Source: Mariniflexile sp. TRM1-10 (lineage in GTDB: Bacteria; Bacteroidota; Bacteroidia; Flavobacteriales; Flavobacteriaceae). From it: a stretch of DNA of 64,000 nt. Below are positions 1 to 64,000 of this stretch, piece after piece. The translations under genes were made by a program, and so were the position numbers. The DNA lies in the NCBI RefSeq assembly GCF_003425985.1, contig NZ_CP022985.1, positions 905,501-969,500 of the forward strand, given 5' to 3'. The notes under the pieces are model-generated. The model ran no database searches. It was given only the letters and a program-made list of their open reading frames with translations, and was not told the origin of the DNA. Position 1 is the first letter of the stretch, and every line of letters starts with the position of its first letter.

Positions 1-168
1 CAACGTACCTTCATGGAACGATTCAAACTCCATAGTCGCTTTATCAGTCTCGATTTCAGCTAAAATATCGCCTTCACTTATTTTGTCACCTACTTTTTTC
101 AACCAAGTGGCAACAGTTCCTTCTTCCATCGTATCGCTTAAACGCGGCATATTTATAATTTCTGCCAT
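1..168 (-). CDS. pdhC: Pyruvate dehydrogenase E2 (dihydrolipoamide acetyltransferase), N-terminal part
   Basis: Partial gene running off the left edge; the ATG is at 168-166. The 56 visible codons form the start of a lipoyl domain: [16 protein letters not shown], then [10 protein letters not shown] with the lysine that carries lipoate in this family. It begins 3 bases after the E1-alpha stop on the same strand, so the two are almost certainly co-transcribed. Known role: E2 is the core of the cytoplasmic pyruvate dehydrogenase complex and moves the acetyl group from E1 to CoA. The catalytic domain is outside the window, so assignment to pyruvate rather than another 2-oxo acid rests on the adjacent E1. 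Confidence 0.93.
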
Positions 169-171
169 AAC

Positions 172-1170
172 TTATATTTTGTGTTTAATAAATGGATAAT
201 CTTCTTGTTCGTAAACCATATCGTAAAGCTGTTGTGTCTCTGGATATGGAGATTCTTCAGCAAATTTTTCACATTCTGCAACTAAATCTTTCACACGTTT
301 ATCAATAACTTTAATATCGTCCTCGGTTGCGTATTTCTTTTCAAGAATAATATCTTTCACTTGAGTAATTGGGTCGATTTTTTTATATTCTTCAACCTCA
401 TCCTTCGTTCTATAATGTTGGGCATCACTCATAGAATGACCTCTATAACGGTATGTTTTCAATTCTAAGAAAGTGGGGCCGCCACCTTTTCGTGCACGCT
501 GAATAGCTTCGTCAAAAGCTTCAGCTACTTTTATAGGGTTCATCCCATCAACAGGTCCACATGGCATATTATAACCTAAACCTAATTTCCAAATTTCGGT
601 GTGGTTTGCCGTACGTTCTACAGATGTTCCCATAGCATATCCGTTGTTTTCACAAACAAATACTACGGGAAGGTTCCAAAGCATTGCCAAGTTAAATGTT
701 TCATGTAACGACCCTTGGCGTGCAGCACCATCACCAAAACAACATAATGTGACACCATCAACTCCGTGATATTTATCACCAAATGCTATACCGGCACCTA
801 AAGGAATTTGACCTCCTACAATACCATGACCTCCATAAAAACGGTGTTCTTTAGAAAAAATGTGCATGGATCCACCCATACCTTTAGAAGTTCCAGTAAC
901 CTTTCCGTATAATTCTGCCATAACACGTCTAGGATCCACACCCATACCTATGGGCTGTACGTGGTTTCTATAAGCAGTAATCATTTTGTCTTTTGTCAAA
1001 TCCATAGCATGTAAAGCACCTGCTAAAACAGCTTCTTGACCGTTGTATAAATGAAGAAATCCTCTTACTTTTTGTTGAATGTAAACGGCAGCTAGTTTAT
1101 CTTCAAACTTTCTCCAGAATAACATGTCTTCATACCATTTGAGGTAAACCTCTTTTGTGATTTTTTGCAT
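172..1170 (-). CDS. pdhA: Pyruvate dehydrogenase E1 component, alpha subunit
   Basis: 332 residues, the usual length for E1-alpha. The thiamine-diphosphate motif begins GDGAARQGSLHE and ends ENNGYAMGT (about residues 147-182), and the phosphorylation-loop-like RYRGHSMSDAQHYR lies near residue 243. It decarboxylates pyruvate and reductively acetylates the E2 lipoyl group, normally with a beta subunit. No beta gene is in the window; in this family beta may be fused to E2 or encoded elsewhere. E2 follows after 3 bases. A TACTTTTG -7 element 33 bases upstream suggests its own promoter although cdd, porV and porU lie upstream on the same strand. Confidence 0.95.
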   Translation of the reverse strand: MQKITKEVYLKWYEDMLFWRKFEDKLAAVYIQQKVRGFLHLYNGQEAVLAGALHAMDLTKDKMITAYRNHVQPIGMGVDPRRVMAELYGKVTGTSKGMGGSMHIFSKEHRFYGGHGIVGGQIPLGAGIAFGDKYHGVDGVTLCCFGDGAARQGSLHETFNLAMLWNLPVVFVCENNGYAMGTSVERTANHTEIWKLGLGYNMPCGPVDGMNPIKVAEAFDEAIQRARKGGGPTFLELKTYRYRGHSMSDAQHYRTKDEVEEYKKIDPITQVKDIILEKKYATEDDIKVIDKRVKDLVAECEKFAEESPYPETQQLYDMVYEQEDYPFIKHKI

Positions 1171-1202
1171 CGACTCCTATTAAATTTTAATTACGCAGGA
1201 TA

Positions 1203-1210
1203 CAAAAGTA
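1203..1210 (-). promoter_or_regulatory. Candidate -7 promoter element for pdhA
   Basis: The minus strand reads TACTTTTG, matching the Bacteroidota -7 consensus TAnnTTTG, and would give a 5' leader of about 25 bases. No TTG was found at the expected distance upstream, so the call rests on one box only. It sits in the 212-base gap between cdd and pdhA. Confidence 0.5.
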
Positions 1211-1382
1211 ATACATTGTTGCTTATTGGGAAAATGCAATACGCTTAAAGTCTAAAAATTATAAAAAAGAACAGCACTTTATACACTAAATTGCTTATTT
1301 AATAATTTTTGGCGATGAATATTAATGTATTGAAAATTTCAAACGATTGAATTATTCAAAAAACCATCAAAATCACAAAAAA

Positions 1383-1865
1383 TCATAATACAGATTTATC
1401 GAAAACAAGCGGTAATAAGTTCGCTAACGATGTTGATTTTGCCACGTTTCCTGTTTCACCCATAAAATAAATTTCGATTGGCGACTTTTGTTTTATTTCA
1501 TATTCGGCAATAGCCTGCCTGCAAGCACCACATGGCGGAATAGGCCCTAAAGTTGGTTTGTTTTTTGAAGAGGCCGAAATGGCCATTCTTACAATTTTGG
1601 TGTTGGGATATTGAGACCCGGCATAATAAATAGCGGTACGTTCGGCACACAAACCCGACGGATACGAAGCATTTTCTTGATTACTGCCTGTTATAATTTC
1701 TCCATTATCCAATAGTATAGCTGCACCAACGTGAAAGTTTGAATAAGGTGCATAGGCTTTATCTCTAGCTTCAAAGGCTTTTTGCATTAAAAAAAAGGCT
1801 TCTTTTGGAAGTTCTTCCATATTTTCAAAAACATATAATGTAGATGCTATTTTTACTTCCTTCAT
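1383..1865 (-). CDS. cdd: Cytidine deaminase
   Basis: 160 residues from the ATG at 1865. The open frame extends upstream to 1904, but that part overlaps a terminator hairpin, so the start MKEVKIAS is preferred. Zinc-site motifs are present: CAERTAI with the catalytic glutamate, and PCGACRQAI with two further cysteine ligands. FHVGAAIL is the usual N-terminal motif. The enzyme hydrolyses cytidine and deoxycytidine to uridine and deoxyuridine in pyrimidine salvage. It lies between porV and pdhA on the same strand, but the hairpin after porV argues for separate transcription. Confidence 0.93.
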   Translation of the reverse strand: MKEVKIASTLYVFENMEELPKEAFFLMQKAFEARDKAYAPYSNFHVGAAILLDNGEIITGSNQENASYPSGLCAERTAIYYAGSQYPNTKIVRMAISASSKNKPTLGPIPPCGACRQAIAEYEIKQKSPIEIYFMGETGNVAKSTSLANLLPLVFDKSVL

Positions 1866-1903
1866 GTACTTTCTTTTTAATAAAGTTAAGAAACTATTTA
1901 ACA

Positions 1904-1939
1904 CAAAAAAACTATTGCGGTTTGCAATAGTTTTTTTTT
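1904..1939 (-). terminator. Rho-independent terminator after porV (bidirectional form)
   Basis: Inverted repeat AACTATTGC / GCAATAGTT with a 5-base loop, flanked by A and T runs on both sides. It lies 20 bases past the porV stop and upstream of the chosen cdd start, so it would end the porU-porV transcript. Confidence 0.8.
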
Positions 1940-1959
1940 ATCATTTATTTGATATTTAG

Positions 1960-3165
1960 TTAATACTCATTGTATTCACCAGCACCAATATTAAAGGTTA
2001 ACGAGAAACGTAATGTGTTTTCTAAAGGACTTTGCACTTTTGATGCCGAGAATAAATATGATAAATCGATATTAACTACATTGGCTTTGAAACCAGCTCC
2101 TAATGCTAAAAATTTTCTAGCGCCTTTTTCTTCACTTTCGTTAAAATAACCTGCTCTGAATGCAAACGAATCTTGATATACATATTCTGCTCCTAATGAC
2201 CATGTAAATTCTTTTAACTCTTCACTAAAACCATCGGGTGCATCGCCAAAGGATTGGAACATTCCTGATAAAAAGCTCACATTAGGATCTTTTCCTTTGT
2301 AAATAACAACTTCTTCTGAGCCTTCATCATACTCTCCATCTTCATCTGAATCAACAAATCCATAGATAGGTGGCGTAGGCACCAATAACTTTGTAACCTC
2401 GGCAGTTACCGCTACTTTATTATATTGATCAAATATAAAATCGAAACCAGCTCCTAAACGTAAATTGGTGGGTTGAAAGTTTTCTTCACCACCTTCATCA
2501 TACTTGAATTTTGGTCCAATATTTTGAAGTGCAAACCCCATTCTCCAACGTCCATTAAAATCGGCATAGGCTTCCTCTTCACTTTGATAGTATCCTGAAA
2601 TATCAACACCAAAAGTACTTGCCGGAGTTGTATCACCATCTACACCGTCTAATCTTAAATCCGAACGCAAATATCGCATAGCTACAGACATGGCAAATTG
2701 TTCACTTAGTCGTAACGCGTAAGACGCATCAATAGTGAGTTCGTTTGGTCGTTGTATTAAGGCTTCTGAAAATTCATCGGCAACAAATTCAATATCTCCT
2801 AAAGAAAAATATTTAAAACTTGCAGCAAATGCACTACGCTCATCTAAGCGATTAAAATAGGTCACATTTCCTAAAAAGATATCGTTAACCAATTTGCTTA
2901 AATAAGGTGTATAACTTACACCTACTCCCGATTTAGTTTCTGAAAATACATATTTTGATGGATTCCATTGTTGTGAAAATGCATCTACAGATGTAGCAAC
3001 ACCCATATCACCCATTGATGCAGCTCTAGCATCTGGTGCAATTAATATGAATGGCACCCCTGTAGTGATGACTCTTCTATCTTGATTTGGTAACGGAATA
3101 ACTTCTTGCGCACTTGCTTTTAACACAAAAACGAAGGCGATTAATAGTAATAGTTGGTTCTTCAT
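1960..3165 (-). CDS. porV: Type IX secretion outer-membrane protein PorV
   Basis: 401 residues with a signal peptide (about residues 1-19, cut after KASA). The early segment GVPFILIAPDARAASMGDMG is typical of PorV/LptO, followed by a beta-rich barrel ending in alternating strands (FRLSLTF-like end). Known role: PorV shuttles cargo from the translocon to PorU, which removes the C-terminal signal of type IX substrates at the outer membrane. porU lies directly upstream with a 34-base gap. A TTG-N19-TATATTTG promoter spans the porU end, so porV may be transcribed both with porU and alone. Confidence 0.95.
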   Translation of the reverse strand: MKNQLLLLIAFVFVLKASAQEVIPLPNQDRRVITTGVPFILIAPDARAASMGDMGVATSVDAFSQQWNPSKYVFSETKSGVGVSYTPYLSKLVNDIFLGNVTYFNRLDERSAFAASFKYFSLGDIEFVADEFSEALIQRPNELTIDASYALRLSEQFAMSVAMRYLRSDLRLDGVDGDTTPASTFGVDISGYYQSEEEAYADFNGRWRMGFALQNIGPKFKYDEGGEENFQPTNLRLGAGFDFIFDQYNKVAVTAEVTKLLVPTPPIYGFVDSDEDGEYDEGSEEVVIYKGKDPNVSFLSGMFQSFGDAPDGFSEELKEFTWSLGAEYVYQDSFAFRAGYFNESEEKGARKFLALGAGFKANVVNIDLSYLFSASKVQSPLENTLRFSLTFNIGAGEYNEY

Positions 3166-3183
3166 GAATTAATTTTTATTTGA

Positions 3184-3213
3184 CAAATATAAATGTTTAT
3201 TAGAGGATTACAA
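3184..3213 (-). promoter_or_regulatory. Candidate promoter for porV inside the porU end
   Basis: The minus strand shows TTG (3213-3211), a 19-base spacer and TATATTTG (3191-3184), matching both parts of the Bacteroidota housekeeping promoter. The -33 box lies inside the last codons of porU. The -7 box is 19 bases upstream of the porV ATG. Confidence 0.65.
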
Positions 3214-6200
3214 GTTTCTCTATTTTTTCTACTTTTTTATTGAGGAGTTCGGACTGGACCGTTAGCTTATAAATATAAACGCCTTTGCCAATTCTATCTC
3301 CAAAATCGTCTCTACCGTCCCAAACAAGATCTCTTGATAATGAGCTATTGGTTATGGCTCCACCAGACGTTTGTCCGTTTAAGGTTCTTACCAACTTACC
3401 TGAGACAGTGAATATCTGTATAGAAACGTTTAAAGGTGCTGAACTATTGTGATTAAACCAAAATTCGGTGTAATTTACAAACGGGTTTGGGTAATTAAGT
3501 ACGTTATTTATTTTCAAAACTTCGTCTTTATCGTATACAACAAATTGAATTTCAGCTATTGATGAATTATTATACACATCCCAAGCTTTAAGTGTTAATG
3601 TGTGAAGACCTGGCTCTAAATCTCGAAACGGAAAACTAACGACGCCTTTTTGATAATCGTCAACTTCGGTTTGGTAATAATCATTTAAAACTATGGGATT
3701 TGTTTCATCGCCATCAATAATGGCTACAATATCGTGCCCAATACCACTTGCCGTATTAATACCGTTTGCATCTTCTAACTTTGCTAATAATGTGGGCGAT
3801 TCGTTGGTTATACCTCCTGACACAAAATTTTCATCGTTCATGTAAAGAGCAATTACAGGTCCTATATTGTCTTCTTCAGCATTATTGTTTAATCCGCCAA
3901 TTCTAACGGTGTTGACGCTTGCACCTGCTTGATCTTCTAACAGAGCATCATTTTTTGAATAAAAACTCACCTTCCCAAAACCAACAGGAATACTAATATC
4001 TTTTGGTACCACAAAATCGAATTCAAACAACCCATTTTTTACCGATGCTTGCCCTCTGAAAATAATTTCGCCAAGGGTTTTAAAATCCAACTTTACCAAT
4101 TCGCCATTTAATCGCGTGCCATCATTTGCCAATGTTTGCCTATCGATATCTTTATCGTAAATGGTTACCGAAAGTGTACCGTTATAATTAGTAAGTAAAT
4201 TTCCTGATAAATCGGTTACCTCACCTGCAAGTTTCACATAACTCAACGCTTTTAAAGTGTCGGTTGATTGCCCAATAGGCACATCATTGATTTTTGTAAG
4301 TTGAACATTAGGTTTAGGAAATGCCAACTTCATGGCGGGGTCGCCAATAAAAAAGATTAATCGATTTTGACTTTGGCCTGTTATTGAAGGATTGTTTTTT
4401 GTCAACCTTAAAGCTTCAGCCATTGATGGATATTCATAATCTTCATAAGTATCGTTATCACTGTAAGAAAACAAATATTGTCCCAATAAATTATTAAACG
4501 AAATGGCAAAATTCACAAATATTTGCCTTGTTGTGGTAATTAAGCCAATGGCGCCTGCTTGTTTGTTCCAATAAGTAAACTCGCCAGCCGTTTCTTTATA
4601 CGGATTATCAAACTTTGTAAACTCGCAGGTTACTGTTACAAAGCAATTAAATTTGTTAAAATTACGAAGTCCTTCTATATCGGTTTTTAACAAAATACGC
4701 TCTTGAGCCAACCCATCTTCACCGCCATGACCAAAATAATTAACCACAAGCGCACCATTATCAATGGCATTTACCATCTCATTAGTTACTTGTGGATATC
4801 TATTACCACCAGCAGATGTTTCTTGTTTGTAAGCATCAGAATGGATTTTAACCACATTCATAAATGGCTTATTCTGCGTAACCAAATTACCCACATTATC
4901 GGTGGTTTCTTGCAGTATTCCTTCCCAATCTTGATCTACATCATCAGAAACCACTACAAAATTATTCCGCCAACTGCCAAAAGACTCTTTATTATAATAC
5001 AACTCTATTTTATCAACCAATTCTTTGGCACGTTGTGGTGTATCGGCCAAAATTCTACCAACAGCTATATCTAACTTATCGTTTGTTGACATAGTCCCTT
5101 CGTTGGTATCCATCATACCATAAAAATCATCGGACACAAAAGAACTCGTTAAATTAAAGCTACTGTAGGAGTGCCACGAGGGAACTATATTGGTGTTGTT
5201 GGGTACTCTGTTTTTATAATCGAACGAGCCATCGCCAAATAAGCACAGGTATTTTATTTTTTTCTCTGGAGTACTGGCATTATCATAAACATATTTAACT
5301 AAATTCCGAATAGCGCCCACATCTTGGTTACCTGTGCTAAACTCATTATAAATTTCGTCTAGCCCAAAAACTTTTACATTCAAATTGTATTGACTTCTAT
5401 TTATCTGAGCCAATCGTTCCGCTTGATTAAGCATATTGTTGGGCGCTACGATAATATAATCAACATCCTGAAACCCTCCTTGGTTATTTAAAAAGACGGT
5501 TCCTTTTATGTTTTGATTCGTTATTGTTGTTTTAGAATCAATTTTAGGTTCAAAATAATCTTGCGGAGTCACAGCAACGTAGGTTTTTAAAACGCCCATG
5601 TTTGCTGTAAAGCTTAAACTTGAAGTTGCCTCGGAATTTAATAAATTTGATACATTATAAATATCGGTTACATCCCATATTTCAGAAATTTTAGCGGCAT
5701 TGGATATGGTATATTGACCGATACCTGACGCCGATGTTACCATACTATTTTTAAACTGAAATTGTTTATTATTAAAATTTAATGCCCGGGTGGCTTCAAT
5801 AGAAATATAGTCTAAATACCCCAACGCACTTGGGTTTCCTTGTTTGTTGTAATTCAGCCCTACCGATATTTTAGAGGCATTTACATTAACAGTATTATTG
5901 TAAGCAGCTTCATTTGCCAAACTTGGACTAGACGCACCCGCTATAGATAACGTCGTTATAGCTGCACCATTCACCAACAATTGCATAGCTGTTTGTGTCG
6001 ATGAAGTTGCCGCTACATAAACCTTTAACCTTACGGGTATTGAAGTAATTAAATCTGGAAAATCAAAAGTAAATGTTTTGTTTGTATTAATATCAAAACG
6101 GTCGCCAAACCAACGCCTTCCTAAAAAGGCAATGTTATATTGATCAATTTCGTGAAATTTATAATCTTCATAAGTATTAATTTCTAAGTTCGCAGAACCT

Positions 6201-7084
6201 GTTGGCTGTATAAAGGGTTGCATACGCTTGCCCAAACCCGAACTTACATTAATATAATAATATGTTTTATCGGTAAAACAATTTATATTGGTGTTGCTTT
6301 CTGCATTATAACCTTTTGGCCCTTCGGCATAAAACAAAATATAATCTTCGTTATTAAAAACCCCATCCGTTTCTCCAACAAACTTTATAGCATTTTCCTC
6401 AATGTCAAACGGATATGCAACTGCATTGGAATTTGGAATCATGCGTCCACCATTACCATACAACTTAATGGTTCTTGGATCCACATCATTCACTTTAACA
6501 CCCAAACGCTGTAAAAAACTTTTCGATAATTTAAAAACACCCGTAGTATCTACATAAAATCGGTACCATTCACCAGTACTTAAAACTGAATTTGTAACGA
6601 CATTGCTTTTACTTATTTTATTTAATGAGGAAACTCTATTGATGGTACCCCCTACTGTATAATTAATTTGAAAAGACGTTACTTTTTTATAACTCCCGTT
6701 TGCTTCTTTTATGATAGGTGACAATTTAAAAATAGCAAACTGCTTATCTCTTGCTATGGAGTTTTTTAAACTAAAGGTTAATTGCGTAGGAATGGTATTA
6801 ACATCTAAATCCTTTAAATCGTTTTTAGAAATAGATGCATAAGAAACATTACTAACTGTAATTGAAGATTCGTTTACGGTATTTGAAATAGACCATTGCG
6901 CTACAAATTGTAATCCTTCATCAAAATCAAAACTGAAATTTTCTTTATTAAAAGATGGGACTTCTAATGTATAAGTACCACCAGAAATCTTTTGAGAAGA
7001 CTCCCAATTAATAGTGAATTTTTGTTGTTGCGCAAATACAACAGAACAACTAATAAATAATAGAAGTAAAATTTTTTCTTTCAT
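3200..7084 (-). CDS. porU: Type IX secretion sortase PorU (C25 peptidase family)
   Basis: 1294 residues from the ATG at 7084, which gives a clean signal peptide (MKEKILLLLFISCSVVFAQQ). An in-frame upstream ATG at 7117 would add 11 polar residues and lies in a duplicated repeat, so it is not preferred. The gingipain-like domain carries NYFGHGGEDG (catalytic His near residue 783) and TVTCEFTKFDNP (catalytic Cys near 818). The C-terminal about 90 residues (NYPNPF, then VWDGRDDFGDRIGKGVYIY) form a type IX CTD-like fold that PorU itself keeps. Known role: cleaves and transfers C-terminal signals of secreted cargo with PorV. gldJ lies divergently upstream. Confidence 0.95.
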   Translation of the reverse strand: MKEKILLLLFISCSVVFAQQQKFTINWESSQKISGGTYTLEVPSFNKENFSFDFDEGLQFVAQWSISNTVNESSITVSNVSYASISKNDLKDLDVNTIPTQLTFSLKNSIARDKQFAIFKLSPIIKEANGSYKKVTSFQINYTVGGTINRVSSLNKISKSNVVTNSVLSTGEWYRFYVDTTGVFKLSKSFLQRLGVKVNDVDPRTIKLYGNGGRMIPNSNAVAYPFDIEENAIKFVGETDGVFNNEDYILFYAEGPKGYNAESNTNINCFTDKTYYYINVSSGLGKRMQPFIQPTGSANLEINTYEDYKFHEIDQYNIAFLGRRWFGDRFDINTNKTFTFDFPDLITSIPVRLKVYVAATSSTQTAMQLLVNGAAITTLSIAGASSPSLANEAAYNNTVNVNASKISVGLNYNKQGNPSALGYLDYISIEATRALNFNNKQFQFKNSMVTSASGIGQYTISNAAKISEIWDVTDIYNVSNLLNSEATSSLSFTANMGVLKTYVAVTPQDYFEPKIDSKTTITNQNIKGTVFLNNQGGFQDVDYIIVAPNNMLNQAERLAQINRSQYNLNVKVFGLDEIYNEFSTGNQDVGAIRNLVKYVYDNASTPEKKIKYLCLFGDGSFDYKNRVPNNTNIVPSWHSYSSFNLTSSFVSDDFYGMMDTNEGTMSTNDKLDIAVGRILADTPQRAKELVDKIELYYNKESFGSWRNNFVVVSDDVDQDWEGILQETTDNVGNLVTQNKPFMNVVKIHSDAYKQETSAGGNRYPQVTNEMVNAIDNGALVVNYFGHGGEDGLAQERILLKTDIEGLRNFNKFNCFVTVTCEFTKFDNPYKETAGEFTYWNKQAGAIGLITTTRQIFVNFAISFNNLLGQYLFSYSDNDTYEDYEYPSMAEALRLTKNNPSITGQSQNRLIFFIGDPAMKLAFPKPNVQLTKINDVPIGQSTDTLKALSYVKLAGEVTDLSGNLLTNYNGTLSVTIYDKDIDRQTLANDGTRLNGELVKLDFKTLGEIIFRGQASVKNGLFEFDFVVPKDISIPVGFGKVSFYSKNDALLEDQAGASVNTVRIGGLNNNAEEDNIGPVIALYMNDENFVSGGITNESPTLLAKLEDANGINTASGIGHDIVAIIDGDETNPIVLNDYYQTEVDDYQKGVVSFPFRDLEPGLHTLTLKAWDVYNNSSIAEIQFVVYDKDEVLKINNVLNYPNPFVNYTEFWFNHNSSAPLNVSIQIFTVSGKLVRTLNGQTSGGAITNSSLSRDLVWDGRDDFGDRIGKGVYIYKLTVQSELLNKKVEKIEKLVIL

Positions 7085-7207
7085 GTGTTTATATCTATTC
7101 TTCTTCAATGGACACATGCTGTTCGCTATTAATCATCCCGTTAAGTATTAAAATTTTTGAACATGCTCATTTCATGTGTTTATATCTATTCTTCTTCAAT
7201 GGACACA
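7079..7207 (-). repeat. 38-bp direct repeat around the porU start
   Basis: A 38-base segment at 7079-7116 is repeated exactly at 7170-7207 (91-base period). The downstream copy (in the sense of transcription) contains the real porU ATG. The other copy places a second ATG in the leader that would encode only Met-Lys before TGA (7175-7167). The two copies diverge immediately outside these limits. Confidence 0.9.
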
Positions 7208-7240
7208 CGGTACATCTATATAATCATTTTCCATAGGCAT

Positions 7241-7270
7241 CAAATTTAGTTATGGATGTTTCATTGCCAA
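7241..7270 (-). promoter_or_regulatory. Candidate promoter for porU
   Basis: The minus strand shows TTG (7270-7268), exactly 19 bases, then TAAATTTG (7248-7241). This gives a leader of about 150 bases containing the duplicated 38-bp segment. The -33 box directly abuts the palindromic element at 7271-7431. Confidence 0.65.
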
Positions 7271-7431
7271 GAGACTGTTTAAACTTTATCCTTTGGCTCT
7301 TTTATGTGTCTTTTTCCGCCATACTTCAGCTATTTTTTCGATCCATAGCTATGGCTATGAATCTCAAAATACTTTAGTCTGACAAAAAAATACCCTATAA
7401 AATATTCCAAAAACAAAATTTAAACAGTCTC
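7271..7431. repeat. 161-bp palindromic intergenic element, copy 1
   Basis: Bounded by a perfect 13-bp inverted repeat, GAGACTGTTTAAA at 7271-7283 and its complement at 7419-7431. The interior carries TTTGGCTC and a short inner palindrome around 7343-7356 (CATAGCTATGG). Size and plan resemble the elements at 17290, 19776, 56473 and 61280. No coding capacity. Between the porU and gldJ promoters, 7432-7628 is AT-rich with no gene seen. Confidence 0.7.
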
Positions 7432-7628
7432 TAAAATAACGTTATTAATGTCGTGTTATTATTAAAAAAATAACAAAATTAAAAACTGAAACAAAATTAC
7501 AATAATAAATGAGTAAATCATACGTTAATATAACTCAAATGGACGGTGAAAAACAATAAAAACATCGTTGTAATGACTAAAAAATAGGGTGAAATACACT
7601 TTTTTTTAGATAAAATGCAAAAAATAGC

Positions 7629-7658
7629 TTGCAGTATTCGGTTTAATTCTTATATTGC
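7629..7658 (+). promoter_or_regulatory. Candidate promoter for gldJ
   Basis: TTG (7629-7631), a 19-base spacer, then TATATTGC, an imperfect form of TAnnTTTG (two mismatches at its end). The predicted leader is about 30 bases to the gldJ start codon. Confidence 0.5.
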
Positions 7659-7691
7659 ACCACCAAAAATATTATTAGCTTACTTAAACGT

Positions 7692-9386
7692 ATGGATATG
7701 AAAAAAGTAGTAGCATTCAAGGTTTTATTAGTTTTAGCGTTAACTATAGCTGCAACTGGTTGTAAAAAATCTTCGAGTTCAAAGAATAGTTCTAGAGCTA
7801 CCGGATGGCAAATAAACTCCAGAGAGGGCGGTTTTCAGTACAATACTGACTTCAAGGAACAAGAAACTTCTCCAGGATTGGTATTTGTTGAAGGTGGAAC
7901 TTTCACAAAAGGTCGCGTTCAGGACGATGTGATGCACGATTGGAACAACACACCTAACCAACAACACGTTCAGTCATTTTACATGGACGAAACAGAGGTT
8001 ACCAATGCTATGTACATGGAGTATTTAGATTGGATAAAACGTGTTTACCCACCATCTGATGAAAATTTTAGAGCTATTTATAACGGTGCATTGCCAGACA
8101 CACTTGTTTGGAGAAACCGATTAGGTTACAATGAAGTTATGACAGATAACTATTTACGTCACCCAGGCTATGGAGAATATCCTGTAGTTGGTGTAAGCTG
8201 GATTCAAGCTGTCGAATTTGCTAATTGGAGATCAGACCGTGTTAACGAATATAATTTAGAACAAGCAGGCTACTTAAAACGTGATGCTAAAATAGTTGAT
8301 GTTAATGCCGAATCTACATTCAACACAGACACCTATATAAACGCACCAAGTTTAACTTACGGTGGCAACGAAGAAATTATTAACCCTGAGCGAGGCAATA
8401 AAAGATTTGTTAGAACGGATGCAGATGGTAACGAAAGTAATATCTATGCAACCAGAGAAACGGGCTTAATTACACCTAAATACAGACTCCCAACCGAAAC
8501 TGAGTGGGAATATGCCGCTTTAGGTCTAAGTGAAATTAGAAGTTACAATTTGTACCGTGGACGTAAAAAATACCCATGGGATGGACAATATACACGTAAC
8601 GATTCTCGCAAATACCGAGGAGACCAATTAGCTAACTTTAAACAAGGTAAAGGTGATTACGGCGGTATTGCAGGATGGTCGGACGATGGTGCAGATATTA
8701 CCAACGCTGTTAAGTCATACGAACCTAACGATTTTGGTTTATATGATATGGCTGGTAATGTTGCCGAATGGGTAGCCGATGTTTATAGACCAATTATAGA
8801 TGATGAGTTTAATGATTTCAACTACTACAGAGGTAACGTTTACACAAAAAATGCCATTAATGAAGATGGTACCGTAAAAGTAGTAACTGTTGACGATATT
8901 GTTTATGATACTTTATCAAACGGTAAAGTAGTTGCTAGAAACTTACCAGGAGAAATATTACAAGTACCTGTTGATGAAAACGAAACTTATTTACGTACCA
9001 ACTTTGATAAGAGTAACCAAATAAACTTTAGAGATGGTGACAAACGATCTTCACGTAATTTTGAAAGTTTCAATGAAGAAGATGGGAATGGAGATACTAA
9101 AGTTTCTCAAACCAGTAAAATGTACAACTCACCTAAAAATATTATTAGTAGAGATTCATTAGGAAATATCATTAGAGAATATGATAAATCCAACACTAGA
9201 ACTTCTTTAATAAACGATGAAGTTCGAGTTTACAAAGGTGGCTCTTGGAAAGACAGAGAGTACTGGTTAGACCCTGCTCAAAGACGCTACTTCCCTCAAG
9301 ATATGGCTACCGATTACATTGGATTTAGATGTGCCATGTCTCGTGTTGGTTCAAAATCCAAAGAAAAAAATAAAACAAAGAATTAA
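7692..9386 (+). CDS. gldJ: Gliding motility lipoprotein GldJ
   Basis: 564 residues, the expected length. A lipoprotein signal (hydrophobic core then AATGC, Cys near residue 24) is followed by a formylglycine-generating-enzyme/sulfatase-modifying fold: FVEGGTFTKG, MDETEVTNAMY, YPVVGVSWIQAVEFANW, RLPTETEWEYAA, YDMAGNVAEWVAD and YKGGSWKDRE, with a long insertion before the last. Known role: GldJ is needed for gliding and stabilises GldK and type IX components. The gene is divergent to porU, the arrangement known in Flavobacterium johnsoniae. Either ATG 7692 or ATG 7698 could start it; the second gives the more usual MKK start. Confidence 0.95.
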   Translation: MDMKKVVAFKVLLVLALTIAATGCKKSSSSKNSSRATGWQINSREGGFQYNTDFKEQETSPGLVFVEGGTFTKGRVQDDVMHDWNNTPNQQHVQSFYMDETEVTNAMYMEYLDWIKRVYPPSDENFRAIYNGALPDTLVWRNRLGYNEVMTDNYLRHPGYGEYPVVGVSWIQAVEFANWRSDRVNEYNLEQAGYLKRDAKIVDVNAESTFNTDTYINAPSLTYGGNEEIINPERGNKRFVRTDADGNESNIYATRETGLITPKYRLPTETEWEYAALGLSEIRSYNLYRGRKKYPWDGQYTRNDSRKYRGDQLANFKQGKGDYGGIAGWSDDGADITNAVKSYEPNDFGLYDMAGNVAEWVADVYRPIIDDEFNDFNYYRGNVYTKNAINEDGTVKVVTVDDIVYDTLSNGKVVARNLPGEILQVPVDENETYLRTNFDKSNQINFRDGDKRSSRNFESFNEEDGNGDTKVSQTSKMYNSPKNIISRDSLGNIIREYDKSNTRTSLINDEVRVYKGGSWKDREYWLDPAQRRYFPQDMATDYIGFRCAMSRVGSKSKEKNKTKN

Positions 9387-9411
9387 TTTATAAATTCTTT
9401 CAAATATTACT

Positions 9412-9441
9412 CAAAGTCCTAGCAAATGTTAGGACTTTTTT
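9412..9441 (+). terminator. Rho-independent terminator after gldJ
   Basis: Stem AAAGTCCTA / TTAGGACTTT with a short loop followed by a run of T, 25 bases after the gldJ stop and about 37 before the murF start. murF would therefore depend on read-through or its own promoter. Confidence 0.8.
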
Positions 9442-9477
9442 AATACATTTAATTTTATAATAAAAAGCTTTTTACTC

Positions 9478-10758
9478 TTGAAAATTCAACAACTGCACAC
9501 CTTATTCTTAGAATGTTATTCAGCATGCACAGATACTCGAAAAATCAAAGAAAATGACATGTTTTTCGCTCTTAAAGGCGACAACTTTAACGGTAACACC
9601 TATACTGAACAAGCCATACAAAGTGGCGCAAAATATTGTATAGTTGATGAAGCTGAGTTTAACACCTCATCTAAAACCATTTTAGTAGAGAATGTTCTTG
9701 AAACGCTTCAAACGCTGGCAGCATTTCATCGGACATTTTTAAACATTCCCATTATAGCACTTACGGGTAGCAATGGCAAAACAACCACCAAAGAACTCAT
9801 AAACGCTACCCTATCCCAAAAATATAGAACTACCGCCACAGTTGGCAATTTAAACAACCATATAGGTGTGCCTTTAACGCTACTTTCAATGACTAAAAGC
9901 ACTGAGATTGGCATTGTTGAAATGGGCGCTAATCATTTAAAAGAAATTGAGTTTTTATGCAACATTACAAAACCGGATTATGGCTATATTACCAATTTTG
10001 GAAAAGCACATTTAGAAGGATTTGGAAGTGTTGAAGGGGTTATTAAAGCAAAAAGCGAACTTTACAATTTTTTAATTGAAAACAATAAAACCATTTTTGT
10101 AAATGGAAACGATGCTATCCAATTAGAAAAAACCAAACATTCAAATGCATATATATTTGGAAACAATGACGGTTTTGATATTCAAATCAGCTTTATTGAA
10201 GCACAACCAAATGTATGCGTTAGCTATAATGATTTAACCATTCAAAGCCATTTAATTGGCGAATACAACTTCAATAACATCGCTGCAGCCATTGCCATTG
10301 CTAATTATTTTAAAGTTGAAGATAAAGCCATTAAATCAGCTATAGAAAACTACATGCCCAACAACAACCGCTCCCAAGTTTTATTAAAAGCATCAAATAA
10401 AATTATTTTGGATGCCTACAACGCCAATCCAACCAGTATGCAAGCTGCTTTATTAAATTTTGAAAAACTTAATGACACTTCAAAAATTGCCATTTTAGGC
10501 GATATGTTTGAATTGGGACAGGATGCAGCAATAGAACATCAAAACATTGTAGAACTGTTAGAAACCTTAAACTACGACAAGACGATTCTAATAGGGGAGA
10601 ATTTTTATAAAACCGTAACCAAATCAAAAAAAATCATTCAATTTAAATCCTTCGAGGCATTTAAAAGTGATTTTGTTATAACCCAAATTAAAAACACAGC
10701 ACTTTTAATAAAAGGGTCGCGAGGCATGGCTTTGGAAAGAATACTGGATATTTTATAA
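9478..10758 (+). CDS. murF: UDP-N-acetylmuramoyl-tripeptide--D-alanyl-D-alanine ligase
   Basis: 426 residues, usual for MurF. ATP-binding loop ALTGSNGKTTTKE near residue 98, then NHIGVPLTLL, IVEMGANHLKEI, NFGKAHLEGFGS, DAYNANPTSM and ILGDMFELG, the standard Mur ligase series. It adds D-Ala-D-Ala to UDP-MurNAc-tripeptide in the cytoplasm, the last soluble step of peptidoglycan precursor synthesis. The start is TTG at 9478: the reading matches MurF from the first residues (MKIQQLHTLFLEC) and no ATG is available nearby. It follows gldJ, a conserved neighbour in this family. Confidence 0.95.
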   Translation: MKIQQLHTLFLECYSACTDTRKIKENDMFFALKGDNFNGNTYTEQAIQSGAKYCIVDEAEFNTSSKTILVENVLETLQTLAAFHRTFLNIPIIALTGSNGKTTTKELINATLSQKYRTTATVGNLNNHIGVPLTLLSMTKSTEIGIVEMGANHLKEIEFLCNITKPDYGYITNFGKAHLEGFGSVEGVIKAKSELYNFLIENNKTIFVNGNDAIQLEKTKHSNAYIFGNNDGFDIQISFIEAQPNVCVSYNDLTIQSHLIGEYNFNNIAAAIAIANYFKVEDKAIKSAIENYMPNNNRSQVLLKASNKIILDAYNANPTSMQAALLNFEKLNDTSKIAILGDMFELGQDAAIEHQNIVELLETLNYDKTILIGENFYKTVTKSKKIIQFKSFEAFKSDFVITQIKNTALLIKGSRGMALERILDIL

Positions 10759-10765
10759 AAAAATG

Positions 10766-10840
10766 TGGGTCATACTGGATTCGAACCAGTGACTTCTACC
10801 CTGTCAAGGTAACACTCTGAACCAACTGAGTTAATGACCC
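10766..10840 (-). tRNA. tRNA-Val(GAC)
   Basis: 75-nt cloverleaf on the minus strand: acceptor GGGTCAT pairing ATGACCC, D arm ACTC/GAGT, anticodon stem TTACC/GGTAG around loop TTGACAG (anticodon GAC), T arm ACTGG-TTCGAAT-CCAGT, discriminator A. CCA is not encoded. A second valine tRNA lies 77 bases upstream, separated by a terminator-like hairpin. Confidence 0.95.
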
Positions 10841-10880
10841 ATTTTATTTGTAAATATATTAATTTTTATAAAGTAGAAAC

Positions 10881-10915
10881 AAAAAATCCTAAAGTGTTCA
10901 CTTTAGGATTTTTTT
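10881..10915 (-). terminator. Terminator hairpin between the two tRNA-Val genes
   Basis: Inverted repeat AATCCTAAAG / CTTTAGGATT with a 6-base loop and A/T runs on both sides. It directly follows the tRNA-Val(TAC) 3' end, so that tRNA is probably a single transcription unit. Confidence 0.75.
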
Positions 10916-10917
10916 GG

Positions 10918-10992
10918 TGGGCAATGAGGGATTCGAACCCCCGACCCTCTCGGTGTAAACGAGATGCTCTGAACCAACTGAGCTAATTGCCC
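10918..10992 (-). tRNA. tRNA-Val(TAC)
   Basis: Cloverleaf with acceptor GGGCAAT/ATTGCCC, D arm GCTC/GAGC, anticodon stem TCTCG/CGAGA around loop TTTACAC (anticodon TAC), T arm GGGGG-TTCGAAT-CCCTC, discriminator A. The next three bases read CCA (10917-10915), so CCA may be encoded here, unlike the neighbouring valine tRNA, although the T run of the terminator makes a chance match possible. Confidence 0.95.
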
Positions 10993-11006
10993 CTGTAATC
11001 GGTGTG

Positions 11007-11035
11007 CAAATATAAGCTAGATTTTTAATCTGCAA
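11007..11035 (-). promoter_or_regulatory. Candidate promoter for tRNA-Val(TAC)
   Basis: The minus strand has TTG (11035-11033), an 18-base spacer and TATATTTG (11014-11007), 15 bases before the mature 5' end. Good match to the Bacteroidota consensus. Confidence 0.65.
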
Positions 11036-11055
11036 AAACTTTTTTTAATAAAAAT

Positions 11056-12273
11056 TTAAATTATTTCTGCTACCACAAATGTACTGCCACCAATAAAAAT
11101 AAAATCGTTTGAAGATGCCTTATCCAAAGCATTATTATATGCTTCATTAACAGAATTATAAGCTTCACCCTTTAGTCCATAACCGTTTAAAATACTTTTA
11201 AGTTCTTTGGCGTCTAAACCACGAGGAATATCCGGTTTACAGAAATAATAAATCGCATTCTTTGGTAATAGGTCTATAATTGAGGTTAAATCTTTATCAT
11301 TTACAACCCCAAAAACAATATGTAGGGTATCAAACACCTCATTTGACAACTGTTTCATGACGTAACTTAAACCATCTCTATTATGTCCAGTATCACAAAC
11401 CACTTTAGGATGGGTTCTTAAGACTTGCCAGCGCCCCATGAAGCCCGTATTTTTAACAACATGCAACAGGCCTTCCTTTATATTCTGATGTGATATATTG
11501 TAACCTTTATGTTGAAGTTCTTTTATAGCCTGTATAACGGTAATGATGTTTTTTGATTGATAAATACCTGTTAAATCTGACGTAAATGTTTCAATAACCT
11601 CAGCATCGGCAAACAGGATTTTTGCGTTATTTTTATTTGCCAACTCTATAAAAACAGGTGCTGTTTCTTTTTGGGTTTCACCTATAACTACCGGAACATT
11701 CGGTTTTATAATACCTCCCTTTTCATAAGCAATAGCTTCTAATGTGGTCCCTAGAAACTGGGTATGATCTAAGCCTATATTAGTAATTACAGACACTTCT
11801 GGCGTTATAATATTTGTAGAGTCCAACCGACCCCCAAGGCCAACTTCAATAACAGCAATGTCAACCTTTTGTTTCGAAAAATATTCGAATGCCATACCTA
11901 CCGTCATTTCAAAAAAAGATAGTGAGTTTTCTTGAAAAAAAGGCTTGTTTTTGTTTATAAAACTGGTAACATACTGCTTACTTACAAGGTTGCCATTAAT
12001 CTTAATACGCTCTCTAAAATCCTTTAAGTGTGGTGATGTGTACAAACCAACTTTATAACCTGCTTCCTGTAAAATGGAAGCTAGCATGTGGCTTACTGAG
12101 CCTTTTCCGTTAGTGCCTGCTACATGAATGGTTTTAAAATGCCTTTCTGGATGATTTAACCGATCGGCTAGTTTTAAGGTATTTGATAAATCTTTTCTGA
12201 ATGCCGATTGCCCCTGTCGTTGATACATTGGCAGTTGCGAAAACATCCAATGGAGTGTATCTTGATACGCCAT
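11056..12273 (-). CDS. folC: Folylpolyglutamate synthase / dihydrofolate synthase
   Basis: 405 residues, typical for FolC. N-terminal HVAGTNGKGSVSHMLASIL is the ATP-binding loop; TSPHLKDFRERI, IEVGLGGRLDSTN and GLDHTQFLGTTLEAIAYEKGGI follow in family order; VCDTGHNRDG opens the C-terminal domain. It adds glutamate to dihydropteroate and/or folates in the cytoplasm. The gene starts 2 bases after tonB, so it is the last gene of the exbB-exbD-tonB transcript, a pairing of unrelated functions. Confidence 0.94.
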   Translation of the reverse strand: MAYQDTLHWMFSQLPMYQRQGQSAFRKDLSNTLKLADRLNHPERHFKTIHVAGTNGKGSVSHMLASILQEAGYKVGLYTSPHLKDFRERIKINGNLVSKQYVTSFINKNKPFFQENSLSFFEMTVGMAFEYFSKQKVDIAVIEVGLGGRLDSTNIITPEVSVITNIGLDHTQFLGTTLEAIAYEKGGIIKPNVPVVIGETQKETAPVFIELANKNNAKILFADAEVIETFTSDLTGIYQSKNIITVIQAIKELQHKGYNISHQNIKEGLLHVVKNTGFMGRWQVLRTHPKVVCDTGHNRDGLSYVMKQLSNEVFDTLHIVFGVVNDKDLTSIIDLLPKNAIYYFCKPDIPRGLDAKELKSILNGYGLKGEAYNSVNEAYNNALDKASSNDFIFIGGSTFVVAEII

Positions 12274-12275
12274 TC

Positions 12276-13124
12276 TTATTGCCCTAATTTGAAGTTTACT
12301 TTTACAAAACCTATTTGTTTTGTAGGCGCATTAGGATCTGGGCGCCATTTATGTGATAAGGCTATTTTTTTAGCGGGTTCTAGCAAACATGCCGCAGTAT
12401 TAGTCGTTCCTCTCACGCCTGGTTCTGCTTCAATAACACTACCGTTTCTATTTACAATTATTTTGACAATCACCATTCCAGACTCGTTGCAATCTTGCTT
12501 AAGTGTTTGGTATGATGCGCTTCCCCTACCGTTTAGTCCATAACCTACTCCACCACTTCCTGAGCCTCCCGAACCAAAATAACTTGGTGCATAAGGATCA
12601 CCATCCAATTGTCCTTTATCGCCTGCTTTATTATCGTCGCCTTCACCACCTGTTGCTGTACCTTCCGATTTACTAACACCGCCAATTAAAGCGTCTAACT
12701 TTTTCTTTTTCTCTTCTAACTCACGCTTTTCTTTAGCGATTCTTTCTGCTTCTGCCTTAGCTTTGGCATCGGCAATTGCTTTCGCCTTGGCTTCAGCTTC
12801 CTTTTGTTTCTTTATAGCGATTTCTTCCGAATTATCGGCGGTTAAAACTTCTTCTTTCGTTTCAGCAGCTTTTGTTGGTTCTACTTTGGAAACTTCGGGT
12901 TCTGTAGGGCGATTGATATCTAAAGGCTCCGATTTTATAGGTTTTAGGGGCTGCACTGTGCCTGAACCAAAATCGGTAGTACCAAAATTTACTGAAATGC
13001 CGTATTCTTCCGGTGGATCCATGTAAGGAGCCCCCACCACAAACAACAACAGCAATAATATAACAGTTATTAACGCCGTTAATTTCGCTGAATCTCTTTC
13101 ATGTTTGGTTTCGAAATACTTCAT
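12276..13124 (-). CDS. TonB-like energy transducer
   Basis: 282 residues. One membrane helix near residues 15-31 (LTALITVILLLLLFVVGAP), then a periplasmic linker containing an alanine/lysine/glutamate-rich coiled-coil stretch (about 105-145) that recalls TolA, a glycine-rich patch, and a C-terminal TonB-like domain (GMVIVKIIVNRNGSVIEAEPG, ending GFVKVNFKLGQ). Two cysteines in the C-terminal domain (CNESG, AACLLEP) could form a disulfide. It follows exbB and exbD and precedes folC. Inferred role: carries proton-motive energy from ExbBD to outer-membrane receptors or a Tol-like function. The TolA-like coil makes the choice between TonB and TolA open. Confidence 0.87.
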   Translation of the reverse strand: MKYFETKHERDSAKLTALITVILLLLLFVVGAPYMDPPEEYGISVNFGTTDFGSGTVQPLKPIKSEPLDINRPTEPEVSKVEPTKAAETKEEVLTADNSEEIAIKKQKEAEAKAKAIADAKAKAEAERIAKEKRELEEKKKKLDALIGGVSKSEGTATGGEGDDNKAGDKGQLDGDPYAPSYFGSGGSGSGGVGYGLNGRGSASYQTLKQDCNESGMVIVKIIVNRNGSVIEAEPGVRGTTNTAACLLEPAKKIALSHKWRPDPNAPTKQIGFVKVNFKLGQ

Positions 13125-13186
13125 TTAGATTAATGATTTCTTTGGTTGAAACGAACTAAAATCGTGCCGCTTTTCGCGAAAGTAAA

Positions 13187-13579
13187 TTAATTGGGCTTTA
13201 CGGCTAATATGACTTTAAACTTGTTTCTATTTGCGATATCCATAACCTTCACCACATTTTCAACAGGCACCGATTTTTCAGCTCTTAAAACAATGGTTGG
13301 CTTTTCTTCTGAAGCCAATGCTGCTAATAATTCAGTTTCTAAAACACTTTCGCCTATACGTCTTTGGTCGATATAATAAGTTAAGTCTGCTTTTATACTA
13401 ACAGCTACAGACTTTTTGTTCTCGGTTTTTCCGCTAGCTTTAGGTAATAAAATATCAATAGCACTTGTCGAAACCAATGTAGAAGCTATCATAAAAAATA
13501 TTAGTAACAGAAAAACAATATCTGTCATAGATGACATATTGAATTCTGGTGATACTTTATTTCTTCCTCTAATGTTCAT
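13187..13579 (-). CDS. exbD: Biopolymer transport protein ExbD/TolR family
   Basis: 130 residues: short cytoplasmic N-terminus (RNKVSPEFNMSSMTD), one transmembrane helix at about residues 20-42 whose MTDIVFLLLIFFMI contains the conserved membrane Asp used for proton conduction, and a periplasmic domain ending KFKVILAVKPN. It starts 1 base after exbB stops, so translation is probably coupled. With ExbB it forms the proton-driven motor for the TonB protein encoded next. Confidence 0.92.
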   Translation of the reverse strand: MNIRGRNKVSPEFNMSSMTDIVFLLLIFFMIASTLVSTSAIDILLPKASGKTENKKSVAVSIKADLTYYIDQRRIGESVLETELLAALASEEKPTIVLRAEKSVPVENVVKVMDIANRNKFKVILAVKPN

Positions 13580-13580
13580 A

Positions 13581-14282
13581 CTATGATGGTTCGTTTAAAT
13601 GATCAAGAAACTCCAATGAGTTCGCTTCCATTTGATACACTACTTTATCGGTTTTTACTACCAAATGATTATATGCCATAAAAGCAACAATCCCCACAAT
13701 TAAACCAGCAACCGTAGTTGTCATTGCCGTATAAAGCCCACTAGCCAACACATCCATTTGAATGGTGCCTCCTGCATTTGCAAGTTCAAATATGGCTAAT
13801 ATCATTCCAATTACAGTACCAAGAAATCCTATCATAGGTCCTGCACCAGAAATAGTCGCTAAGATACTTACATTTTTCTCCAATCCATAAATCTCTAATC
13901 TTCCAGCATTTTCTAAAGCTGTATTAATATCTGCAAGAGGTTTTCCTATTCTAGAAATACCTTTACCAATTAATCTAGATACTGGCGAATTAACCTGTGC
14001 ACATAGTATCTGAGCAGAATCAACTTTACCGTGCGTTACATGGTCTTTAATTTGATTCATAAAATTCGCATCTATTTTTGACGCTGCTTTTATAGCGAAC
14101 AAGCGTTCAAAATAAATATAGATTGCCAAAACAAGCATTAAAAATAATACGGCAATTATAAGTTGTCCAGCAAGCCCTCCACTACTAATTAATTCTATAA
14201 TAGAAAGCGTTTTTTCTACAGGCTCAGCATCGGTAAGTAACTCGGCGCCTTCTTGGGTATTTTGTAATAATGTATTCAACAT
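13581..14282 (-). CDS. exbB: MotA/TolQ/ExbB proton channel family protein
   Basis: 233 residues with three predicted membrane segments (about 36-55, 143-170, 183-208), the usual pattern. GPMIGFLGTVIGMI and TTTVAGLIVGIVAFMAYNHL match the family's conserved second and third helices. First gene of exbB-exbD-tonB-folC. No clear TAnnTTTG box was seen upstream; instead a long 8-bp tandem repeat sits 63 bases before the start codon, possibly within the promoter region. Confidence 0.93.
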   Translation of the reverse strand: MLNTLLQNTQEGAELLTDAEPVEKTLSIIELISSGGLAGQLIIAVLFLMLVLAIYIYFERLFAIKAASKIDANFMNQIKDHVTHGKVDSAQILCAQVNSPVSRLIGKGISRIGKPLADINTALENAGRLEIYGLEKNVSILATISGAGPMIGFLGTVIGMILAIFELANAGGTIQMDVLASGLYTAMTTTVAGLIVGIVAFMAYNHLVVKTDKVVYQMEANSLEFLDHLNEPS

Positions 14283-14344
14283 AAAAAATATATTTCTTGA
14301 ACTGTATAACGATTCTTTTTGTGTTTAAGTATTTAAAAACACGT

Positions 14345-14439
14345 ATTCTTTAATTCTTTAATTCTTTAATTCTTTAATTCTTTAATTCTTTAATTCTTTA
14401 ATTCTTTAATTCTTTAATTCTTTAATTCTTTAATTCTTT
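14345..14439. repeat. 8-bp tandem repeat (ATTCTTTA), about 11.9 copies
   Basis: Eleven complete ATTCTTTA units plus seven bases of a twelfth, without interruption, in the 201-base gap between nhaD and exbB. No gene overlaps it. A perfect array of this length is prone to slippage, so copy number may vary between cells or isolates. The rest of the gap is AT-rich. Confidence 0.97.
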
Positions 14440-14483
14440 CCTATTGTAATAATAAAAACTGCACTAAAATAATAAAAACGGTA

Positions 14484-15881
14484 CTAAAATAAGGTTCTAG
14501 TTACCATAAATGCGGCCGACCCCACAAGGAATCCTATTGCTGCAAGCCATGAAATCTTTTTTAGGTACCAGAAAAAATCAATTTTTTCCATTCCCATAGC
14601 AACGACACCTGCTGCAGAACCTATAATTAACATACTACCTCCAGTTCCTGCAGAAAATGCTACGAAATGCCAAAGCTCATTATCCATAGGCTCTGAGAAC
14701 ATACCTAAACTAGCAGCTACTAAAGGCACATTGTCTATAACTGCTGAACCAACTCCCAATAATAGCATCACTAAGTCTGATACCCCAGAATCGTGCAACT
14801 CGGTACCTAGCAATGGCATCCCTTCTTTTAACGAAGCGGCAAACTCAAATAAAATACCCAAAGACTCTAAAGCTGCAACTGCCATTAAAATACCCAAAAA
14901 GAATAAAATACTTGGCAACTCTATTTTAGATAATGAATGGTGTACAGGACTATAGTGTGCATGTTCTTCACTTTCTTCTGCTCTGTTAAAATCACTTATG
15001 CTAAATTTTGAAGAGCTATACATTTCTGCAAAAACTGCCACAACACCCAACGATAACATCATGCCCACATAGGGAGGTAAATGGGTTACCATTTTGAATA
15101 TGGGCACAAATACAATGGCTCCAAGTCCTAAATATAACATGACACTACTGAATCTTGATTTAGTTGTTTCTTCTTCTGCTTCCTCAATTTCTAAATTACC
15201 TTTAAAAACTGGCAAAAAGGATGCTATAAACGTTGGTACTGCCATACATAAAAATGATGGTATAAATAAATAACCTACTAAATGTCCTGTTGATACTTTT
15301 TTACCAATCCAAAGCATGGTCGTTGTAACGTCGCCTATCGGTGACCAAGCACCTCCAGCATTGGCCGCAATGATTATTAGACCTGCATACCAGATACGTA
15401 TATCTCTGTCTTTTACGATTTTTTGAAGAATTGAAATAAGCACAATAGTTGCGGTAAGGTTATCGATAATTGCAGATAAAATGAATGCTAAAAAGCCAAA
15501 AAGCCATAATATTTTTGTTTTCTTCTTAGTTTTCACGAAGTCCTTTATAGTAGAAAATCCATCGAAGTAATCAATAATCTCAACAATGGTCATGGCTCCT
15601 AAAAGGAATACTAATATCTCAGCTGTTTTTCCAAGGTGATGCAATAAGGTTTCTTCCATTAAATGCATTTTCTCTTCTGGTGCAAATCCTGCAAACCCTT
15701 CTACCAAACTATGTTTAGCCGAATCGAACCAGTTAGGAAAACTCTCCAATCCTAATGATATTAATGCCCAAGAAATGGCCATCATAACCAAAGCGGGGAT
15801 AAGTTTATCTACTTTTAGGTTATGTTCGAGAGTGATTGCTAAATAACCTATTACAAATACTAAAATAATTGCTGCTTCCAT
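14484..15881 (-). CDS. nhaD: Na+/H+ antiporter NhaD-type
   Basis: 465 residues, about 12 hydrophobic segments. Motifs: LSAIIDNLTATIVLISIL in the first half, AANAGGAWSPIGDVTTTMLWI, and in the second half GSAVIDNVPLVAASLGM and AGTGGSMLIIGSAAGVVAMG, which are characteristic of NhaD in the ion transporter superfamily. Role: exchanges cytoplasmic Na+ (or Li+) for H+ across the inner membrane, in line with a marine or saline habitat. It begins 15 bases after the amino-acid dehydrogenase stop and is probably co-transcribed with it. Confidence 0.93.
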   Translation of the reverse strand: MEAAIILVFVIGYLAITLEHNLKVDKLIPALVMMAISWALISLGLESFPNWFDSAKHSLVEGFAGFAPEEKMHLMEETLLHHLGKTAEILVFLLGAMTIVEIIDYFDGFSTIKDFVKTKKKTKILWLFGFLAFILSAIIDNLTATIVLISILQKIVKDRDIRIWYAGLIIIAANAGGAWSPIGDVTTTMLWIGKKVSTGHLVGYLFIPSFLCMAVPTFIASFLPVFKGNLEIEEAEEETTKSRFSSVMLYLGLGAIVFVPIFKMVTHLPPYVGMMLSLGVVAVFAEMYSSSKFSISDFNRAEESEEHAHYSPVHHSLSKIELPSILFFLGILMAVAALESLGILFEFAASLKEGMPLLGTELHDSGVSDLVMLLLGVGSAVIDNVPLVAASLGMFSEPMDNELWHFVAFSAGTGGSMLIIGSAAGVVAMGMEKIDFFWYLKKISWLAAIGFLVGSAAFMVTRTLF

Positions 15882-15896
15882 AAAAAATTTAAAAAA

Positions 15897-17123
15897 TTAT
15901 ATAAGTTGGCTTAATGCAATTTCAAAAGCAGTTGCACTAATGCCGGTTTTAGATTGGTTTTTATTATATACGTTTTCTATTGCCTCTTTAATTTTGTTCG
16001 ATGTATCATTGAATATGGCTTCATCTGTCATTTGAACACGGCGTTCCATAAAATAGGCAAACACCCGGGCCATTCCACAATTTGAAATAAAATCCGGTAT
16101 CAAGCTTACCCTATAATCGGTATGTTCCATAATGTTTCCAAAGAAAATTTCCTTATCGGCAAACGGTACATTCGCACCACAAGAAATGACCTCTAGCCCA
16201 CTATCAATCATTTCATCTATTTGATGAATGGTAATTAAACGTGATGCTGCACAAGGCGCAAATATCTCTGTTTTAATTGACCAGATTTTTTGATTAATTT
16301 CTTCAAAAGGAATTAAATTATCACTTACCAAAGTGTTTCCTGCTTTAGCTAAAAACAGGTTTGTAATCTCTTCAAAAGTGAAGCCTTTTTCATTAATTAA
16401 ACCGCCCGCAATATCGATAATTCCGACCACTTTTGCACCCATTTGAGACAAATAAAATGCGGCGGCGGCACCTACATTTCCAAATCCTTGAATTACAGCA
16501 CGTTTTCCTTTTACAGAACCTCCATAGGTATTATAATAGTGTTTAACGGCTTCGGCTACGCCAAAACCAGTTATCATATCGGCAACGGTATATTTTCTTG
16601 AAACATTGGGAGAATAGACTGGATTTTCAATAACTTTAATAACCCCTTGTCTTAACTGTCCTATGCGGTTTATTTTATCGGCTTCGGTTGGTTTAAAATG
16701 GCCATTAAAAACCCCCTCCTGCGGGTGCCAAACACCGCTCTCTTCGGTTATTGGAATAACTTCGTGTGTTTCATCAACATTTAAATCACCTCCAGTACCG
16801 TAATAACTTTTTAACAGTGGGGAAACGACTTTATACCAACGCTCTAATACGCCTTTTTTCCGAGGATCTTTAGGGTCGAAGTTAATTCCAGACTTAGCAC
16901 CTCCAATAGCTGGACCAGATACGGTAAATTTAATTTCCATGGTTTTTGCTAACGACAACACTTCGTTCATATCGAGACCTTTACGCATACGTGTTCCGCC
17001 TCCAGCAGCACCACCTCGTAACGAATTTATCACCACCCAACCTTCGGCTTCGGTTTCAGAATCCTTCCAATTAAAAATAATTTCGGGTGCTTTGTCTTCG
17101 TACTTTTTTAATAATTCTTTCAT
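15897..17123 (-). CDS. Glu/Leu/Phe/Val family amino-acid dehydrogenase
   Basis: 408 residues. The substrate domain has GGAAGGGTRMRKGLDMNEVLSLA and a lysine in the stretch GPAIGGAKSGINFDP, with GGDLNVDETHEV after it. The NAD domain carries VIQGFGNVGAAAAFYL, and PCAASRLIT follows. Family members reversibly deaminate glutamate or branched-chain amino acids with NAD(P). Exact substrate cannot be read with confidence; the leucine-dehydrogenase-like spacing is possible. nhaD follows closely. A TATATTTG box lies about 114 bases upstream of the start. Confidence 0.9.
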   Translation of the reverse strand: MKELLKKYEDKAPEIIFNWKDSETEAEGWVVINSLRGGAAGGGTRMRKGLDMNEVLSLAKTMEIKFTVSGPAIGGAKSGINFDPKDPRKKGVLERWYKVVSPLLKSYYGTGGDLNVDETHEVIPITEESGVWHPQEGVFNGHFKPTEADKINRIGQLRQGVIKVIENPVYSPNVSRKYTVADMITGFGVAEAVKHYYNTYGGSVKGKRAVIQGFGNVGAAAAFYLSQMGAKVVGIIDIAGGLINEKGFTFEEITNLFLAKAGNTLVSDNLIPFEEINQKIWSIKTEIFAPCAASRLITIHQIDEMIDSGLEVISCGANVPFADKEIFFGNIMEHTDYRVSLIPDFISNCGMARVFAYFMERRVQMTDEAIFNDTSNKIKEAIENVYNKNQSKTGISATAFEIALSQLI

Positions 17124-17236
17124 TTATATAGATGGATTCAATTTTTAGCTTTCTTTTTTCTTGTTTACTTACTGTACATATCTGTACATAGCTAAAGCTG
17201 AGTCATTTTAGGAAAGTGATTTAATTATTAATTTGG

Positions 17237-17244
17237 CAAATATA
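17237..17244 (-). promoter_or_regulatory. Candidate -7 element for the amino-acid dehydrogenase/nhaD unit
   Basis: The minus strand reads TATATTTG, a full match to TAnnTTTG, 114 bases before the ATG. No TTG at the expected distance. The leader contains TGTACATATCTGTACA (about 17176-17191), a possible operator-like near-palindrome. Confidence 0.45.
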
Positions 17245-17289
17245 AAAAACTAAAATCCGTAGAGGTTAATTTTACATTATTTTTTAATT

Positions 17290-17453
17290 CGAATTATGTA
17301 TTAGAACTTCGTAATGAGGGTTGAAAATACAATAAAATCTATTGGTTTCTTAATTTTAGCATAGCATCGCTACGGTTAAATTAAAAAACAAAGTAAAACG
17401 TTAGATTTTGCAGTAGTTTTTGAACCGTAATAGATTTTCTAATGCATAATTCG
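17290..17453. repeat. 164-bp palindromic intergenic element, copy 2
   Basis: Imperfect terminal inverted repeats of about 45 bases (left begins CGAATTATGTATTAGAA, right complement CGAATTATGCATTAGAA). The centre holds CATAGCATCGCTACGG (17360-17375), which recurs exactly on the opposite strand at 56545-56560 and with one mismatch at 19902-19917. It fills most of the 333-base gap between anmK and the dehydrogenase, ending 4 bases from the anmK stop. Confidence 0.8.
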
Positions 17454-17456
17454 GGT

Positions 17457-18518
17457 TTAAGGAAGATATATTTTACCAGAACTGTGATTTTGGCTTGCAC
17501 CCGTAACACTTTTTAAAGAATTTACCTCATTACGCAGCCTCAAAACACCTAAGAAACCAAAAATTAAGGCTTCTTTAAATTCCACTATAGCTTTTGATGG
17601 GATCATTATTTCATTCTTTGAATATGCCTCAAGCCTGTTTATTAAATAGGTATTATAAACACCTCCTCCAGTTGCCAAAACCGAAGCATCGCTTTTTTTA
17701 TTTATTTCTGAAGCAAGCTGTATAGCAATATGTTCTACAAATGTTTTTAAAATATCCTTTATTTCTAATTGAAAGGAATCTATAAGAGGAAAGATATTTT
17801 TATCGACCCATTCGAGTCCTAAAGATTTAGGGGAATTGGCTTTATAAAACTCTAAACTATTTAGTTTTTCAAGTAATTCATTATTAATAGTTCCTGTTGA
17901 AGCTATCTTCCCTTCATCATCATAATGGAGCCCTAACTGTTCAACATAACGGTTTAAAACAATATTTACGGGACACACATCGTAAGCAATTCTATCAACA
18001 CCGGTATCGGTAGAAATATTAGCAAATCCACCTAGGTTTAAACAAAAATCATATTCAGAAAACAACAATTTATCGCCTATTGGCACTAAAGGAGCCCCTT
18101 GACCACCTAATGCGACATCTTGCACCCTGAAATCACAAACCACTGTCTGTCCTAATAAAACTGCCAAATGCGGCATGTTACCTATTTGGTAGGTGATTCC
18201 TTTTTCCGGTTGATGCAATGCGGTATGTCCATGCGAGCAAATGGCATCAATATCCTTAATTTCGAATTTATTTATAAAGGCTTTAATTCGCATGAATAAA
18301 TAATTAGTATAATTAGTATCCATTTCCCTTAAGCCTTCCAAACTGTAAGAAACCAAGCCTTTTAGGTTTTCCACCCATTCCGAATTATATGCTATTGTTT
18401 CAGAATAAATTATTTTAAAATGCCAGGTTCCATCAAATTGGAATGTTGCATAAACAAAGTCTATCCCATCTAACGATGTTCCTGACATAACACCTATAAC
18501 CTTATACTCGTCTTTCAT
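17457..18518 (-). CDS. anmK: Anhydro-N-acetylmuramic acid kinase
   Basis: 353 residues from the ATG at 18518 (MKDEYKVIGVMSGTSLDGID); the open frame extends 7 codons further but adds nothing family-like. MSGTSLDGID is the signature ATP-binding loop; SHGHTALHQPEKGITYQIGN, DFRVQDVALGGQGAPLVPIGD and NLGGFANIS follow, and LATGGGVYNTYLI is near the end. The enzyme cleaves and phosphorylates 1,6-anhydro-MurNAc to MurNAc-6-phosphate for cell-wall recycling in the cytoplasm. It is divergent to an acyl-CoA dehydrogenase. A TATTTTTG box at 18535-18528 lies only about 10 bases from the start, so a very short leader is possible. Confidence 0.94.
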   Translation of the reverse strand: MKDEYKVIGVMSGTSLDGIDFVYATFQFDGTWHFKIIYSETIAYNSEWVENLKGLVSYSLEGLREMDTNYTNYLFMRIKAFINKFEIKDIDAICSHGHTALHQPEKGITYQIGNMPHLAVLLGQTVVCDFRVQDVALGGQGAPLVPIGDKLLFSEYDFCLNLGGFANISTDTGVDRIAYDVCPVNIVLNRYVEQLGLHYDDEGKIASTGTINNELLEKLNSLEFYKANSPKSLGLEWVDKNIFPLIDSFQLEIKDILKTFVEHIAIQLASEINKKSDASVLATGGGVYNTYLINRLEAYSKNEIMIPSKAIVEFKEALIFGFLGVLRLRNEVNSLKSVTGASQNHSSGKIYLP

Positions 18519-18568
18519 CATATCGAACAAAAATAACAATCCAAATTAAATAATTAACACTAAAAAGC

Positions 18569-18576
18569 TATATTTG
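18569..18576 (+). promoter_or_regulatory. Candidate -7 element for the acyl-CoA dehydrogenase
   Basis: TATATTTG matches TAnnTTTG, 39 bases before the ATG at 18616. The position for TTG holds TTA instead, so the -33 part is weak. Confidence 0.5.
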
Positions 18577-18615
18577 TAAATATTTTTTAACAAATCATCA
18601 TCTTAATTGAGAATT

Positions 18616-19758
18616 ATGAATTTTAATCTTTCCGAAGAACACATTATGATACGCGATGCCGCTCGCGATTTTGCTCAAACAGAATTACTACCAGGTGTTA
18701 TTGAACGTGACGAAAACCAACATTTCCCTAAAGAATTGGTTAAAAAAATGGGGGATTTAGGATTTCTTGGCGTTATGGTCGACCCAAAATATGGTGGTAG
18801 TGGTATGGATGCTATATCGTATGTGTTAATTATGGAAGAATTATCAAAAATTGACGCTTCGGCTTCGGTTATAGTGTCTGTTAACAATTCCTTAGTGTGC
18901 TACGGCATTGAAACTTTTGGAACTGAAGCACAAAAACAAAAATACTTAACAAAATTAGCAACTGGTGAGTTTATTGGAGCCTTCTGTTTAAGCGAACCCG
19001 AAGCTGGTAGTGATGCGACCTCTCAAAAAACCTCAGCTATAGATAAAGGGGATCATTATCTATTAAACGGCACTAAAAACTGGATTACCAATGGTGGACG
19101 CGCCGATGTGTATTTAGTCATTGCGCAAACCGATAAGGATAAAGGTTCCCATGGTATTAATACTTTTATAGTTGAAAAAGGAACCGAAGGGTTTCATGTA
19201 GGACCAAAAGAAAATAAATTAGGGATTCGCGGAAGCGACACCCACACCTTACAATTTAACGATGTAAAAGTACCCAAAGAAAATCGCATCGGGGAGGATG
19301 GCTCAGGATTTAGATTCGCCATGAAAACACTATCTGGAGGTCGTATTGGCATTGCTTCACAGGCTCTAGGCATTGCTTCCGGTGCATACGAATTAGCATT
19401 AAAATACTCAAAAGAACGCAAAGCTTTTGGTACCGAAATATGCAACCACCAAGCGATTGCTTTTAAACTGGCAGATATGCATACCGAAATTGAAGCTGCT
19501 CGCCATTTAGTAATGAAAGCCGCTTGGGATAAAGACCAAGACAACAATTACGATGTGTCGAGTGCCATGGCAAAATTATACGCATCAAAAGTAGCCATGG
19601 AGCACACAGTAGAAGCAGTTCAAATACATGGTGGCAACGGTTTCGTAAAAGATTATCATGTGGAACGATTGATGCGTGACGCTAAAATCACCCAGATTTA
19701 CGAAGGCACTTCCGAAATTCAAAAAATCGTTATTTCAAGAAGCTTGATAAAACAATAA
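18616..19758 (+). CDS. Acyl-CoA dehydrogenase
   Basis: 380 residues from ATG 18616 (the frame is open from a TTG at 18607). Family landmarks: GAFCLSEPEAGSDATS and NGTKNWITNGG in the middle domain, and RKAFGTEICNHQAIAFKLADM then QIHGGNGFVKDYHVERLMRDAKITQIYEGTSEIQ in the C-terminal domain, where the YEGTSEIQ glutamate is the usual catalytic base of short-chain enzymes. It introduces a trans-2,3 double bond into acyl-CoA using FAD, passing electrons to ETF. Substrate chain length cannot be fixed; a short-chain or branched-chain enzyme is likely. Confidence 0.93.
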   Translation: MNFNLSEEHIMIRDAARDFAQTELLPGVIERDENQHFPKELVKKMGDLGFLGVMVDPKYGGSGMDAISYVLIMEELSKIDASASVIVSVNNSLVCYGIETFGTEAQKQKYLTKLATGEFIGAFCLSEPEAGSDATSQKTSAIDKGDHYLLNGTKNWITNGGRADVYLVIAQTDKDKGSHGINTFIVEKGTEGFHVGPKENKLGIRGSDTHTLQFNDVKVPKENRIGEDGSGFRFAMKTLSGGRIGIASQALGIASGAYELALKYSKERKAFGTEICNHQAIAFKLADMHTEIEAARHLVMKAAWDKDQDNNYDVSSAMAKLYASKVAMEHTVEAVQIHGGNGFVKDYHVERLMRDAKITQIYEGTSEIQKIVISRSLIKQ

Positions 19759-19775
19759 AAACTTTAGCCTGATCC

Positions 19776-19985
19776 CATCTTGGCCCTTTTGATTGAAACG
19801 AAAATATTCTTTGCGTAAGCTGGCTCGTTCTCTAAAACAACCTGCTGGGTTATTTTTATACACGCCGCCGTCCTGTTCCATATTTTAGCTTTTTAGCACT
19901 TCATAGCAGCGCTACGGAGTAAAAAAACAGGTAAGATATGGGGCAAAAAGATTATTTTGCAGCCAATTGAGAAAAGTCAAGATTA
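19776..19985. repeat. Degenerate palindromic intergenic element, copy 3
   Basis: About 210 bases with imperfect ends (left CATCTTGGCCC...; right complement TAATCTTGACTTTTC, then CAATTGGCTG as in copies 4 and 5). CATAGCAGCGCTACGG at 19902-19917 matches the central motif of copy 2 at 15 of 16 bases. More diverged and longer than other copies, so limits are approximate. Confidence 0.6.
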
Positions 19986-20238
19986 CCGATTTATGGGCTT
20001 GCTTTTTGTAATAATTAGTTACTCAGCGCTTATTAAAACAGATATGCAAATAGACATTTGAATAGCAATTTATTGTCATTTCTTCTATTTTCTTTATTCT
20101 TTATTCTATTTTCTTCTAGCGAAGCCTTGAATCAATCGGATACTAATGAAATTAAATAATGGACTTTTTTTTTGTTAAGTATATTAAAACCTTCCGACTT
20201 AAAGCCAATAGATTTTTATCTTTAGAAAAAAATACTTT
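19986..20238. other. Gene-free AT-rich stretch upstream of the arsenosugar-type cluster
   Basis: No coding sequence seen. TATTCTTTATTCTATTTTC-type tracts occur near 20090-20115. TATCTTTA shortly before 20239 is a one-mismatch -7 candidate for the cluster, without a clear -33 box. Confidence 0.5.
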
Positions 20239-20574
20239 ATGCAAAAAACATATTACGACCCAGCCGATTTAAAAAAGTTTGGAAAAATCTCTGAATGGAA
20301 TGAAGAATTAGGCGCAAAATTTTTCGATTACTACGGAAAGGTTTTTGAAGAAGGCGCACTGACAGAAAGAGAAAAATCGTTAATAGCCTTGGCTGTATCG
20401 CATACCATCCAATGTCCCTATTGCATTGATGCCTATACGGGGGATGGATTACAACGAGGTATTACCAAAGAAGAAATGATGGAAGCACTGCATGTTGCCG
20501 CAGCGATTCGTGGTGGTGCATCGTTAGTACACGGTGTTCAAATGATGAATAAAGTGAACAAGTTAGACATGTAA
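20239..20574 (+). CDS. AhpD-like protein associated with arsenosugar biosynthesis
   Basis: 111 residues of the carboxymuconolactone decarboxylase/AhpD fold. TIQCPYCIDAYTGDGLQRG carries the CxxC pair (about residues 54-57) and HVAAAIRGGASLVHGVQMMNK follows. This size and pattern match the small peroxidase-like protein that accompanies ArsS in arsenosugar operons; that is family knowledge, and the reaction is not established. It lies 102 bases before arsS on the same strand and is first in the cluster. A generic alkylhydroperoxidase role is the alternative. Confidence 0.85.
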   Translation: MQKTYYDPADLKKFGKISEWNEELGAKFFDYYGKVFEEGALTEREKSLIALAVSHTIQCPYCIDAYTGDGLQRGITKEEMMEALHVAAAIRGGASLVHGVQMMNKVNKLDM

Positions 20575-20676
20575 AATGAGTTACGATTTTTGATTTCTTT
20601 AATTCGTAATCAAGCTGGAAGACGGAAGTTAAAGTAAACCATGAAACTCTGAAGCTTTGAAACTTTGAAACTTTTT

Positions 20677-21729
20677 ATGATCAAATCCCTACATAAACGC
20701 GAAAGCGCACTAGCAAATAGCAAACGGCAATTAGAAATTTTATCGAATGGTATTTTTCAAAAAGGCGTATTACCAACTTTTAAGGAGAAGATTTCTGAAA
20801 CAAATGAATTTCCACTTAAAGCTAAAAAACTTGAAATTTTACAAATTAATGTGGGCTACATGTGTAATCAAGTATGCTCGCATTGCCATGTAGATGCAGG
20901 TCCAGACCGCAAAGAAATTATGACGCGGGAAACCATGATTCAGTGTTTGAACGTTATAAAAAACACAGGCGCACACACTTTAGACTTAACAGGAGGCGCC
21001 CCCGAAATGAATCCAAATTTCCGATGGTTTGTTGAAGAAGCCTCAAAAGCCGGTATAAAAGATTTTATTGTTCGTTCTAATTTAACCATTATTACTGCCA
21101 ATAAAAAATACAACGATTTGCCTGAATTTTTCAAAAAACACAACGTGCATGTCGTAAGTTCGATGCCCCATTGGACCCGTGGAAAAACCGACAAACAAAG
21201 AGGATACGGTGTTTTTAACGCTTCTATTGAGGCATTAAAAATGCTTAATGCTGTTGGTTATGGCATGCCAGAAAACAAGTTGCGATTAGATTTGGTCTAC
21301 AACCCATCAGGCGCTTTTTTACCAAGCAATCAAAAGTCAATGGAAAAAGATTTTAAAAAGGCACTTTTAGAAGCATTCAATATTCACTTTCATAATTTAT
21401 TTGCTATAACCAATTTACCTATTAGCAGGTTTTTAGATTATTTAATTGCTTCTGAAAACTACGAAGATTACATGTATGCTTTGGTCGAGGCTTACAATCC
21501 CGCAGCAGTAGCAAATGTGATGTGTACCAATACCCTATCTGTAAGTTGGGATGGTTATTTATATGATTGCGATTTCAACCAAATGCTACAACTTCCTGTA
21601 AATAGTAAAGTAAAACACATTTCAGATTATAATGAAGACTTATTAGAAGGCAGAAACATCGTAATGTCACAACATTGTTATGGTTGCACCGCAGGAGCAG
21701 GAAGTAGTTGCCAAGGCAGTGTGATTTAA
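20677..21729 (+). CDS. arsS: Arsenosugar biosynthesis radical SAM protein ArsS
   Basis: 350 residues from ATG 20677; the frame opens at a TTG at 20665 inside a GAAACTTT-type repeat, so the ATG is preferred. YMCNQVCSHCHVDAGPDRKE holds the CxxxCxxC cluster motif near residue 62. DLTGGAPEMNP is the SAM-contact region. The Cys-rich C-terminus (CTNTL, YDCDFNQM, QHCYGCTAGAGSSCQGSVI) fits the ArsS family, some members of which carry selenocysteine in this part. Known role in cyanobacteria: joins the 5'-deoxyadenosyl group to dimethylated arsenic. Neighbours (ArsM-like, PNP and two glycosyltransferases) support the same pathway here. Confidence 0.92.
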   Translation: MIKSLHKRESALANSKRQLEILSNGIFQKGVLPTFKEKISETNEFPLKAKKLEILQINVGYMCNQVCSHCHVDAGPDRKEIMTRETMIQCLNVIKNTGAHTLDLTGGAPEMNPNFRWFVEEASKAGIKDFIVRSNLTIITANKKYNDLPEFFKKHNVHVVSSMPHWTRGKTDKQRGYGVFNASIEALKMLNAVGYGMPENKLRLDLVYNPSGAFLPSNQKSMEKDFKKALLEAFNIHFHNLFAITNLPISRFLDYLIASENYEDYMYALVEAYNPAAVANVMCTNTLSVSWDGYLYDCDFNQMLQLPVNSKVKHISDYNEDLLEGRNIVMSQHCYGCTAGAGSSCQGSVI

Positions 21730-21751
21730 GTGGAATTTTCAAAAGACATTC

Positions 21752-22420
21752 ATGGGGATTTTAAGCAATAGCAACAATGATAATCAAGAGATGGCTACAC
21801 ATTTTTCTTCTTCTAAAAAAGCCATCATTATTTTTACAAGAAATCCCGAATTAGGGCAATGTAAAACCAGATTAGCCAAAACTATTGGAGACACATCGGC
21901 ATTAGAAGTTTACAAACATCTTTTAAAACATACCGCAAATGTTGCCAAAATCACGAATGCCGATAAATTTGTATTTTATTCTGAAGCCATTCAAAAAAAC
22001 GATTTTTGGGACGCTTCCATTTTTAGAAAGAAATTACAGGAAGGATCCGATTTAGGAGCAAAAATGCAAAATGCTTTTACAGACATTTTTTCGTTAGGCT
22101 ATAAAAAAGTCATTATAATAGGCAGCGATTTACTCGATTTAAAAGCTACACACATAAATTTAGCATTTGATGCCTTAAATGAAAACGAATTCGTTATCGG
22201 ACCTGCAAAAGATGGTGGTTATTACCTTTTAGGGATGCATGCTATGCAAGACACTATTTTTAAAGACAAAGCTTGGGGAACGCCTTCCGTATTAAAAGAA
22301 ACCCTGAAAAATTTAACAGATAGCAACTACTATTTACTAGAAGAATTAAACGATATTGATACCTTTGAAGATATGAAACACTATCAAGAACTAGAAAAAT
22401 ATTATATTAAAAATGATTAA
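21752..22420 (+). CDS. TIGR04282-family glycosyltransferase (arsenosugar cluster)
   Basis: 222 residues, GT-A-like fold. KKAIIIFTRNPELGQCKTRLAKTIGD is the nucleotide-binding signature; VIIIGSDLLDLKATHI carries the acidic metal motif; FVIGPAKDGGYYLLGMH and INDIDTFEDMKHY-type sequence (LNDIDTFEDM) close the domain. This family was first named as radical-SAM-associated transferase 1 because of its genome neighbours. Inferred role: glycosyl or related transfer during arsenosugar assembly; the donor is unknown. The start at 21752 leaves a 13-residue polar lead; ATG at 21791 is an alternative. It overlaps the next gene by 8 bases. Confidence 0.88.
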   Translation: MGILSNSNNDNQEMATHFSSSKKAIIIFTRNPELGQCKTRLAKTIGDTSALEVYKHLLKHTANVAKITNADKFVFYSEAIQKNDFWDASIFRKKLQEGSDLGAKMQNAFTDIFSLGYKKVIIIGSDLLDLKATHINLAFDALNENEFVIGPAKDGGYYLLGMHAMQDTIFKDKAWGTPSVLKETLKNLTDSNYYLLEELNDIDTFEDMKHYQELEKYYIKND

Positions 22421-23225
22421 GTACATAGAAGAAACCGTTACGTATTTACAAGACAAAGGATTCGAAAATCCTGAAATAGGCATTATATTAGGCACCGGTT
22501 TAGGGCAACTTACAAATGACATCGACATCATAAAAGAAGTTAGCTACAACCACATCCCTAACTTCCCAACAGCCACTGTAGAGTTCCATAAAGGCAAACT
22601 CATTTATGGTATTTTAGAAGGCAAAAAAGTCATGGTTATGCAAGGGCGCTTTCACATTTACGAAGGCTACTCGCTACAAGACGTTACCTACCCGGTTCGT
22701 ATCATGGAAAAATTAGGCATCAAAACCTTATTAATTTCCAATGCAGCAGGAGCCATCAATTTAAATTTCAAAAAAGGCGAACTCATGCTTATTGAAGACC
22801 ACATTAATCTTCAAGGTAGTTCCCCATTGGCCTTTAAAGGCGTTGAATTATTGGGCGAACGCTTTACCGACATGAGCGCACCTTACAATGCCGAAATCAA
22901 TTCAAAATTCAAATCCATAGCAAAAGCCCACAACATGACATTACACGAAGGGGTTTATGCCAGCGTCGTTGGTCCGCAATTAGAAACCCGTGCAGAATAC
23001 CGCATGTTAAAAATTATGGGAGCCGATGCGGTGGGGATGAGTACCGTACCCGAAATTATTGTCGCCAATCATTTAAAATTAAAAGTGGCTGCGGTGTCAG
23101 TTTTGACCGATGAATGCGACCCAAACAACTTAAAACCTGTTGATATTGCCGAAATTATCGCCATGGCAGGAAAAGCAGAACCCAACATGATTACATTATT
23201 TAAAGAATTGATAAAGACATTATAG
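22413..23225 (+). CDS. punA: Purine-nucleoside phosphorylase
   Basis: 270 residues, trimeric class II type. GIILGTGLGQL, MQGRFHIYEGYSLQDVTYPVR (phosphate and ribose contacts), LISNAAGAIN, GPQLETRAEYRMLKIMGADAVGMSTVPE and AVSVLTDECDPN are present in order. It splits purine nucleosides with phosphate. Overlap with the upstream transferase implies coupled translation, so a role in the cluster is plausible: removing adenine from the arsenic-bearing adenosyl product of ArsS. That is inference; ordinary purine salvage would show the same motifs. Confidence 0.93.
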   Translation: MIKYIEETVTYLQDKGFENPEIGIILGTGLGQLTNDIDIIKEVSYNHIPNFPTATVEFHKGKLIYGILEGKKVMVMQGRFHIYEGYSLQDVTYPVRIMEKLGIKTLLISNAAGAINLNFKKGELMLIEDHINLQGSSPLAFKGVELLGERFTDMSAPYNAEINSKFKSIAKAHNMTLHEGVYASVVGPQLETRAEYRMLKIMGADAVGMSTVPEIIVANHLKLKVAAVSVLTDECDPNNLKPVDIAEIIAMAGKAEPNMITLFKELIKTL

Positions 23226-23396
23226 GGTATTTGGGCGTTACCACACCCTTCGTCTCCGCTCAGGGCAGGCTGTCGGGCTTTCCGCTATATCTTTTTTTGC
23301 TTTTAATGGCAAAAAAGGATGCCGCTGCAAATGCGTAGCATTCACGATTTCATTGATTTAAAAACAGGATGCATGAGTAATCCCTAACGCAAAACA

Positions 23397-23429
23397 AGAC
23401 CTCACAGGTTTTAAAAACCTGTGAGGTCT
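23397..23429. repeat. 33-bp palindromic repeat, copy A
   Basis: A near-perfect palindrome (arms begin AGACCTCACAGGTTTT) with an identical second copy at 30486-30518. The same 221-base gap (23226-23446) starts with a GGGCGTTACC...GCTCAGGG-type fragment recurring in part near 34426 and 53449. No gene in the gap; the hairpin lies 17 bases before the arsM-like start. Confidence 0.92.
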
Positions 23430-23446
23430 AAAAAAACAGAAAAAAA

Positions 23447-24415
23447 ATGAGCTATTTAGAAGCCACACATAACGTATACAAAGAAGCTGCTTTAACACCA
23501 GACGTTGGTTTATGCTGTACCACCAACCCTATTTGGGAATTACCCGGTTTAAAGATTCCTAAAATCATGCAAGAAATGAATTATGGCTGTGGCAGCACCG
23601 TGCATGCACGCGATTTAACCAACAATCCAAAAATGCTTTATGTGGGTGTTGGTGGTGGTATGGAATTGTTGCAATTCGCCTATTTTAATCGTCAGAAAGG
23701 TGGCGTTATTGGTATTGATGTGGTTGACGAAATGCTCGAAGCATCGCGTAAAAACTTTATAGAAGCCGAAGCACAAAACCCATGGTTTAAAAGTGAGTTT
23801 GTAGACCTAAAAAAAGGCGATGCCATGAATCTGCCCGTTGAAGATAATAGTATTGACATCGCAGCACAAAATTGCCTTTTCAATATTTTTAAGGCGGACG
23901 ATTTAAAACAAGCCGTTTCAGAAATGTATCGCGTACTAAAACCACATGGCAAATTGGTAATGAGCGACCCCACCTGCGAACAAGAAATGAATGATGCTCT
24001 TAGAAACGATGATCGTTTGCGTGCTTTATGTTTAAGTGGTAGTTTACCAATAGCCGATTATGTAAAAGCGCTCACCGATGCGGGTTTTGGCACCATTGAA
24101 ATTAGAGCCAGAAAACCATATCGAATTCTTGATCCCAAAAGCTATCCAACACAAGAACTTATATATATTGAATCTATTGAAGTAGCAGCAATAAAAGACC
24201 CGATGCCGAGTGATGGGCCATGTATATTTACAGGAAAAGCAGCTATTTACTATGGCGAACACCATTACTTTGATGACAAAAAAGGACACGTTTTACTTAA
24301 AAACCAACCTTTAGCTATTTGCGATAAAACAGCAGGTGCTTTAGCTTCGTTAAACAGAGACGATATTTTTATTAGTGAATCCACCTTTCATTATGATGGT
24401 GGTGGGTGTTGTTAA
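23447..24415 (+). CDS. arsM: ArsM-like arsenite S-adenosylmethionine methyltransferase
   Basis: 322 residues. The class I methyltransferase core shows MLYVGVGGGMELLQFAYF, GVIGIDVVDEML, KGDAMNLPVEDNSIDIAAQNCLFNIF and EMYRVLKPHGKLVMSDPTC. Cysteines that could bind As(III) occur in GLCCTTNP and NYGCGSTVHA near the N-terminus, with a further pair at the end (GGGCC). This arrangement fits the arsenosugar-pathway branch of ArsM rather than ubiquinone methyltransferases. Inferred role: forms the methylated arsenic substrate used by ArsS. It is separated from PNP by 221 bases with repeats, so transcriptional continuity is likely but unproven. Confidence 0.88.
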   Translation: MSYLEATHNVYKEAALTPDVGLCCTTNPIWELPGLKIPKIMQEMNYGCGSTVHARDLTNNPKMLYVGVGGGMELLQFAYFNRQKGGVIGIDVVDEMLEASRKNFIEAEAQNPWFKSEFVDLKKGDAMNLPVEDNSIDIAAQNCLFNIFKADDLKQAVSEMYRVLKPHGKLVMSDPTCEQEMNDALRNDDRLRALCLSGSLPIADYVKALTDAGFGTIEIRARKPYRILDPKSYPTQELIYIESIEVAAIKDPMPSDGPCIFTGKAAIYYGEHHYFDDKKGHVLLKNQPLAICDKTAGALASLNRDDIFISESTFHYDGGGCC

Positions 24416-24416
24416 A

Positions 24417-24632
24417 ATTCCTGCGAAAGCAGGAATCTAGCAAAGATCAATAAAAAGTTTCATTTTGACCTCAAGGTCAAAAACCGAAATTTTGCATTTT
24501 ACCTCACCCAGAACTGCCTTCGGGCAGTTCTGACCTCTCAAGGAGAAGTGAGTTGGAGGCTGAGCCTTCAGGAAATTATTTAGATTAAAAAGTTAACAAA
24601 ACAAAAAAATAGATTCCTGCCTTCGCAGGAAT
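24417..24632. repeat. Hairpin repeats between arsM and the desaturase-like gene
   Basis: Three short hairpins fill this 222-base gap: ATTCCTGCGAAAGCAGGAAT (24417-24436), CAGAACTGCC-TTCG-type GGGCAGTTCTG (24509-24532) and ATTCCTGCCTTCGCAGGAAT (24613-24632). The first and third share arms with a copy at 34393-34412. The last lies 5 bases before the next start codon, where it could affect translation. Confidence 0.9.
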
Positions 24633-24637
24633 TCAAT

Positions 24638-25525
24638 ATGGAAAAATATATTGACATCATAAAAAACTCCTATTCCGGATATTGGAATTACTTAAAACAT
24701 GAGTTGATTTCCATTAACCATTGGGACAACTTTTTTTATGGGTTAATTGGTATTTCACTCATTGTATGGCTATTGGAGATTGTATTTCCATGGCGAAAAA
24801 ACCAATCCGTTTTTAGGAAAGATTTTTGGTTAGACACCTTTTATATGTTTTTCAACTTCTTCTTTTTAAATTTAATGGTGCTCATTGCTTTATCAAACAC
24901 CGTAGCTGCGCTATTCGATGATGGTTTAAAAACAATAGGGCTCTCCATTTCAAGCCTTCAACTTTTTGATGTTGATACGCTACCAAAATGGTTAGGATTA
25001 TTAATATTCTTTTTGGTTTCAGACTTCGTACAATGGAACACACACCGCTTATTGCACCGCGTCCCTTTTCTGTGGAATTTCCACAAAGTCCATCACTCGG
25101 TAAAAGAAATGGGATTTGCCGCCCACTTACGCTATCATTGGATGGAACCCGTAGTTTACAAATCACTGTTATATATTCCTATTGCTATTATTGGTGGTTT
25201 TGATGCGCAAGATGTTGCCATTGTTTACTTTTTCAGCATTGTTATTGGTCATTTAAACCATGCCAATTTGGGTTGGGATTATGGGTTTTTAAAACACATC
25301 CTCAACAACCCCAAAATGCACATTTGGCATCACGCTAAAGAACTCCCTAAGCATGTTAGATTTGGTGTTAATTACGGACTAACACTAAGCCTTTGGGATT
25401 ATCTTTTCAAAACAAACTACATACCTTACAATGGAAAAGACATTGAATTGGGTTTTGATGGCGATGACCAATTTCCAAAAGATTTTTTAAGTCAGGAAAT
25501 CTATCCACTTAACAAAAAACAATGA
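24638..25525 (+). CDS. Sterol desaturase / fatty acid hydroxylase family membrane protein
   Basis: 295 residues with about four to five hydrophobic helices. Histidine boxes of the di-iron hydroxylase superfamily are visible: HRLLHR, FHKVHHS and, later, HLNHANLGWD and IWHHAKE. Members hydroxylate or desaturate lipids at the membrane using O2. In this cluster a role on a lipid precursor of arsenolipids is possible but inferred. Its stop overlaps the next gene's ATG by 4 bases (ATGA), so the two are translationally coupled. Confidence 0.88.
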   Translation: MEKYIDIIKNSYSGYWNYLKHELISINHWDNFFYGLIGISLIVWLLEIVFPWRKNQSVFRKDFWLDTFYMFFNFFFLNLMVLIALSNTVAALFDDGLKTIGLSISSLQLFDVDTLPKWLGLLIFFLVSDFVQWNTHRLLHRVPFLWNFHKVHHSVKEMGFAAHLRYHWMEPVVYKSLLYIPIAIIGGFDAQDVAIVYFFSIVIGHLNHANLGWDYGFLKHILNNPKMHIWHHAKELPKHVRFGVNYGLTLSLWDYLFKTNYIPYNGKDIELGFDGDDQFPKDFLSQEIYPLNKKQ

Positions 25526-26223
25526 CAAAATTGTACAACATCCTTATTTTCATATTATTGAGCTTTCCCATGCAAGCTCAAAATTTTGATCATTCATCAT
25601 GGACTAAACTTTTGCAAAAACATGTTTCCAACGAGGGCCAGGTTCATTACAAAACTTTCAAAACAGACAACAAAGAATTAGCAACATACATCAGGTATTT
25701 AAGCAAAAATACTCCCAACGACACTTATTCAAAAGAAGAAAAACTAGCTTATTGGATAAACGCTTACAACGCATTAACTATCGATTTAATTTTACGCAAT
25801 TATCCAATTAAAAGCATTAAAGACATTAAAAAACCCTGGGATCAACGTATTTGGACATTTTCTGATGAATGGTATAATTTAAATGCTATTGAACATGAAA
25901 TTCTTCGCAAAATGAACGAACCCCGTATTCATTTTGCCATTGTTTGTGCCTCTGTTTCTTGTCCGAAATTATTAAACGAAGCTTATACCTCTAAAAATTT
26001 AGACGTTCAGCTTACAAAAGCTACAAAAGATTTTTTAGCCGATAACACTAAAAATTCTATTTCAACAGACAAACTGGAACTATCAAAAATATTCCAGTGG
26101 TTTGCCAAAGATTTTAAACAAAATGGGGCTTTAATTGATTTTTTAAATTTAAATACAGATATCAAGATTTCTAATAAAGCCAAAACAAGTTATAAAGACT
26201 ATAATTGGAATTTGAATGAATAA
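25522..26223 (+). CDS. DUF547 domain protein, exported
   Basis: 233 residues with a cleavable signal (MTKLYNILIFILLSFPMQAQ). The DUF547 core is clear: KLAYWINAYNALTIDLILRNYPIKSIKDI and RIHFAIVCASVSCPKLLNEAYT. DUF547 has a papain-like-fold assignment in some resources, but I know of no assured reaction. Overlaps both neighbours (4 bases upstream, 8 downstream), so it belongs to a tightly coupled set with the hydroxylase and the TIGR04283-type transferase. Proteins of this type are repeatedly found next to arsenosugar genes. Confidence 0.87.
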   Translation: MTKLYNILIFILLSFPMQAQNFDHSSWTKLLQKHVSNEGQVHYKTFKTDNKELATYIRYLSKNTPNDTYSKEEKLAYWINAYNALTIDLILRNYPIKSIKDIKKPWDQRIWTFSDEWYNLNAIEHEILRKMNEPRIHFAIVCASVSCPKLLNEAYTSKNLDVQLTKATKDFLADNTKNSISTDKLELSKIFQWFAKDFKQNGALIDFLNLNTDIKISNKAKTSYKDYNWNLNE

Positions 26224-26961
26224 AATTTCAATTATCATTCCTGTTTTAAATGAAGCTAACACCATTGCTAACTTACTTCATTATCTGATAACTAATTCGT
26301 CTCCGGAAAATATTGCAGACATTATCGTAGTGGACGGTGGAAGTTCTGATGGCACCAAAAATATGGTATCATCTTTTATATCAAGTCAAACGCAGTCGAA
26401 ACCACAGAACTTTTCGACCACGCTCGAAGATACTACCATTCAGCTTTTAACTTCAGCTAAAGGCAGGGCCAAACAAATGAACTTTGGTGCAAAACATGCC
26501 ACTGGGAACATCCTTTACTTTTTATATGCCGATTCATTTCCCCCTAAAGATTTCGACAAATTAATTATTGAAAAAGTTGAAAAAGGCAATAAAGCAGGTT
26601 GCTTTAGCATGCAATTTAACAGCGACCATTGGTGGCTAAAGTTAGCTGGTTGGCTAACTCGATTTAATTGGAAAGTGTGCAGAGGTGGCGACCAAAGTTT
26701 GTTTATCACCAAATCACTATTCAGTGATATTGCGGTTATAATGAAAATTTCACCATTTACGAAGACAACGATTTAATTGCTAAACTTTACAAGCTCAAAC
26801 AATTTACAGTCATTCAAAAATGGCTTATTACCTCTGCAAGACATTATAATAATAACGGCGTTTGGAAACTACAATACCATTTTATGGTGATTCATTTAAA
26901 AAAGCGTTTTGATGCTTCGGCAGAAGATTTACACAACTACTACAAACGGCATATCTGCTAA
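26216..26961 (+). pseudogene. TIGR04283-family glycosyltransferase, frameshifted
   Basis: The first 172 or so codons give a GT2 domain (MNKISIIIPVLNEANTI, ADIIVVDGGSSDGT, KGRAKQMNFGAKHATGNILYFLYADSFPP, CRGGDQSLFITKSLF). Around 26732 the frame breaks: the sequence reads ATTGCGGTTATAATG, and adding one G (giving Gly-Gly-Tyr-Asn-Glu) restores a reading that continues IYEDNDLIAKLYKLKQF and ITSARHYNNNGVWKLQ to a stop at 26961, as in intact members. So a single-base deletion, or a sequencing error, splits the gene; without repair it ends at 26776. Residues near 60-75 contain a repeat-like insertion. Confidence 0.85.
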
Positions 26962-26981
26962 CTTAACAACGTTTGATCGAT

Positions 26982-27219
26982 GTTAGAAGTACAATGTTAA
27001 AAGTTTAGAGTTTAATGTACCGATGAAGTTTGTGACATACGATTGAACGATTCAACGGTTAAAACAATTAAAAGTCACATGTTATGTTCATCAACCTTAA
27101 CTAAGGATTTGTAATGATATCGTTTTTTATTTAACTATTTAAGCACGTGGATTTCAGATCGCATCGAACTCTTAACTCTTAACTCTGAACTTTTAACTTT
27201 TAATATTGTACTTCTAACT
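26982..27219. repeat. Short element with terminal inverted repeats
   Basis: Left arm GTTAGAAGTACAATGTTAAA (from 26982) matches the complement of the right arm, which ends TTGTACTTCTAAC (to about 27218), with an added run of CTTAACT-type short repeats at 27172-27200. About 238 bases, no coding capacity, located in the gap between two convergent genes. It could be a small nonautonomous element. Confidence 0.7.
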
Positions 27220-27247
27220 TTAAAATTCAAACTCCCCTTAACAAATA

Positions 27248-27979
27248 TTAAACTTTATTTCTCCCTTTTTCATTTGGATATAAACTAGGCAATTCATCAC
27301 TTTGATAAAATGCTTTGGTTTCAACGTTCATGACTGATATTTTTCCTCTAAAAGCGGCTCCTGTATCGATATTCCAAACATTAAAAGCATGCATTGGCAC
27401 ATCACAATTAAAATTGGTTGTTGGTGTATGTCCTATAAAAATTTCTTTATAATGTCTTAAACGATTGGGAAACAACAGCGAGTCTTCTTCTATACTTTTA
27501 TCCATGGTTAAAGCCATTTCCCAAAGGGTTCTATCGTAATAAAAAGACTGCTTAAACACTTCTTTTTCTACACCGTGCATTGAGGTGAAACCGGCATGAA
27601 TAAATAATCGGTTGTCATTATCAATATGATATAAAGGCATTTTCTGGAAAAACTCTAAATGTTTCTTTTTTTCATCTTCAGAGAAAAGCGCATAACTTTC
27701 CATGGTTTCTTTACCTCCGTGTATATACCAAGTAAGGTCTACATGTCCAGATTCCAACCAATCCTCACACCAAACATCATGATTTCCTTTTATAAAAATA
27801 CAATTTATTTTTTCCGAAAGCTCTATTAAAAATGCAATCACTTGTGCAGACTCACTCCATCCATCTACATAATCGCCCACAAAAATCAGGGTATCCTCTT
27901 CTTTAACTTCTACCTTATTTAAAACCTGTATCAGGGCTTTTAAACCTCCGTGAATATCGCCAATAGCATATACGCTCAT
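27248..27979 (-). CDS. Metallophosphoesterase, Ser/Thr protein phosphatase-like
   Basis: 243 residues. Metal-site motifs in order: YAIGDIHGGLKAL, IFVGDYVDGWSES, FIKGNHDVW, LFIHAGF and IFIGHTPTTNF, the PPP-type pattern (bis(5'-nucleosyl)-tetraphosphatase and Ser/Thr phosphatases share it). Substrate unknown. On the opposite strand from the arsenosugar-type genes, though members of this family occur near them in related bacteria. A TAGTTTTG box lies 19 bases upstream. Confidence 0.88.
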   Translation of the reverse strand: MSVYAIGDIHGGLKALIQVLNKVEVKEEDTLIFVGDYVDGWSESAQVIAFLIELSEKINCIFIKGNHDVWCEDWLESGHVDLTWYIHGGKETMESYALFSEDEKKKHLEFFQKMPLYHIDNDNRLFIHAGFTSMHGVEKEVFKQSFYYDRTLWEMALTMDKSIEEDSLLFPNRLRHYKEIFIGHTPTTNFNCDVPMHAFNVWNIDTGAAFRGKISVMNVETKAFYQSDELPSLYPNEKGRNKV

Positions 27980-27997
27980 AAATCAAATAATTTTTCA

Positions 27998-28005
27998 CAA
28001 AACTA
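27998..28005 (-). promoter_or_regulatory. Candidate -7 element for the phosphatase gene
   Basis: TAGTTTTG on the minus strand, matching TAnnTTTG, 19 bases before the start codon at 27979. No TTG at the usual spacing (TTA instead). Confidence 0.4.
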
Positions 28006-28060
28006 AAAAGATTATAATTCAGAATAAAGTAGGCGGCCATTAACTTTAGATAAAAGTTGA

Positions 28061-29065
28061 TTAGTTTGCATATTGTGCTTTAACTAAATCCTCTACAGGT
28101 TTATTTTGTGGTGTAAACCTGCTATCGTTTTCTCCACCGGCATCTTTGTGATTGTGAAACCATTTCCATAAAAAACCACCAGCAAACCAATCTTCATTCC
28201 AAAATTCTTCAAAAAGTACTTGCATGGTATTTGTTTGCGCTTCCATATTAACCACATTCATATCTCGGTCGCTTTTCCAAGGTTCTTTACCTGCAAAATC
28301 AACGCTTCTATAACCAAACTCAGTAAACAAAATAGGTTTTTTATAAGTTTCGGAAAAGGCTTTAATATCTGGTTTATAGTTCAACCATCCATTTCTGCAC
28401 GCTTCAACAGTGGGTGTTTTTTCATCACTCACAGGAAAATAAGCATCAATCCCTATATAATCCAAATACTCCCAGAAAGGCGTTCTATCATATTCATTCC
28501 AATTGGCAGCATAGGTCAATTTACCTTTATAAACCTTTTTAATATCAACAATGAGTTGCTTCCAATACTCTGGACGGTTATCAATAAAACCTTCTAATTC
28601 AGTACCAATACAAAAAATTTCAACATGTAGTTCTTGGGCTAATTCGGCATAGGTTAATATAAAACCCGTATACGAATCTTCCAAAACCTTCCAATCTGCT
28701 TCCGAAGTCATTTTTATCCCACCCGTAAACGCACCTCTACCAACCCAAATTTGAGGTTTTACCATAACCTTTACATGGTGTTGCTTCAAGCTTTCCGTAT
28801 ATTGTTTCACCCCAACCTTTCTTTCACCAAACCATTGCCTTTCTGTGTTAAACACAATTTCTGGGTGCGATAATTCCCTAATAAACCCAAAGGGCATAAT
28901 AGCAGCATAATTCGCATGGATATGAAGTATTGGCTTTATGTGTACATTATTAATCGTATCTCTAGAAGCCACAAAACTTACACCGTTTATCTTTTCTGTT
29001 TTATGGGACATCATAGCACAAGAACACAAAAGAAAAAACAAACCCATTCCAAAAAGAATCTTCAT
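28061..29065 (-). CDS. GH113-like glycoside hydrolase, lipoprotein
   Basis: 334 residues with a lipoprotein signal (FFLLCSC, likely Cys16). A TIM-barrel-like domain shows HANYAAIMPFGF, KPQIWVGRGAF, FCIGTELEGF (Glu156, candidate acid/base), YAANWNEYDRTPFW, IGIDAYFPVSD, and LFTEFGYRS (Glu249, candidate nucleophile), then GGFLWKWFHNHKDAG. This pattern fits family GH113, known for beta-mannanases. Likely tethered to the outer side of a membrane. Its link to neighbouring genes is unclear; a role in trimming a glycolipid or polysaccharide is inference. Confidence 0.8.
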   Translation of the reverse strand: MKILFGMGLFFLLCSCAMMSHKTEKINGVSFVASRDTINNVHIKPILHIHANYAAIMPFGFIRELSHPEIVFNTERQWFGERKVGVKQYTESLKQHHVKVMVKPQIWVGRGAFTGGIKMTSEADWKVLEDSYTGFILTYAELAQELHVEIFCIGTELEGFIDNRPEYWKQLIVDIKKVYKGKLTYAANWNEYDRTPFWEYLDYIGIDAYFPVSDEKTPTVEACRNGWLNYKPDIKAFSETYKKPILFTEFGYRSVDFAGKEPWKSDRDMNVVNMEAQTNTMQVLFEEFWNEDWFAGGFLWKWFHNHKDAGGENDSRFTPQNKPVEDLVKAQYAN

Positions 29066-29157
29066 AGCTTATATTTAATGTTTAAATTTAAACAAATTAA
29101 AACAATCCTTTTAAGGTTTTAATACAACCTTCGACCTAATAGACAACTACAACATTT

Positions 29158-30462
29158 ATGGAACATATTGTTATTATTGGTAATGGCATTTCTGGGGTTA
29201 CGGCAGCTAGGCATATCCGAAAGCTTTCAGACAAGAAAATCACCATCATTTCTGCCGAAACCGATTATTTTTTCTCGCGGACAGCTTTAATGTATGTGTA
29301 TATGGGGCATATGAAATTTGAGCACACCCAACCTTACGAAAATTGGTTTTGGGAGAAAAACGACATCAATCTTAAACAAGGATTTGTAAAAACAGTTGAT
29401 ACCAATTCTAAAACACTTTATTTTGAATCAGGCGATACTTTAAGTTATGACAAACTCATTATTGCTACTGGAAGCAAACCCAATAAATTTGGATGGCCAG
29501 GGCAAGATTTAAAAGGCGTTATGGGTATGTACCACAAGCAAGATTTAGAAAATCTAGAACTCCATGCGCCTAATAATAAAGTCTGTAAGCGTGCAGTAAT
29601 TGTTGGCGGTGGTTTAATTGGTATTGAACTTGCTGAAATGCTTAACTCCAGAAATATTCCTGTAACTTTTTTAGTGCGGGAATCTAGTTTTTGGAACGAT
29701 GTGTTACCCGATGGCGAAAGCAACATGATTAACCAACATATTAAAAACCACCATATCGATTTACGTTTATCAACCAATTTAAAAGAAATTATTTCGGATG
29801 AAAACGGCAAAGTAATATCTGTAATTGTTGAAGAAACAGGTGAAGAAATTCCGTGTGACGTGGTTGGATTGACAGCAGGCGTCACCCCAAACATCGATTT
29901 CATTAAAGATTCCCATATTGAAACAGGCAAAGGCGTAAAAGTGAATCGGTTTTTAGAAACCAATATAAAGGATGTTTATGCTATTGGCGATTGTGCCGAA
30001 CAACACGAAGCCATAGGCCAACGCCGACCTATTGAAGCGGTTTGGTACACAGGCAGGATGATGGGTGAAACCGTGGCTCAAACTATTTGTGGAAATCGTA
30101 TGCCATATAACCCAGGGCATTGGTTTAATTCTGCTAAGTTTTTAGATATTGAATACCAAACCTATGGATGGGTTCATAGCTCCACAAACAAACCTGATTA
30201 CGAACAGCATTTCCATTGGAAACATGAAGATGCCACAAAATGCATCACCATTGCTTTTAACAAAAACACCCATGTTTTTTTAGGCATTAACACCTTTGGA
30301 ATACGCATGAGACACGAAAAATTCGACAAATGGCTTACCGAAAAACGTGATATGGATTATGTAATGAAGCATTTACAAGAAGCTAATTTCGACCCCGAGT
30401 TTTATAAACGCTATGAACATGATATTTTGAAAACTTATAATAATGAATTAAAATTCGCTTAA
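29158..30462 (+). CDS. NAD(P)/FAD-dependent oxidoreductase
   Basis: 434 residues. N-terminal FAD-binding IVIIGNGISGVTAARHIR, NAD-binding AVIVGGGLIGIELAEML near residue 150, and GVKVNRFLETNIKDVYAIGDCAE near 265-285. Overall resembles rubredoxin/nitrite-reductase-like flavoproteins, with an unassigned C-terminal section of about 130 residues (FHWKHEDATKCITIAF) beyond the usual dimerisation domain. The next gene encodes a membrane ferredoxin on the same strand, suggesting an electron-transfer pair. The electron acceptor is unknown. Confidence 0.9.
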   Translation: MEHIVIIGNGISGVTAARHIRKLSDKKITIISAETDYFFSRTALMYVYMGHMKFEHTQPYENWFWEKNDINLKQGFVKTVDTNSKTLYFESGDTLSYDKLIIATGSKPNKFGWPGQDLKGVMGMYHKQDLENLELHAPNNKVCKRAVIVGGGLIGIELAEMLNSRNIPVTFLVRESSFWNDVLPDGESNMINQHIKNHHIDLRLSTNLKEIISDENGKVISVIVEETGEEIPCDVVGLTAGVTPNIDFIKDSHIETGKGVKVNRFLETNIKDVYAIGDCAEQHEAIGQRRPIEAVWYTGRMMGETVAQTICGNRMPYNPGHWFNSAKFLDIEYQTYGWVHSSTNKPDYEQHFHWKHEDATKCITIAFNKNTHVFLGINTFGIRMRHEKFDKWLTEKRDMDYVMKHLQEANFDPEFYKRYEHDILKTYNNELKFA

Positions 30463-30485
30463 TATCTAGACCTCTTAATATTATT

Positions 30486-30518
30486 AGACCTCACAGGTTT
30501 TAAAAACCTGTGAGGTCT
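30486..30518. repeat. 33-bp palindromic repeat, copy B
   Basis: Identical to 23397-23429 over 33 bases. Between the oxidoreductase stop (30462) and the membrane ferredoxin start (30534), it forms a strong hairpin but is not followed by a T run, so it may not terminate transcription. Confidence 0.95.
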
Positions 30519-30533
30519 GCTAAAAAAAGTAAA

Positions 30534-32135
30534 ATGAACAACCAAACACATAAAAGCATGTCCTTAGCAAAACCAGAAGCTAATGATTTATCAATAAAAC
30601 AAAAAGTCGCTGTCGCTTTAGGCGTTATTGGGCTTTTTATTCTTGCTTTGGCAATTTTCAATACCCATTTCCCTAATAAAACCTTATTCTTATCCATTTC
30701 AATAGGATTGATTGCGCTAGGAACTATTTTGTTTGCGAACGATGCTTATTTAACAAAACCTGAAGGTATTAAAAACGATGGCGTTTGGTTTAAATCCATA
30801 TCATCACGAGGTATTTTGGGTTGGGTAACAGGCATTTTACTTACTGGTTTTTATATCGTTCTTTATTTCTATCCACAATATTTAGGACAGACACCTAAAG
30901 GGGAACCCAATACGGGCTTCATTTCATTATTCGACCCGCTTAGCAAATTATTAAGCGGAAACCCTGCAAGCCAATGGTTTGTTTACGGTACACTTTATAC
31001 TGTGGCCATTTTAGTGTTTGGTTATAAATTCATACTAAAATACAGGCACAATAGGCACGAACAGTTACGGACTGTTTCAGTGATGTTTTTTCAACTAGGG
31101 TTTGCGTTTCTTATTCCAGAATTTATGTCAAGGCTAAACGCCAGTCCCAATTACAGTTTGCCCTATTACGATTTAAAAAGCATGTGGCCATTAAACTATT
31201 ATTTGTTTGATAGTTGGTCTATTAACGGGCTACTCTCATCTGGTTCTCTCGGATTACTCATGCTTATTTTTGGCGTGGTTTCCATTTTTGTTATTTCGCC
31301 AATCCTTACTTACAAATACGGAAAGCGCTGGTATTGCTCGTGGGTTTGTGGTTGTGGTGCTTTAGCCGAAACTGCTGGCGATTCGTTTAGACATTTAAGC
31401 AGCAAAAAACTATCGGCTTGGAAATTAGAGCGCTGGTTAGTACATAGCGTTTTGGTGTTCTCCGTTATTATGACCACTGCTGTTGTCTACACTTATTTAG
31501 GAAGCGATCCAAACAAGTTTTGGATAACACGAAGCGCCTTTCTATTGGGTGTTGGTTTATTACTAACCGCCGTTTTCTCTGTAACCATGATTTTTAAAAG
31601 AAATGAACTGGGCAAAGACGCACGCTATGGCGCCATAGGTTACTTTGTGGTTATTGCTGCACTATTCATAATGCATTACACAGGAACTTCCGATGAAATC
31701 TTTTTAATAAAATCAAGCAGTTTACGTTCGGCTTATGGCTTATACATCGGCTCTATTTTCTCCGGGGTTATTGGTACGGGCTTCTACCCTATTTTAGGCA
31801 ACCGTGTTTGGTGCCGTTTTGGATGCCCCATGGCAGCAATATTAGGGTTTCAACAACGCATGTTTTCAAAATTTAGAATTACCACTAATGGCGGTCAATG
31901 CATTTCTTGCGGCAACTGTTCTGTATATTGCGAAATGGGAATTGATGTTCGTGCCTATGCCCAAAAAGGTGAAAATATAGTACGTTCCAGCTGTGTGGGC
32001 TGTGGTATTTGTTCTACAGTTTGTCCCCGTGGGGTATTAAAATTAGAGAACGACTCTATGAAAGGGCGCATTAACACTAATGAAATTCTTCTAGGAAATG
32101 ATATTAATTTAATGGATTTAGTTAATAAAAAATAA
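30534..32135 (+). CDS. Membrane 4Fe-4S ferredoxin (NapH/NosR-like)
   Basis: 533 residues from ATG 30534; the open frame reaches back into the palindrome at 30510, so the later ATG is preferred. Many hydrophobic helices, then cysteine motifs YCSWVCGCGALAET and VWCRFGCPMAAILGF as in NapH/NosR membrane electron carriers, and a C-terminal two-cluster ferredoxin: CISCGNCSVYC and CVGCGICSTVCPRG (about 70 residues before the end). Proposed role: move electrons between the quinone pool or a periplasmic partner and a cytoplasmic enzyme, perhaps the flavoprotein upstream. Partner unproven. Confidence 0.87.
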   Translation: MNNQTHKSMSLAKPEANDLSIKQKVAVALGVIGLFILALAIFNTHFPNKTLFLSISIGLIALGTILFANDAYLTKPEGIKNDGVWFKSISSRGILGWVTGILLTGFYIVLYFYPQYLGQTPKGEPNTGFISLFDPLSKLLSGNPASQWFVYGTLYTVAILVFGYKFILKYRHNRHEQLRTVSVMFFQLGFAFLIPEFMSRLNASPNYSLPYYDLKSMWPLNYYLFDSWSINGLLSSGSLGLLMLIFGVVSIFVISPILTYKYGKRWYCSWVCGCGALAETAGDSFRHLSSKKLSAWKLERWLVHSVLVFSVIMTTAVVYTYLGSDPNKFWITRSAFLLGVGLLLTAVFSVTMIFKRNELGKDARYGAIGYFVVIAALFIMHYTGTSDEIFLIKSSSLRSAYGLYIGSIFSGVIGTGFYPILGNRVWCRFGCPMAAILGFQQRMFSKFRITTNGGQCISCGNCSVYCEMGIDVRAYAQKGENIVRSSCVGCGICSTVCPRGVLKLENDSMKGRINTNEILLGNDINLMDLVNKK

Positions 32136-32181
32136 TTTAACAAAATAGTAACGTTTTTTAACCAAGTATTCAAAAGTATTG

Positions 32182-32189
32182 TACTTTTG
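32182..32189 (+). promoter_or_regulatory. Candidate -7 element for the GT2 pair
   Basis: TACTTTTG matches TAnnTTTG and forms the right arm of a palindrome CAAAAGTA-TTG-TACTTTTG (32171-32189). No -33 TTG seen. It precedes the first GT2 gene by 21 bases; the palindrome could be an operator. Confidence 0.45.
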
Positions 32190-32210
32190 CACACTGAAAG
32201 TTAATTCTTT

Positions 32211-32903
32211 ATGCACAAAATAACAGTAATTATTCCTGCTTATAATGAAGCAGATTCTATTACCAATGTGATAAATGATATTCCTGAAATTGTTAATGAA
32301 ATTATTGTTGTTAATAATAATTCCACCGACAAAACTGAAGAAAATGCAATAAAAGCAGGCGCAACTGTTTTAACCGAAAAAAAAAGAGGCTACGGAAACG
32401 CCTGCCTAAAGGGGTTAGAATACATTGCCAATCAACCTGAAAAACCAAATATTATTGTATTTTTGGATGGCGACTATAGCGATTATCCAGAAGAATTAAC
32501 AAAAATTGTAGCCCCAATAATCGAAAAAAATATTGATTTTGTTATTGGAGCTCGTGTAAAAAGTTTACGAGAAGTAGGATCTATGACCATGCCCCAAATT
32601 TTTGGCAATTGGTTAGCCACCTTTTTAATGAAACTTTTTTTTGGTGCAACATTTACAGATTTAGGCCCTTTTAGAGCCATAAAATACGATAAACTACTAG
32701 CACTCCATATGATTGACAAAACCTACGGTTGGACAATAGAGATGCAACTAAAGGCTTTAAAACAAAAATTAACCTATACCGAAGTGCCCGTAAATTACAG
32801 AAATAGAATTGGTATCTCAAAAGTTTCAGGAACTATAAAAGGTAGTATATTTGCAGGCGCAAAAATCTTAAGTTGGATTTTTAAATACAGTATCAAAAAA
32901 TGA
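32211..32903 (+). CDS. GT2 glycosyltransferase, polyprenyl-phosphate sugar synthase-like
   Basis: 230 residues. ITVIIPAYNEADSITNVI, VNEIIVVNNNSTDKT and IIVFLDGDYSDYPEEL give the GT-A fold with the DxD-type motif (about residue 88). No long C-terminal membrane anchor; resembles cytoplasmic dolichyl-/undecaprenyl-phosphate mannose or glucose synthases. Its stop overlaps the next GT2 start by 4 bases (ATGA). Acceptor and donor unknown; lipid-phosphate sugar transfer is inference. Confidence 0.88.
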   Translation: MHKITVIIPAYNEADSITNVINDIPEIVNEIIVVNNNSTDKTEENAIKAGATVLTEKKRGYGNACLKGLEYIANQPEKPNIIVFLDGDYSDYPEELTKIVAPIIEKNIDFVIGARVKSLREVGSMTMPQIFGNWLATFLMKLFFGATFTDLGPFRAIKYDKLLALHMIDKTYGWTIEMQLKALKQKLTYTEVPVNYRNRIGISKVSGTIKGSIFAGAKILSWIFKYSIKK

Positions 32904-34390
32904 TTCTAGAAACCACCATTATCATTGTTTACACCATTTCGCTTTTGCTTATTTTTATGTACGCATTGGCGCAATTAAATCTTTTACTAAATTATTTAGC
33001 TTCTAAAAAAGCTAAGGATAACTCTCCTACTTTCGATTTTTCAAAACCCGAAGAGATTCCTTATGTAACCATTCAGCTTCCTGTTTATAACGAAATGTAT
33101 GTTATGGAGCGTTTGCTGGATAACATTGCAAAAATCGACTACCCTTCAGACAAACTAGAAATTCAGGTATTGGATGATTCTACCGATGAAACCGTAGCCT
33201 CTACGCGTGCGCATGTAGAAAAACTGCAAGCAACAGGCTTAGATATAAAACATATTACCAGAACCGACAGATCTGGCTTTAAAGCAGGTGCATTAAAAGA
33301 AGGGTTAAAAATTGCTAAAGGCGAATTTATTGCCATTTTCGATTCCGATTTCCTTCCAGAAGCAGATTGGTTAAAACGTACCGTTCCTTATTTCAAAGAC
33401 GAAAAAATTGGCGTAGTACAAACCCGTTGGGGCCATTTAAACCGCAACTATTCCATCCTTACAAAAATACAGGCTTTTGCTTTAGATGCCCATTTTACTT
33501 TAGAACAAGTAGGCAGAAACAGTAAAGGGCACTTTATCAACTTTAACGGTACCGCAGGACTTTGGAGAAAAACCTGTATTATAGATGCTGGAAACTGGGA
33601 AGGCGACACCTTAACCGAAGATTTGGATTTAAGTTACCGTGCCCAACTTAAAAACTGGAAATTCAAATATTTAGAAAATGTCGAAACCCCTGCCGAATTA
33701 CCTATTGTCATTAGCGCAGCACGTTCGCAACAGTTTAGATGGAATAAAGGAGGTGCCGAAAATTTTAGAAAAATGCTTTGGCGCGTTTTAAAAAGCGAAA
33801 ACATTTCATCTAAAACCAAACTACATGGCTTATTGCATTTATTAAACAGTACCATGTTTTTAAATGTACTTATTGTAGCTGTGCTTAGCATCCCGATGCT
33901 TTACATAAAAAATGAGTACACACACTTGAAACCATATTTTTATGTTATGAGCTTCTTCGTGATAAGTTCTATCATATTTTTTGTGTGCTATTGGTTTATG
34001 TACAAAAATATTTATGGTAGTGGGTTTAAAAACTTTATTCGTTACATAGGTATGTTTTTTGTATTTTTCTCAATTGCCATGGGCTTTTCGCTACACAACT
34101 CCATTGCTGTTTTAGAAGGCCATTGGGGCAAGAAAAGTGAATTTGTACGCACACCAAAATTCAACATTAGCTCTATAAAAGACAGTTGGAAAAAGAACAA
34201 ATACATTAAAAAAACGATCTCTATACATGTTATCTTCGAAGGCATATTAATGCTGTATTTTGCTTTCGGTATGTACAGTGCCTTTATAGTAGGTAACCAA
34301 GGTGGCGATTTCGGATTGTTCCCATTTCACTTAATGTTGTTCTTAGGCTTTGGCTATGTGTTTATTAAATCACTGACTTCTAAGGTTTAA
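32900..34390 (+). CDS. Membrane GT2 glycosyltransferase, cellulose-synthase/ceramide-glucosyltransferase-like
   Basis: 496 residues. N-terminal membrane helix, then PYVTIQLPVYNEMYVMERL, QVLDDSTDETV, KAGALKEGLKIAKGEFIAIFDSDF (DxD), GTAGLWRKTCI, TLTEDLDLSYRAQLKNWK and the QQFRWNKGGAENF (Q/RxxRW) processive-type motif, followed by three to four C-terminal helices. This set matches CESA-like GT2 enzymes that build glycolipids or polymers at the inner membrane. It is translationally coupled to the first GT2. Product unknown; with the upstream cluster a glycolipid is plausible. Confidence 0.88.
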   Translation: MILETTIIIVYTISLLLIFMYALAQLNLLLNYLASKKAKDNSPTFDFSKPEEIPYVTIQLPVYNEMYVMERLLDNIAKIDYPSDKLEIQVLDDSTDETVASTRAHVEKLQATGLDIKHITRTDRSGFKAGALKEGLKIAKGEFIAIFDSDFLPEADWLKRTVPYFKDEKIGVVQTRWGHLNRNYSILTKIQAFALDAHFTLEQVGRNSKGHFINFNGTAGLWRKTCIIDAGNWEGDTLTEDLDLSYRAQLKNWKFKYLENVETPAELPIVISAARSQQFRWNKGGAENFRKMLWRVLKSENISSKTKLHGLLHLLNSTMFLNVLIVAVLSIPMLYIKNEYTHLKPYFYVMSFFVISSIIFFVCYWFMYKNIYGSGFKNFIRYIGMFFVFFSIAMGFSLHNSIAVLEGHWGKKSEFVRTPKFNISSIKDSWKKNKYIKKTISIHVIFEGILMLYFAFGMYSAFIVGNQGGDFGLFPFHLMLFLGFGYVFIKSLTSKV

Positions 34391-34392
34391 AA

Positions 34393-34412
34393 ATTCCTGC
34401 GTAGGCAGGAAT
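34393..34412. repeat. Hairpin repeat ATTCCTGCGTAGGCAGGAAT
   Basis: Third copy of the hairpin seen at 24417 and 24613, directly after the second GT2 stop codon (34390). Possible 3'-end structure of that transcript; lacks a clear T run. Confidence 0.85.
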
Positions 34413-35027
34413 ATAAAGTGTTTTGTTTGGGTGTTACCATACCCTTTGACGACGCTCAGGGAACCTCAACTAATGTTTTCCTAGAAAAAAACCACAACTT
34501 TTACGTTGTGATTATTAACTTATTTTTTCTTACTCGTTACGGCACGGAAAACATTTCCATGCTAGCAGGTGTACAACTATCTCATTTTCATTTGATTCCC
34601 TTATATGGGACAGCTTGTTTTAAAATGTGCTTGGGAATAGTAGAGGTACGGTAAATACATCCATTTGTATGATAAAAGAAATAGCTGAAAACCTCAACAT
34701 AAAGCTTTCTGACCTGTTTTCATCATTTGAAAACAGTTAATAAATTACTTCATAAAAGCACTAAACAAAAAAAACAGCACCTGTTTAAAGAGTACTGCTT
34801 AGATTGTTGCATAACTGTTTCATTTTTATTCAGTTTCCTTATATGGAAAGCTTGTTTTAAAATGTGCTTGGGAATAGCAGGGGAATAGCAGAGCAGCTTC
34901 TATAGTTAAAGAAGTTAGTATTTGCGGTGGTTCAAAGAGAATCACCATATGGTAATACCTATAAATTTGTGCCCTAAACTTTAACACTTTTTAATTGTTT
35001 TTTATTACAGAAAGCAGAGCGGGTATT
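34413..35027. other. Gene-poor region with a 40-bp direct repeat
   Basis: A segment starting TTATATGGGACAGCTTG at 34601-34640 recurs with few changes at 34839-34877. Between them lies a relic of a helix-turn-helix gene (34651-34740). GACGACGCTCAGGG near 34448 matches the fragment at 23249. No intact gene is supported; an open frame at 34418-34654 has no family-like features. It looks like decayed DNA downstream of the Rhs locus. Confidence 0.6.
34651..34740 (+). pseudogene. Relic of an XRE-type regulator C-terminus
   Basis: An open segment reading ICMIKEIAENLNIKLSDLFS before a stop. This matches the fourth/fifth helix end of Cro/C1-type DNA-binding domains (typically IAKALNVSLSDLF). No upstream remainder of the domain is in frame. 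Very short, so the identification is tentative. Confidence 0.45.
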
Positions 35028-35528
<501 letters not shown>

Positions 35529-35542
35529 AGTATTTTATAATT

Positions 35543-35911
35543 TTACTGCCAAAATAATGAAAGACATTGAATAGAAAAAATTAAAATGTAAACTAAATAA
35601 GTTTTAAAAAAATTGAATCCACTTATTAAAAGTTTATTCGTTTTTGTATTGCTGACTTTTTGTAATATTTTAATAAGTAATTTTGTAGCAAAGTGAAAAA
35701 TAAAAATTGTACCACTAAAAAATAATAAACGGTTAAAATGATTAATTGAAATTGAATTATTGAAAGAACTTAAATAGTATATCATTATAATCAAAATGAT
35801 TGAAAAAACTAAGGTTATCTGGATTTTTAAATTCAATTTAATTTTACCTGTTAGTAAATGAAAAATTAAAAAATTAATAATAGCAAAAAGTAATACATGA
35901 ATTAATAGCAT
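35543..35911 (-). CDS. Small membrane protein, candidate immunity protein
   Basis: 122 residues with about four hydrophobic helices (residues 1-20, 28-48, 60-80, 100-120) and no recognised family. It begins 14 bases after the Rhs stop codon and precedes the lipoprotein by 14 bases. Position directly behind an Rhs protein with a variable tip is the classical place of an immunity gene; a membrane location would suit a tip acting on or across the membrane. Inference from position only. Confidence 0.65.
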   Translation of the reverse strand: MLLIHVLLFAIINFLIFHLLTGKIKLNLKIQITLVFSIILIIMIYYLSSFNNSISINHFNRLLFFSGTIFIFHFATKLLIKILQKVSNTKTNKLLISGFNFFKTYLVYILIFSIQCLSLFWQ

Positions 35912-35925
35912 AATTTATAATTAAT

Positions 35926-38900
35926 TTATTTTTTCTTTTTTTTACTTATCTCTTGATTCGTTTTGGTAATAGTAAATCCTCCTTTTAAACCAGCACCAAA
36001 GCCAGCATGCCCCATTAAAGTGATTTCAAAATCATCTCCAGTGACTAAGGCAGCTCTTCCTCCAACGTGAGCACTACCAGCAGAACCTCCAACTGTAAAA
36101 CCAATATTGTATCCAAATATTGTTACAGACGGAGTAACTTCTCCTACAGCACCATAAGCTCCTAATTCACCTCCCAATTCACCACCAGTTAATTTTCCAT
36201 TTTCATTAGTATGTATTTTTGCATCACCTACTACTTCCGCTTTCAAAAAAGAACCATCTCCTTCTATGGTTATATTATTATCTTTCGTTCCAAACCTCAT
36301 CGAGCCATTAGCCGTTATTCCATGGATACTTGCATCAATATGACCGTCAGTAGAATTGTAGCCACCATTAAATGCAGAAATATGTCCATTTATTTTACCA
36401 TATTCACCTTGAACTGTCCCTTCGGCTATCAAGCCATGAAATCTTTCTCCACCCTCTGTTGATTTCATGTAAGCATGGTCTGCAACTCCGCTAGCTGTTG
36501 TGCCACAACCTATACAAACTTCATCTAATTGATTAACTATATTCTCACCAATAGCTACTCCTTCTCCTGTATATACGATTGGGTCATCTGGGTCTATAGA
36601 GCCACTAGGTTCCATTCCATCGTAATCAATAAAAAATACAGGATTATTAAAAGCAAAATTATACGGACTATGCCTTCTCATTTTTTCAGCCAATGGGTCA
36701 AGGTTCATCCATCTACCTAAAGCAGGGTCATAATTACGAGCTGTGATATCATACCAATTCAATCCTAACTCATCCTGGTACTCCTTGCCCCCGAACTTCC
36801 TCTTGAGCGCAATGTTGGTGGAGTTCGTCACAAAGTTGTACCCCTCGTGTTTGAGCCCAAAAGGATAGTAGTTGTTTTCCTCTACGATTTCAGAGTTGTT
36901 GGTTGGCTCTACCCGTTCTATTTTTAAATCATCGTACCATATACTTCCTGATGTTGTATTACTGTAGTCGTAAGTAATTCTGAAGTTTAGATATTTAATG
37001 TTTGGTGGCACTAAAATTGTTTTTTCGGCAAATACCCATTTTCCTTTTTCGTAAAGAAAATCGTATTCATACGATGTTGTATAAGCTGTTTCTCCTTCTT
37101 CTTTTAACATTAATTCTATTCTAGCTCTTGACCATTGTGGGATATCTTCCATAAAAAACCATTGTGAAATGCGGTATTCTGTGTTTACAGAATTGTTGAT
37201 CGGCACCCAATCCAAACTATGGACCGAACGGGATCCATAACCACTGCCATCACCGTGAACGTCTATTCTACCAGAGTAATTCCCTGAATGTTTAACAGTT
37301 GTATCAAAGGCATCAAGGGCATGTCCCCAACTGGCACCTGTTCCATCCCAACCTGTAGCACTCTCAAATCCATCTTCCCATACAGTAATAAAATTATTTT
37401 CACCGGTAATGGTTCCGCTATTATCACTATCACTATAGCTCAATCTAATATTCCCCAAGTGGTCCTTGTACTGGTACACGTAATCAAAACCTTGGGATAG
37501 GTCATTCTGGTTTTTTGGTTCCACATAGCCCTCGGGCTGGTTAAAGAATTTCAAAGAACTGCCCTCGTACACATAGTTTCCCGCATAATAGGTATGCGGT
37601 CCTAAAATACCATTATCACTTACCGTTTTTCTTAATTTAACCCCGGTGGCATCATAAACATAGGAAATACTACCTGCGGTTACGTTATCATAATCAATAC
37701 TGACCATTATAGGTAGGTTAAAATGATTGTAAATAATAGATGTTATGCCCTTGTTTCTATCTGCCACCATGTTGCCATTGGCATCATAAACATAATCATC
37801 ACCCGGCCCGGGCATTGTTACAAGGCTGCCATCCTTAAAGCCTTCCTTTCCGTTTGTAGTCAGGCCATAGCTGTCCTTGACCTCCATGAGTCTGTTCCCG
37901 TTATCATAAGTATAGGTCAGGTTATCCATTGACACGCTAGAGTTTGGATTGCTTGGGTTTTGCATACTACGGTACAGACCATGTATGTTGCCGTTGCGGT
38001 CATAGCCGTAAATATATTCATTAAATTTTGAATTATAAACATGGTTTTCCGCAAAATAGGCATTGGTAAACCTGTTAAGGGCATCGTACTTGTAGCTGTA
38101 ATGTTTTAGCCCACCATCCACATTATTGGTCTTCCAGTAGGCGTGGCTAATGTTTCCATTGTACAGGGGGGCATTGTACGTTGTTGATGGGCCTTCGGGC
38201 CTGTTATAGTTGAGCCCAAAACTGAACAGGTCACCATTTTGGTTTAAGTTTGTGGGATCGTTGATTGTTTTTAGCCAGCCCCGTATGTTATAGGTATAGT
38301 CCACTTGCTGCAATGGCTGCAGCTCGGTATGGCCCACATCCTTTTTCACGAGCTGCCCCAGCTCGTCATAATGGTTCTTGGCAATAAGCTCTTCACCCTG
38401 ATTGTTGATGTTCTGCTTTTGTGACACAAGACGTCCTGCGTGGTCATACACAAAGGCGTCCATGGTAACAAGGTCTATCTGTCCCGTTTTTTTGTGGGTG
38501 GCCTTGCTTCTGATCACTTTTCCTGTAAAATCAAACTCACTTTCTACAATATCTGTAGTACCTAGATAACTATTTTTTGAGTACACATACATAGGATTAA
38601 ACTTTTCATCGTAATAAGTAACGGTAGTAATCCAATAACTAGTCCCTAGAACTTTTACCTTACTTACTGTTGGGAGACCTTTGGTATTTGTATTAGAAGG
38701 TATATTAAAAGTATTGGTTATGGTGTTACTTAAACCGGAGGGTAAATCAATATAAGAATCATAATAATTGAGTGTTAATATTTCATCAAATGAATTAGGA
38801 TAGGTATTTGAGCTATAGTAAAAATCGATTCCTGAATTCTGATTATGAGTGTTATACGTACTCATTACAAATTCATACAAAGAATAAATATCATCCTGAG

Positions 38901-40551
38901 CCTCTGTTTGTAAATTTTCTCTAGTTTTATTTGTGTTTTTTATTCCGGTATAGGCCACACGACCAAAGGCATCATATTTGGTAAACAGCCATTTGTTCTG
39001 GACTTTCAGGTTGGCATCTTGTGTCAGTATTGGCCTATCTAGCCTATCATATACAATATACTCCTTCCCCTTTCCTGGTATTTTCTTTTCAATAATTCTG
39101 TTTCTAACATCATATCTGTATTGATATGCTAAATTATCTAGTTGAGTTTGGTCTATTGATGGTACAAAACCATTTTGGTGGTCCAGTAAATTAACCGATA
39201 GATTGGACCAAAAATCACCGGACGTACTATCGTAATTGCCCGAAGAGGTAAAATAAAGATTGCCCGATTGGATATAGGCGCTTCCTGCCGGGTTTCCGTT
39301 CCCAAAATTCATAGTTCCCAGGTTCATGTCTGGAAGCGATGGACTGATGAAGCCCAGATCCATGACCAGCCCATCCTTTAACTGGATCATGTTTCCTTCG
39401 GCATATATACCAATTGAAAAAGTTCCGTTTGAAGAAAAATAAAAACTGATATCGTTATAAGCGGTACCAAATACATACAGACCGGGAACATCGTCAAAAT
39501 AATAACTCTGTCCTATCCAATTTTGCTGTAGTATACTTTTATAGGTGCTCATTTTTGGGGGCAGCACATAGGTCAGGTTGCCATAATCATCATAAACATA
39601 ATAGGTATCGTGCCATTTGCCCAGATTAAACGTTCGCTTTAAAATAACCCGTCCTTGTTTGTCCTTGTATTCCTCGGTGGTATGATCGTTAGGATAGGTC
39701 TGGTTTAATTGCCAGTTCTCGTCCTTCGTAACGGTTTTGTGGAGTTCGTTGACTGGGTAAAGACCTTCATCAACGAGCTGTGGAAATTCGGTATTGCCCG
39801 TTGGGAAGGACACACCAAACTGTCTTACATAGTCCAAATTGGTGTTGGTAGCATATTCAAACTTAATGGTGTGATCATTATTACCACTTCCTATAGGAGA
39901 TGGGGGCAACGGATTGTTATTTCTAAACGACACGCAAAAAGGTTCATCATATGCGTAATAATCCTCATAGTAACAACTCCCATTACCTCCAGAAATACTA
40001 TTTACATAGGTTCTATAATCCACACAATCGTTTGTATTATAATAAGGGGAATCAGGATCATAACAGCTATTACTTGATGTTAACATCCAATCGTTTCCTG
40101 GAGCGGCTTGTTCCAACACCCTATTTAATGGTGAGGCTTCCAAACTTCTTTCAGAGTAAGGGTTTAAAGTGTTCTCATACTTTTGGGTATTGTAAAATCC
40201 TTTTACACTATTTAAAGCATCTGCCCGGAACAGCCCTCCATTGGATGTCGTAGCATAGGGCAAAAATTCTTTTATCTGCCTGCCAAATTGATCATATTCA
40301 ATATGGGTTATAACATCTTGGTTTTGACCTCCGGCCCTTTGGTTTACCGATTGAACCGCCCTACCCAATCCATCAAAATAATTGGTTGTCTTTATTATAT
40401 CTTCTGGTAATAAATCAGTTGTCGTCCCCGCCTTATGGATGCCATCGGTAGTTTTTACCTGATAGGCGGTCTGCTCTATATGATTTTTGTCAGATTGTGC
40501 CATGGTGTAGAATGGCAATATAAACAATAGTAGTATTAAAATTCTTTTCAT
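35926..40551 (-). CDS. Rhs/YD-repeat protein with N-terminal DUF6443-like domain and variable tip
   Basis: 1541 residues with a signal peptide (ending FYTMAQ). N-terminal TTNYFDGLGRAVQSVNQRAGG is the domain typical of Bacteroidota Rhs proteins (DUF6443-like); YD repeats follow (GYDRNGNIHGLYR, YDNGNRLMEV, YVYDANGNMVADRN). The Rhs core ends ARNYDPALGRWMNLDPLAEK...NPVFFIDYDGMEP near residue 1315. The 226-residue tail (36606 downward) is glycine-rich and unrecognised; it ends in a lysine run. The middle (about 37500-38500) is visibly richer in G+C than the tail, as in Rhs core and tip. Likely exported, with the tail a candidate effector; a structural role is the alternative. Confidence 0.85.
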   Translation of the reverse strand: MKRILILLLFILPFYTMAQSDKNHIEQTAYQVKTTDGIHKAGTTTDLLPEDIIKTTNYFDGLGRAVQSVNQRAGGQNQDVITHIEYDQFGRQIKEFLPYATTSNGGLFRADALNSVKGFYNTQKYENTLNPYSERSLEASPLNRVLEQAAPGNDWMLTSSNSCYDPDSPYYNTNDCVDYRTYVNSISGGNGSCYYEDYYAYDEPFCVSFRNNNPLPPSPIGSGNNDHTIKFEYATNTNLDYVRQFGVSFPTGNTEFPQLVDEGLYPVNELHKTVTKDENWQLNQTYPNDHTTEEYKDKQGRVILKRTFNLGKWHDTYYVYDDYGNLTYVLPPKMSTYKSILQQNWIGQSYYFDDVPGLYVFGTAYNDISFYFSSNGTFSIGIYAEGNMIQLKDGLVMDLGFISPSLPDMNLGTMNFGNGNPAGSAYIQSGNLYFTSSGNYDSTSGDFWSNLSVNLLDHQNGFVPSIDQTQLDNLAYQYRYDVRNRIIEKKIPGKGKEYIVYDRLDRPILTQDANLKVQNKWLFTKYDAFGRVAYTGIKNTNKTRENLQTEAQDDIYSLYEFVMSTYNTHNQNSGIDFYYSSNTYPNSFDEILTLNYYDSYIDLPSGLSNTITNTFNIPSNTNTKGLPTVSKVKVLGTSYWITTVTYYDEKFNPMYVYSKNSYLGTTDIVESEFDFTGKVIRSKATHKKTGQIDLVTMDAFVYDHAGRLVSQKQNINNQGEELIAKNHYDELGQLVKKDVGHTELQPLQQVDYTYNIRGWLKTINDPTNLNQNGDLFSFGLNYNRPEGPSTTYNAPLYNGNISHAYWKTNNVDGGLKHYSYKYDALNRFTNAYFAENHVYNSKFNEYIYGYDRNGNIHGLYRSMQNPSNPNSSVSMDNLTYTYDNGNRLMEVKDSYGLTTNGKEGFKDGSLVTMPGPGDDYVYDANGNMVADRNKGITSIIYNHFNLPIMVSIDYDNVTAGSISYVYDATGVKLRKTVSDNGILGPHTYYAGNYVYEGSSLKFFNQPEGYVEPKNQNDLSQGFDYVYQYKDHLGNIRLSYSDSDNSGTITGENNFITVWEDGFESATGWDGTGASWGHALDAFDTTVKHSGNYSGRIDVHGDGSGYGSRSVHSLDWVPINNSVNTEYRISQWFFMEDIPQWSRARIELMLKEEGETAYTTSYEYDFLYEKGKWVFAEKTILVPPNIKYLNFRITYDYSNTTSGSIWYDDLKIERVEPTNNSEIVEENNYYPFGLKHEGYNFVTNSTNIALKRKFGGKEYQDELGLNWYDITARNYDPALGRWMNLDPLAEKMRRHSPYNFAFNNPVFFIDYDGMEPSGSIDPDDPIVYTGEGVAIGENIVNQLDEVCIGCGTTASGVADHAYMKSTEGGERFHGLIAEGTVQGEYGKINGHISAFNGGYNSTDGHIDASIHGITANGSMRFGTKDNNITIEGDGSFLKAEVVGDAKIHTNENGKLTGGELGGELGAYGAVGEVTPSVTIFGYNIGFTVGGSAGSAHVGGRAALVTGDDFEITLMGHAGFGAGLKGGFTITKTNQEISKKKKK

Positions 40552-40580
40552 CTTGTTTTCTTTTTGACCGATTGTAAAGT

Positions 40581-43500
40581 TTACCTGAAGTTGTTAGCCC
40601 TAATTTTATAGTGTTTCCCATTTTCAAAATAAAAGCTATCACCCGAACTGATATATTGAGTAGTAGCAGTTTCAATGGTTGTTACCGAAAAATCGGTAAT
40701 AAAACCCAAACCATATTTTACGTTTGCGTTCATTCTAAAACTTAATTGGTAACTTCCTTCCTTTAATACTAAATTACTTATAGCTTCAGTACTGTTATAG
40801 GTATTATGTGGTATTAGTTTTTGAGTGGCCACAATAGAATTAGCTTGAATTAAATCTAATTCCATTTCTGTTGGATAAATATTGGTTACAGGTTCACTGT
40901 AATAACCTGAATAATCATAATACCCATAGGTAAGTTCTACAACAGCCACATCATTCGATGTCCCAGAACAATCGGGTATATTACCAGCTTGGTTATCCAT
41001 ATAATATTGAGCAGTCTGGTTGGCACTTGCGCTTGATGCTCCATAATACAATCCTCCAGATATAACATGATTATTAGACAAATTGGCATCACAGCTACCA
41101 TAAATAGTCCGCATGATTGGATAACTGTAGTAAAACGGATTTGTGTTTACCGTATAATCTGTCGTATGGTATTTATAGGTGTTAAGTAAATTCCCGTCCT
41201 TATCGGTATGCGTAACCAATCTACCTATCGGGTCGTACTCATAATACATGGCATCTCCATTTGATGCTATCATACCGGTTACCCCCACCTGTCTTTTGTA
41301 GGTATAGGTACTTACCCTTTGACTGGAGCTAGTATAAGTATTTCTTAAACTTTCTAAAACAGATAAAATAGATGCTTCGCTTGGAGGATCTGCAATAGTG
41401 TTATTAGATGTAAATGTGCTTGATATATTGTCGTAATACATGTTTTTAAGTTCTGCAACAGCATACAAATGATTATAGCCCCACAAATAGGAGGTCGGTA
41501 TATTAGCTTTGTCCCTTACCTCAAGGACATTACCATAGTGGTCATATTTATTGAATATCACATCTGTTTTCAATGGCTCCCCTTTAAAAGAACTTTGAAT
41601 AGTATTTGGCGCATAAAAGCCCCAACCTTCATCTACAAAGCCATAGTTTATTTTCTTTCTGGATATTTCCTTGCTTTTGGTTTGGTTGGTATTAATTTCC
41701 TCCACCAATTGGGTTACCATATTTTTAGTCTCCATTTGGTCATAGATACCATTAAAATCATAGGCATATTTGTATTCAGTTTTTATTGTTTCACCCTTTG
41801 AATTTGTGGTCACTGATTTGGTAGGGTTTAAATATTGTGAATTACCATAAGTATAGTCAGTTGTTATTGTTAGCGTCCCCGTATCTTCAAATGTCTCTTC
41901 AGTTGACCTTGTCAACAAGAGCTTACCCATGGGCAGGCCATACTCTATTAAAGTGAAGGCCCCCGACGAGTGATAGCTGAACAGTTCCCTATCGGAAACA
42001 CTATGGTTACCTCCTATAACTTTATAACTGTTTTTTTGAAAGACCGCTGCTACTTTTACTTGGTTGGACAAATTGAAAGGTGTATACTCGAAACTTTTTT
42101 TGCCAGTAGGTCTAAACCCTACTTCTGGGTTATATTTATATGTTTCAACTGATTTTTGTGCTCCCAGAGGCCAATCTACTTTTAAATAAGGAATATTAGT
42201 TTCAGGAACCATAATTCTGTCATTAGTACTTGGATAAAATTCATCTGGAGGATAAAAATTGTATACCGTTTTCCCTGTTTGCTCTCCTAAATCCTGTTGG
42301 TATTCGGTTACCTTTGTATAGTAAATTGGTGCCCCGTTTGGGTAGGTGTAATCCAAGGTAGAGGCAGGCTCATAGGTAGTTTTTGTTTCTGTAGCAATGA
42401 TAGTTATGCAAGATGGATCATCGCATGGCGGGATACCATTCCATGCTTCAAGGTAGTTTATTTCCTGCTCATAACTTTGTACTCCAAAATAATAGGTGTT
42501 GGGTTTGGGATCTCTTTCAGGTTTGAACAAGGCTATGCCTGTACCTTCTTCAAGATCTCCATAACGATAATACTTTTGCGATATAAAATTAGAATCTTCA
42601 TCCAAATAATTTATACTCCTAATGCGTAACCCTCCACCTATTTGTGGAAGTTTTTGACCATATATAGTTGATGTATTGCTAGATAAATACTCTTGATATT
42701 TATTAGGCTCAAAATCAAAATCTACGATGCCTCCTGTAGGGTATACTATTTGTTTTAGCACCCCTTGCTTTATGTAATTCTCATCAGGATGTTCAGCCCA
42801 ATTGTCATCGCCCCCTATTTCGATTTCTACGTTCGATGTAAAAACATTGCAATTACTGTCAAAACTTGGGTCATGAAATTTACCTTGGACAATTGTAGTT
42901 TCGGGAATGCTTAAATAATCATTTGTATTCTGTTTAACCGGTCTCGTTTTATGGTTGGGATACCCCCAGGCATCATGACCTTTTAAGTGGTTGCCATAAT
43001 CGAATTTTGAATTATAAAGTAAACCGTACCGCTGAAAAGTCTCAGTTCCATTTTTGATATGTAACGAATCTAAATATCTGGTCCCTTCTGTAGGAACACC
43101 ATTAATATAAGTATTTTTACTATTCTGAAATAAACTTAATGACTTTACTTCGATGTTTTTATCATCCAAAACCTTTACCGTACTTAATTGGTCCGTACCA
43201 CTAAAAATAACCTTACCACCTCTAAAACTAATTTCTGATAAAGACAGCCCGTATATTGTATTTATAGACTGATTCGTAGTATAATTGTCACTAAAAACCT
43301 TATCTATAACATTATATTGACCATCTAAGTAAGGAACGTGCAGTTCTGTTTTGTTCCAAAAATATTTGATGTACTTTGGTGAAGAGATTCTATAGAAAGG
43401 CACTCCAGACACCGAATTGTCTGAGCTATTATAATCATTATTTGAAGCTGTATTTAAAGGCGGTTCATTAGATCCATAAACCGGCCCCGCCCCGCTTCCA

Positions 43501-44381
43501 GAACTAGGAAAACACGGAGAACTATTATTGTAGTACTCTATTTTATCATGATAACTAACCCTTGTATCAGAACTTTTTTGACTGTATGAAAAAGTGATGT
43601 CATCAATTCCATTATAACTTACAATTCTATCACATTTCCAAGAGGTCACAACACCACCAGTATATTCCCTTTTATACGTTTCAAGATTATCATAACTATA
43701 CTGATCAAATGCCGGGTTACCAGCAACACCAAAATAATAAATGGTACCATCGGTGTCTACAATTTTAAAGGTATTGTCTCCCTGATATGTTATTTTTATA
43801 TTGTCATATGGAACTGGGACAATGGTATAACCGCTCCCCGAATCGTTTTTCTGAAAATAAAATGACCCAGACGTATTTAACAGCCTGTAATTGAACTTAT
43901 CAGGCATCCCATCCTTTATTCCCATTACTAGATCATATGTATTATCAAAACTATATTCAGTGTATGTGCTAGAAAAGGGGTAATCATCAATATAATGATC
44001 GGTTTTATGAGCCTTAACTAGGTCATTGTCAATATATCCTCCCTGATATTTTAAATCGTCCATACCATTAATGGATCTTGTTATTTGAAGATCACAACTT
44101 AAAGACCAACCTAATCCCACCCTTGTAGCTTTTTCATTGATTTTAAAGCCTCCTGCATGATAATTCAACACAATAGGTAATTTTAAATTGCCCACCGCAA
44201 CCTCATAGAAAGGAATATTAATATTAGGTACTCCCGTATTATGGTCTATGGGATAATTGATCATTTTTGATAAGGCCGCCGCCTCTGGTGATACAGGAAC
44301 GAAACTTTGATTGGTCTCAGTTTGCCCATGGCCCAAATAGGTTACAACCATCAAAATCATGATATAGGCTTTTTTTGTCAT
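40581..44381 (-). CDS. Large exported RHS/YD-repeat-related companion protein
   Basis: 1266 residues from ATG 44381, which gives a signal peptide (MTKKAYIMILMVVTYLGHGQ); the frame is open 18 codons further upstream. The mature start, PVSPEAAALSKMINYPIDHN and PNINIPFYEVAVGNLKLPI, is typical of the N-terminal beta-rich domain of large flavobacterial YD-repeat proteins; VGLGWSLSCDLQITRSINGMDD and YYEYDPIGRLVTHTDKDGNLLNTYKYH (YD repeat near residue 1020) follow. It precedes the Rhs gene by 29 bases. Such pairs are common in this family; function unknown. Confidence 0.82.
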   Translation of the reverse strand: MTKKAYIMILMVVTYLGHGQTETNQSFVPVSPEAAALSKMINYPIDHNTGVPNINIPFYEVAVGNLKLPIVLNYHAGGFKINEKATRVGLGWSLSCDLQITRSINGMDDLKYQGGYIDNDLVKAHKTDHYIDDYPFSSTYTEYSFDNTYDLVMGIKDGMPDKFNYRLLNTSGSFYFQKNDSGSGYTIVPVPYDNIKITYQGDNTFKIVDTDGTIYYFGVAGNPAFDQYSYDNLETYKREYTGGVVTSWKCDRIVSYNGIDDITFSYSQKSSDTRVSYHDKIEYYNNSSPCFPSSGSGAGPVYGSNEPPLNTASNNDYNSSDNSVSGVPFYRISSPKYIKYFWNKTELHVPYLDGQYNVIDKVFSDNYTTNQSINTIYGLSLSEISFRGGKVIFSGTDQLSTVKVLDDKNIEVKSLSLFQNSKNTYINGVPTEGTRYLDSLHIKNGTETFQRYGLLYNSKFDYGNHLKGHDAWGYPNHKTRPVKQNTNDYLSIPETTIVQGKFHDPSFDSNCNVFTSNVEIEIGGDDNWAEHPDENYIKQGVLKQIVYPTGGIVDFDFEPNKYQEYLSSNTSTIYGQKLPQIGGGLRIRSINYLDEDSNFISQKYYRYGDLEEGTGIALFKPERDPKPNTYYFGVQSYEQEINYLEAWNGIPPCDDPSCITIIATETKTTYEPASTLDYTYPNGAPIYYTKVTEYQQDLGEQTGKTVYNFYPPDEFYPSTNDRIMVPETNIPYLKVDWPLGAQKSVETYKYNPEVGFRPTGKKSFEYTPFNLSNQVKVAAVFQKNSYKVIGGNHSVSDRELFSYHSSGAFTLIEYGLPMGKLLLTRSTEETFEDTGTLTITTDYTYGNSQYLNPTKSVTTNSKGETIKTEYKYAYDFNGIYDQMETKNMVTQLVEEINTNQTKSKEISRKKINYGFVDEGWGFYAPNTIQSSFKGEPLKTDVIFNKYDHYGNVLEVRDKANIPTSYLWGYNHLYAVAELKNMYYDNISSTFTSNNTIADPPSEASILSVLESLRNTYTSSSQRVSTYTYKRQVGVTGMIASNGDAMYYEYDPIGRLVTHTDKDGNLLNTYKYHTTDYTVNTNPFYYSYPIMRTIYGSCDANLSNNHVISGGLYYGASSASANQTAQYYMDNQAGNIPDCSGTSNDVAVVELTYGYYDYSGYYSEPVTNIYPTEMELDLIQANSIVATQKLIPHNTYNSTEAISNLVLKEGSYQLSFRMNANVKYGLGFITDFSVTTIETATTQYISSGDSFYFENGKHYKIRANNFR

Positions 44382-44540
44382 TTTATTTAGTTTAAAAGTG
44401 GATTTTGCTTGTGAGGTAAAATTAAGTCGTGCCATTAGAAATAAAAATGTAGGGTTTCCCTTTAAAACATAAAGGGCTTTAAAATTTTAATTAAACAAAT
44501 GCTCGCCGCTAAAATAGTTAATACAGTTGAAAGAGCGGTA

Positions 44541-44581
44541 AGGTTTATCCTTAAAATTTATAAGGAAAAACCTGTTTTTTT
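44541..44581 (+). terminator. Hairpin with T run near the relic regulator
   Basis: Arms AGGTTTATCCTTA / TAAGGAAAAACCT followed by TTTTTTT. The 355-base gap (44382-44736) otherwise holds CCCTTTA-TTAAAGGG (about 44459-44477) near the Rhs-operon leader and the truncated regulator. No promoter for the Rhs operon could be assigned. Confidence 0.45.
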
Positions 44582-44658
44582 AGTAAGGTTTTTGGCTATT
44601 TTAAAAAGACACCCTAAAAACACTATCTAACCTAAACATACACAAGCACATAGCAATT

Positions 44659-45228
44659 AAAATAACACCCACCAAATATTATGAGGAAGCCAATCAGGAA
44701 ATAGAATAAGCAGTCAATCATTATACCATTGACCTGGTGTTCTTGGATATGAGCCTACCGGCATCCCTGGACAGAAAGCTTTTTTCCGGTGATGACCTGG
44801 GACTGAAACTAAGGTCGTTGTTCCCTAAGGTGAAGATCATTGTGACCACACATTTGAACAACAATTACTGGCTTATCAATATTTTAAAGATGGTAAAGCC
44901 TGATGGTTTGATCCTTAAGAACGAGCTAACCTTCCAGAGTTTGACCAATGGTGTCCTAAACGTGCTCAACGGGATCCCATTTTATAGCAGCCCCGTTTTA
45001 AAATTGATTAGGCAACATATATCCAACGATTTTGATCTGGACGATATCGATAGAAAAATGCTGTACCATTTATCGCTGGGAACCAAGACCAAGGAACTGC
45101 CCGAGGTGGTGGACTTATCACTGTCCGGGATAGAAAGCCGAAAACGGCGCCTAAACCAAATATTCAATAATGAGAAAAAAACGAACAAAGCACTTTTAAA
45201 ACTGGCCAAGGAAAACGGCTTTCTTTAG
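44659..45228 (+). pseudogene. Truncated response regulator, internal stop
   Basis: Residues from AVNHYTIDLVFLDMSLPAS (about 44710) onward match the middle of a receiver domain: LFSGDDLGLKLRSLFPKVKIIVTTHLN, KPDGLILKNELTF, then a helix-turn-helix tail (DRKMLYHLSLGTKTKELPEVVDLSLSGIESRKRRL). An in-frame TAA at 44707 interrupts it, with EEANQEIE just before, and the beginning of the receiver domain (acidic pocket) is missing. A GTG at 44737 could start a 163-residue remnant. Related regulators are often found beside Rhs loci in this family. Confidence 0.7.
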
Positions 45229-45482
45229 CGCCTAAATAAAGCCACCATAAAAACCAATAAAGCATTAATCTAGACATGCAATAAAAGTAGAACAGAAATT
45301 GCTATATAATCTTCCTTACATTTGATAAACTCATTGCAAATGCTGATTCTACTATGTCCCTTCTTTTTAATAAAATTATCTTTTTATTCAAAATATAAAT
45401 CAGTAAAATAAAATACACCCCACAAAACATGGCACATTTTTCACATAATATGTATCTTTAAAACTGGTAATGCTTTATAAAA

Positions 45483-46487
45483 ATGACAAACTATAAACCA
45501 AAAAACAGACTAACCGCGCAAGCCTATATTAATGGTGTTTTAAGTGGCGATCGTGTTATTCTGTCTAGAGCCATTACCATTATAGAAAGTAATCTAGAAA
45601 GCGACAAAGCACTTGCCAAAACCATTATTCAAGCTATTTTACCTGCTTCAGGAAATTCTATACGCATTGGCATTACGGGGGTTCCAGGTGTGGGTAAAAG
45701 TACATTTATTGAGGCTTTTGGCAAACACCTCATAGCGCAAGACCACAAAGTAGCCGTTTTATCGATAGACCCCAGTAGCCAACGTTCAAAAGGCAGCATT
45801 TTGGGTGACAAAACCCGTATGGAAGCGTTGAGTACTTTAGAGCGTGCTTACATTCGACCGTCTGCTTCGGGCGAAACCCTTGGTGGTGTTGCCAATAAAA
45901 CTGCCGAAAGCATGTTGCTTTGTGAAGCGGCTGGTTACGATGTTATTTTAATTGAAACGGTTGGCGTGGGTCAATCTGAAACCGCTGTACATGGCATGAC
46001 CGATTTTTTCCTGCTGTTAATGCTTGCCGGTGCTGGCGACGAACTTCAAGGTATTAAACGAGGCATTATGGAAATGGCCGATATGCTGGTTATTAATAAA
46101 GCGGATGGTGACAATATTGAAAAAAGCGACATGGCTTGCCAACAATACCAAAATGCATTGCATATTTTTCCACCATCGGAATCTGGCTGGGAAACGGTGG
46201 TTACAACGGCATCGTCTACAAAGAACACAGGTATTGATACCGTTTGGAATACCATTCTAAACTACCGGGAATTGGTTACCGCAAATGGTTATTTTATTAA
46301 AAACAGGCATCGCCAAAACATTCGTTGGATGTATGACACCATTAACAACGAATTAAAACAGCTCTTTTACGGTTCGGAAGACATTACAAATCAGCTTTCC
46401 ATTTTAGAAAAAGATGTTATGTCCTCTAAAATATCTCCATTAAAAGCAGCTGAACATGTAATTGAAATGTTTAAAAAGCGACTCTAA
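45483..46487 (+). CDS. meaB: Methylmalonyl-CoA mutase-associated GTPase MeaB
   Basis: 334 residues. G-motifs: IGITGVPGVGKSTFIEAFG (P-loop), VLSIDPSSQRSKGSILGDKTRME, LIETVGVGQSETAVHGMTD and VINKADGDN, matching MeaB/ArgK. Role: GTP-dependent chaperone that loads and protects the cobalamin of methylmalonyl-CoA mutase. The mutase itself is not in the window. Alone on this strand until the membrane gene 20 bases later. Confidence 0.94.
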   Translation: MTNYKPKNRLTAQAYINGVLSGDRVILSRAITIIESNLESDKALAKTIIQAILPASGNSIRIGITGVPGVGKSTFIEAFGKHLIAQDHKVAVLSIDPSSQRSKGSILGDKTRMEALSTLERAYIRPSASGETLGGVANKTAESMLLCEAAGYDVILIETVGVGQSETAVHGMTDFFLLLMLAGAGDELQGIKRGIMEMADMLVINKADGDNIEKSDMACQQYQNALHIFPPSESGWETVVTTASSTKNTGIDTVWNTILNYRELVTANGYFIKNRHRQNIRWMYDTINNELKQLFYGSEDITNQLSILEKDVMSSKISPLKAAEHVIEMFKKRL

Positions 46488-46513
46488 TAAATTTTAATAA
46501 GCATTTATTGAAC

Positions 46514-47968
46514 ATGCCATTAAACCTAAGCGCATTAAAGCGAAACAACATCCCTTTATTATTGGCGATTTCCTGTGTGCTCTTCTACTTTGCATTTGCC
46601 TATAATTTAGTGCGAACTGACTATATAAAACTGATAATGCTTTATGCGGCTTTGTTCTTTTTATTTTATAAACTGGTACATCTTTTAAAATCACAGATTG
46701 CATTTTTAACTTGGTTAGCCTTTATTTTTAGAGCCATTTTTATTTTGGCCATACCAAATCTATCACAAGATTTTTACCGTTTTATTTGGGATGGCAGAAT
46801 GCTTTTAGAAGGTTTCAACCCTTATTTGCACACCGTAGAGTCGTTTATGAGTATGGGCAAATTCCCTATAGCACAAGCTCAAGAATTGTACAACGGCATG
46901 GGCGAACTTAACGCGAGCCACTTTACCAACTACCCGCCTTTAAATCAATTATGTTTTGTTATTGCAGGTTTATTTGCAGGAAAAAGTATTTTAGGTTCGG
47001 TGGTGGTGATGCGCTTACTCATTATTGCTGCCGATTTTGGCACGCTCTTTTTTGGAAAAAAGCTATTGGAAAAATTAAATATTCCTGTTTACAACATCTT
47101 TTGGTATGTTTTGAATCCGTTTATTATCATAGAACTAACGGGAAATCTCCATTTTGAAGGGGTGATGATTTTCTTTTTAGTTTGGAGTTTGTATTTACTT
47201 CATATAGGAAAATGGCAATTTGCTGCCATTACTTTAGGTTTATCCATTTCGGTAAAACTAATTCCTTTACTATTTCTGCCTTTGTTTTTTAAGAGGTTGG
47301 TAAAAAGCAAAGAGGTTTCGACTTCGCTTAACCAAAAAACAGATGACAAGATTACTTCGCCATTACCTCCTCCCAACAACGGATTAAGAAAACGAACCCA
47401 ACTGATTGGTTTTTATAGCATAACACTACTTACAACCGTCTTATTATTTCTTCCTTTTTACTCAAAACAATTCATATATAATTATACAAAAACGGTTGGT
47501 TTATGGTTTCAGGATTTTGAATTTAATGCCAGTTTATACTATATAGCTAGAGAAATCGGTTACTTATTTAGAGGATATAATGAAATTGCTGTAATAGGTA
47601 AAATCATTCCTATTCTTGTTTTGCTATTTGTGTTGGGCATGACGTTTTTAAGGAAAAATAAAACCAGCGTTCAACTTATTTCGAGTATGCTTTTAGTCCT
47701 TTCGTTTTACTATTTTACGGCTACAACAGTACATCCTTGGTATGTAGCAACGCTTTTAATACTATCTATTTTTACCAATTACAAATTCCCTTTGGTTTGG
47801 AGTTTTACAATTATTCTGAGTTATCTAGCATATTTAAATACAAACAATACCGAAAATTTATGGATTATTGGATTGGAATATTTAGTGGTATATGCTGTTT
47901 TTATTTGGGAAGTTTTTCTAAAGAAAAAATTTAGTGATAAACATATCAATCACTTCAATAACAATTAA
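46514..47968 (+). CDS. Multispanning mannosyltransferase-like membrane protein
   Basis: 484 residues from ATG 46514 (a TTG at 46508 is in frame). About 12 hydrophobic helices. SQDFYRFIWDGRMLLEGFNPYLH carries the acidic first loop typical of GT-C polyprenol-phosphate-dependent mannosyltransferases; NYPPLNQLCF, LNPFIIIELTGNLHFEGVMIFF and STTVHPWYVATLLIL-like (TATTVHPWYVA) follow. A charged insert of about 35 residues (EVSTSLNQKTDDK) interrupts a region where neighbours keep a short loop; its DNA resembles a dispersed repeat. The 3' end overlaps the DUF155 gene by 51 bases on the opposite strand. Confidence 0.82.
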   Translation: MPLNLSALKRNNIPLLLAISCVLFYFAFAYNLVRTDYIKLIMLYAALFFLFYKLVHLLKSQIAFLTWLAFIFRAIFILAIPNLSQDFYRFIWDGRMLLEGFNPYLHTVESFMSMGKFPIAQAQELYNGMGELNASHFTNYPPLNQLCFVIAGLFAGKSILGSVVVMRLLIIAADFGTLFFGKKLLEKLNIPVYNIFWYVLNPFIIIELTGNLHFEGVMIFFLVWSLYLLHIGKWQFAAITLGLSISVKLIPLLFLPLFFKRLVKSKEVSTSLNQKTDDKITSPLPPPNNGLRKRTQLIGFYSITLLTTVLLFLPFYSKQFIYNYTKTVGLWFQDFEFNASLYYIAREIGYLFRGYNEIAVIGKIIPILVLLFVLGMTFLRKNKTSVQLISSMLLVLSFYYFTATTVHPWYVATLLILSIFTNYKFPLVWSFTIILSYLAYLNTNNTENLWIIGLEYLVVYAVFIWEVFLKKKFSDKHINHFNNN

Positions 47969-48697
47969 AATGATGATGATCCATTCTAATTTGCTACTTT
48001 CTCTATGATCCATAATGTCTTTAAAGAGGTCTAGATTCTCTTTAATGATTTCTATGCGATCGTGAATTAAGCGATACCTATCGGTTAAATCGAAAGTTTG
48101 TTTTAGCTCTAAATTTAGTTTGTTGAGCTGTTCGTTTTCCCAAGTAATTTGTGGTGAATCGAAAATGTAAAGATTTTCAGAAATCTTGTTTTTTATATTC
48201 AGAACCTTACCAATAAAACGTTTAAGTGCATAGCCTGAAATATCTAATTTCCCTTTATTTTCTAGATAGGTTGTATGCTTGTTGGTTTGAATTAATATGT
48301 CTTCTGTAATTTCCGAATAGCGATTCAATGCTACCGATTGGGATGTATTCAACATAACCAATCGTATCATTTCTTTATCTAAACTGGGTAAAATAACACT
48401 ATCGAATTCAACTTTCAACGTATCTTGTTCTACCACAACTTCTACTACTTCCGATAGTTTATCAACAAAATAATCGTTACAAAAGGGTCTTATTTCTTTG
48501 AAGATTCCAGAAATGGCTTCAGCACTTAAATTAAAAAAACTTACGATACCGTATTGAAAAATATAAACAAAGGCATTATTGGAAACCTTATAAAAAAGTT
48601 CGTCACTATCATGAAACATTAAGTGCCATGATAAGTGACTTTTACTTTCTTTTATATTAATTGTGCTTGCTACTTGATAAGCAACCGTTGCGTACAT
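47918..48697 (-). CDS. RMD1/DUF155 family protein
   Basis: 259 residues. YKVSNNAFVYIFQYGIVSFFNLS and the C-terminal segment LRHDRIEIIKENLDLFKDIMDHRESSKLEWIIIILIVIE (read from LIHDRIEIIKENLDLF) match the DUF155/RMD1 family, with a single C-terminal membrane helix (about 236-258). Eukaryotic members sit in mitochondria; the bacterial role is unknown to me. The gene starts within TAATG shared with the VOC stop, so it is coupled to it. Confidence 0.88.
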   Translation of the reverse strand: MYATVAYQVASTINIKESKSHLSWHLMFHDSDELFYKVSNNAFVYIFQYGIVSFFNLSAEAISGIFKEIRPFCNDYFVDKLSEVVEVVVEQDTLKVEFDSVILPSLDKEMIRLVMLNTSQSVALNRYSEITEDILIQTNKHTTYLENKGKLDISGYALKRFIGKVLNIKNKISENLYIFDSPQITWENEQLNKLNLELKQTFDLTDRYRLIHDRIEIIKENLDLFKDIMDHRESSKLEWIIIILIVIEVIDMFITKFFL

Positions 48698-49110
48698 TAC
48701 TTTTTGAATATATCGGATGCATTTTTAAAACTCTTGAATTCCAACATATAATCGTTTGGGTCTTTTATAAAGAATGAAACGTGCTCTCCCGCTTTATCTT
48801 CCAAGAACCTTGCTTGGGTAACCAAGTCAAGCTTTTGGTCTTTAAGCCGTGCATAAATTTGCTCCCAATCTTTTAAATCAATAATAACCCCAAAATGAAA
48901 CGAGGGCAATATTTTACCTTCAAATACATAATTAGGACTGTTAAAGCTAAATTTTTCGGCTTTTATAAATGTTATTTGATTGCCAAACAAATTTATATCC
49001 ACCCAACTTTGTGTTTTCCTTCCTGAGGAAGCGCCAATATTATCTACGTAAAAGCTTTCTGTAGCTTTTACGCTTAAGCATGGCAACGACATATGAAATG
49101 ATGCGCCCAT
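48697..49110 (-). CDS. VOC (glyoxalase/bleomycin resistance-like) family protein
   Basis: 137 residues with two beta-alpha-beta-beta-beta halves: ASFHMSLPCLSVKATESFYVDNIGA and FHFGVIIDLKDWEQIYARLKDQ, ending EHVSFFIKDPNDYMLEFKSFK. The metal-ligand positions (His near residue 6, His near 75, Glu near 125) look plausible but were not proved. Substrate unknown. First of a unit with DUF155 (1-base overlap). Confidence 0.85.
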   Translation of the reverse strand: MGASFHMSLPCLSVKATESFYVDNIGASSGRKTQSWVDINLFGNQITFIKAEKFSFNSPNYVFEGKILPSFHFGVIIDLKDWEQIYARLKDQKLDLVTQARFLEDKAGEHVSFFIKDPNDYMLEFKSFKNASDIFKK

Positions 49111-49123
49111 AATATAACTAGGA

Positions 49124-49354
49124 TTAAAGAGGTTTTAAACTTTCAACTCTGTAAATTACAAAATCTTCGTCATCATCTTCAAAATCTTCAACAAAAGTTA
49201 TCCTAAAACTTTTATCGATATAGCTTTTGTCGTTCTTTAAATCATATTGTTTTAATACTCTAGGATGCACTTCCTCGAATACTAACTCTTCCCCATTTTC
49301 AAACCAAAACGTAAAATAACCGTTTTTGTAAGACTTAAAAACAGCTGTTCTCAT
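49124..49354 (-). CDS. Small conserved-looking protein of unknown function
   Basis: 76 residues, no recognised domain. Alternating hydrophobic/polar pattern with YFTFWFENGEELVFEEVHPRVLKQY and an acidic stretch EDFEDDDED before a short beta-like end. Tightly packed between the VOC gene (13 bases) and the acidic-tail gene (27 bases), so likely part of the same unit. Confidence 0.6.
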   Translation of the reverse strand: MRTAVFKSYKNGYFTFWFENGEELVFEEVHPRVLKQYDLKNDKSYIDKSFRITFVEDFEDDDEDFVIYRVESLKPL

Positions 49355-49381
49355 AAAACAATTTATTTACTATGAATTAAT

Positions 49382-49792
49382 CTAATCAATATCATCATCT
49401 TCATCATCCTCCTCATCGTAATCTGAATCGGCATCATCATCGTCTTCACTATCGTCATCGTCATCCTCCAATTTAGGTTTTTTAACTACGTCATCATCGT
49501 CGTCGTCATCTAAATTTGCATCAGCATCGTCAACTTTAACTTCTTCAAAATCATCATCAGCAACATCAGCATCGTCATCGCCGAAGTCTTCCATTGCTTG
49601 TACCAGTCGTTTCCCTACTTTTACTAAATAAATAGTATCATCTGTACGAACTTCTACTGCTTCAATGATTTCGTTTTGGGCATTTCTAAAAGAAATAATA
49701 TCTGTTTCATCGTATCCATCGGGAAACTTTTCAACAAGAAGATTTAATATATCTTCATTTAATTTTTTGTAATCTACAATTTTGCGTAACAT
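49382..49792 (-). CDS. Protein with hyperacidic Asp-rich tail
   Basis: 136 residues. The first about 70 form a small folded part (VDYKKLNEDILNLLVEKFPDGYDETDI, AVEVRTDDTIYLVKVGKRLVQAME); from residue 73 on nearly every position is Asp or Glu. Such tails bind cations or basic proteins. Encoded mainly by GAT/GAC/GAA-type codons (ATC/ATCATC on the plus strand), so the array could be unstable. 16 bases behind the deoxyhypusine-synthase homologue. No name can be given. Confidence 0.75.
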   Translation of the reverse strand: MLRKIVDYKKLNEDILNLLVEKFPDGYDETDIISFRNAQNEIIEAVEVRTDDTIYLVKVGKRLVQAMEDFGDDDADVADDDFEEVKVDDADANLDDDDDDDVVKKPKLEDDDDDSEDDDDADSDYDEEDDEDDDID

Positions 49793-49808
49793 TTTTATTT
49801 GAGTTGGG

Positions 49809-50792
49809 TTATTGGTCTAACAAATATGCAAAAATTAATGGAGCAACAATAGTTGCATCGCTTTCTATTATATATTTTGGGGTATCTATATCTAATTTAC
49901 CCCACGTTATTTTTTCGTTTGGTACGGCGCCGGAGTACGAACCATAGCTGGTTGTTGAGTCACTTATTTGGCAAAAATAACTCCAAAAAGGGATGTCGTG
50001 CATTTCCATATCTTGGTAAAGCATTGGCACTACACATATTGGAAAATCGCCAGCTATACCACCTCCAATTTGGAAAAAACCAACGCCTTTTCCACCTGAA
50101 TTTTTCGGATACCAATCGGCTAACCACATCATGTATTCAATACCACTTTTGGTAGTTGACGCTTTTAATTCACCTTTAATACAGTAAGATGCAAAAATAT
50201 TGCCCATGGTGCTGTCTTCCCAACCTGGAACTACAATTGGTAAGTTTTTTTCGGCTGCGGCAACCATCCAAGAATCTTTAGGGTCGATCTCGTAATATTG
50301 TTTTAAAACGCCGGAGTTTATCATTTGATACATAAATTCATGTGGAAAGTAGCGTTCCCCCGATTTGTCTGCTTTATTCCAAATATCAAACAAATGGGAT
50401 TGTAAACGCCTAAACGCTTCTTCTTCTGGAATACACGTATCGGTAACGCGGTTATAATGGTTTTCCAATAAATCCCATTCTTCTTGTGGTGATAAATCTC
50501 TATAATTTGGGACTCTTTTATATGAATTATGAGCAACCAAATTCATAATATCTTCTTCAAGATTTGCACCTGTACAAGAAATAATATGAATTTTATCTTG
50601 ACGTATCATTTCTGCCAACGATTTGCCTAGCTCTGCGGTACTCATCGCTCCAGCTAGGGTTACCATCATTTTCCCGTCTTCTAACAAATGCGTTTCGTAA
50701 CCTTTTGCGGCATCGACTAAAGCAGCAGCATTAAAATGTAAATAATTTTTTTCTATGAATTGTGATATGGGTCCTTTAGTACTCATCGTCAT
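49809..50792 (-). CDS. Deoxyhypusine synthase family protein
   Basis: 327 residues. Family features: MMVTLAGAMSTAELGKSLAEM, ISCTGANLEEDIMNLV, GVGFFQIGGGIAGDFPI, WSYFCQISDSTTSYGSYSGAVPNEKITWGK, where the WGK lysine (about residue 299) aligns with the lysine that forms the enzyme intermediate in deoxyhypusine synthases. Bacteria do not have eIF5A, so a polyamine role (for example homospermidine-type aminobutyl transfer) is more likely. Overlaps the speB-like gene by about 17 bases (or 11 from the internal ATG at 50786) and closes the polyamine operon. Confidence 0.88.
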   Translation of the reverse strand: MTMSTKGPISQFIEKNYLHFNAAALVDAAKGYETHLLEDGKMMVTLAGAMSTAELGKSLAEMIRQDKIHIISCTGANLEEDIMNLVAHNSYKRVPNYRDLSPQEEWDLLENHYNRVTDTCIPEEEAFRRLQSHLFDIWNKADKSGERYFPHEFMYQMINSGVLKQYYEIDPKDSWMVAAAEKNLPIVVPGWEDSTMGNIFASYCIKGELKASTTKSGIEYMMWLADWYPKNSGGKGVGFFQIGGGIAGDFPICVVPMLYQDMEMHDIPFWSYFCQISDSTTSYGSYSGAVPNEKITWGKLDIDTPKYIIESDATIVAPLIFAYLLDQ

Positions 50793-51714
50793 CGTTAAAT
50801 TTTGAAGCGTTATTTTTTTGTTTTGTATTATCGTAGGTATTATCGTAATCGTCGCCGACCTCTTGGCCCATAAATTTATAACTTAACATTTTATAATACA
50901 ATTTTGCTGCTAAAAAATCGGAAGCTTTTTGTTTTACACTTGGGTACAAATCAACAATATCAAAGCCAACCACATTTTTTTCTGCAAAAACTTGCTTTAA
51001 GAAATCTAAAGTTTCATACCAGAATAAACCACCTGGTAAAGGTGAGCAGGTATTTGGCATGATGGAAATATCCAAACCACTTAGACTAAAATTAATAAAT
51101 ACATTATCTGTCATTTGGTCTATGGCAGAATCTATCCATGTATCATCAACCGCCATTTCGTGTGCAAAATAGGTTTTATCGATATCGGCTATTGTTTTTT
51201 CTTTCGCGCTCATAGAGCGAATACCCACTTGTATTAAATTGGTTGTTTGGCTGGCTTCATACAGCGCGCAGGCATTATTAACAGAAGATCCGTCATGGCT
51301 TTTTTGCAAATGGGAGTGCGCACCAATGTGCAATACCGTTAGACTTGGAAACATGTCGTTAAAAGCTCGAATGGTTCCTATAGAAACTGCATGTTCACCG
51401 CCAAAAATGGTTACGAACTTATTCTTCTTGATGTATTTTTTTGTGGTTTGATGAACAGCTTCCACTAACACTTCAGGTGTGGCATTCTCTTCAACCGGAT
51501 CTACTAAATAAACACCTTGTTGGTAAACTTCCGTATCTGTTTCTATATCGTAAAGTTCCATGTTATTTGAAGCATTTAAAAACGCTTCTGGTCCTTTGTC
51601 TGCTCCTTTTTGTACTGTACTTGTTCCATCATAAGGCACAGGAATTAAAACTATTTTTGATTGTTCTAATTTTGAAAACTCTTCTGGAACTCCTGCATAT
51701 GTGTTATTTGTCAT
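50776..51714 (-). CDS. speB: Agmatinase (ureohydrolase) homologue with substituted metal ligands
   Basis: 312 residues, colinear with ureohydrolases: VPYDGTSTVQKGADKGPEAFL, IFGGEHAVSIGTIRAF, LIQVGIRSMS, PNTCSPLPGGLFWYETLDFL. Of the six usual metal ligands only His108 (GGEH) and His133 remain: the DAHxD motif reads GAHSH (Gly131, His135) and the DxD motif reads SLS (Ser210, Ser212). The substrate-site Glu near FDIVDLYPS is Asp. An extra acidic tail of about 25 residues ends the protein. The frame is intact and overlaps both neighbours, so it is expressed but probably not an active agmatinase; a structural or regulatory partner is possible. Confidence 0.88.
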   Translation of the reverse strand: MTNNTYAGVPEEFSKLEQSKIVLIPVPYDGTSTVQKGADKGPEAFLNASNNMELYDIETDTEVYQQGVYLVDPVEENATPEVLVEAVHQTTKKYIKKNKFVTIFGGEHAVSIGTIRAFNDMFPSLTVLHIGAHSHLQKSHDGSSVNNACALYEASQTTNLIQVGIRSMSAKEKTIADIDKTYFAHEMAVDDTWIDSAIDQMTDNVFINFSLSGLDISIMPNTCSPLPGGLFWYETLDFLKQVFAEKNVVGFDIVDLYPSVKQKASDFLAAKLYYKMLSYKFMGQEVGDDYDNTYDNTKQKNNASKFNDDDEY

Positions 51715-53101
51715 AACCTAAAATTTTAAGTAAGTCTTCACTTTTTTGTTGTTCACTGAATAATTCTGTTGTGATGTTTCCATCAGCATCTCTATCTATT
51801 AAAATATGTTTTGGCGATGGTATTAAGCAATGTTGTAAACCACCGTATCCGCCAATAGTTTCTTGATAAGCTCCTGTATTGAAAAACCCAATGTACAATG
51901 GTTTTTCTTTATTATATTTTGGCAAATATATAGCATTCATGTGCTGTTCGCTATTATAATAATCGTCGCTATCGCAAGTCAATCCACCTAACAAAACACG
52001 TTCGTAACTTTCGTGCCATCTATTAATAGGCAACATTACAAAACGTTTGTTAATGGCCCAAGTATCTGGCAAAGTAGTAATGAAAGAGGAGTTTATCATA
52101 TTCCATTTTTCACGGTCGTTTTGTTGTTTTTGATACAAAACTTCATAAATAGCACCGCCACTTTCACCAACTGTAAAACTTCCAAATTCCGTAAAAATAT
52201 GAGGCACTTCAACTTCTTCTTCTTCACAAACCAATTTTATTTGATTAATGATTTCTCCAACAATATATTCATAATCAAAATCGAAAGCCAAGGAGTTCTT
52301 AATAGGGAAACCACCGCCAATATTCAAACTATCTAAGCTAGGGCAAATACGCTTTAAGCTGGTATATACTTTTAAACATTTTGTTAACTCGTTCCAATAA
52401 TATGCATTGTCTCGAATGCCAGTATTAATGAAAAAATGAAGCATTTTAAGTTTCACTTTTTTGTTTTCTTTAATTTGGCTTCTGTAAAAAGGCAAAATAT
52501 TTTTATAGCCAATACCTAAACGCGAGGTATAAAATTCGAATTTAGGCTCTTCCTCAGAAGCGATACGGATACCAATATTGAATTTTCCTTTAATTTCTTT
52601 TGACAACAAATCAATTTCTTCGTAGTTATCAATAATTGGGATACAATTTTTGTGCCCGTTATTAATTAGCCTAGCTAAGTTAGAAATGTATTGATCTCTT
52701 TTAAAACCGTTACTAATTACATAGGTTTTATCGGTTATCTTTCCTTCAGCTTTTAAGCTTTCAACAATATCAATATCAAAAGCAGACGATGTTTCTATAT
52801 GTATATCGTTTTTTAAAGCTTCATCAAGCACATGCTTAAAATGAGAGCTTTTGGTACAATAGCAATAACTGTATTTACCTTTATACTTATTAGCTTTAAT
52901 GGCCTTATCAAACCATCCTTTAGCTCTATTTATATTGTTTGAAATTTGTGGTAAGTACGTAAACTTTAAAGGTGCACCATATGTTTCAACTAAACCTATA
53001 AGGTCTATACCATGGAACTGTAGATGTTTATCGTTTAGATCAAATTCTTCTTGTGGAAAATAAAAAGATTGATTTATTAAATCAATGTATTTGGTGTTCA
53101 T
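51704..53101 (-). CDS. speA: Arginine decarboxylase-type PLP enzyme
   Basis: 465 residues, alanine-racemase-fold group. YGAPLKFTYLPQI and YSYCYCTKSSHFKHVL hold the candidate PLP lysine (Lys84). NIGGGFPIKNSLAFDF and HIFTEFGSFTVGESGGAIYEVL lie in the barrel; GLTCDSDDYY near residue 370 is the C-terminal cysteine/aspartate substrate motif. First gene of the polyamine operon; overlaps the agmatinase-like gene by 11 bases. Decarboxylates arginine to agmatine; lysine or ornithine specificity is less likely given the neighbour. Confidence 0.85.
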   Translation of the reverse strand: MNTKYIDLINQSFYFPQEEFDLNDKHLQFHGIDLIGLVETYGAPLKFTYLPQISNNINRAKGWFDKAIKANKYKGKYSYCYCTKSSHFKHVLDEALKNDIHIETSSAFDIDIVESLKAEGKITDKTYVISNGFKRDQYISNLARLINNGHKNCIPIIDNYEEIDLLSKEIKGKFNIGIRIASEEEPKFEFYTSRLGIGYKNILPFYRSQIKENKKVKLKMLHFFINTGIRDNAYYWNELTKCLKVYTSLKRICPSLDSLNIGGGFPIKNSLAFDFDYEYIVGEIINQIKLVCEEEEVEVPHIFTEFGSFTVGESGGAIYEVLYQKQQNDREKWNMINSSFITTLPDTWAINKRFVMLPINRWHESYERVLLGGLTCDSDDYYNSEQHMNAIYLPKYNKEKPLYIGFFNTGAYQETIGGYGGLQHCLIPSPKHILIDRDADGNITTELFSEQQKSEDLLKILGYDK

Positions 53102-53623
53102 TCTTTATTTTTTGATATAATAGTTTGGTATTAATTTTTTAAAGTTAAGAAACATTCGTTTCTAATCAAATAATATTTACCTATTAATCAAATTCGAATT
53201 GGACTATGTGTCATTGGAACAAAGCCATGCATATGCTGGTTAGCAACAATAGTATACACAGAAGTTAGCTTTAAAATTCGGTTACTTTTTCTATAAGCTG
53301 CTTTTGAAAATAACTTCTCAAATTTCAAAAACCCGAACATATAAACACGTTTCAATTTGTTCAGCAATTACATTACAAATGAAATATAAAAAATTTAATT
53401 TTATAGCGATTTGGATATTTTTTTTAGATTTTTTTTGAAATGGATTTTGGGCGTTCCCCACAAGAGGTTAGGCTTGAAGCTTATCTTGAGTAAGTCATAA
53501 GGTTACAATCTTTTTTATCGTGCCTCACAAAACGAATTCCCACTCCAAATGCGAAACATTGACAAATTCAATTATTCAAAAACATTAAGTAATGAAAATC
53601 CGTAATGCAAAAACCAAGTGAAT
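53102..53623. other. 520-base gap upstream of speA without a gene
   Basis: AT-rich; no open frame with family features on either strand. A GGGCGTTCC fragment at 53449-53457 resembles those near 23234 and 34426. I found no TAnnTTTG box on the minus strand close to speA, so its promoter is not assigned. Confidence 0.5.
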
Positions 53624-54502
53624 CTAAAGCATTTTCAGGTTGTTTAATTCCTGTTCGGTAAGATGCTTCCAATGTCCACGCGGAATGTCTTTTTTGGTAA
53701 GTGGGCCTATGGCAACGCAATCCAAATTAACGATTTCATATTTAAAATAATCAAAAATAGTACGGATTAATGTGTTGCCTGTATTTTTAATTTTTAAACC
53801 TATTTCATTTTTCGATGCCCCGTCAATATAACTAATCTCCTCAACAGCAATAAGCTTGCCTTCTATTTTAAAGCCAGCTTGAATCGCTTTTAAGTCTTCA
53901 AGTTTTAAATTTTTGTCTAATTCTATATGAAATAAACGAGGCACCCCATTTTTAGAATTGGTGAATTTTGCAGCAATGACATCATCGTTTGTAAACAATA
54001 ACAATCCTTTTGAGTTCCTGCCCAAACGTCCAATAGGTTTTATTCTAGATGCTGTGGCATTAGCAACTAGATCCATAACCGTTCTACCTTTGCCTTCACT
54101 GGTTGTGGTTGCAAATCCTTTAGGTTTGTTAAGTAAAACGTATGCTTTTTTCTCTGGATTAATACGGGCACCATCATAACGTACTTCGTCTTCAAGCTTC
54201 ACTTTATACCCCATTTCCGTAATTACCTTACCATTAACCGTTACTAAACCGGTAGCAATATGTACATCAGCTTCTCTACGAGAGCACATACCAGAATTAG
54301 CAACATATTTATTCAATCTAATCTCGTCTGGATTTGATGGTTTTTTAGATGGTGGATTTACATTTTTCACAGGTGCGTTTCCTCTGGCAAAACTTTTACT
54401 TTTTGAATTACTCCCACCTCTGCTTGCATTTTTTCCATTTCCGTTTTGCTGTCCTCTACCTGAAGGTTTCCCTTTTCCACTTGTTCCTTGTGTCCTACTC
54501 AT
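53624..54502 (-). CDS. RsuA/RluB-type rRNA pseudouridine synthase
   Basis: 292 residues from ATG 54502. Residues about 1-50 are a Gly/Ser/Lys/Asn-rich extension, then an S4 domain (RLNKYVANSGMCSRREADVHIATGLVTVNGKVI) and the catalytic domain: VLLNKPKGFATTTS, PIGRLGRNSKGLLLFTNDD where the catalytic aspartate of the RxxxxGLLLxTND family would be (Asn in place of Asp in GRLGRNSKG). RxxD is GRLGRNS here, so the catalytic Asp appears replaced by Asn. It modifies 23S or 16S rRNA in the usual case; activity here needs care. Independent of neighbours. Confidence 0.85.
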   Translation of the reverse strand: MSRTQGTSGKGKPSGRGQQNGNGKNASRGGSNSKSKSFARGNAPVKNVNPPSKKPSNPDEIRLNKYVANSGMCSRREADVHIATGLVTVNGKVITEMGYKVKLEDEVRYDGARINPEKKAYVLLNKPKGFATTTSEGKGRTVMDLVANATASRIKPIGRLGRNSKGLLLFTNDDVIAAKFTNSKNGVPRLFHIELDKNLKLEDLKAIQAGFKIEGKLIAVEEISYIDGASKNEIGLKIKNTGNTLIRTIFDYFKYEIVNLDCVAIGPLTKKDIPRGHWKHLTEQELNNLKML

Positions 54503-54564
54503 CACTTTAATTTTTTGCAAAGATACTTTTAAAATTTACGATTTACGATTTTTGGTTTACGATT

Positions 54565-55470
54565 TTATAAAATCCTGTTAAGCAACAAATTAACATCTAT
54601 TAATAAAATACTAAAAACACCCAAAACAATAATAAATTTTAAAATACTGTGACCTAGCAAGTAGTGTAATTTGGTTTTGGATTTCCATAGTAATACTAAA
54701 AACACCAATAACAGTACAATACTTAAGTAAAAATATATGTACATGTAACCAATTTCAAATTTAAATAGTAAAAGATAAGTGGGAATTAGCGTTAATATAG
54801 CCAATACCGTAAGCATGCGTTTTGAAACCACTTCCCCATAAACAACGGGAATGGTGTGGTAATTTTGCGTTAAATCGCCTGTAATATTTTCTAAATCTTT
54901 GGTGAGTTCTCGCATCGAAATAAGCAAAAACAAGAAAATGGCATGTACAAAAATGACGGTTTCGAAATTTTTGTAATACATAAAAATGGCAAAAAATGGC
55001 ATGATGGTTAAAATAGCTGATGTTAAATTACCAATAAAAGGCAGCTTTTTTAATTTATGTGAATAAAACCAAATAGCAAAAATATAAATGGAAAAGAAAA
55101 CTACGGCTCTAAAAGACACATAGCTCGCCATGATGACCGCTAAAAAATTTAAAACAAAATAAAAAGATAGCTTCGTGTTTTGACTTACCAGCTTATCTAA
55201 TTTAGATTTAATAGGGCGATTAATTAAATCTTTCTCAGAATCATAAAAATTATTTATAATATAACCTCCTGCAATAGTAGTTGCAGATGCCAAAACCAAC
55301 AAAAACAAATTAACATCCAAAACCACTTGTCTTAATGGTTTATCATGTGCCAAAATATAAATAGATGCTAAATATTGCGCTATTATTATAACAAGAATAT
55401 TATAACCTCTAATTACAGAAAACATGCTAAAAAACTTAAGTAGTATGTGCTTTTGTTTTCTGTTAAGCAT
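54565..55470 (-). CDS. UbiA-family prenyltransferase
   Basis: 301 residues, about eight membrane helices. First Asp-rich motif NNFYDSEKDLINRPIK (near residue 68), second ELTKDLENITGDL (near 188). These match (geranylgeranyl)glyceryl-phosphate/digeranylgeranylglycerol-type UbiA enzymes annotated in flavobacteria and also menaquinone-pathway relatives. Product cannot be fixed. Followed on the same strand side by the GHMP kinase gene with a 46-base gap; both use isoprenoid precursors. Confidence 0.82.
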   Translation of the reverse strand: MLNRKQKHILLKFFSMFSVIRGYNILVIIIAQYLASIYILAHDKPLRQVVLDVNLFLLVLASATTIAGGYIINNFYDSEKDLINRPIKSKLDKLVSQNTKLSFYFVLNFLAVIMASYVSFRAVVFFSIYIFAIWFYSHKLKKLPFIGNLTSAILTIMPFFAIFMYYKNFETVIFVHAIFLFLLISMRELTKDLENITGDLTQNYHTIPVVYGEVVSKRMLTVLAILTLIPTYLLLFKFEIGYMYIYFYLSIVLLLVFLVLLWKSKTKLHYLLGHSILKFIIVLGVFSILLIDVNLLLNRIL

Positions 55471-55516
55471 AAAATATTTATCAGGAATTCTTCGACAAAC
55501 TCAGAATATAAGCCAA

Positions 55517-56446
55517 TTAAAAATTATAAACCACTTCTAGTTTATAATCCTTTAACGCATGTTTTGCCTTATGTATATCTTCAGTAAATCCTAAGATATA
55601 ACCGCCACCACCAGAACCACAAAGCTTTAAATAGTATTCGTTGGTTTCAATGCCTTTTTTCCAAAGTTCATGAAATTGAACAGGAATCATCGGTTTAAAA
55701 TTATTTAACACGACTTTAGATAATCGCTTCGTGTTTTTAAACAACGATTTTATATCACCTTTCAAGAAATCATCCACACAAGCATCGGTATGTTTTATAA
55801 ACTGGTCTTTAAGCATATTACGAAACCCTTCTTGCTTCATATTCTCCATAAAAATACTAACCATTGGAGCCGTTTCCCCAATAATACCACTATCCAATAA
55901 AAACACCGCGCCTTTTCCATCTACTTTTTGTGAAGGAATGCCAGTAGCTTCAATATTATCTTTTGAATTTATAAGAATTGGAATACTCAAATAGCTATTT
56001 AAAGGATCTAAACCAGACGACTTACCATGGAAAAAAGATTCCATTTCAGAAAAAATGGACTTTAAAGTCAATAATTTTTCACGCGTTAAATTCTCTAAAA
56101 CCGTTATCTTGTTATGTGCATAATTATAGTAAATAGCTGCAACTAGGGCGCCACTACTACCTACACCATACCCTTGTGGAATGGACGAATCGAAATACAT
56201 ACCCGCATCTACATCACTCTTTAAAGCATCCATATCGAAAGTTACCAATTCAGGATTGATCTTTTCTAAATAGGCAACAAAACGTTTTAAGTTTTCGTTA
56301 GATTTTAAAGTAGCTTCCGACGGGTTTTTGTCTGTTTTTAAAGCACCGTTATAAAAATTATAAGGAATTGATAATCCTTTAGAATCTTTAATGATTCCGT
56401 ACTCGCCAAAGAGTAGAATTTTAGAGTAAAATAATGGTCCTTTCAC
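55517..56446 (-). CDS. GHMP kinase, mevalonate-kinase-like
   Basis: 309 residues. KILLFGEYGIIKDSKGLSIP at the start and PQGYGVGSSGALVAAIYYNYA (ATP loop near residue 94), with KSSGLDPLNSYLS and LKLCGSGGGGYILGF at the end. This pattern is of mevalonate/phosphomevalonate kinases. The neighbouring mevalonate diphosphate decarboxylase supports a mevalonate pathway role in the cytoplasm. Which of the two phosphorylations it carries out is not decided by sequence alone. Confidence 0.86.
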   Translation of the reverse strand: MKGPLFYSKILLFGEYGIIKDSKGLSIPYNFYNGALKTDKNPSEATLKSNENLKRFVAYLEKINPELVTFDMDALKSDVDAGMYFDSSIPQGYGVGSSGALVAAIYYNYAHNKITVLENLTREKLLTLKSIFSEMESFFHGKSSGLDPLNSYLSIPILINSKDNIEATGIPSQKVDGKGAVFLLDSGIIGETAPMVSIFMENMKQEGFRNMLKDQFIKHTDACVDDFLKGDIKSLFKNTKRLSKVVLNNFKPMIPVQFHELWKKGIETNEYYLKLCGSGGGGYILGFTEDIHKAKHALKDYKLEVVYNF

Positions 56447-56472
56447 TTAATTTAATTAAAAATTAATATTAT

Positions 56473-56633
56473 GAAGTGGTTTAAACTTTTTCCAATTGGC
56501 TAAAAAATCGCCCTTTGTTGCCCACTCTACGTCTTTTTATCTTTCCGTAGCGATGCTATGCAACTCTAAAAAGGCTTCGATTGGACAAAAAACGACTGAT
56601 TTTCGCTTCAATCGAAAAAGTTTAAACCACTTC
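56473..56633. repeat. 161-bp palindromic intergenic element, copy 4
   Basis: Terminal inverted repeats GAAGTGGTTTAAACTTTTTC at both ends (20 bases identical), with CAATTGGCTAAAAAATCG inside the left arm. Centre CCGTAGCGATGCTATG (56545-56560) is the exact complement of the motif at 17360-17375. Best preserved member of the family. Confidence 0.9.
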
Positions 56634-56649
56634 AATGCAAAGTTAATAA

Positions 56650-56997
56650 TTATTCTTTAGATGATTTTACAATACTAACTAATAATCTCAACATTTCCTG
56701 AGATTTAGGTTTAAATGCATCAAATTCTGTTTTAGTTAGAAAATTTGTAGCAAATAATAAATCAATCCAATAATCTGTTTCATTTGCTTCTTTTAAACTT
56801 ATTGATATTTTATTGATAAAATCCGCCTTACTTTGTGCAAATTCAGCTTCCCTAATGTTAGCCCCTATTGAAGTTCCTGATTTTAAGAGTTGCCTAGACA
56901 TTACGTATTCTTTCTTGTTGTTCGCTAGATCTTTATAAAGACTTACAATTTCAACTGCAAAAGCAAAACTCTTTTCTTTAATTATATTTTCTTTCAT
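56650..56997 (-). CDS. Four-helix bundle protein (23S rRNA intervening-sequence type)
   Basis: 115 residues, almost wholly helical. SFAFAVEIVSLYKDLANNKKEYVMSRQLLKSGTSIGANIREAEFA (read in parts) and DYWIDLLFATNFL match the four-helix bundle family first found in rRNA intervening sequences and common as single genes in Bacteroidota. Role unknown. It sits between the GHMP kinase and mvaD and next to a palindromic element, so it may be an insertion into a mevalonate locus. Confidence 0.85.
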   Translation of the reverse strand: MKENIIKEKSFAFAVEIVSLYKDLANNKKEYVMSRQLLKSGTSIGANIREAEFAQSKADFINKISISLKEANETDYWIDLLFATNFLTKTEFDAFKPKSQEMLRLLVSIVKSSKE

Positions 56998-57050
56998 AAT
57001 GAATAATATTAAAGCTAAAAATAAGCCTTTAATTATTCATTTTTACTTAA

Positions 57051-58166
57051 TTAATTTTTAATTAATTTCGCTCCAAAACCAATTTGGTCGCAAATATAAT
57101 GCCCGTTTTGACAATATGCAACCAATTCATTTTTAATGAATTTCAAAATTTCTGATGATTCTTTCTTTGGATATAACACATGTACGTTTGCTCCAGCATC
57201 TAAAGTAAAACTGATATGTAAACCGGTTTCTTGTCTAAACTCCCATATTTTATTAATAATCTTCAAGGTGTTTGGTTTCATTAAAATAAAATAAGGCATA
57301 CTGGCCATCATCATAGCATGCAGTGTTAATGCTTCACTTTCAATTAAAGCTATAAAATCGTTTAAATCTCCAGATTCTAAAATGGGTTTTAACTTTTCAA
57401 GATTATCATGTGCTTGTTGAAACCTGTTTTTTGCATAAGGGTGGTTGTACATTAAATTATGTCCAACCGTACTGCTTACTTGCTTCTCCCCTTTATCAAC
57501 CAATAAAATGGTGTCTTGGTACGCTTTAAAATTTTCATGAACCTGATAAGGATATTTTACCCCGAATAAATCACTGCTTCCTTCAATCGCATCGGTTTGT
57601 CCCCAAACAATTAAATCGCCTTCAATACTTCTACAGGCAGACCCGGAGCCTAAACGTGCTAAAAAGGATGCTTTTTGATTGAAATAATTTTCATCCACAG
57701 GCCTTTCGACTGTGCTCAAGGTGGCATCTGCTTGAATTAATTGTTTTTCAACACTCATTAAGCACAACGCCAATGCGCTCATACCACTTGCCGATGATGC
57801 AATTCCTGAACTATGAGGAAAAGTGTTTTTCGTTTCTATTTTGAATTTATAATATCTTAAAAAAGGTAAATAAACTTCAATACGCTCAAAAAAAGTTTGG
57901 ATTTTTGGTTTGAAATCATCTTTCTTTTCACCATCTAAATACACATCAAATTCAAAATCAAAAGCATTTTCTTTTTTTGAAAAAGTGAGCGTTGTAATCG
58001 TTTTACAATTATTTAGTGTAAAACTTATGGATGGGTTTTCAGGGATTTGGTCTTTCTTTTTTCCCCAATATTTTACCAACGCAATGTTACTGGGCGATTC
58101 CCAAGTTACCTTTCCGCTTTCAACCGTTTTTGAATATGCTTTAGGAATAAATTGTTGTTCAGTCAT
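57051..58166 (-). CDS. mvaD: Diphosphomevalonate decarboxylase
   Basis: 371 residues. NIALVKYWGKKKDQIPENPSISFTL at the start, HSSGIASSASGMSALALCLM (ATP loop near residue 115), GSGSACRSIEGDLIVWGQ, and YFILMKPNTLKI with FTLDAGANVHVLYP near the end. It converts mevalonate-5-diphosphate to isopentenyl diphosphate in the cytoplasm. A short extra segment near residues 146-153 (LSTVERP) derives from DNA resembling the dispersed TTCGAC repeat. Starts 1 base after the DUF1697 stop. Confidence 0.93.
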   Translation of the reverse strand: MTEQQFIPKAYSKTVESGKVTWESPSNIALVKYWGKKKDQIPENPSISFTLNNCKTITTLTFSKKENAFDFEFDVYLDGEKKDDFKPKIQTFFERIEVYLPFLRYYKFKIETKNTFPHSSGIASSASGMSALALCLMSVEKQLIQADATLSTVERPVDENYFNQKASFLARLGSGSACRSIEGDLIVWGQTDAIEGSSDLFGVKYPYQVHENFKAYQDTILLVDKGEKQVSSTVGHNLMYNHPYAKNRFQQAHDNLEKLKPILESGDLNDFIALIESEALTLHAMMMASMPYFILMKPNTLKIINKIWEFRQETGLHISFTLDAGANVHVLYPKKESSEILKFIKNELVAYCQNGHYICDQIGFGAKLIKN

Positions 58167-58167
58167 T

Positions 58168-58704
58168 CTAATTTAAATCTGAAGACAAAGATAATAGTTT
58201 TACCATGGTTTTGTAGTTTCTTGCGGTTCCAGTAACTTTTAACTTGCGTTCATAGGTATTCATATTAAACTTTGTTCGTCCGTAACCTGTTGAGGAATAA
58301 AAATAAAGACAGTCATTTTTAATGACAACTTCTTCATTTTCATAAATCATTTCTTGAGTTTTTTCAATTAAATGTTCATCAGGAATGTTACTTAAAAGTA
58401 TAAAATAACAGTGCTCTTTCTTTTCTTCTGAAAAAGGACACCTATCAAAAATTGCTTGTAACTCATTATTGGTTTTTACTATGACTGAAACTTCAAAACC
58501 AAAATGACTATGTATAAGTTTTTGAATTTCTGTTTCTAATTCGGACGCCTTTTTTGAAGATTGAAAAATAATATTCCCACTCTGAATATAAGTTTGAACG
58601 TTTTGAAAACCTGCATTTGTTAACAAATCACGTAATTCTGACATGGGCACTTTTTTGTGTCCACCAACATTGATACCTCTTAAAAGTGCGATGTAAGTTG
58701 GCAT
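58168..58704 (-). CDS. DUF1697 family protein
   Basis: 178 residues. YIALLRGINVGGHKKVPMSELRDLL is the family's opening; FQNVQTYIQSGNIIFQS and TGTARNYKTMVKLLSL at the end complete it. Members are common in Bacteroidota, with no assured function known to me. Starts 2 bases after the toxin stop and ends 1 base before mvaD, so translation is likely coupled through the whole antitoxin-toxin-DUF1697-mvaD set. Confidence 0.85.
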   Translation of the reverse strand: MPTYIALLRGINVGGHKKVPMSELRDLLTNAGFQNVQTYIQSGNIIFQSSKKASELETEIQKLIHSHFGFEVSVIVKTNNELQAIFDRCPFSEEKKEHCYFILLSNIPDEHLIEKTQEMIYENEEVVIKNDCLYFYSSTGYGRTKFNMNTYERKLKVTGTARNYKTMVKLLSLSSDLN

Positions 58705-58706
58705 TA

Positions 58707-58976
58707 TTAGAAATCTTGATTTTGGTTGAGAATTCTTAAAATAACAATGCGCTCATGGTAAATTGTATAGTGAATTGAAAAATTGAAATGTTCTAAATTT
58801 ACAATTCTCACATTTTTATATCGTAATTGAAATGCTTTGGGCATCAAACAAATGACACGTAAATGATTGAACAAATCATCCATAAAAGATGTTTCCTTGT
58901 TATATAATTTGAAATAGCACATTGCTCTATAAAGTTCTTTATCTGCTTCTTTGGAAATTTCATAATTCACGCCCAT
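58707..58976 (-). CDS. RelE/ParE family toxin
   Basis: 89 residues of the RelE/ParE fold: YEISKEADKELYRAMCYFKLYN, LFNHLRVICLMPKAFQLRYKNVRIVNLEHFNFSIHYTIYHERIVILRIL (read in parts), the last with the usual beta-strand series. Whether it cuts mRNA or inhibits gyrase is not decided. Overlaps the antitoxin by 17 bases, as expected of a type II pair. Confidence 0.85.
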   Translation of the reverse strand: MGVNYEISKEADKELYRAMCYFKLYNKETSFMDDLFNHLRVICLMPKAFQLRYKNVRIVNLEHFNFSIHYTIYHERIVILRILNQNQDF

Positions 58977-59211
58977 AACGTTTTAAAACTTCTGTAATTG
59001 GCATGGTTTCCAATGTTCCATTTTCCATTCTATTCAACATATCATCCATCATTTTTTTGTATTCTTCGGATGGTTCGCTGTAACGCATTGCCGTATCTTC
59101 CAAAGTATATTCAATATAATTTTTTAGTGAGCGTTTTTGTAGTTTCGCTTGATTTTCAAGAATTTCAATAGCTTTATCATCTAACTCTATTAATTTTTTT
59201 GTTTTTCCCAT
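58960..59211 (-). CDS. Antitoxin of the RelE/ParE pair
   Basis: 83 residues from ATG 59211 (an in-frame ATG at 59235 lies inside the operator palindrome). LIELDDKAIEILENQAKLQKRSLKNYIEYTLED suggests a ribbon-helix-helix N-terminus; the C-terminal half (RMENGTLETMPITEVLKRYGREL) would bind the toxin. Overlaps the toxin start. Its promoter is covered by a 21-bp palindrome, suggesting self-repression. Confidence 0.82.
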   Translation of the reverse strand: MGKTKKLIELDDKAIEILENQAKLQKRSLKNYIEYTLEDTAMRYSEPSEEYKKMMDDMLNRMENGTLETMPITEVLKRYGREL

Positions 59212-59223
59212 GATGTAAAAAAG

Positions 59224-59263
59224 TGTATATATCAAATATATACATTAAATATATATTATGCAA
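59224..59263 (-). promoter_or_regulatory. Toxin-antitoxin promoter with overlapping palindromic operator
   Basis: The minus strand has TTG (59263-59261), a 20-base spacer and TATATTTG (59240-59233). The palindrome GTATATATCAAATATATAC (59225-59243) covers the -7 box exactly, so a repressor bound there would block transcription. Confidence 0.7.
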
Positions 59264-59271
59264 TATAAAAA

Positions 59272-60513
59272 TTATTCTGAAATTGATCTAGCAGCAATAT
59301 ATGCCCCTGTCCATGCATTTTGAAAATTAAAACCTCCTGTTATGGCATCTACATTAATCACTTCGCCTGCAAAATAAAGGTTCTTATGAAGTTTACTTTC
59401 ATAGGTTTTAAAATTAATTTCTTTTAATTCGACGCCACCAGCAGTAACAAATTCTTCTTTAAACGTGCTTTTTCCATCCACCTGAAAAATGGCTTGCGTA
59501 AGTTGTGATGCTAAACTTTCTAACTGGCTTTTATTTAAATCTGCCCAACGGGTTTCTTGATTCATATTAGACGCCAATACCAATTTTTGCCACAAACGTT
59601 TAGGCAAGTCAAACTGAGTTGATTTGAGCACTGTTTTTTTGGCTAAATCGTGTTTTAGTGTTTTTAAAATATCTAAACAATCTTCAAACGTTTGTTTTAT
59701 AAAATTAACTTCAATTTGAAATTTATAGTCTCGTTTTGCTAATTCTATAGCGCCAAAAGCTGATAATTTTAAAATGGCTGGTGCGCTCATTCCAACATGC
59801 GTAATAAGTAATGGTCCATCACTCCATAAATCGGTTCCTAAAACTTTAACCTCGACATTTTGAACTACAACTCCGGGAATACCCTTGATACGTTCGTCTT
59901 TAATATCAAATGTAAATAATGAAGGAACAGGTTGTGAAATACTATGACCCAAGCTTTCTAAAAGATTCCAGATTTTAGGATTACTTCCTGTTGCTATTAA
60001 TAATTTTTTGCAAGAAAAAATAATGTCTTTTGTTGAAATTTCAAAACCATTTGACTGCACTTCGACAAGCTCAGTGTGACACGTTCGAGGAGAGATTGTA
60101 GTCACACTTTGATTATATAAAACCTCAACCTTATGTTTTTTGGCTTCATTTAAAAAACAGTCAATAATCGTTTGTGACGTATTTGACACTGGAAACATTC
60201 TACCATCTTCTTCAATCTTCAATGCAACGCCTCGTTTTTCAAACCATTCAATGGTATCGCCCGTCATAAATTGATGAAAAGGCCCTAGCAATTCCTTTTC
60301 GCCACGTGGATAATTTTTTATGAGTTCTTGGGGAATAAATTCGGCATGCGTTACATTACATCTTCCACCTCCAGATACTTTCACCTTTTGCAAGCCTTCT
60401 TTCCCGCGTTCAAGAATCGCTACTTTTAAAAGTGGATTTTGTTCTGCAATGTTAATAGCTGCAAAAAAACCTGCAGCTCCACCACCAACAATAATCACAT
60501 CTTTTTCAATCAT
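59272..60513 (-). CDS. HI0933/BaiN-family NAD(P)/FAD flavoprotein
   Basis: 413 residues. IIVGGGAAGFFAAINIAEQ (FAD loop) and KVKVSGGGRCNVTHAEF at the start; CKKLLIATGSNPKIWNLLESLGHSI; VTAGGVELKEINFKTYES and YFAGEVINVDAITGGFNFQNAWTGAYIAA at the end, all family features. Reaction unknown. The segment CHTELVEVQ (near residues 145-153) is encoded by the repeat-like TTCGACAAGCTCAGTGTGAC (complement) and is absent from the family pattern. Overlaps the glycerophosphodiesterase gene by 4 bases. Confidence 0.88.
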   Translation of the reverse strand: MIEKDVIIVGGGAAGFFAAINIAEQNPLLKVAILERGKEGLQKVKVSGGGRCNVTHAEFIPQELIKNYPRGEKELLGPFHQFMTGDTIEWFEKRGVALKIEEDGRMFPVSNTSQTIIDCFLNEAKKHKVEVLYNQSVTTISPRTCHTELVEVQSNGFEISTKDIIFSCKKLLIATGSNPKIWNLLESLGHSISQPVPSLFTFDIKDERIKGIPGVVVQNVEVKVLGTDLWSDGPLLITHVGMSAPAILKLSAFGAIELAKRDYKFQIEVNFIKQTFEDCLDILKTLKHDLAKKTVLKSTQFDLPKRLWQKLVLASNMNQETRWADLNKSQLESLASQLTQAIFQVDGKSTFKEEFVTAGGVELKEINFKTYESKLHKNLYFAGEVINVDAITGGFNFQNAWTGAYIAARSISE

Positions 60514-61196
60514 AGTCTCTCAGGGAAGTCTGAAATAATACCATCTACCCCATAAGATTTTATTCGTTTTATGGGTTTTAAGTTGTTTACCGTAAAAGTG
60601 AATACTTTAAAATCTTCCTTTAATTTTTCGACAATCTCTTGGGTCAACATGGTGTAATCGGGATGAATGGAAACCGCATTTATAGTTTTTGCAAAATTTA
60701 CAGCTTCATCCAAATTAGTATCGGTAATCACTCCTAAAGGAATATTTGGGTTTACTTTATGAACCGTTTCCAATAAGTTCGTTTGAAAACTGGAAACTAT
60801 AATATTTTTATATTCCCAACCTTTTTTCTCAACAAAAAAAGCGATTAACCGACTTGCTTCGTCAGCCGTATCGTGTCCTTTTAGTTCTATATTTAACAAA
60901 CACTTATTGTTTACAAAAGTTAAAACTTCAGACAAGGTTGGTATTTGGCAGTGTCCTTTGACTTCAACACGCTTTAATTGGTTCAATGTATATTTTGAAA
61001 CCTCGCCAGAAGTATTCGTCATTCTGTCTAATGTGAAGTCATGAAACACCACTAACTGTCCCGATGCACATCTATGTACATCTATTTCAATACCATCGAC
61101 ACCTAAACTCAAAGCTTTTTTAATAGATTCTAAAGTGTTTTCGGCTAAATGCCCTTTAGCTCCTCGATGACCTATGCGTAATATGTTTTTATCCAC
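60510..61196 (-). CDS. Glycerophosphodiester phosphodiesterase
   Basis: 228 residues. LRIGHRGAKGHLAENTLESIKKALSLGVDGIEIDVHRCASGQLVVFHD carries the His, Glu-Asp and His of the active site (read in parts); LLNIELKGHD and GVDGIISDFPERL near the end. No signal peptide, so cytoplasmic; hydrolyses glycerophosphodiesters to glycerol-3-phosphate. Upstream of and overlapping the flavoprotein gene. A TAAATTTG box lies about 29 bases upstream. Confidence 0.92.
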   Translation of the reverse strand: MDKNILRIGHRGAKGHLAENTLESIKKALSLGVDGIEIDVHRCASGQLVVFHDFTLDRMTNTSGEVSKYTLNQLKRVEVKGHCQIPTLSEVLTFVNNKCLLNIELKGHDTADEASRLIAFFVEKKGWEYKNIIVSSFQTNLLETVHKVNPNIPLGVITDTNLDEAVNFAKTINAVSIHPDYTMLTQEIVEKLKEDFKVFTFTVNNLKPIKRIKSYGVDGIISDFPERL

Positions 61197-61224
61197 TTTA
61201 TAATTCTTATTAAAAATATTTTGA

Positions 61225-61232
61225 CAAATTTA
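61225..61232 (-). promoter_or_regulatory. Candidate -7 element for the glycerophosphodiesterase unit
   Basis: Minus strand TAAATTTG, a full match to TAnnTTTG, 29 bases before the ATG at 61196. No TTG at 19-20 bases. Confidence 0.45.
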
Positions 61233-61279
61233 ACATTAATAAAGTGGTTTTTAATGCATAAGTAATTAATCTTAATAGT

Positions 61280-61391
61280 GAAGTGATTTAAACTTTTCAC
61301 AATTGGCTAAAAATGGTTCTTTTTTTGTCCATGAACCAGCTACTCAGGCTTAAATTTTTCATTTCAATCAGAAAAGTTTCAACGAGTTCAA
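61280..61391. repeat. Shortened palindromic element, copy 5
   Basis: Left end GAAGTGATTTAAACTTTTCA then CAATTGGCTAAAAATGG; right complement TTGAACTCGTTGAAACTTTTC. Matches the ends of copy 4 (56473) but is about 112 bases, lacking the central motif, so internally deleted. Confidence 0.75.
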
Positions 61392-61401
61392 TAGAAAACT
61401 A

Positions 61402-64000
61402 TCAAAAACCAAACCCTAATTTAAATGCTAGAAGCAATCCATCATGACTATGAAATGCCGAAAAATTTCCCGTAACCATATTTGCTGCATTAACAAAAAT
61501 ACCGCCACCCACAGAGGTATTCCATCTATCGGAATCATCATCTTTAACCCAAACCCTACCGTAATCGGCGCCACCATACAAACCAATATTTAACGGCAAT
61601 AGCCCAGTTTTTACTTTACGCAAATTTAAACGTAAGTCGGTACTTTGCACAAACGCAGTTTTACCTGTAAAACGTTCGTTTCTATAACCTCTTAACCCAT
61701 TGTTTGCACCAATATTTGCTGCTTGATAAAATTCGAAATCATCGCCTAAATTAATCTGCGCTTTAAGTTTGCTAGCCAAAACCAGTTGTCCACTTGGTAA
61801 TAATTTATAATCGAAAGCGATTTCTGGGATGATATAACCAAACCCTTTTGAGGTATCAACATTATTTTTATATCCTGCTTCAAAAGCGACCAGCATCCCT
61901 AAGGTAGGAAAGGCTTCATTATCGGAATTTGAATACTGGTACTTCGTCTGAATTCCATAAAAACCATTGCTAACTTCTATTATGTCGTTTAATACCAGAT
62001 TGATAAAGCGTCCTTCAGTTTCTTCAACTTCATTATGCTCATAAGATACTCCAACTTCAAAACTAGCACCAAAACGCCCTCGCCAAATTAAAGAAGGCGC
62101 CACTTTAAACAAACTAATTTTTACACGGTTATAATCTAAACCGACGTCTAAACCATCATTCTCATCTGCTTCATAATTTGGTGTTTCATTTCCAAAACCA
62201 AAGAAATTCATTGCAAAATTAGGGCTTGTAAAATGTGCTTTCAAACCTAAATTCATGTTGCCTACCACATTAGCAAACTCTCCTTTATAATGTAAATCGA
62301 AACCTTCTGTAGCGAAATAATAAGCCCCAGAAAGTGTGTGTTGTGACGTAAACGGATTGCGCTCGAAACCGTATTTAGTAAACGTATTTGACAACCCTAT
62401 TTTAAAACCATCATCTGGATTAGCGCCTATGGTTGGAATGAGCTGATTGGTATTGTTTTTTAACTTTTTATAATCGTATACATTGGTTTCGTAATCATCG
62501 GTTAATTTCACATTTCCGTTGGTAGTTTTAAATGTATTTTCTTTGGATTTGTAATCGTAAATTTTAACTTTTTTTCCGTTTAAAATATCGTAGGTATCAT
62601 TATTTTGACCGCCAATTAACCGTATTTTAATGAGCATATCGGCTTCACCTGAAACATTAAAAACATCGTCGTCGTCCAACCCATACACCCAAATTTCATT
62701 GGTATCATTACAATTATATGTGCGTTGATGAAACACATCTGCCTTTTCTCCTTTTTTAATACGATATGCAGTCACTTTTGTATTGCCATTTGGCAGGCGT
62801 TCAATTTCAAACCAATCGTCTTTACTTGTTCCTTTTACAATACCAAACTTGTTTATATGATTGTAATAAGCGTCCGAAATTTTTTGAAGATTACTGCGCC
62901 TTCCTCGAAGTTTTAATTTGATATCTTGAATGGTTTCGTCCTGCACTTCCTTTGGAAAATTGGCAAATGTTTTATCTATAACTTCATCAGTTAAATTATC
63001 TACTATTTGCTTCACTTGCGCGTTCCAAACCTTGCGATCCGACTGGTTAATCAGTGCCATATCCAACGGATAAGGCTCCAAATTAAACCACTTCGGGTTC
63101 TTTAAATCCTCATCATAGGATTTCATTAATCGCAACCCAGGAATTACCGAGGTGGCAAAACCCAACAAGACACCATCTGCCATTTTAGAAAATACTTGAT
63201 CCCTATCTCTGGGAACAGGTCGGTACATTGTTTTTCCGCTTTCTTTAAATGCTGCCCAACGCCATTGGTCTTCGTGCCTATCCCAATCGCCAATAAGCAT
63301 ATCGAACAAACGTGCTCGAATATAAGCCGCTTCGTCCAAAACAAAATCTTCATCTTTATTAATCTTTTTCAACAAATCATCGGTACTAATCATAGTATTC
63401 GAAAACCCAAAACTTGCTTTATCACCATGTCCGTCATCGGTACGCTCTTCAATCATATATAACTCATCACCAAACTCATCGTTAAAAATGCCAATTGCTT
63501 TTTGTTTTGGCACATAATACAGCACAGGATTTGTATGGTAAACACCCACAGCATCAGCTAAAGTGCCCACCACAAATGGTGCATACGGGTGCGAACCTGT
63601 AAAAACGTCCTGTAGCAAGCCTTCGGTGTAAGTATCTTCAAACTCGCCTTCAATATATTGATCTTTAAAAGCTACTGCTTGTAAATACTGAATGGCATTT
63701 TTCCGAAGGGCGCGCATAACGTATTCCCTACCTTGCTTGTCTTTTAATCGCAGCGATTTAGATTGGTGTCCTCCTCCTTTTCTAATGGGAGTCAAGCCGC
63801 CAAAAAGCGTATCTAAATCTACTATTGGCGCTTTAACTTCTGTACCGTAATAGTTTCGAAAACGTTCTCCCCAAATCGTTCTATATACGCCTCCTTTAGT
63901 GATTTCTTCTTTTTTATAAATAGACGCTGTTTTTTCCTTTGGAAATGATGCTGGATAATTAGTAGCTTCTCCTCCCTTATCTTTTGAAAGCACGTCTGTT
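61402..64000 (-). CDS. Large protein with beta-barrel-like C-terminus, partial (5' end outside)
   Basis: About 866 codons seen; open at the right edge with no start inside (the first GTG at 63993 is an internal codon). Features: FGGLTPIRKGGGHQSKSLRLKD, ARLFDMLIGDWDRHEDQWRW, RPVPRDRDQVFSKMADG, and a C-terminal half of alternating strands ending FNAANMV-like and AFKLGFGF, typical of an outer-membrane BamA/TamA-like barrel (GLRGYRNERFTG motif near residue 780). Flavobacterial relatives carry a metallophosphoesterase before this part; that region is beyond the edge. Function not assigned. Confidence 0.8.
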   Translation of the reverse strand, partial: TDVLSKDKGGEATNYPASFPKEKTASIYKKEEITKGGVYRTIWGERFRNYYGTEVKAPIVDLDTLFGGLTPIRKGGGHQSKSLRLKDKQGREYVMRALRKNAIQYLQAVAFKDQYIEGEFEDTYTEGLLQDVFTGSHPYAPFVVGTLADAVGVYHTNPVLYYVPKQKAIGIFNDEFGDELYMIEERTDDGHGDKASFGFSNTMISTDDLLKKINKDEDFVLDEAAYIRARLFDMLIGDWDRHEDQWRWAAFKESGKTMYRPVPRDRDQVFSKMADGVLLGFATSVIPGLRLMKSYDEDLKNPKWFNLEPYPLDMALINQSDRKVWNAQVKQIVDNLTDEVIDKTFANFPKEVQDETIQDIKLKLRGRRSNLQKISDAYYNHINKFGIVKGTSKDDWFEIERLPNGNTKVTAYRIKKGEKADVFHQRTYNCNDTNEIWVYGLDDDDVFNVSGEADMLIKIRLIGGQNNDTYDILNGKKVKIYDYKSKENTFKTTNGNVKLTDDYETNVYDYKKLKNNTNQLIPTIGANPDDGFKIGLSNTFTKYGFERNPFTSQHTLSGAYYFATEGFDLHYKGEFANVVGNMNLGLKAHFTSPNFAMNFFGFGNETPNYEADENDGLDVGLDYNRVKISLFKVAPSLIWRGRFGASFEVGVSYEHNEVEETEGRFINLVLNDIIEVSNGFYGIQTKYQYSNSDNEAFPTLGMLVAFEAGYKNNVDTSKGFGYIIPEIAFDYKLLPSGQLVLASKLKAQINLGDDFEFYQAANIGANNGLRGYRNERFTGKTAFVQSTDLRLNLRKVKTGLLPLNIGLYGGADYGRVWVKDDDSDRWNTSVGGGIFVNAANMVTGNFSAFHSHDGLLLAFKLGFGF

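Follow-up and report, generated by a model that had tools for sequence, protein, structure and literature searches.

The operon-like run of genes on the minus strand of the Mariniflexile sp. TRM1-10 DNA analysed here (a stretch of 64,000 nucleotides, hereafter the window) raises the question of why a bacterium should keep, at full length, an agmatinase gene whose product lacks four of the six metal ligands of the enzyme. The run is composed of speA, the agmatinase (SpeB) homologue and a gene of the deoxyhypusine synthase (DHS) family (Table 1). The agmatinase ORF overlaps speA by 11 nt and the DHS-family ORF by 17 nt, so that the start codon of the latter lies inside the C-terminal codons of the agmatinase gene; with its 312 aa and these two overlaps, the frame is as undisturbed as the original prediction had it. 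Directly downstream of the DHS gene, on the same strand (49382-49792), there is a 136-aa Asp-rich acidic ORF, which found no match in a Pfam and NCBIfam profile search; an ORF resembling it is also located downstream of DHS in another genome (G134, L147).

Table 1. Genes of the operon and active-site residues of the agmatinase homologue, with their positions in the window and the equivalent residues of E. coli agmatinase.
Feature	Position	Strand	Basis
Arginine decarboxylase-like PLP enzyme (speA), operon start	51704..53101	-	ORF list, profile matches
Degenerate agmatinase (SpeB) homologue, 312 aa, ATG start	50776..51714	-	ORF list, profiles, alignments
DHS-family protein, probable homospermidine synthase, distinct subtype here	49809..50792	-	profiles, tree
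His108, metal-ligand His of GGEH, retained (E. coli His126)	51391..51393	-	translation, alignment
Gly131 for first Asp of DAHxD (E. coli Asp149)	51322..51324	-	translation, alignment
His133, His of DAHxD, retained (E. coli His151)	51316..51318	-	translation, alignment
His135 for last Asp of DAHxD (E. coli Asp153)	51310..51312	-	translation, alignment
Asn147 for proton-shuttle His (E. coli His163, NHACA motif)	51274..51276	-	alignment
Ser210 for first Asp of second motif (E. coli Asp230)	51085..51087	-	translation, alignment
Ser212 for second Asp of second motif (E. coli Asp232)	51079..51081	-	translation, alignment
Asp255 for guanidinium-binding Glu of GFDxVE (E. coli Glu274)	50950..50952	-	translation, alignment

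The window protein is a full-length member of the arginase family (PF00491, E 6e-47), colinear with agmatinases, which passes the NCBIfam agmatinase model TIGR01230 (177.6 bits, cut-off 174.3) and is 70-78% identical to the 73 intact agmatinases found in named flavobacteria among the best 80 of 313 candidate loci. An AlphaFold2 model built from 27 sequences (mean pLDDT 69.7, pTM 0.77) reproduced the arginase core, several loops and the tail being of low confidence, and a Foldseek search with this model ranked agmatinases first (TM 0.71 to 3pzl). Being shallow, the model only confirms the fold, predicting that the arginase fold is kept.

The residues of the active site were placed by alignment to PDB agmatinases, and the E. 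coli equivalents follow the numbering used in PMC8125230. In the window protein the six metal ligands HDHDDD have become HGHHSS: GGEH is kept, DAHxD reads G131-A-H133-S-H135 and SxDxD reads S210-L-S212. The loss of four of the six ligands in a colinear ureohydrolase, together with the readings GGEH, GAHSH, a degenerate SxDxD and Asp in place of Glu, had been predicted from the sequence, and was confirmed by the translation and by the alignment. A further loss, of the His of the NHACA motif (now Asn147), had escaped that prediction, and the equivalents of both catalytic residues, His163 and Glu274, are therefore absent. At the proton-shuttle position, 34 degenerate sequences carry Asn (31), Ser (2) or His (1), and at the position of the guanidinium-binding Glu they carry Glu (24), Asp (8) or Ala (2), while all 84 intact sequences have His and Glu, respectively. 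In E. coli agmatinase, according to PMC8125230, the single changes D153N, H163F and E274A leave about 5%, 3-5% and 1-2% of the activity. Since ligands and catalytic residues are replaced together, and single changes are already enough to cut the activity, the window protein is, judging from its residues, almost certainly inactive as agmatinase.

The altered site could, in principle, bind another metal or substrate and catalyse a new reaction, as the original prediction had also suggested: three His (108, 133 and 135) remain in it, and a Zymomonas arginase is active although some of its motifs are not conserved (PMC6988801). Nevertheless, the dead homologues do not agree on the residues at the substituted positions, unlike what is expected of a new active site, and variability is comparatively high in the segments near the site. 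In the first motif the third position is N or H, and the other two substituted ligand positions are S, N, C or T, with two sequences still having D at one of them. The new chemistry thus found no support, and we regard it as highly improbable.

To establish how widespread the loss is, the window protein was compared with the 80 best-ranking named loci among the 313 candidates. Of these 81 sequences 73 had intact ligands, and the non-intact ones were those of the window, of four Mariniflexile, and of Aestuariibaculum suncheonense, Confluentibacter sediminis and Seonamhaeicola aphaedonensis. In a set of 121 proteins, made up of the query and its 120 best matches out of 8000, 37 were non-intact, 32 of which had lost four ligands or more. 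Losses of this kind are thus common to four Mariniflexile and to neighbouring genera. A sequencing error, or the oddity of a single strain, was ruled out by the four-ligand losses carried by the four named Mariniflexile genomes, and by P0002, which represents a cluster at 99% identity, differs from the window protein in its letters and reads GAHAH and FSLSGLD.

Seven of the eight proteins labelled Mariniflexile among the matches listed were degenerate. The eighth (P0099, M. ostreae) has all six ligands, is 74% identical and is closest to Tamlana-type sequences, so that it may come from a misplaced species or be a replaced gene; being intact and Tamlana-like, it also indicates that the ligand loss does not simply follow the genus name Mariniflexile.

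In a sample of 199 genomes spread evenly over Flavobacteriaceae, 119 had an agmatinase with all six ligands, seven a degenerate one (G000, which is the source genome, G134, G071, G115, G110, G133 and G180) and one a frameshifted one (G061); in seven others (G070, G163, G117, G127, G140, G196 and G015) DHS came after speA without an intervening agmatinase. The remaining 65 genomes of the sample yielded neither such an operon nor an agmatinase. The loss of ligands is graded: one is lost in S. aphaedonensis, two in Confluentibacter (all five genomes of this group read DAHAN) and in G133, and four in Mariniflexile, G071 and Aestuariibaculum. Three of these loci show peculiarities of their own. In G061 (L148, 3672-4611) the agmatinase is split by a frameshift, either an assembly error or a fresh loss, in a genome with no AguA. 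In G180 (L209, 914-3245), which has AguA and is not among the genomes with a DHS match, speA is accompanied by a highly diverged agmatinase with ligands RDHHDD and 54% identity. Finally, in S. aphaedonensis (L079) the agmatinase frame ends just before the DHS start, with no overlap.

If the window protein is inactive, the next question is how agmatine is converted into putrescine in this organism. In the source genome (4.86 Mb, in a single contig) two other PF00491 genes were found, distant from the operon and formimidoylglutamase-like (84.5 and 57.3 bits to hutG), and a second true agmatinase, the speB for which the original prediction had proposed a search, was rejected on this basis. The weaker of the two (~2553 kb; L003:1366-2529; 388 aa, 57 bits) has GGTQD, DSKFD and DLNAV as metal motifs, and looks degenerate too. 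The agmatine deiminase searched for as an alternative was, by contrast, found. Elsewhere in the genome than the speA operon, the reading frames of aguB and aguA adjoin on the same strand, both full-length, and encode an agmatine deiminase (AguA; PF04371, 371.5 bits) and an N-carbamoylputrescine amidase homologue (AguB; TIGR03381, ~325 bits). Both carry what we take to be the catalytic motifs of their families. They also match solved members of these families, AguB with 5.6e-77 to the N-carbamoylputrescine amidohydrolase 5h8i, although they miss the NCBIfam equivalog cut-offs (250.6 versus 381.8 bits for AguA, 325.3 versus 410.25 for AguB). A biosynthetic role of N-carbamoylputrescine amidohydrolase has been shown in Bacteroides thetaiotaomicron, as reported in PMC10135574.

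The presence of AguA accompanies the decay or loss of agmatinase in the sampled genomes. With AguA called from a PF04371 match of more than 300 bits, it was present in 26 of the 199 sample genomes, a further 34 having only weaker matches; it occurred in 13 of the 15 operons in which agmatinase is degenerate, broken or missing (7/8 degenerate or frameshifted, 6/7 with the gene missing) versus 11 of the 119 intact ones, two AguA genomes (G018 and G170) falling outside this comparison. The Fisher test gave p 5.6e-10, a value that ignores kinship. The same was observed in the named set, where, in the 40 genomes searched, AguA was present in 7/7 non-intact versus 1/33 intact cases; the two sets are not independent, as at least five genomes (G134, G115, G049, G153 and G169), recognised by identical match coordinates, are in both. 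Outside the sample, G270 and G354, in which agmatinase is absent, are both AguA-positive. The exceptions without AguA are G061, with its frameshifted gene, and G015, in which agmatinase is missing and the genome is 84% complete. In 11 genomes AguA and an intact agmatinase occur together, so that AguA does not force the loss of agmatinase. A speA tree was built with 80 rows, 78 of which have both traits, and on it the state of agmatinase changes at least 10 times. Only five independent pairs could be drawn on the well-supported branches of this tree; AguA went the same way in 4.4 and the opposite way in 0.0 on average, and with so few pairs the association was not significant in this kinship-aware test (median p 0.125).

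The best-supported reading, which we consider likely, is that the window protein is a pseudoenzyme left by gene displacement, AguA/AguB having taken over while speB decayed or was deleted. SpeA would convert arginine into agmatine, AguA agmatine into N-carbamoylputrescine and AguB the latter into putrescine, from which the DHS-family protein would make homospermidine; since putrescine would be supplied by the AguA/AguB route, SpeB catalysis would be dispensable. Some lineages would then have deleted speB and others be part-way, while Mariniflexile and its neighbours would have kept a folded, non-catalytic SpeB.

A different use of agmatine had been proposed by the original prediction, namely by the DHS-like neighbour. 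If this enzyme had switched to agmatine, making guanidinylated homospermidine as the caldomycin synthase of Thermus does, agmatinase would be unneeded. The DHS of the pseudo-agmatinase lineages is indeed a separate subtype, and the agmatinase beside it is degenerate or missing wherever it was read. In the seven degenerate-operon loci, 29 DHS residues are fixed that are absent or rare in the 73 intact loci, while the same rule gives 0 fixed positions for speA and 2 for agmatinase; the fixed differences of DHS come down to 17 when Flavobacterium and other similar proteins, which form a clade of their own with this subtype, are added (16 rows versus 61). Agmatine homocoupling by a DHS homologue is, moreover, known (PMC10981699). 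On the other hand, the catalytic motifs are kept in both subtypes (each motif is identical in 74 to 78 of 78 rows, with conservative changes in the others), and the scores with the caldomycin synthase model NF002699 are not raised: the window DHS has 84.3 bits, far below the cut-off of 500, and the scores compared were 84.3 and 89.2 versus 91.3, the last being that of an ordinary relative. In the seven sample genomes without agmatinase beside DHS, the DHS is of the ordinary subtype in 7/7 and AguA is present in 6/7; furthermore, Thermus still needs a ureohydrolase to reach homospermidine (PMC10981699). The finding of AguA and the unchanged caldomycin synthase scores led us to demote this switch as the main explanation; with aguA and aguB in the genome it is not needed, and we believe it to be quite unlikely. 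At the base of the Mariniflexile/Flavobacterium subtype we observed the DHS protein of another genome (G296; L197, 2667-3734); the 7.5 kb that were read contained no agmatinase ORF, and a search of this genome gave no AguA.

Displacement by AguA/AguB does not explain by itself why a dead gene is kept. In all 10 genes examined, fully or partly degenerate, the product has 308-313 aa, and, as the frames were taken between stops in these loci, this length is evidence. For the analysis of selection we used a dead set composed of the window gene and those of M. gromovii, M. sp. AS56 and M. fucanivorans (six pairs). All four copies are without the four Asp ligands, and Gly131 and Ser210 are common to all of them, which indicates that much of their divergence followed the ligand loss. 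The six pairs pooled gave dN 0.063, dS 0.74 and dN/dS 0.085. As a control, from all 2628 pairs among the 73 intact loci we took the 66 with dS 0.6-0.9, which are not mutually independent; their median dN/dS was 0.091 and the pooled value 0.098, and each dead pair was equalled or exceeded by 29 to 52 of them. On these substitution rates, the dead copy is under purifying selection, not detectably weaker than that on working copies. A twofold relaxed selection, with active-site segments fivefold looser, had been suggested by a comparison with six hand-picked intact pairs (pooled 0.036) and was withdrawn after this wider control; those six proved unrepresentative, being part of twelve, of which the others ran from 0.036 to 0.147. 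Pairwise values were 0.05-0.10 within Mariniflexile and up to 0.20 between genera, where dS is near-saturated. In the same lineages DHS and speA gave ~0.01-0.04 and 0.01-0.05, respectively, apart from the S. aphaedonensis pairs (up to 0.11 for DHS and 0.075 for speA). Neither stops or frameshifts in the window gene nor a dN/dS near 1 was observed, in agreement with the earlier description of this gene as not an obvious pseudogene.

The constraint is unevenly distributed along the gene. Relative to intact pairs, dN of the dead pairs was 2.6 at residues 21-60, 1.9-2.1 at 201-260 and 1.3-1.4 at 101-160, and fell to 0.5 at 161-220 and 0.2 at 261-300. The entropy per 20 residues, compared between 34 dead and 84 intact sequences, gave dead/intact ratios of 15.8 (21-40), 3.8 (101-120) and 3.6 (221-240), of 1.4 in the DAHxD block, of ~1 at 161-200 and 261-280, and of 0.3-0.4 over the C-terminal 32 residues. 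At the 3' end of the gene dS was 0.35-0.42 versus 0.62-1.33 elsewhere; since dS is low and the DHS start codon lies inside this coding sequence, the constraint here is plausibly at the DNA level, and the translation of the overlapping DHS gene may add it.

These data bear on a further explanation, that of a slow decay without function, in which the apparent constraint would reflect only the need of a co-translated protein to stay folded and its frame open, so as not to aggregate or block DHS translation. It would account for the AguA-bearing relatives that deleted the gene, for the looser segments near the active site, for the low dS where the DHS start overlaps, and for the partial losses in S. 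aphaedonensis (one ligand) and in Confluentibacter and G133 (two). However, a simulation in which only the frame was kept open gave ~25% protein identity at dS 0.75, against the 86-88% observed. In addition, dN/dS does not exceed that between working copies and the constraint is tighter at residues 161-220, Gly131 is common to the window, the four Mariniflexile, G071 and A. suncheonense with synonymous sites near saturation, and the withdrawal of the relaxed-selection result lowers the odds of slow decay slightly, leaving it, in our opinion, possible but doubtful. The simulation also ruled out translational coupling alone as the full reason for retention, and for coupling to DHS we retain a contribution at the 3' end. 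Coming back to displacement by AguA/AguB, the window protein is probably folded and non-catalytic, and may have a residual structural or regulatory role. A scaffold or a regulator is compatible with this pattern of constraint, and with least confidence we propose that the dead SpeB may have been kept because one of the enzymes encoded in its operon still has it as a partner, structural or regulatory.

A specific form of such a partnership would be that of a prozyme, with the dead agmatinase activating or regulating the adjacent DHS subtype and the pair moving between genera as a unit. This is prompted by A. suncheonense, in which speA is native, while DHS goes with Mariniflexile, as the dead agmatinase probably does. 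Its speA is sister to that of G354 (support 99), which has no agmatinase at the locus and an ordinary DHS; its DHS falls inside the Mariniflexile-type clade (support 95); its dead agmatinase groups with the Mariniflexile type with support 99 on all columns and 86/87 when the active-site columns are removed, but in the AU test a grouping with Aestuariivivens was not rejected (p 0.106). The nucleotide identity between A. suncheonense and G354 is 84-97% in speA, 72-78% over the greater part of DHS and 91-95% at the DHS end and just after. This suggests a block exchange of agmatinase and DHS, presumably into Aestuariibaculum; co-transfer is supported for DHS, and only moderately for agmatinase. 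A functional tie between the dead agmatinase and this DHS subtype is possible. In G270, where the same subtype has no agmatinase gene beside it, a strict requirement of the subtype for the dead protein is excluded. Overall, we judge the prozyme unlikely.

Public sources name these proteins agmatinase, and flux models would therefore assign to Mariniflexile the wrong putrescine route. Moreover, agmatinases intact, with one, two or four ligands lost, or deleted, with or without the replacing pathway, form a natural series, which is a tractable setting to study when and why dead enzymes are kept rather than deleted.

SpeB (EC 3.5.3.11; PF00491, TIGR01230) shares with the window protein the fold, the length and the speA-speB-DHS order, and differs from it in the four ligands, the proton-shuttle His and the guanidinium-binding Glu, which are replaced in the latter. 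With its catalytic residues lost in a full-length selected frame, the window protein fits an arginase-family pseudoenzyme. The arginase-like protein of Trypanosoma brucei reportedly has a ureohydrolase fold without a Mn cluster; it belongs to the arginase lineage, in a eukaryote and with no operon, and has in common with the window protein the absence of the binuclear metal site. Pseudoenzymes of this family are already known, this protein and MetCb being two of them, and here the evolutionary setting is unusually informative; in open-access PMC text we found no earlier description of a dead flavobacterial agmatinase. AguA-AguB is a functional replacement not homologous to agmatinase. CdmS of Thermus thermophilus is a DHS-family enzyme of an agmatine-fed homospermidine pathway (PMC10981699); the window DHS, however, scores far below the CdmS model, in a genome that has AguA/AguB. 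MetCb, the metal-free pseudoenzyme subunit of metformin hydrolase, is likewise a protein of the arginase family that persists with its ligands lost and, according to PMC11271267, pairs with an active homologue from its own cluster. In the window there is no adjacent active arginase-family gene, the neighbours being speA and DHS, and the flavobacterial series lets one ask whether dead ureohydrolases act as partners, as MetCb does.
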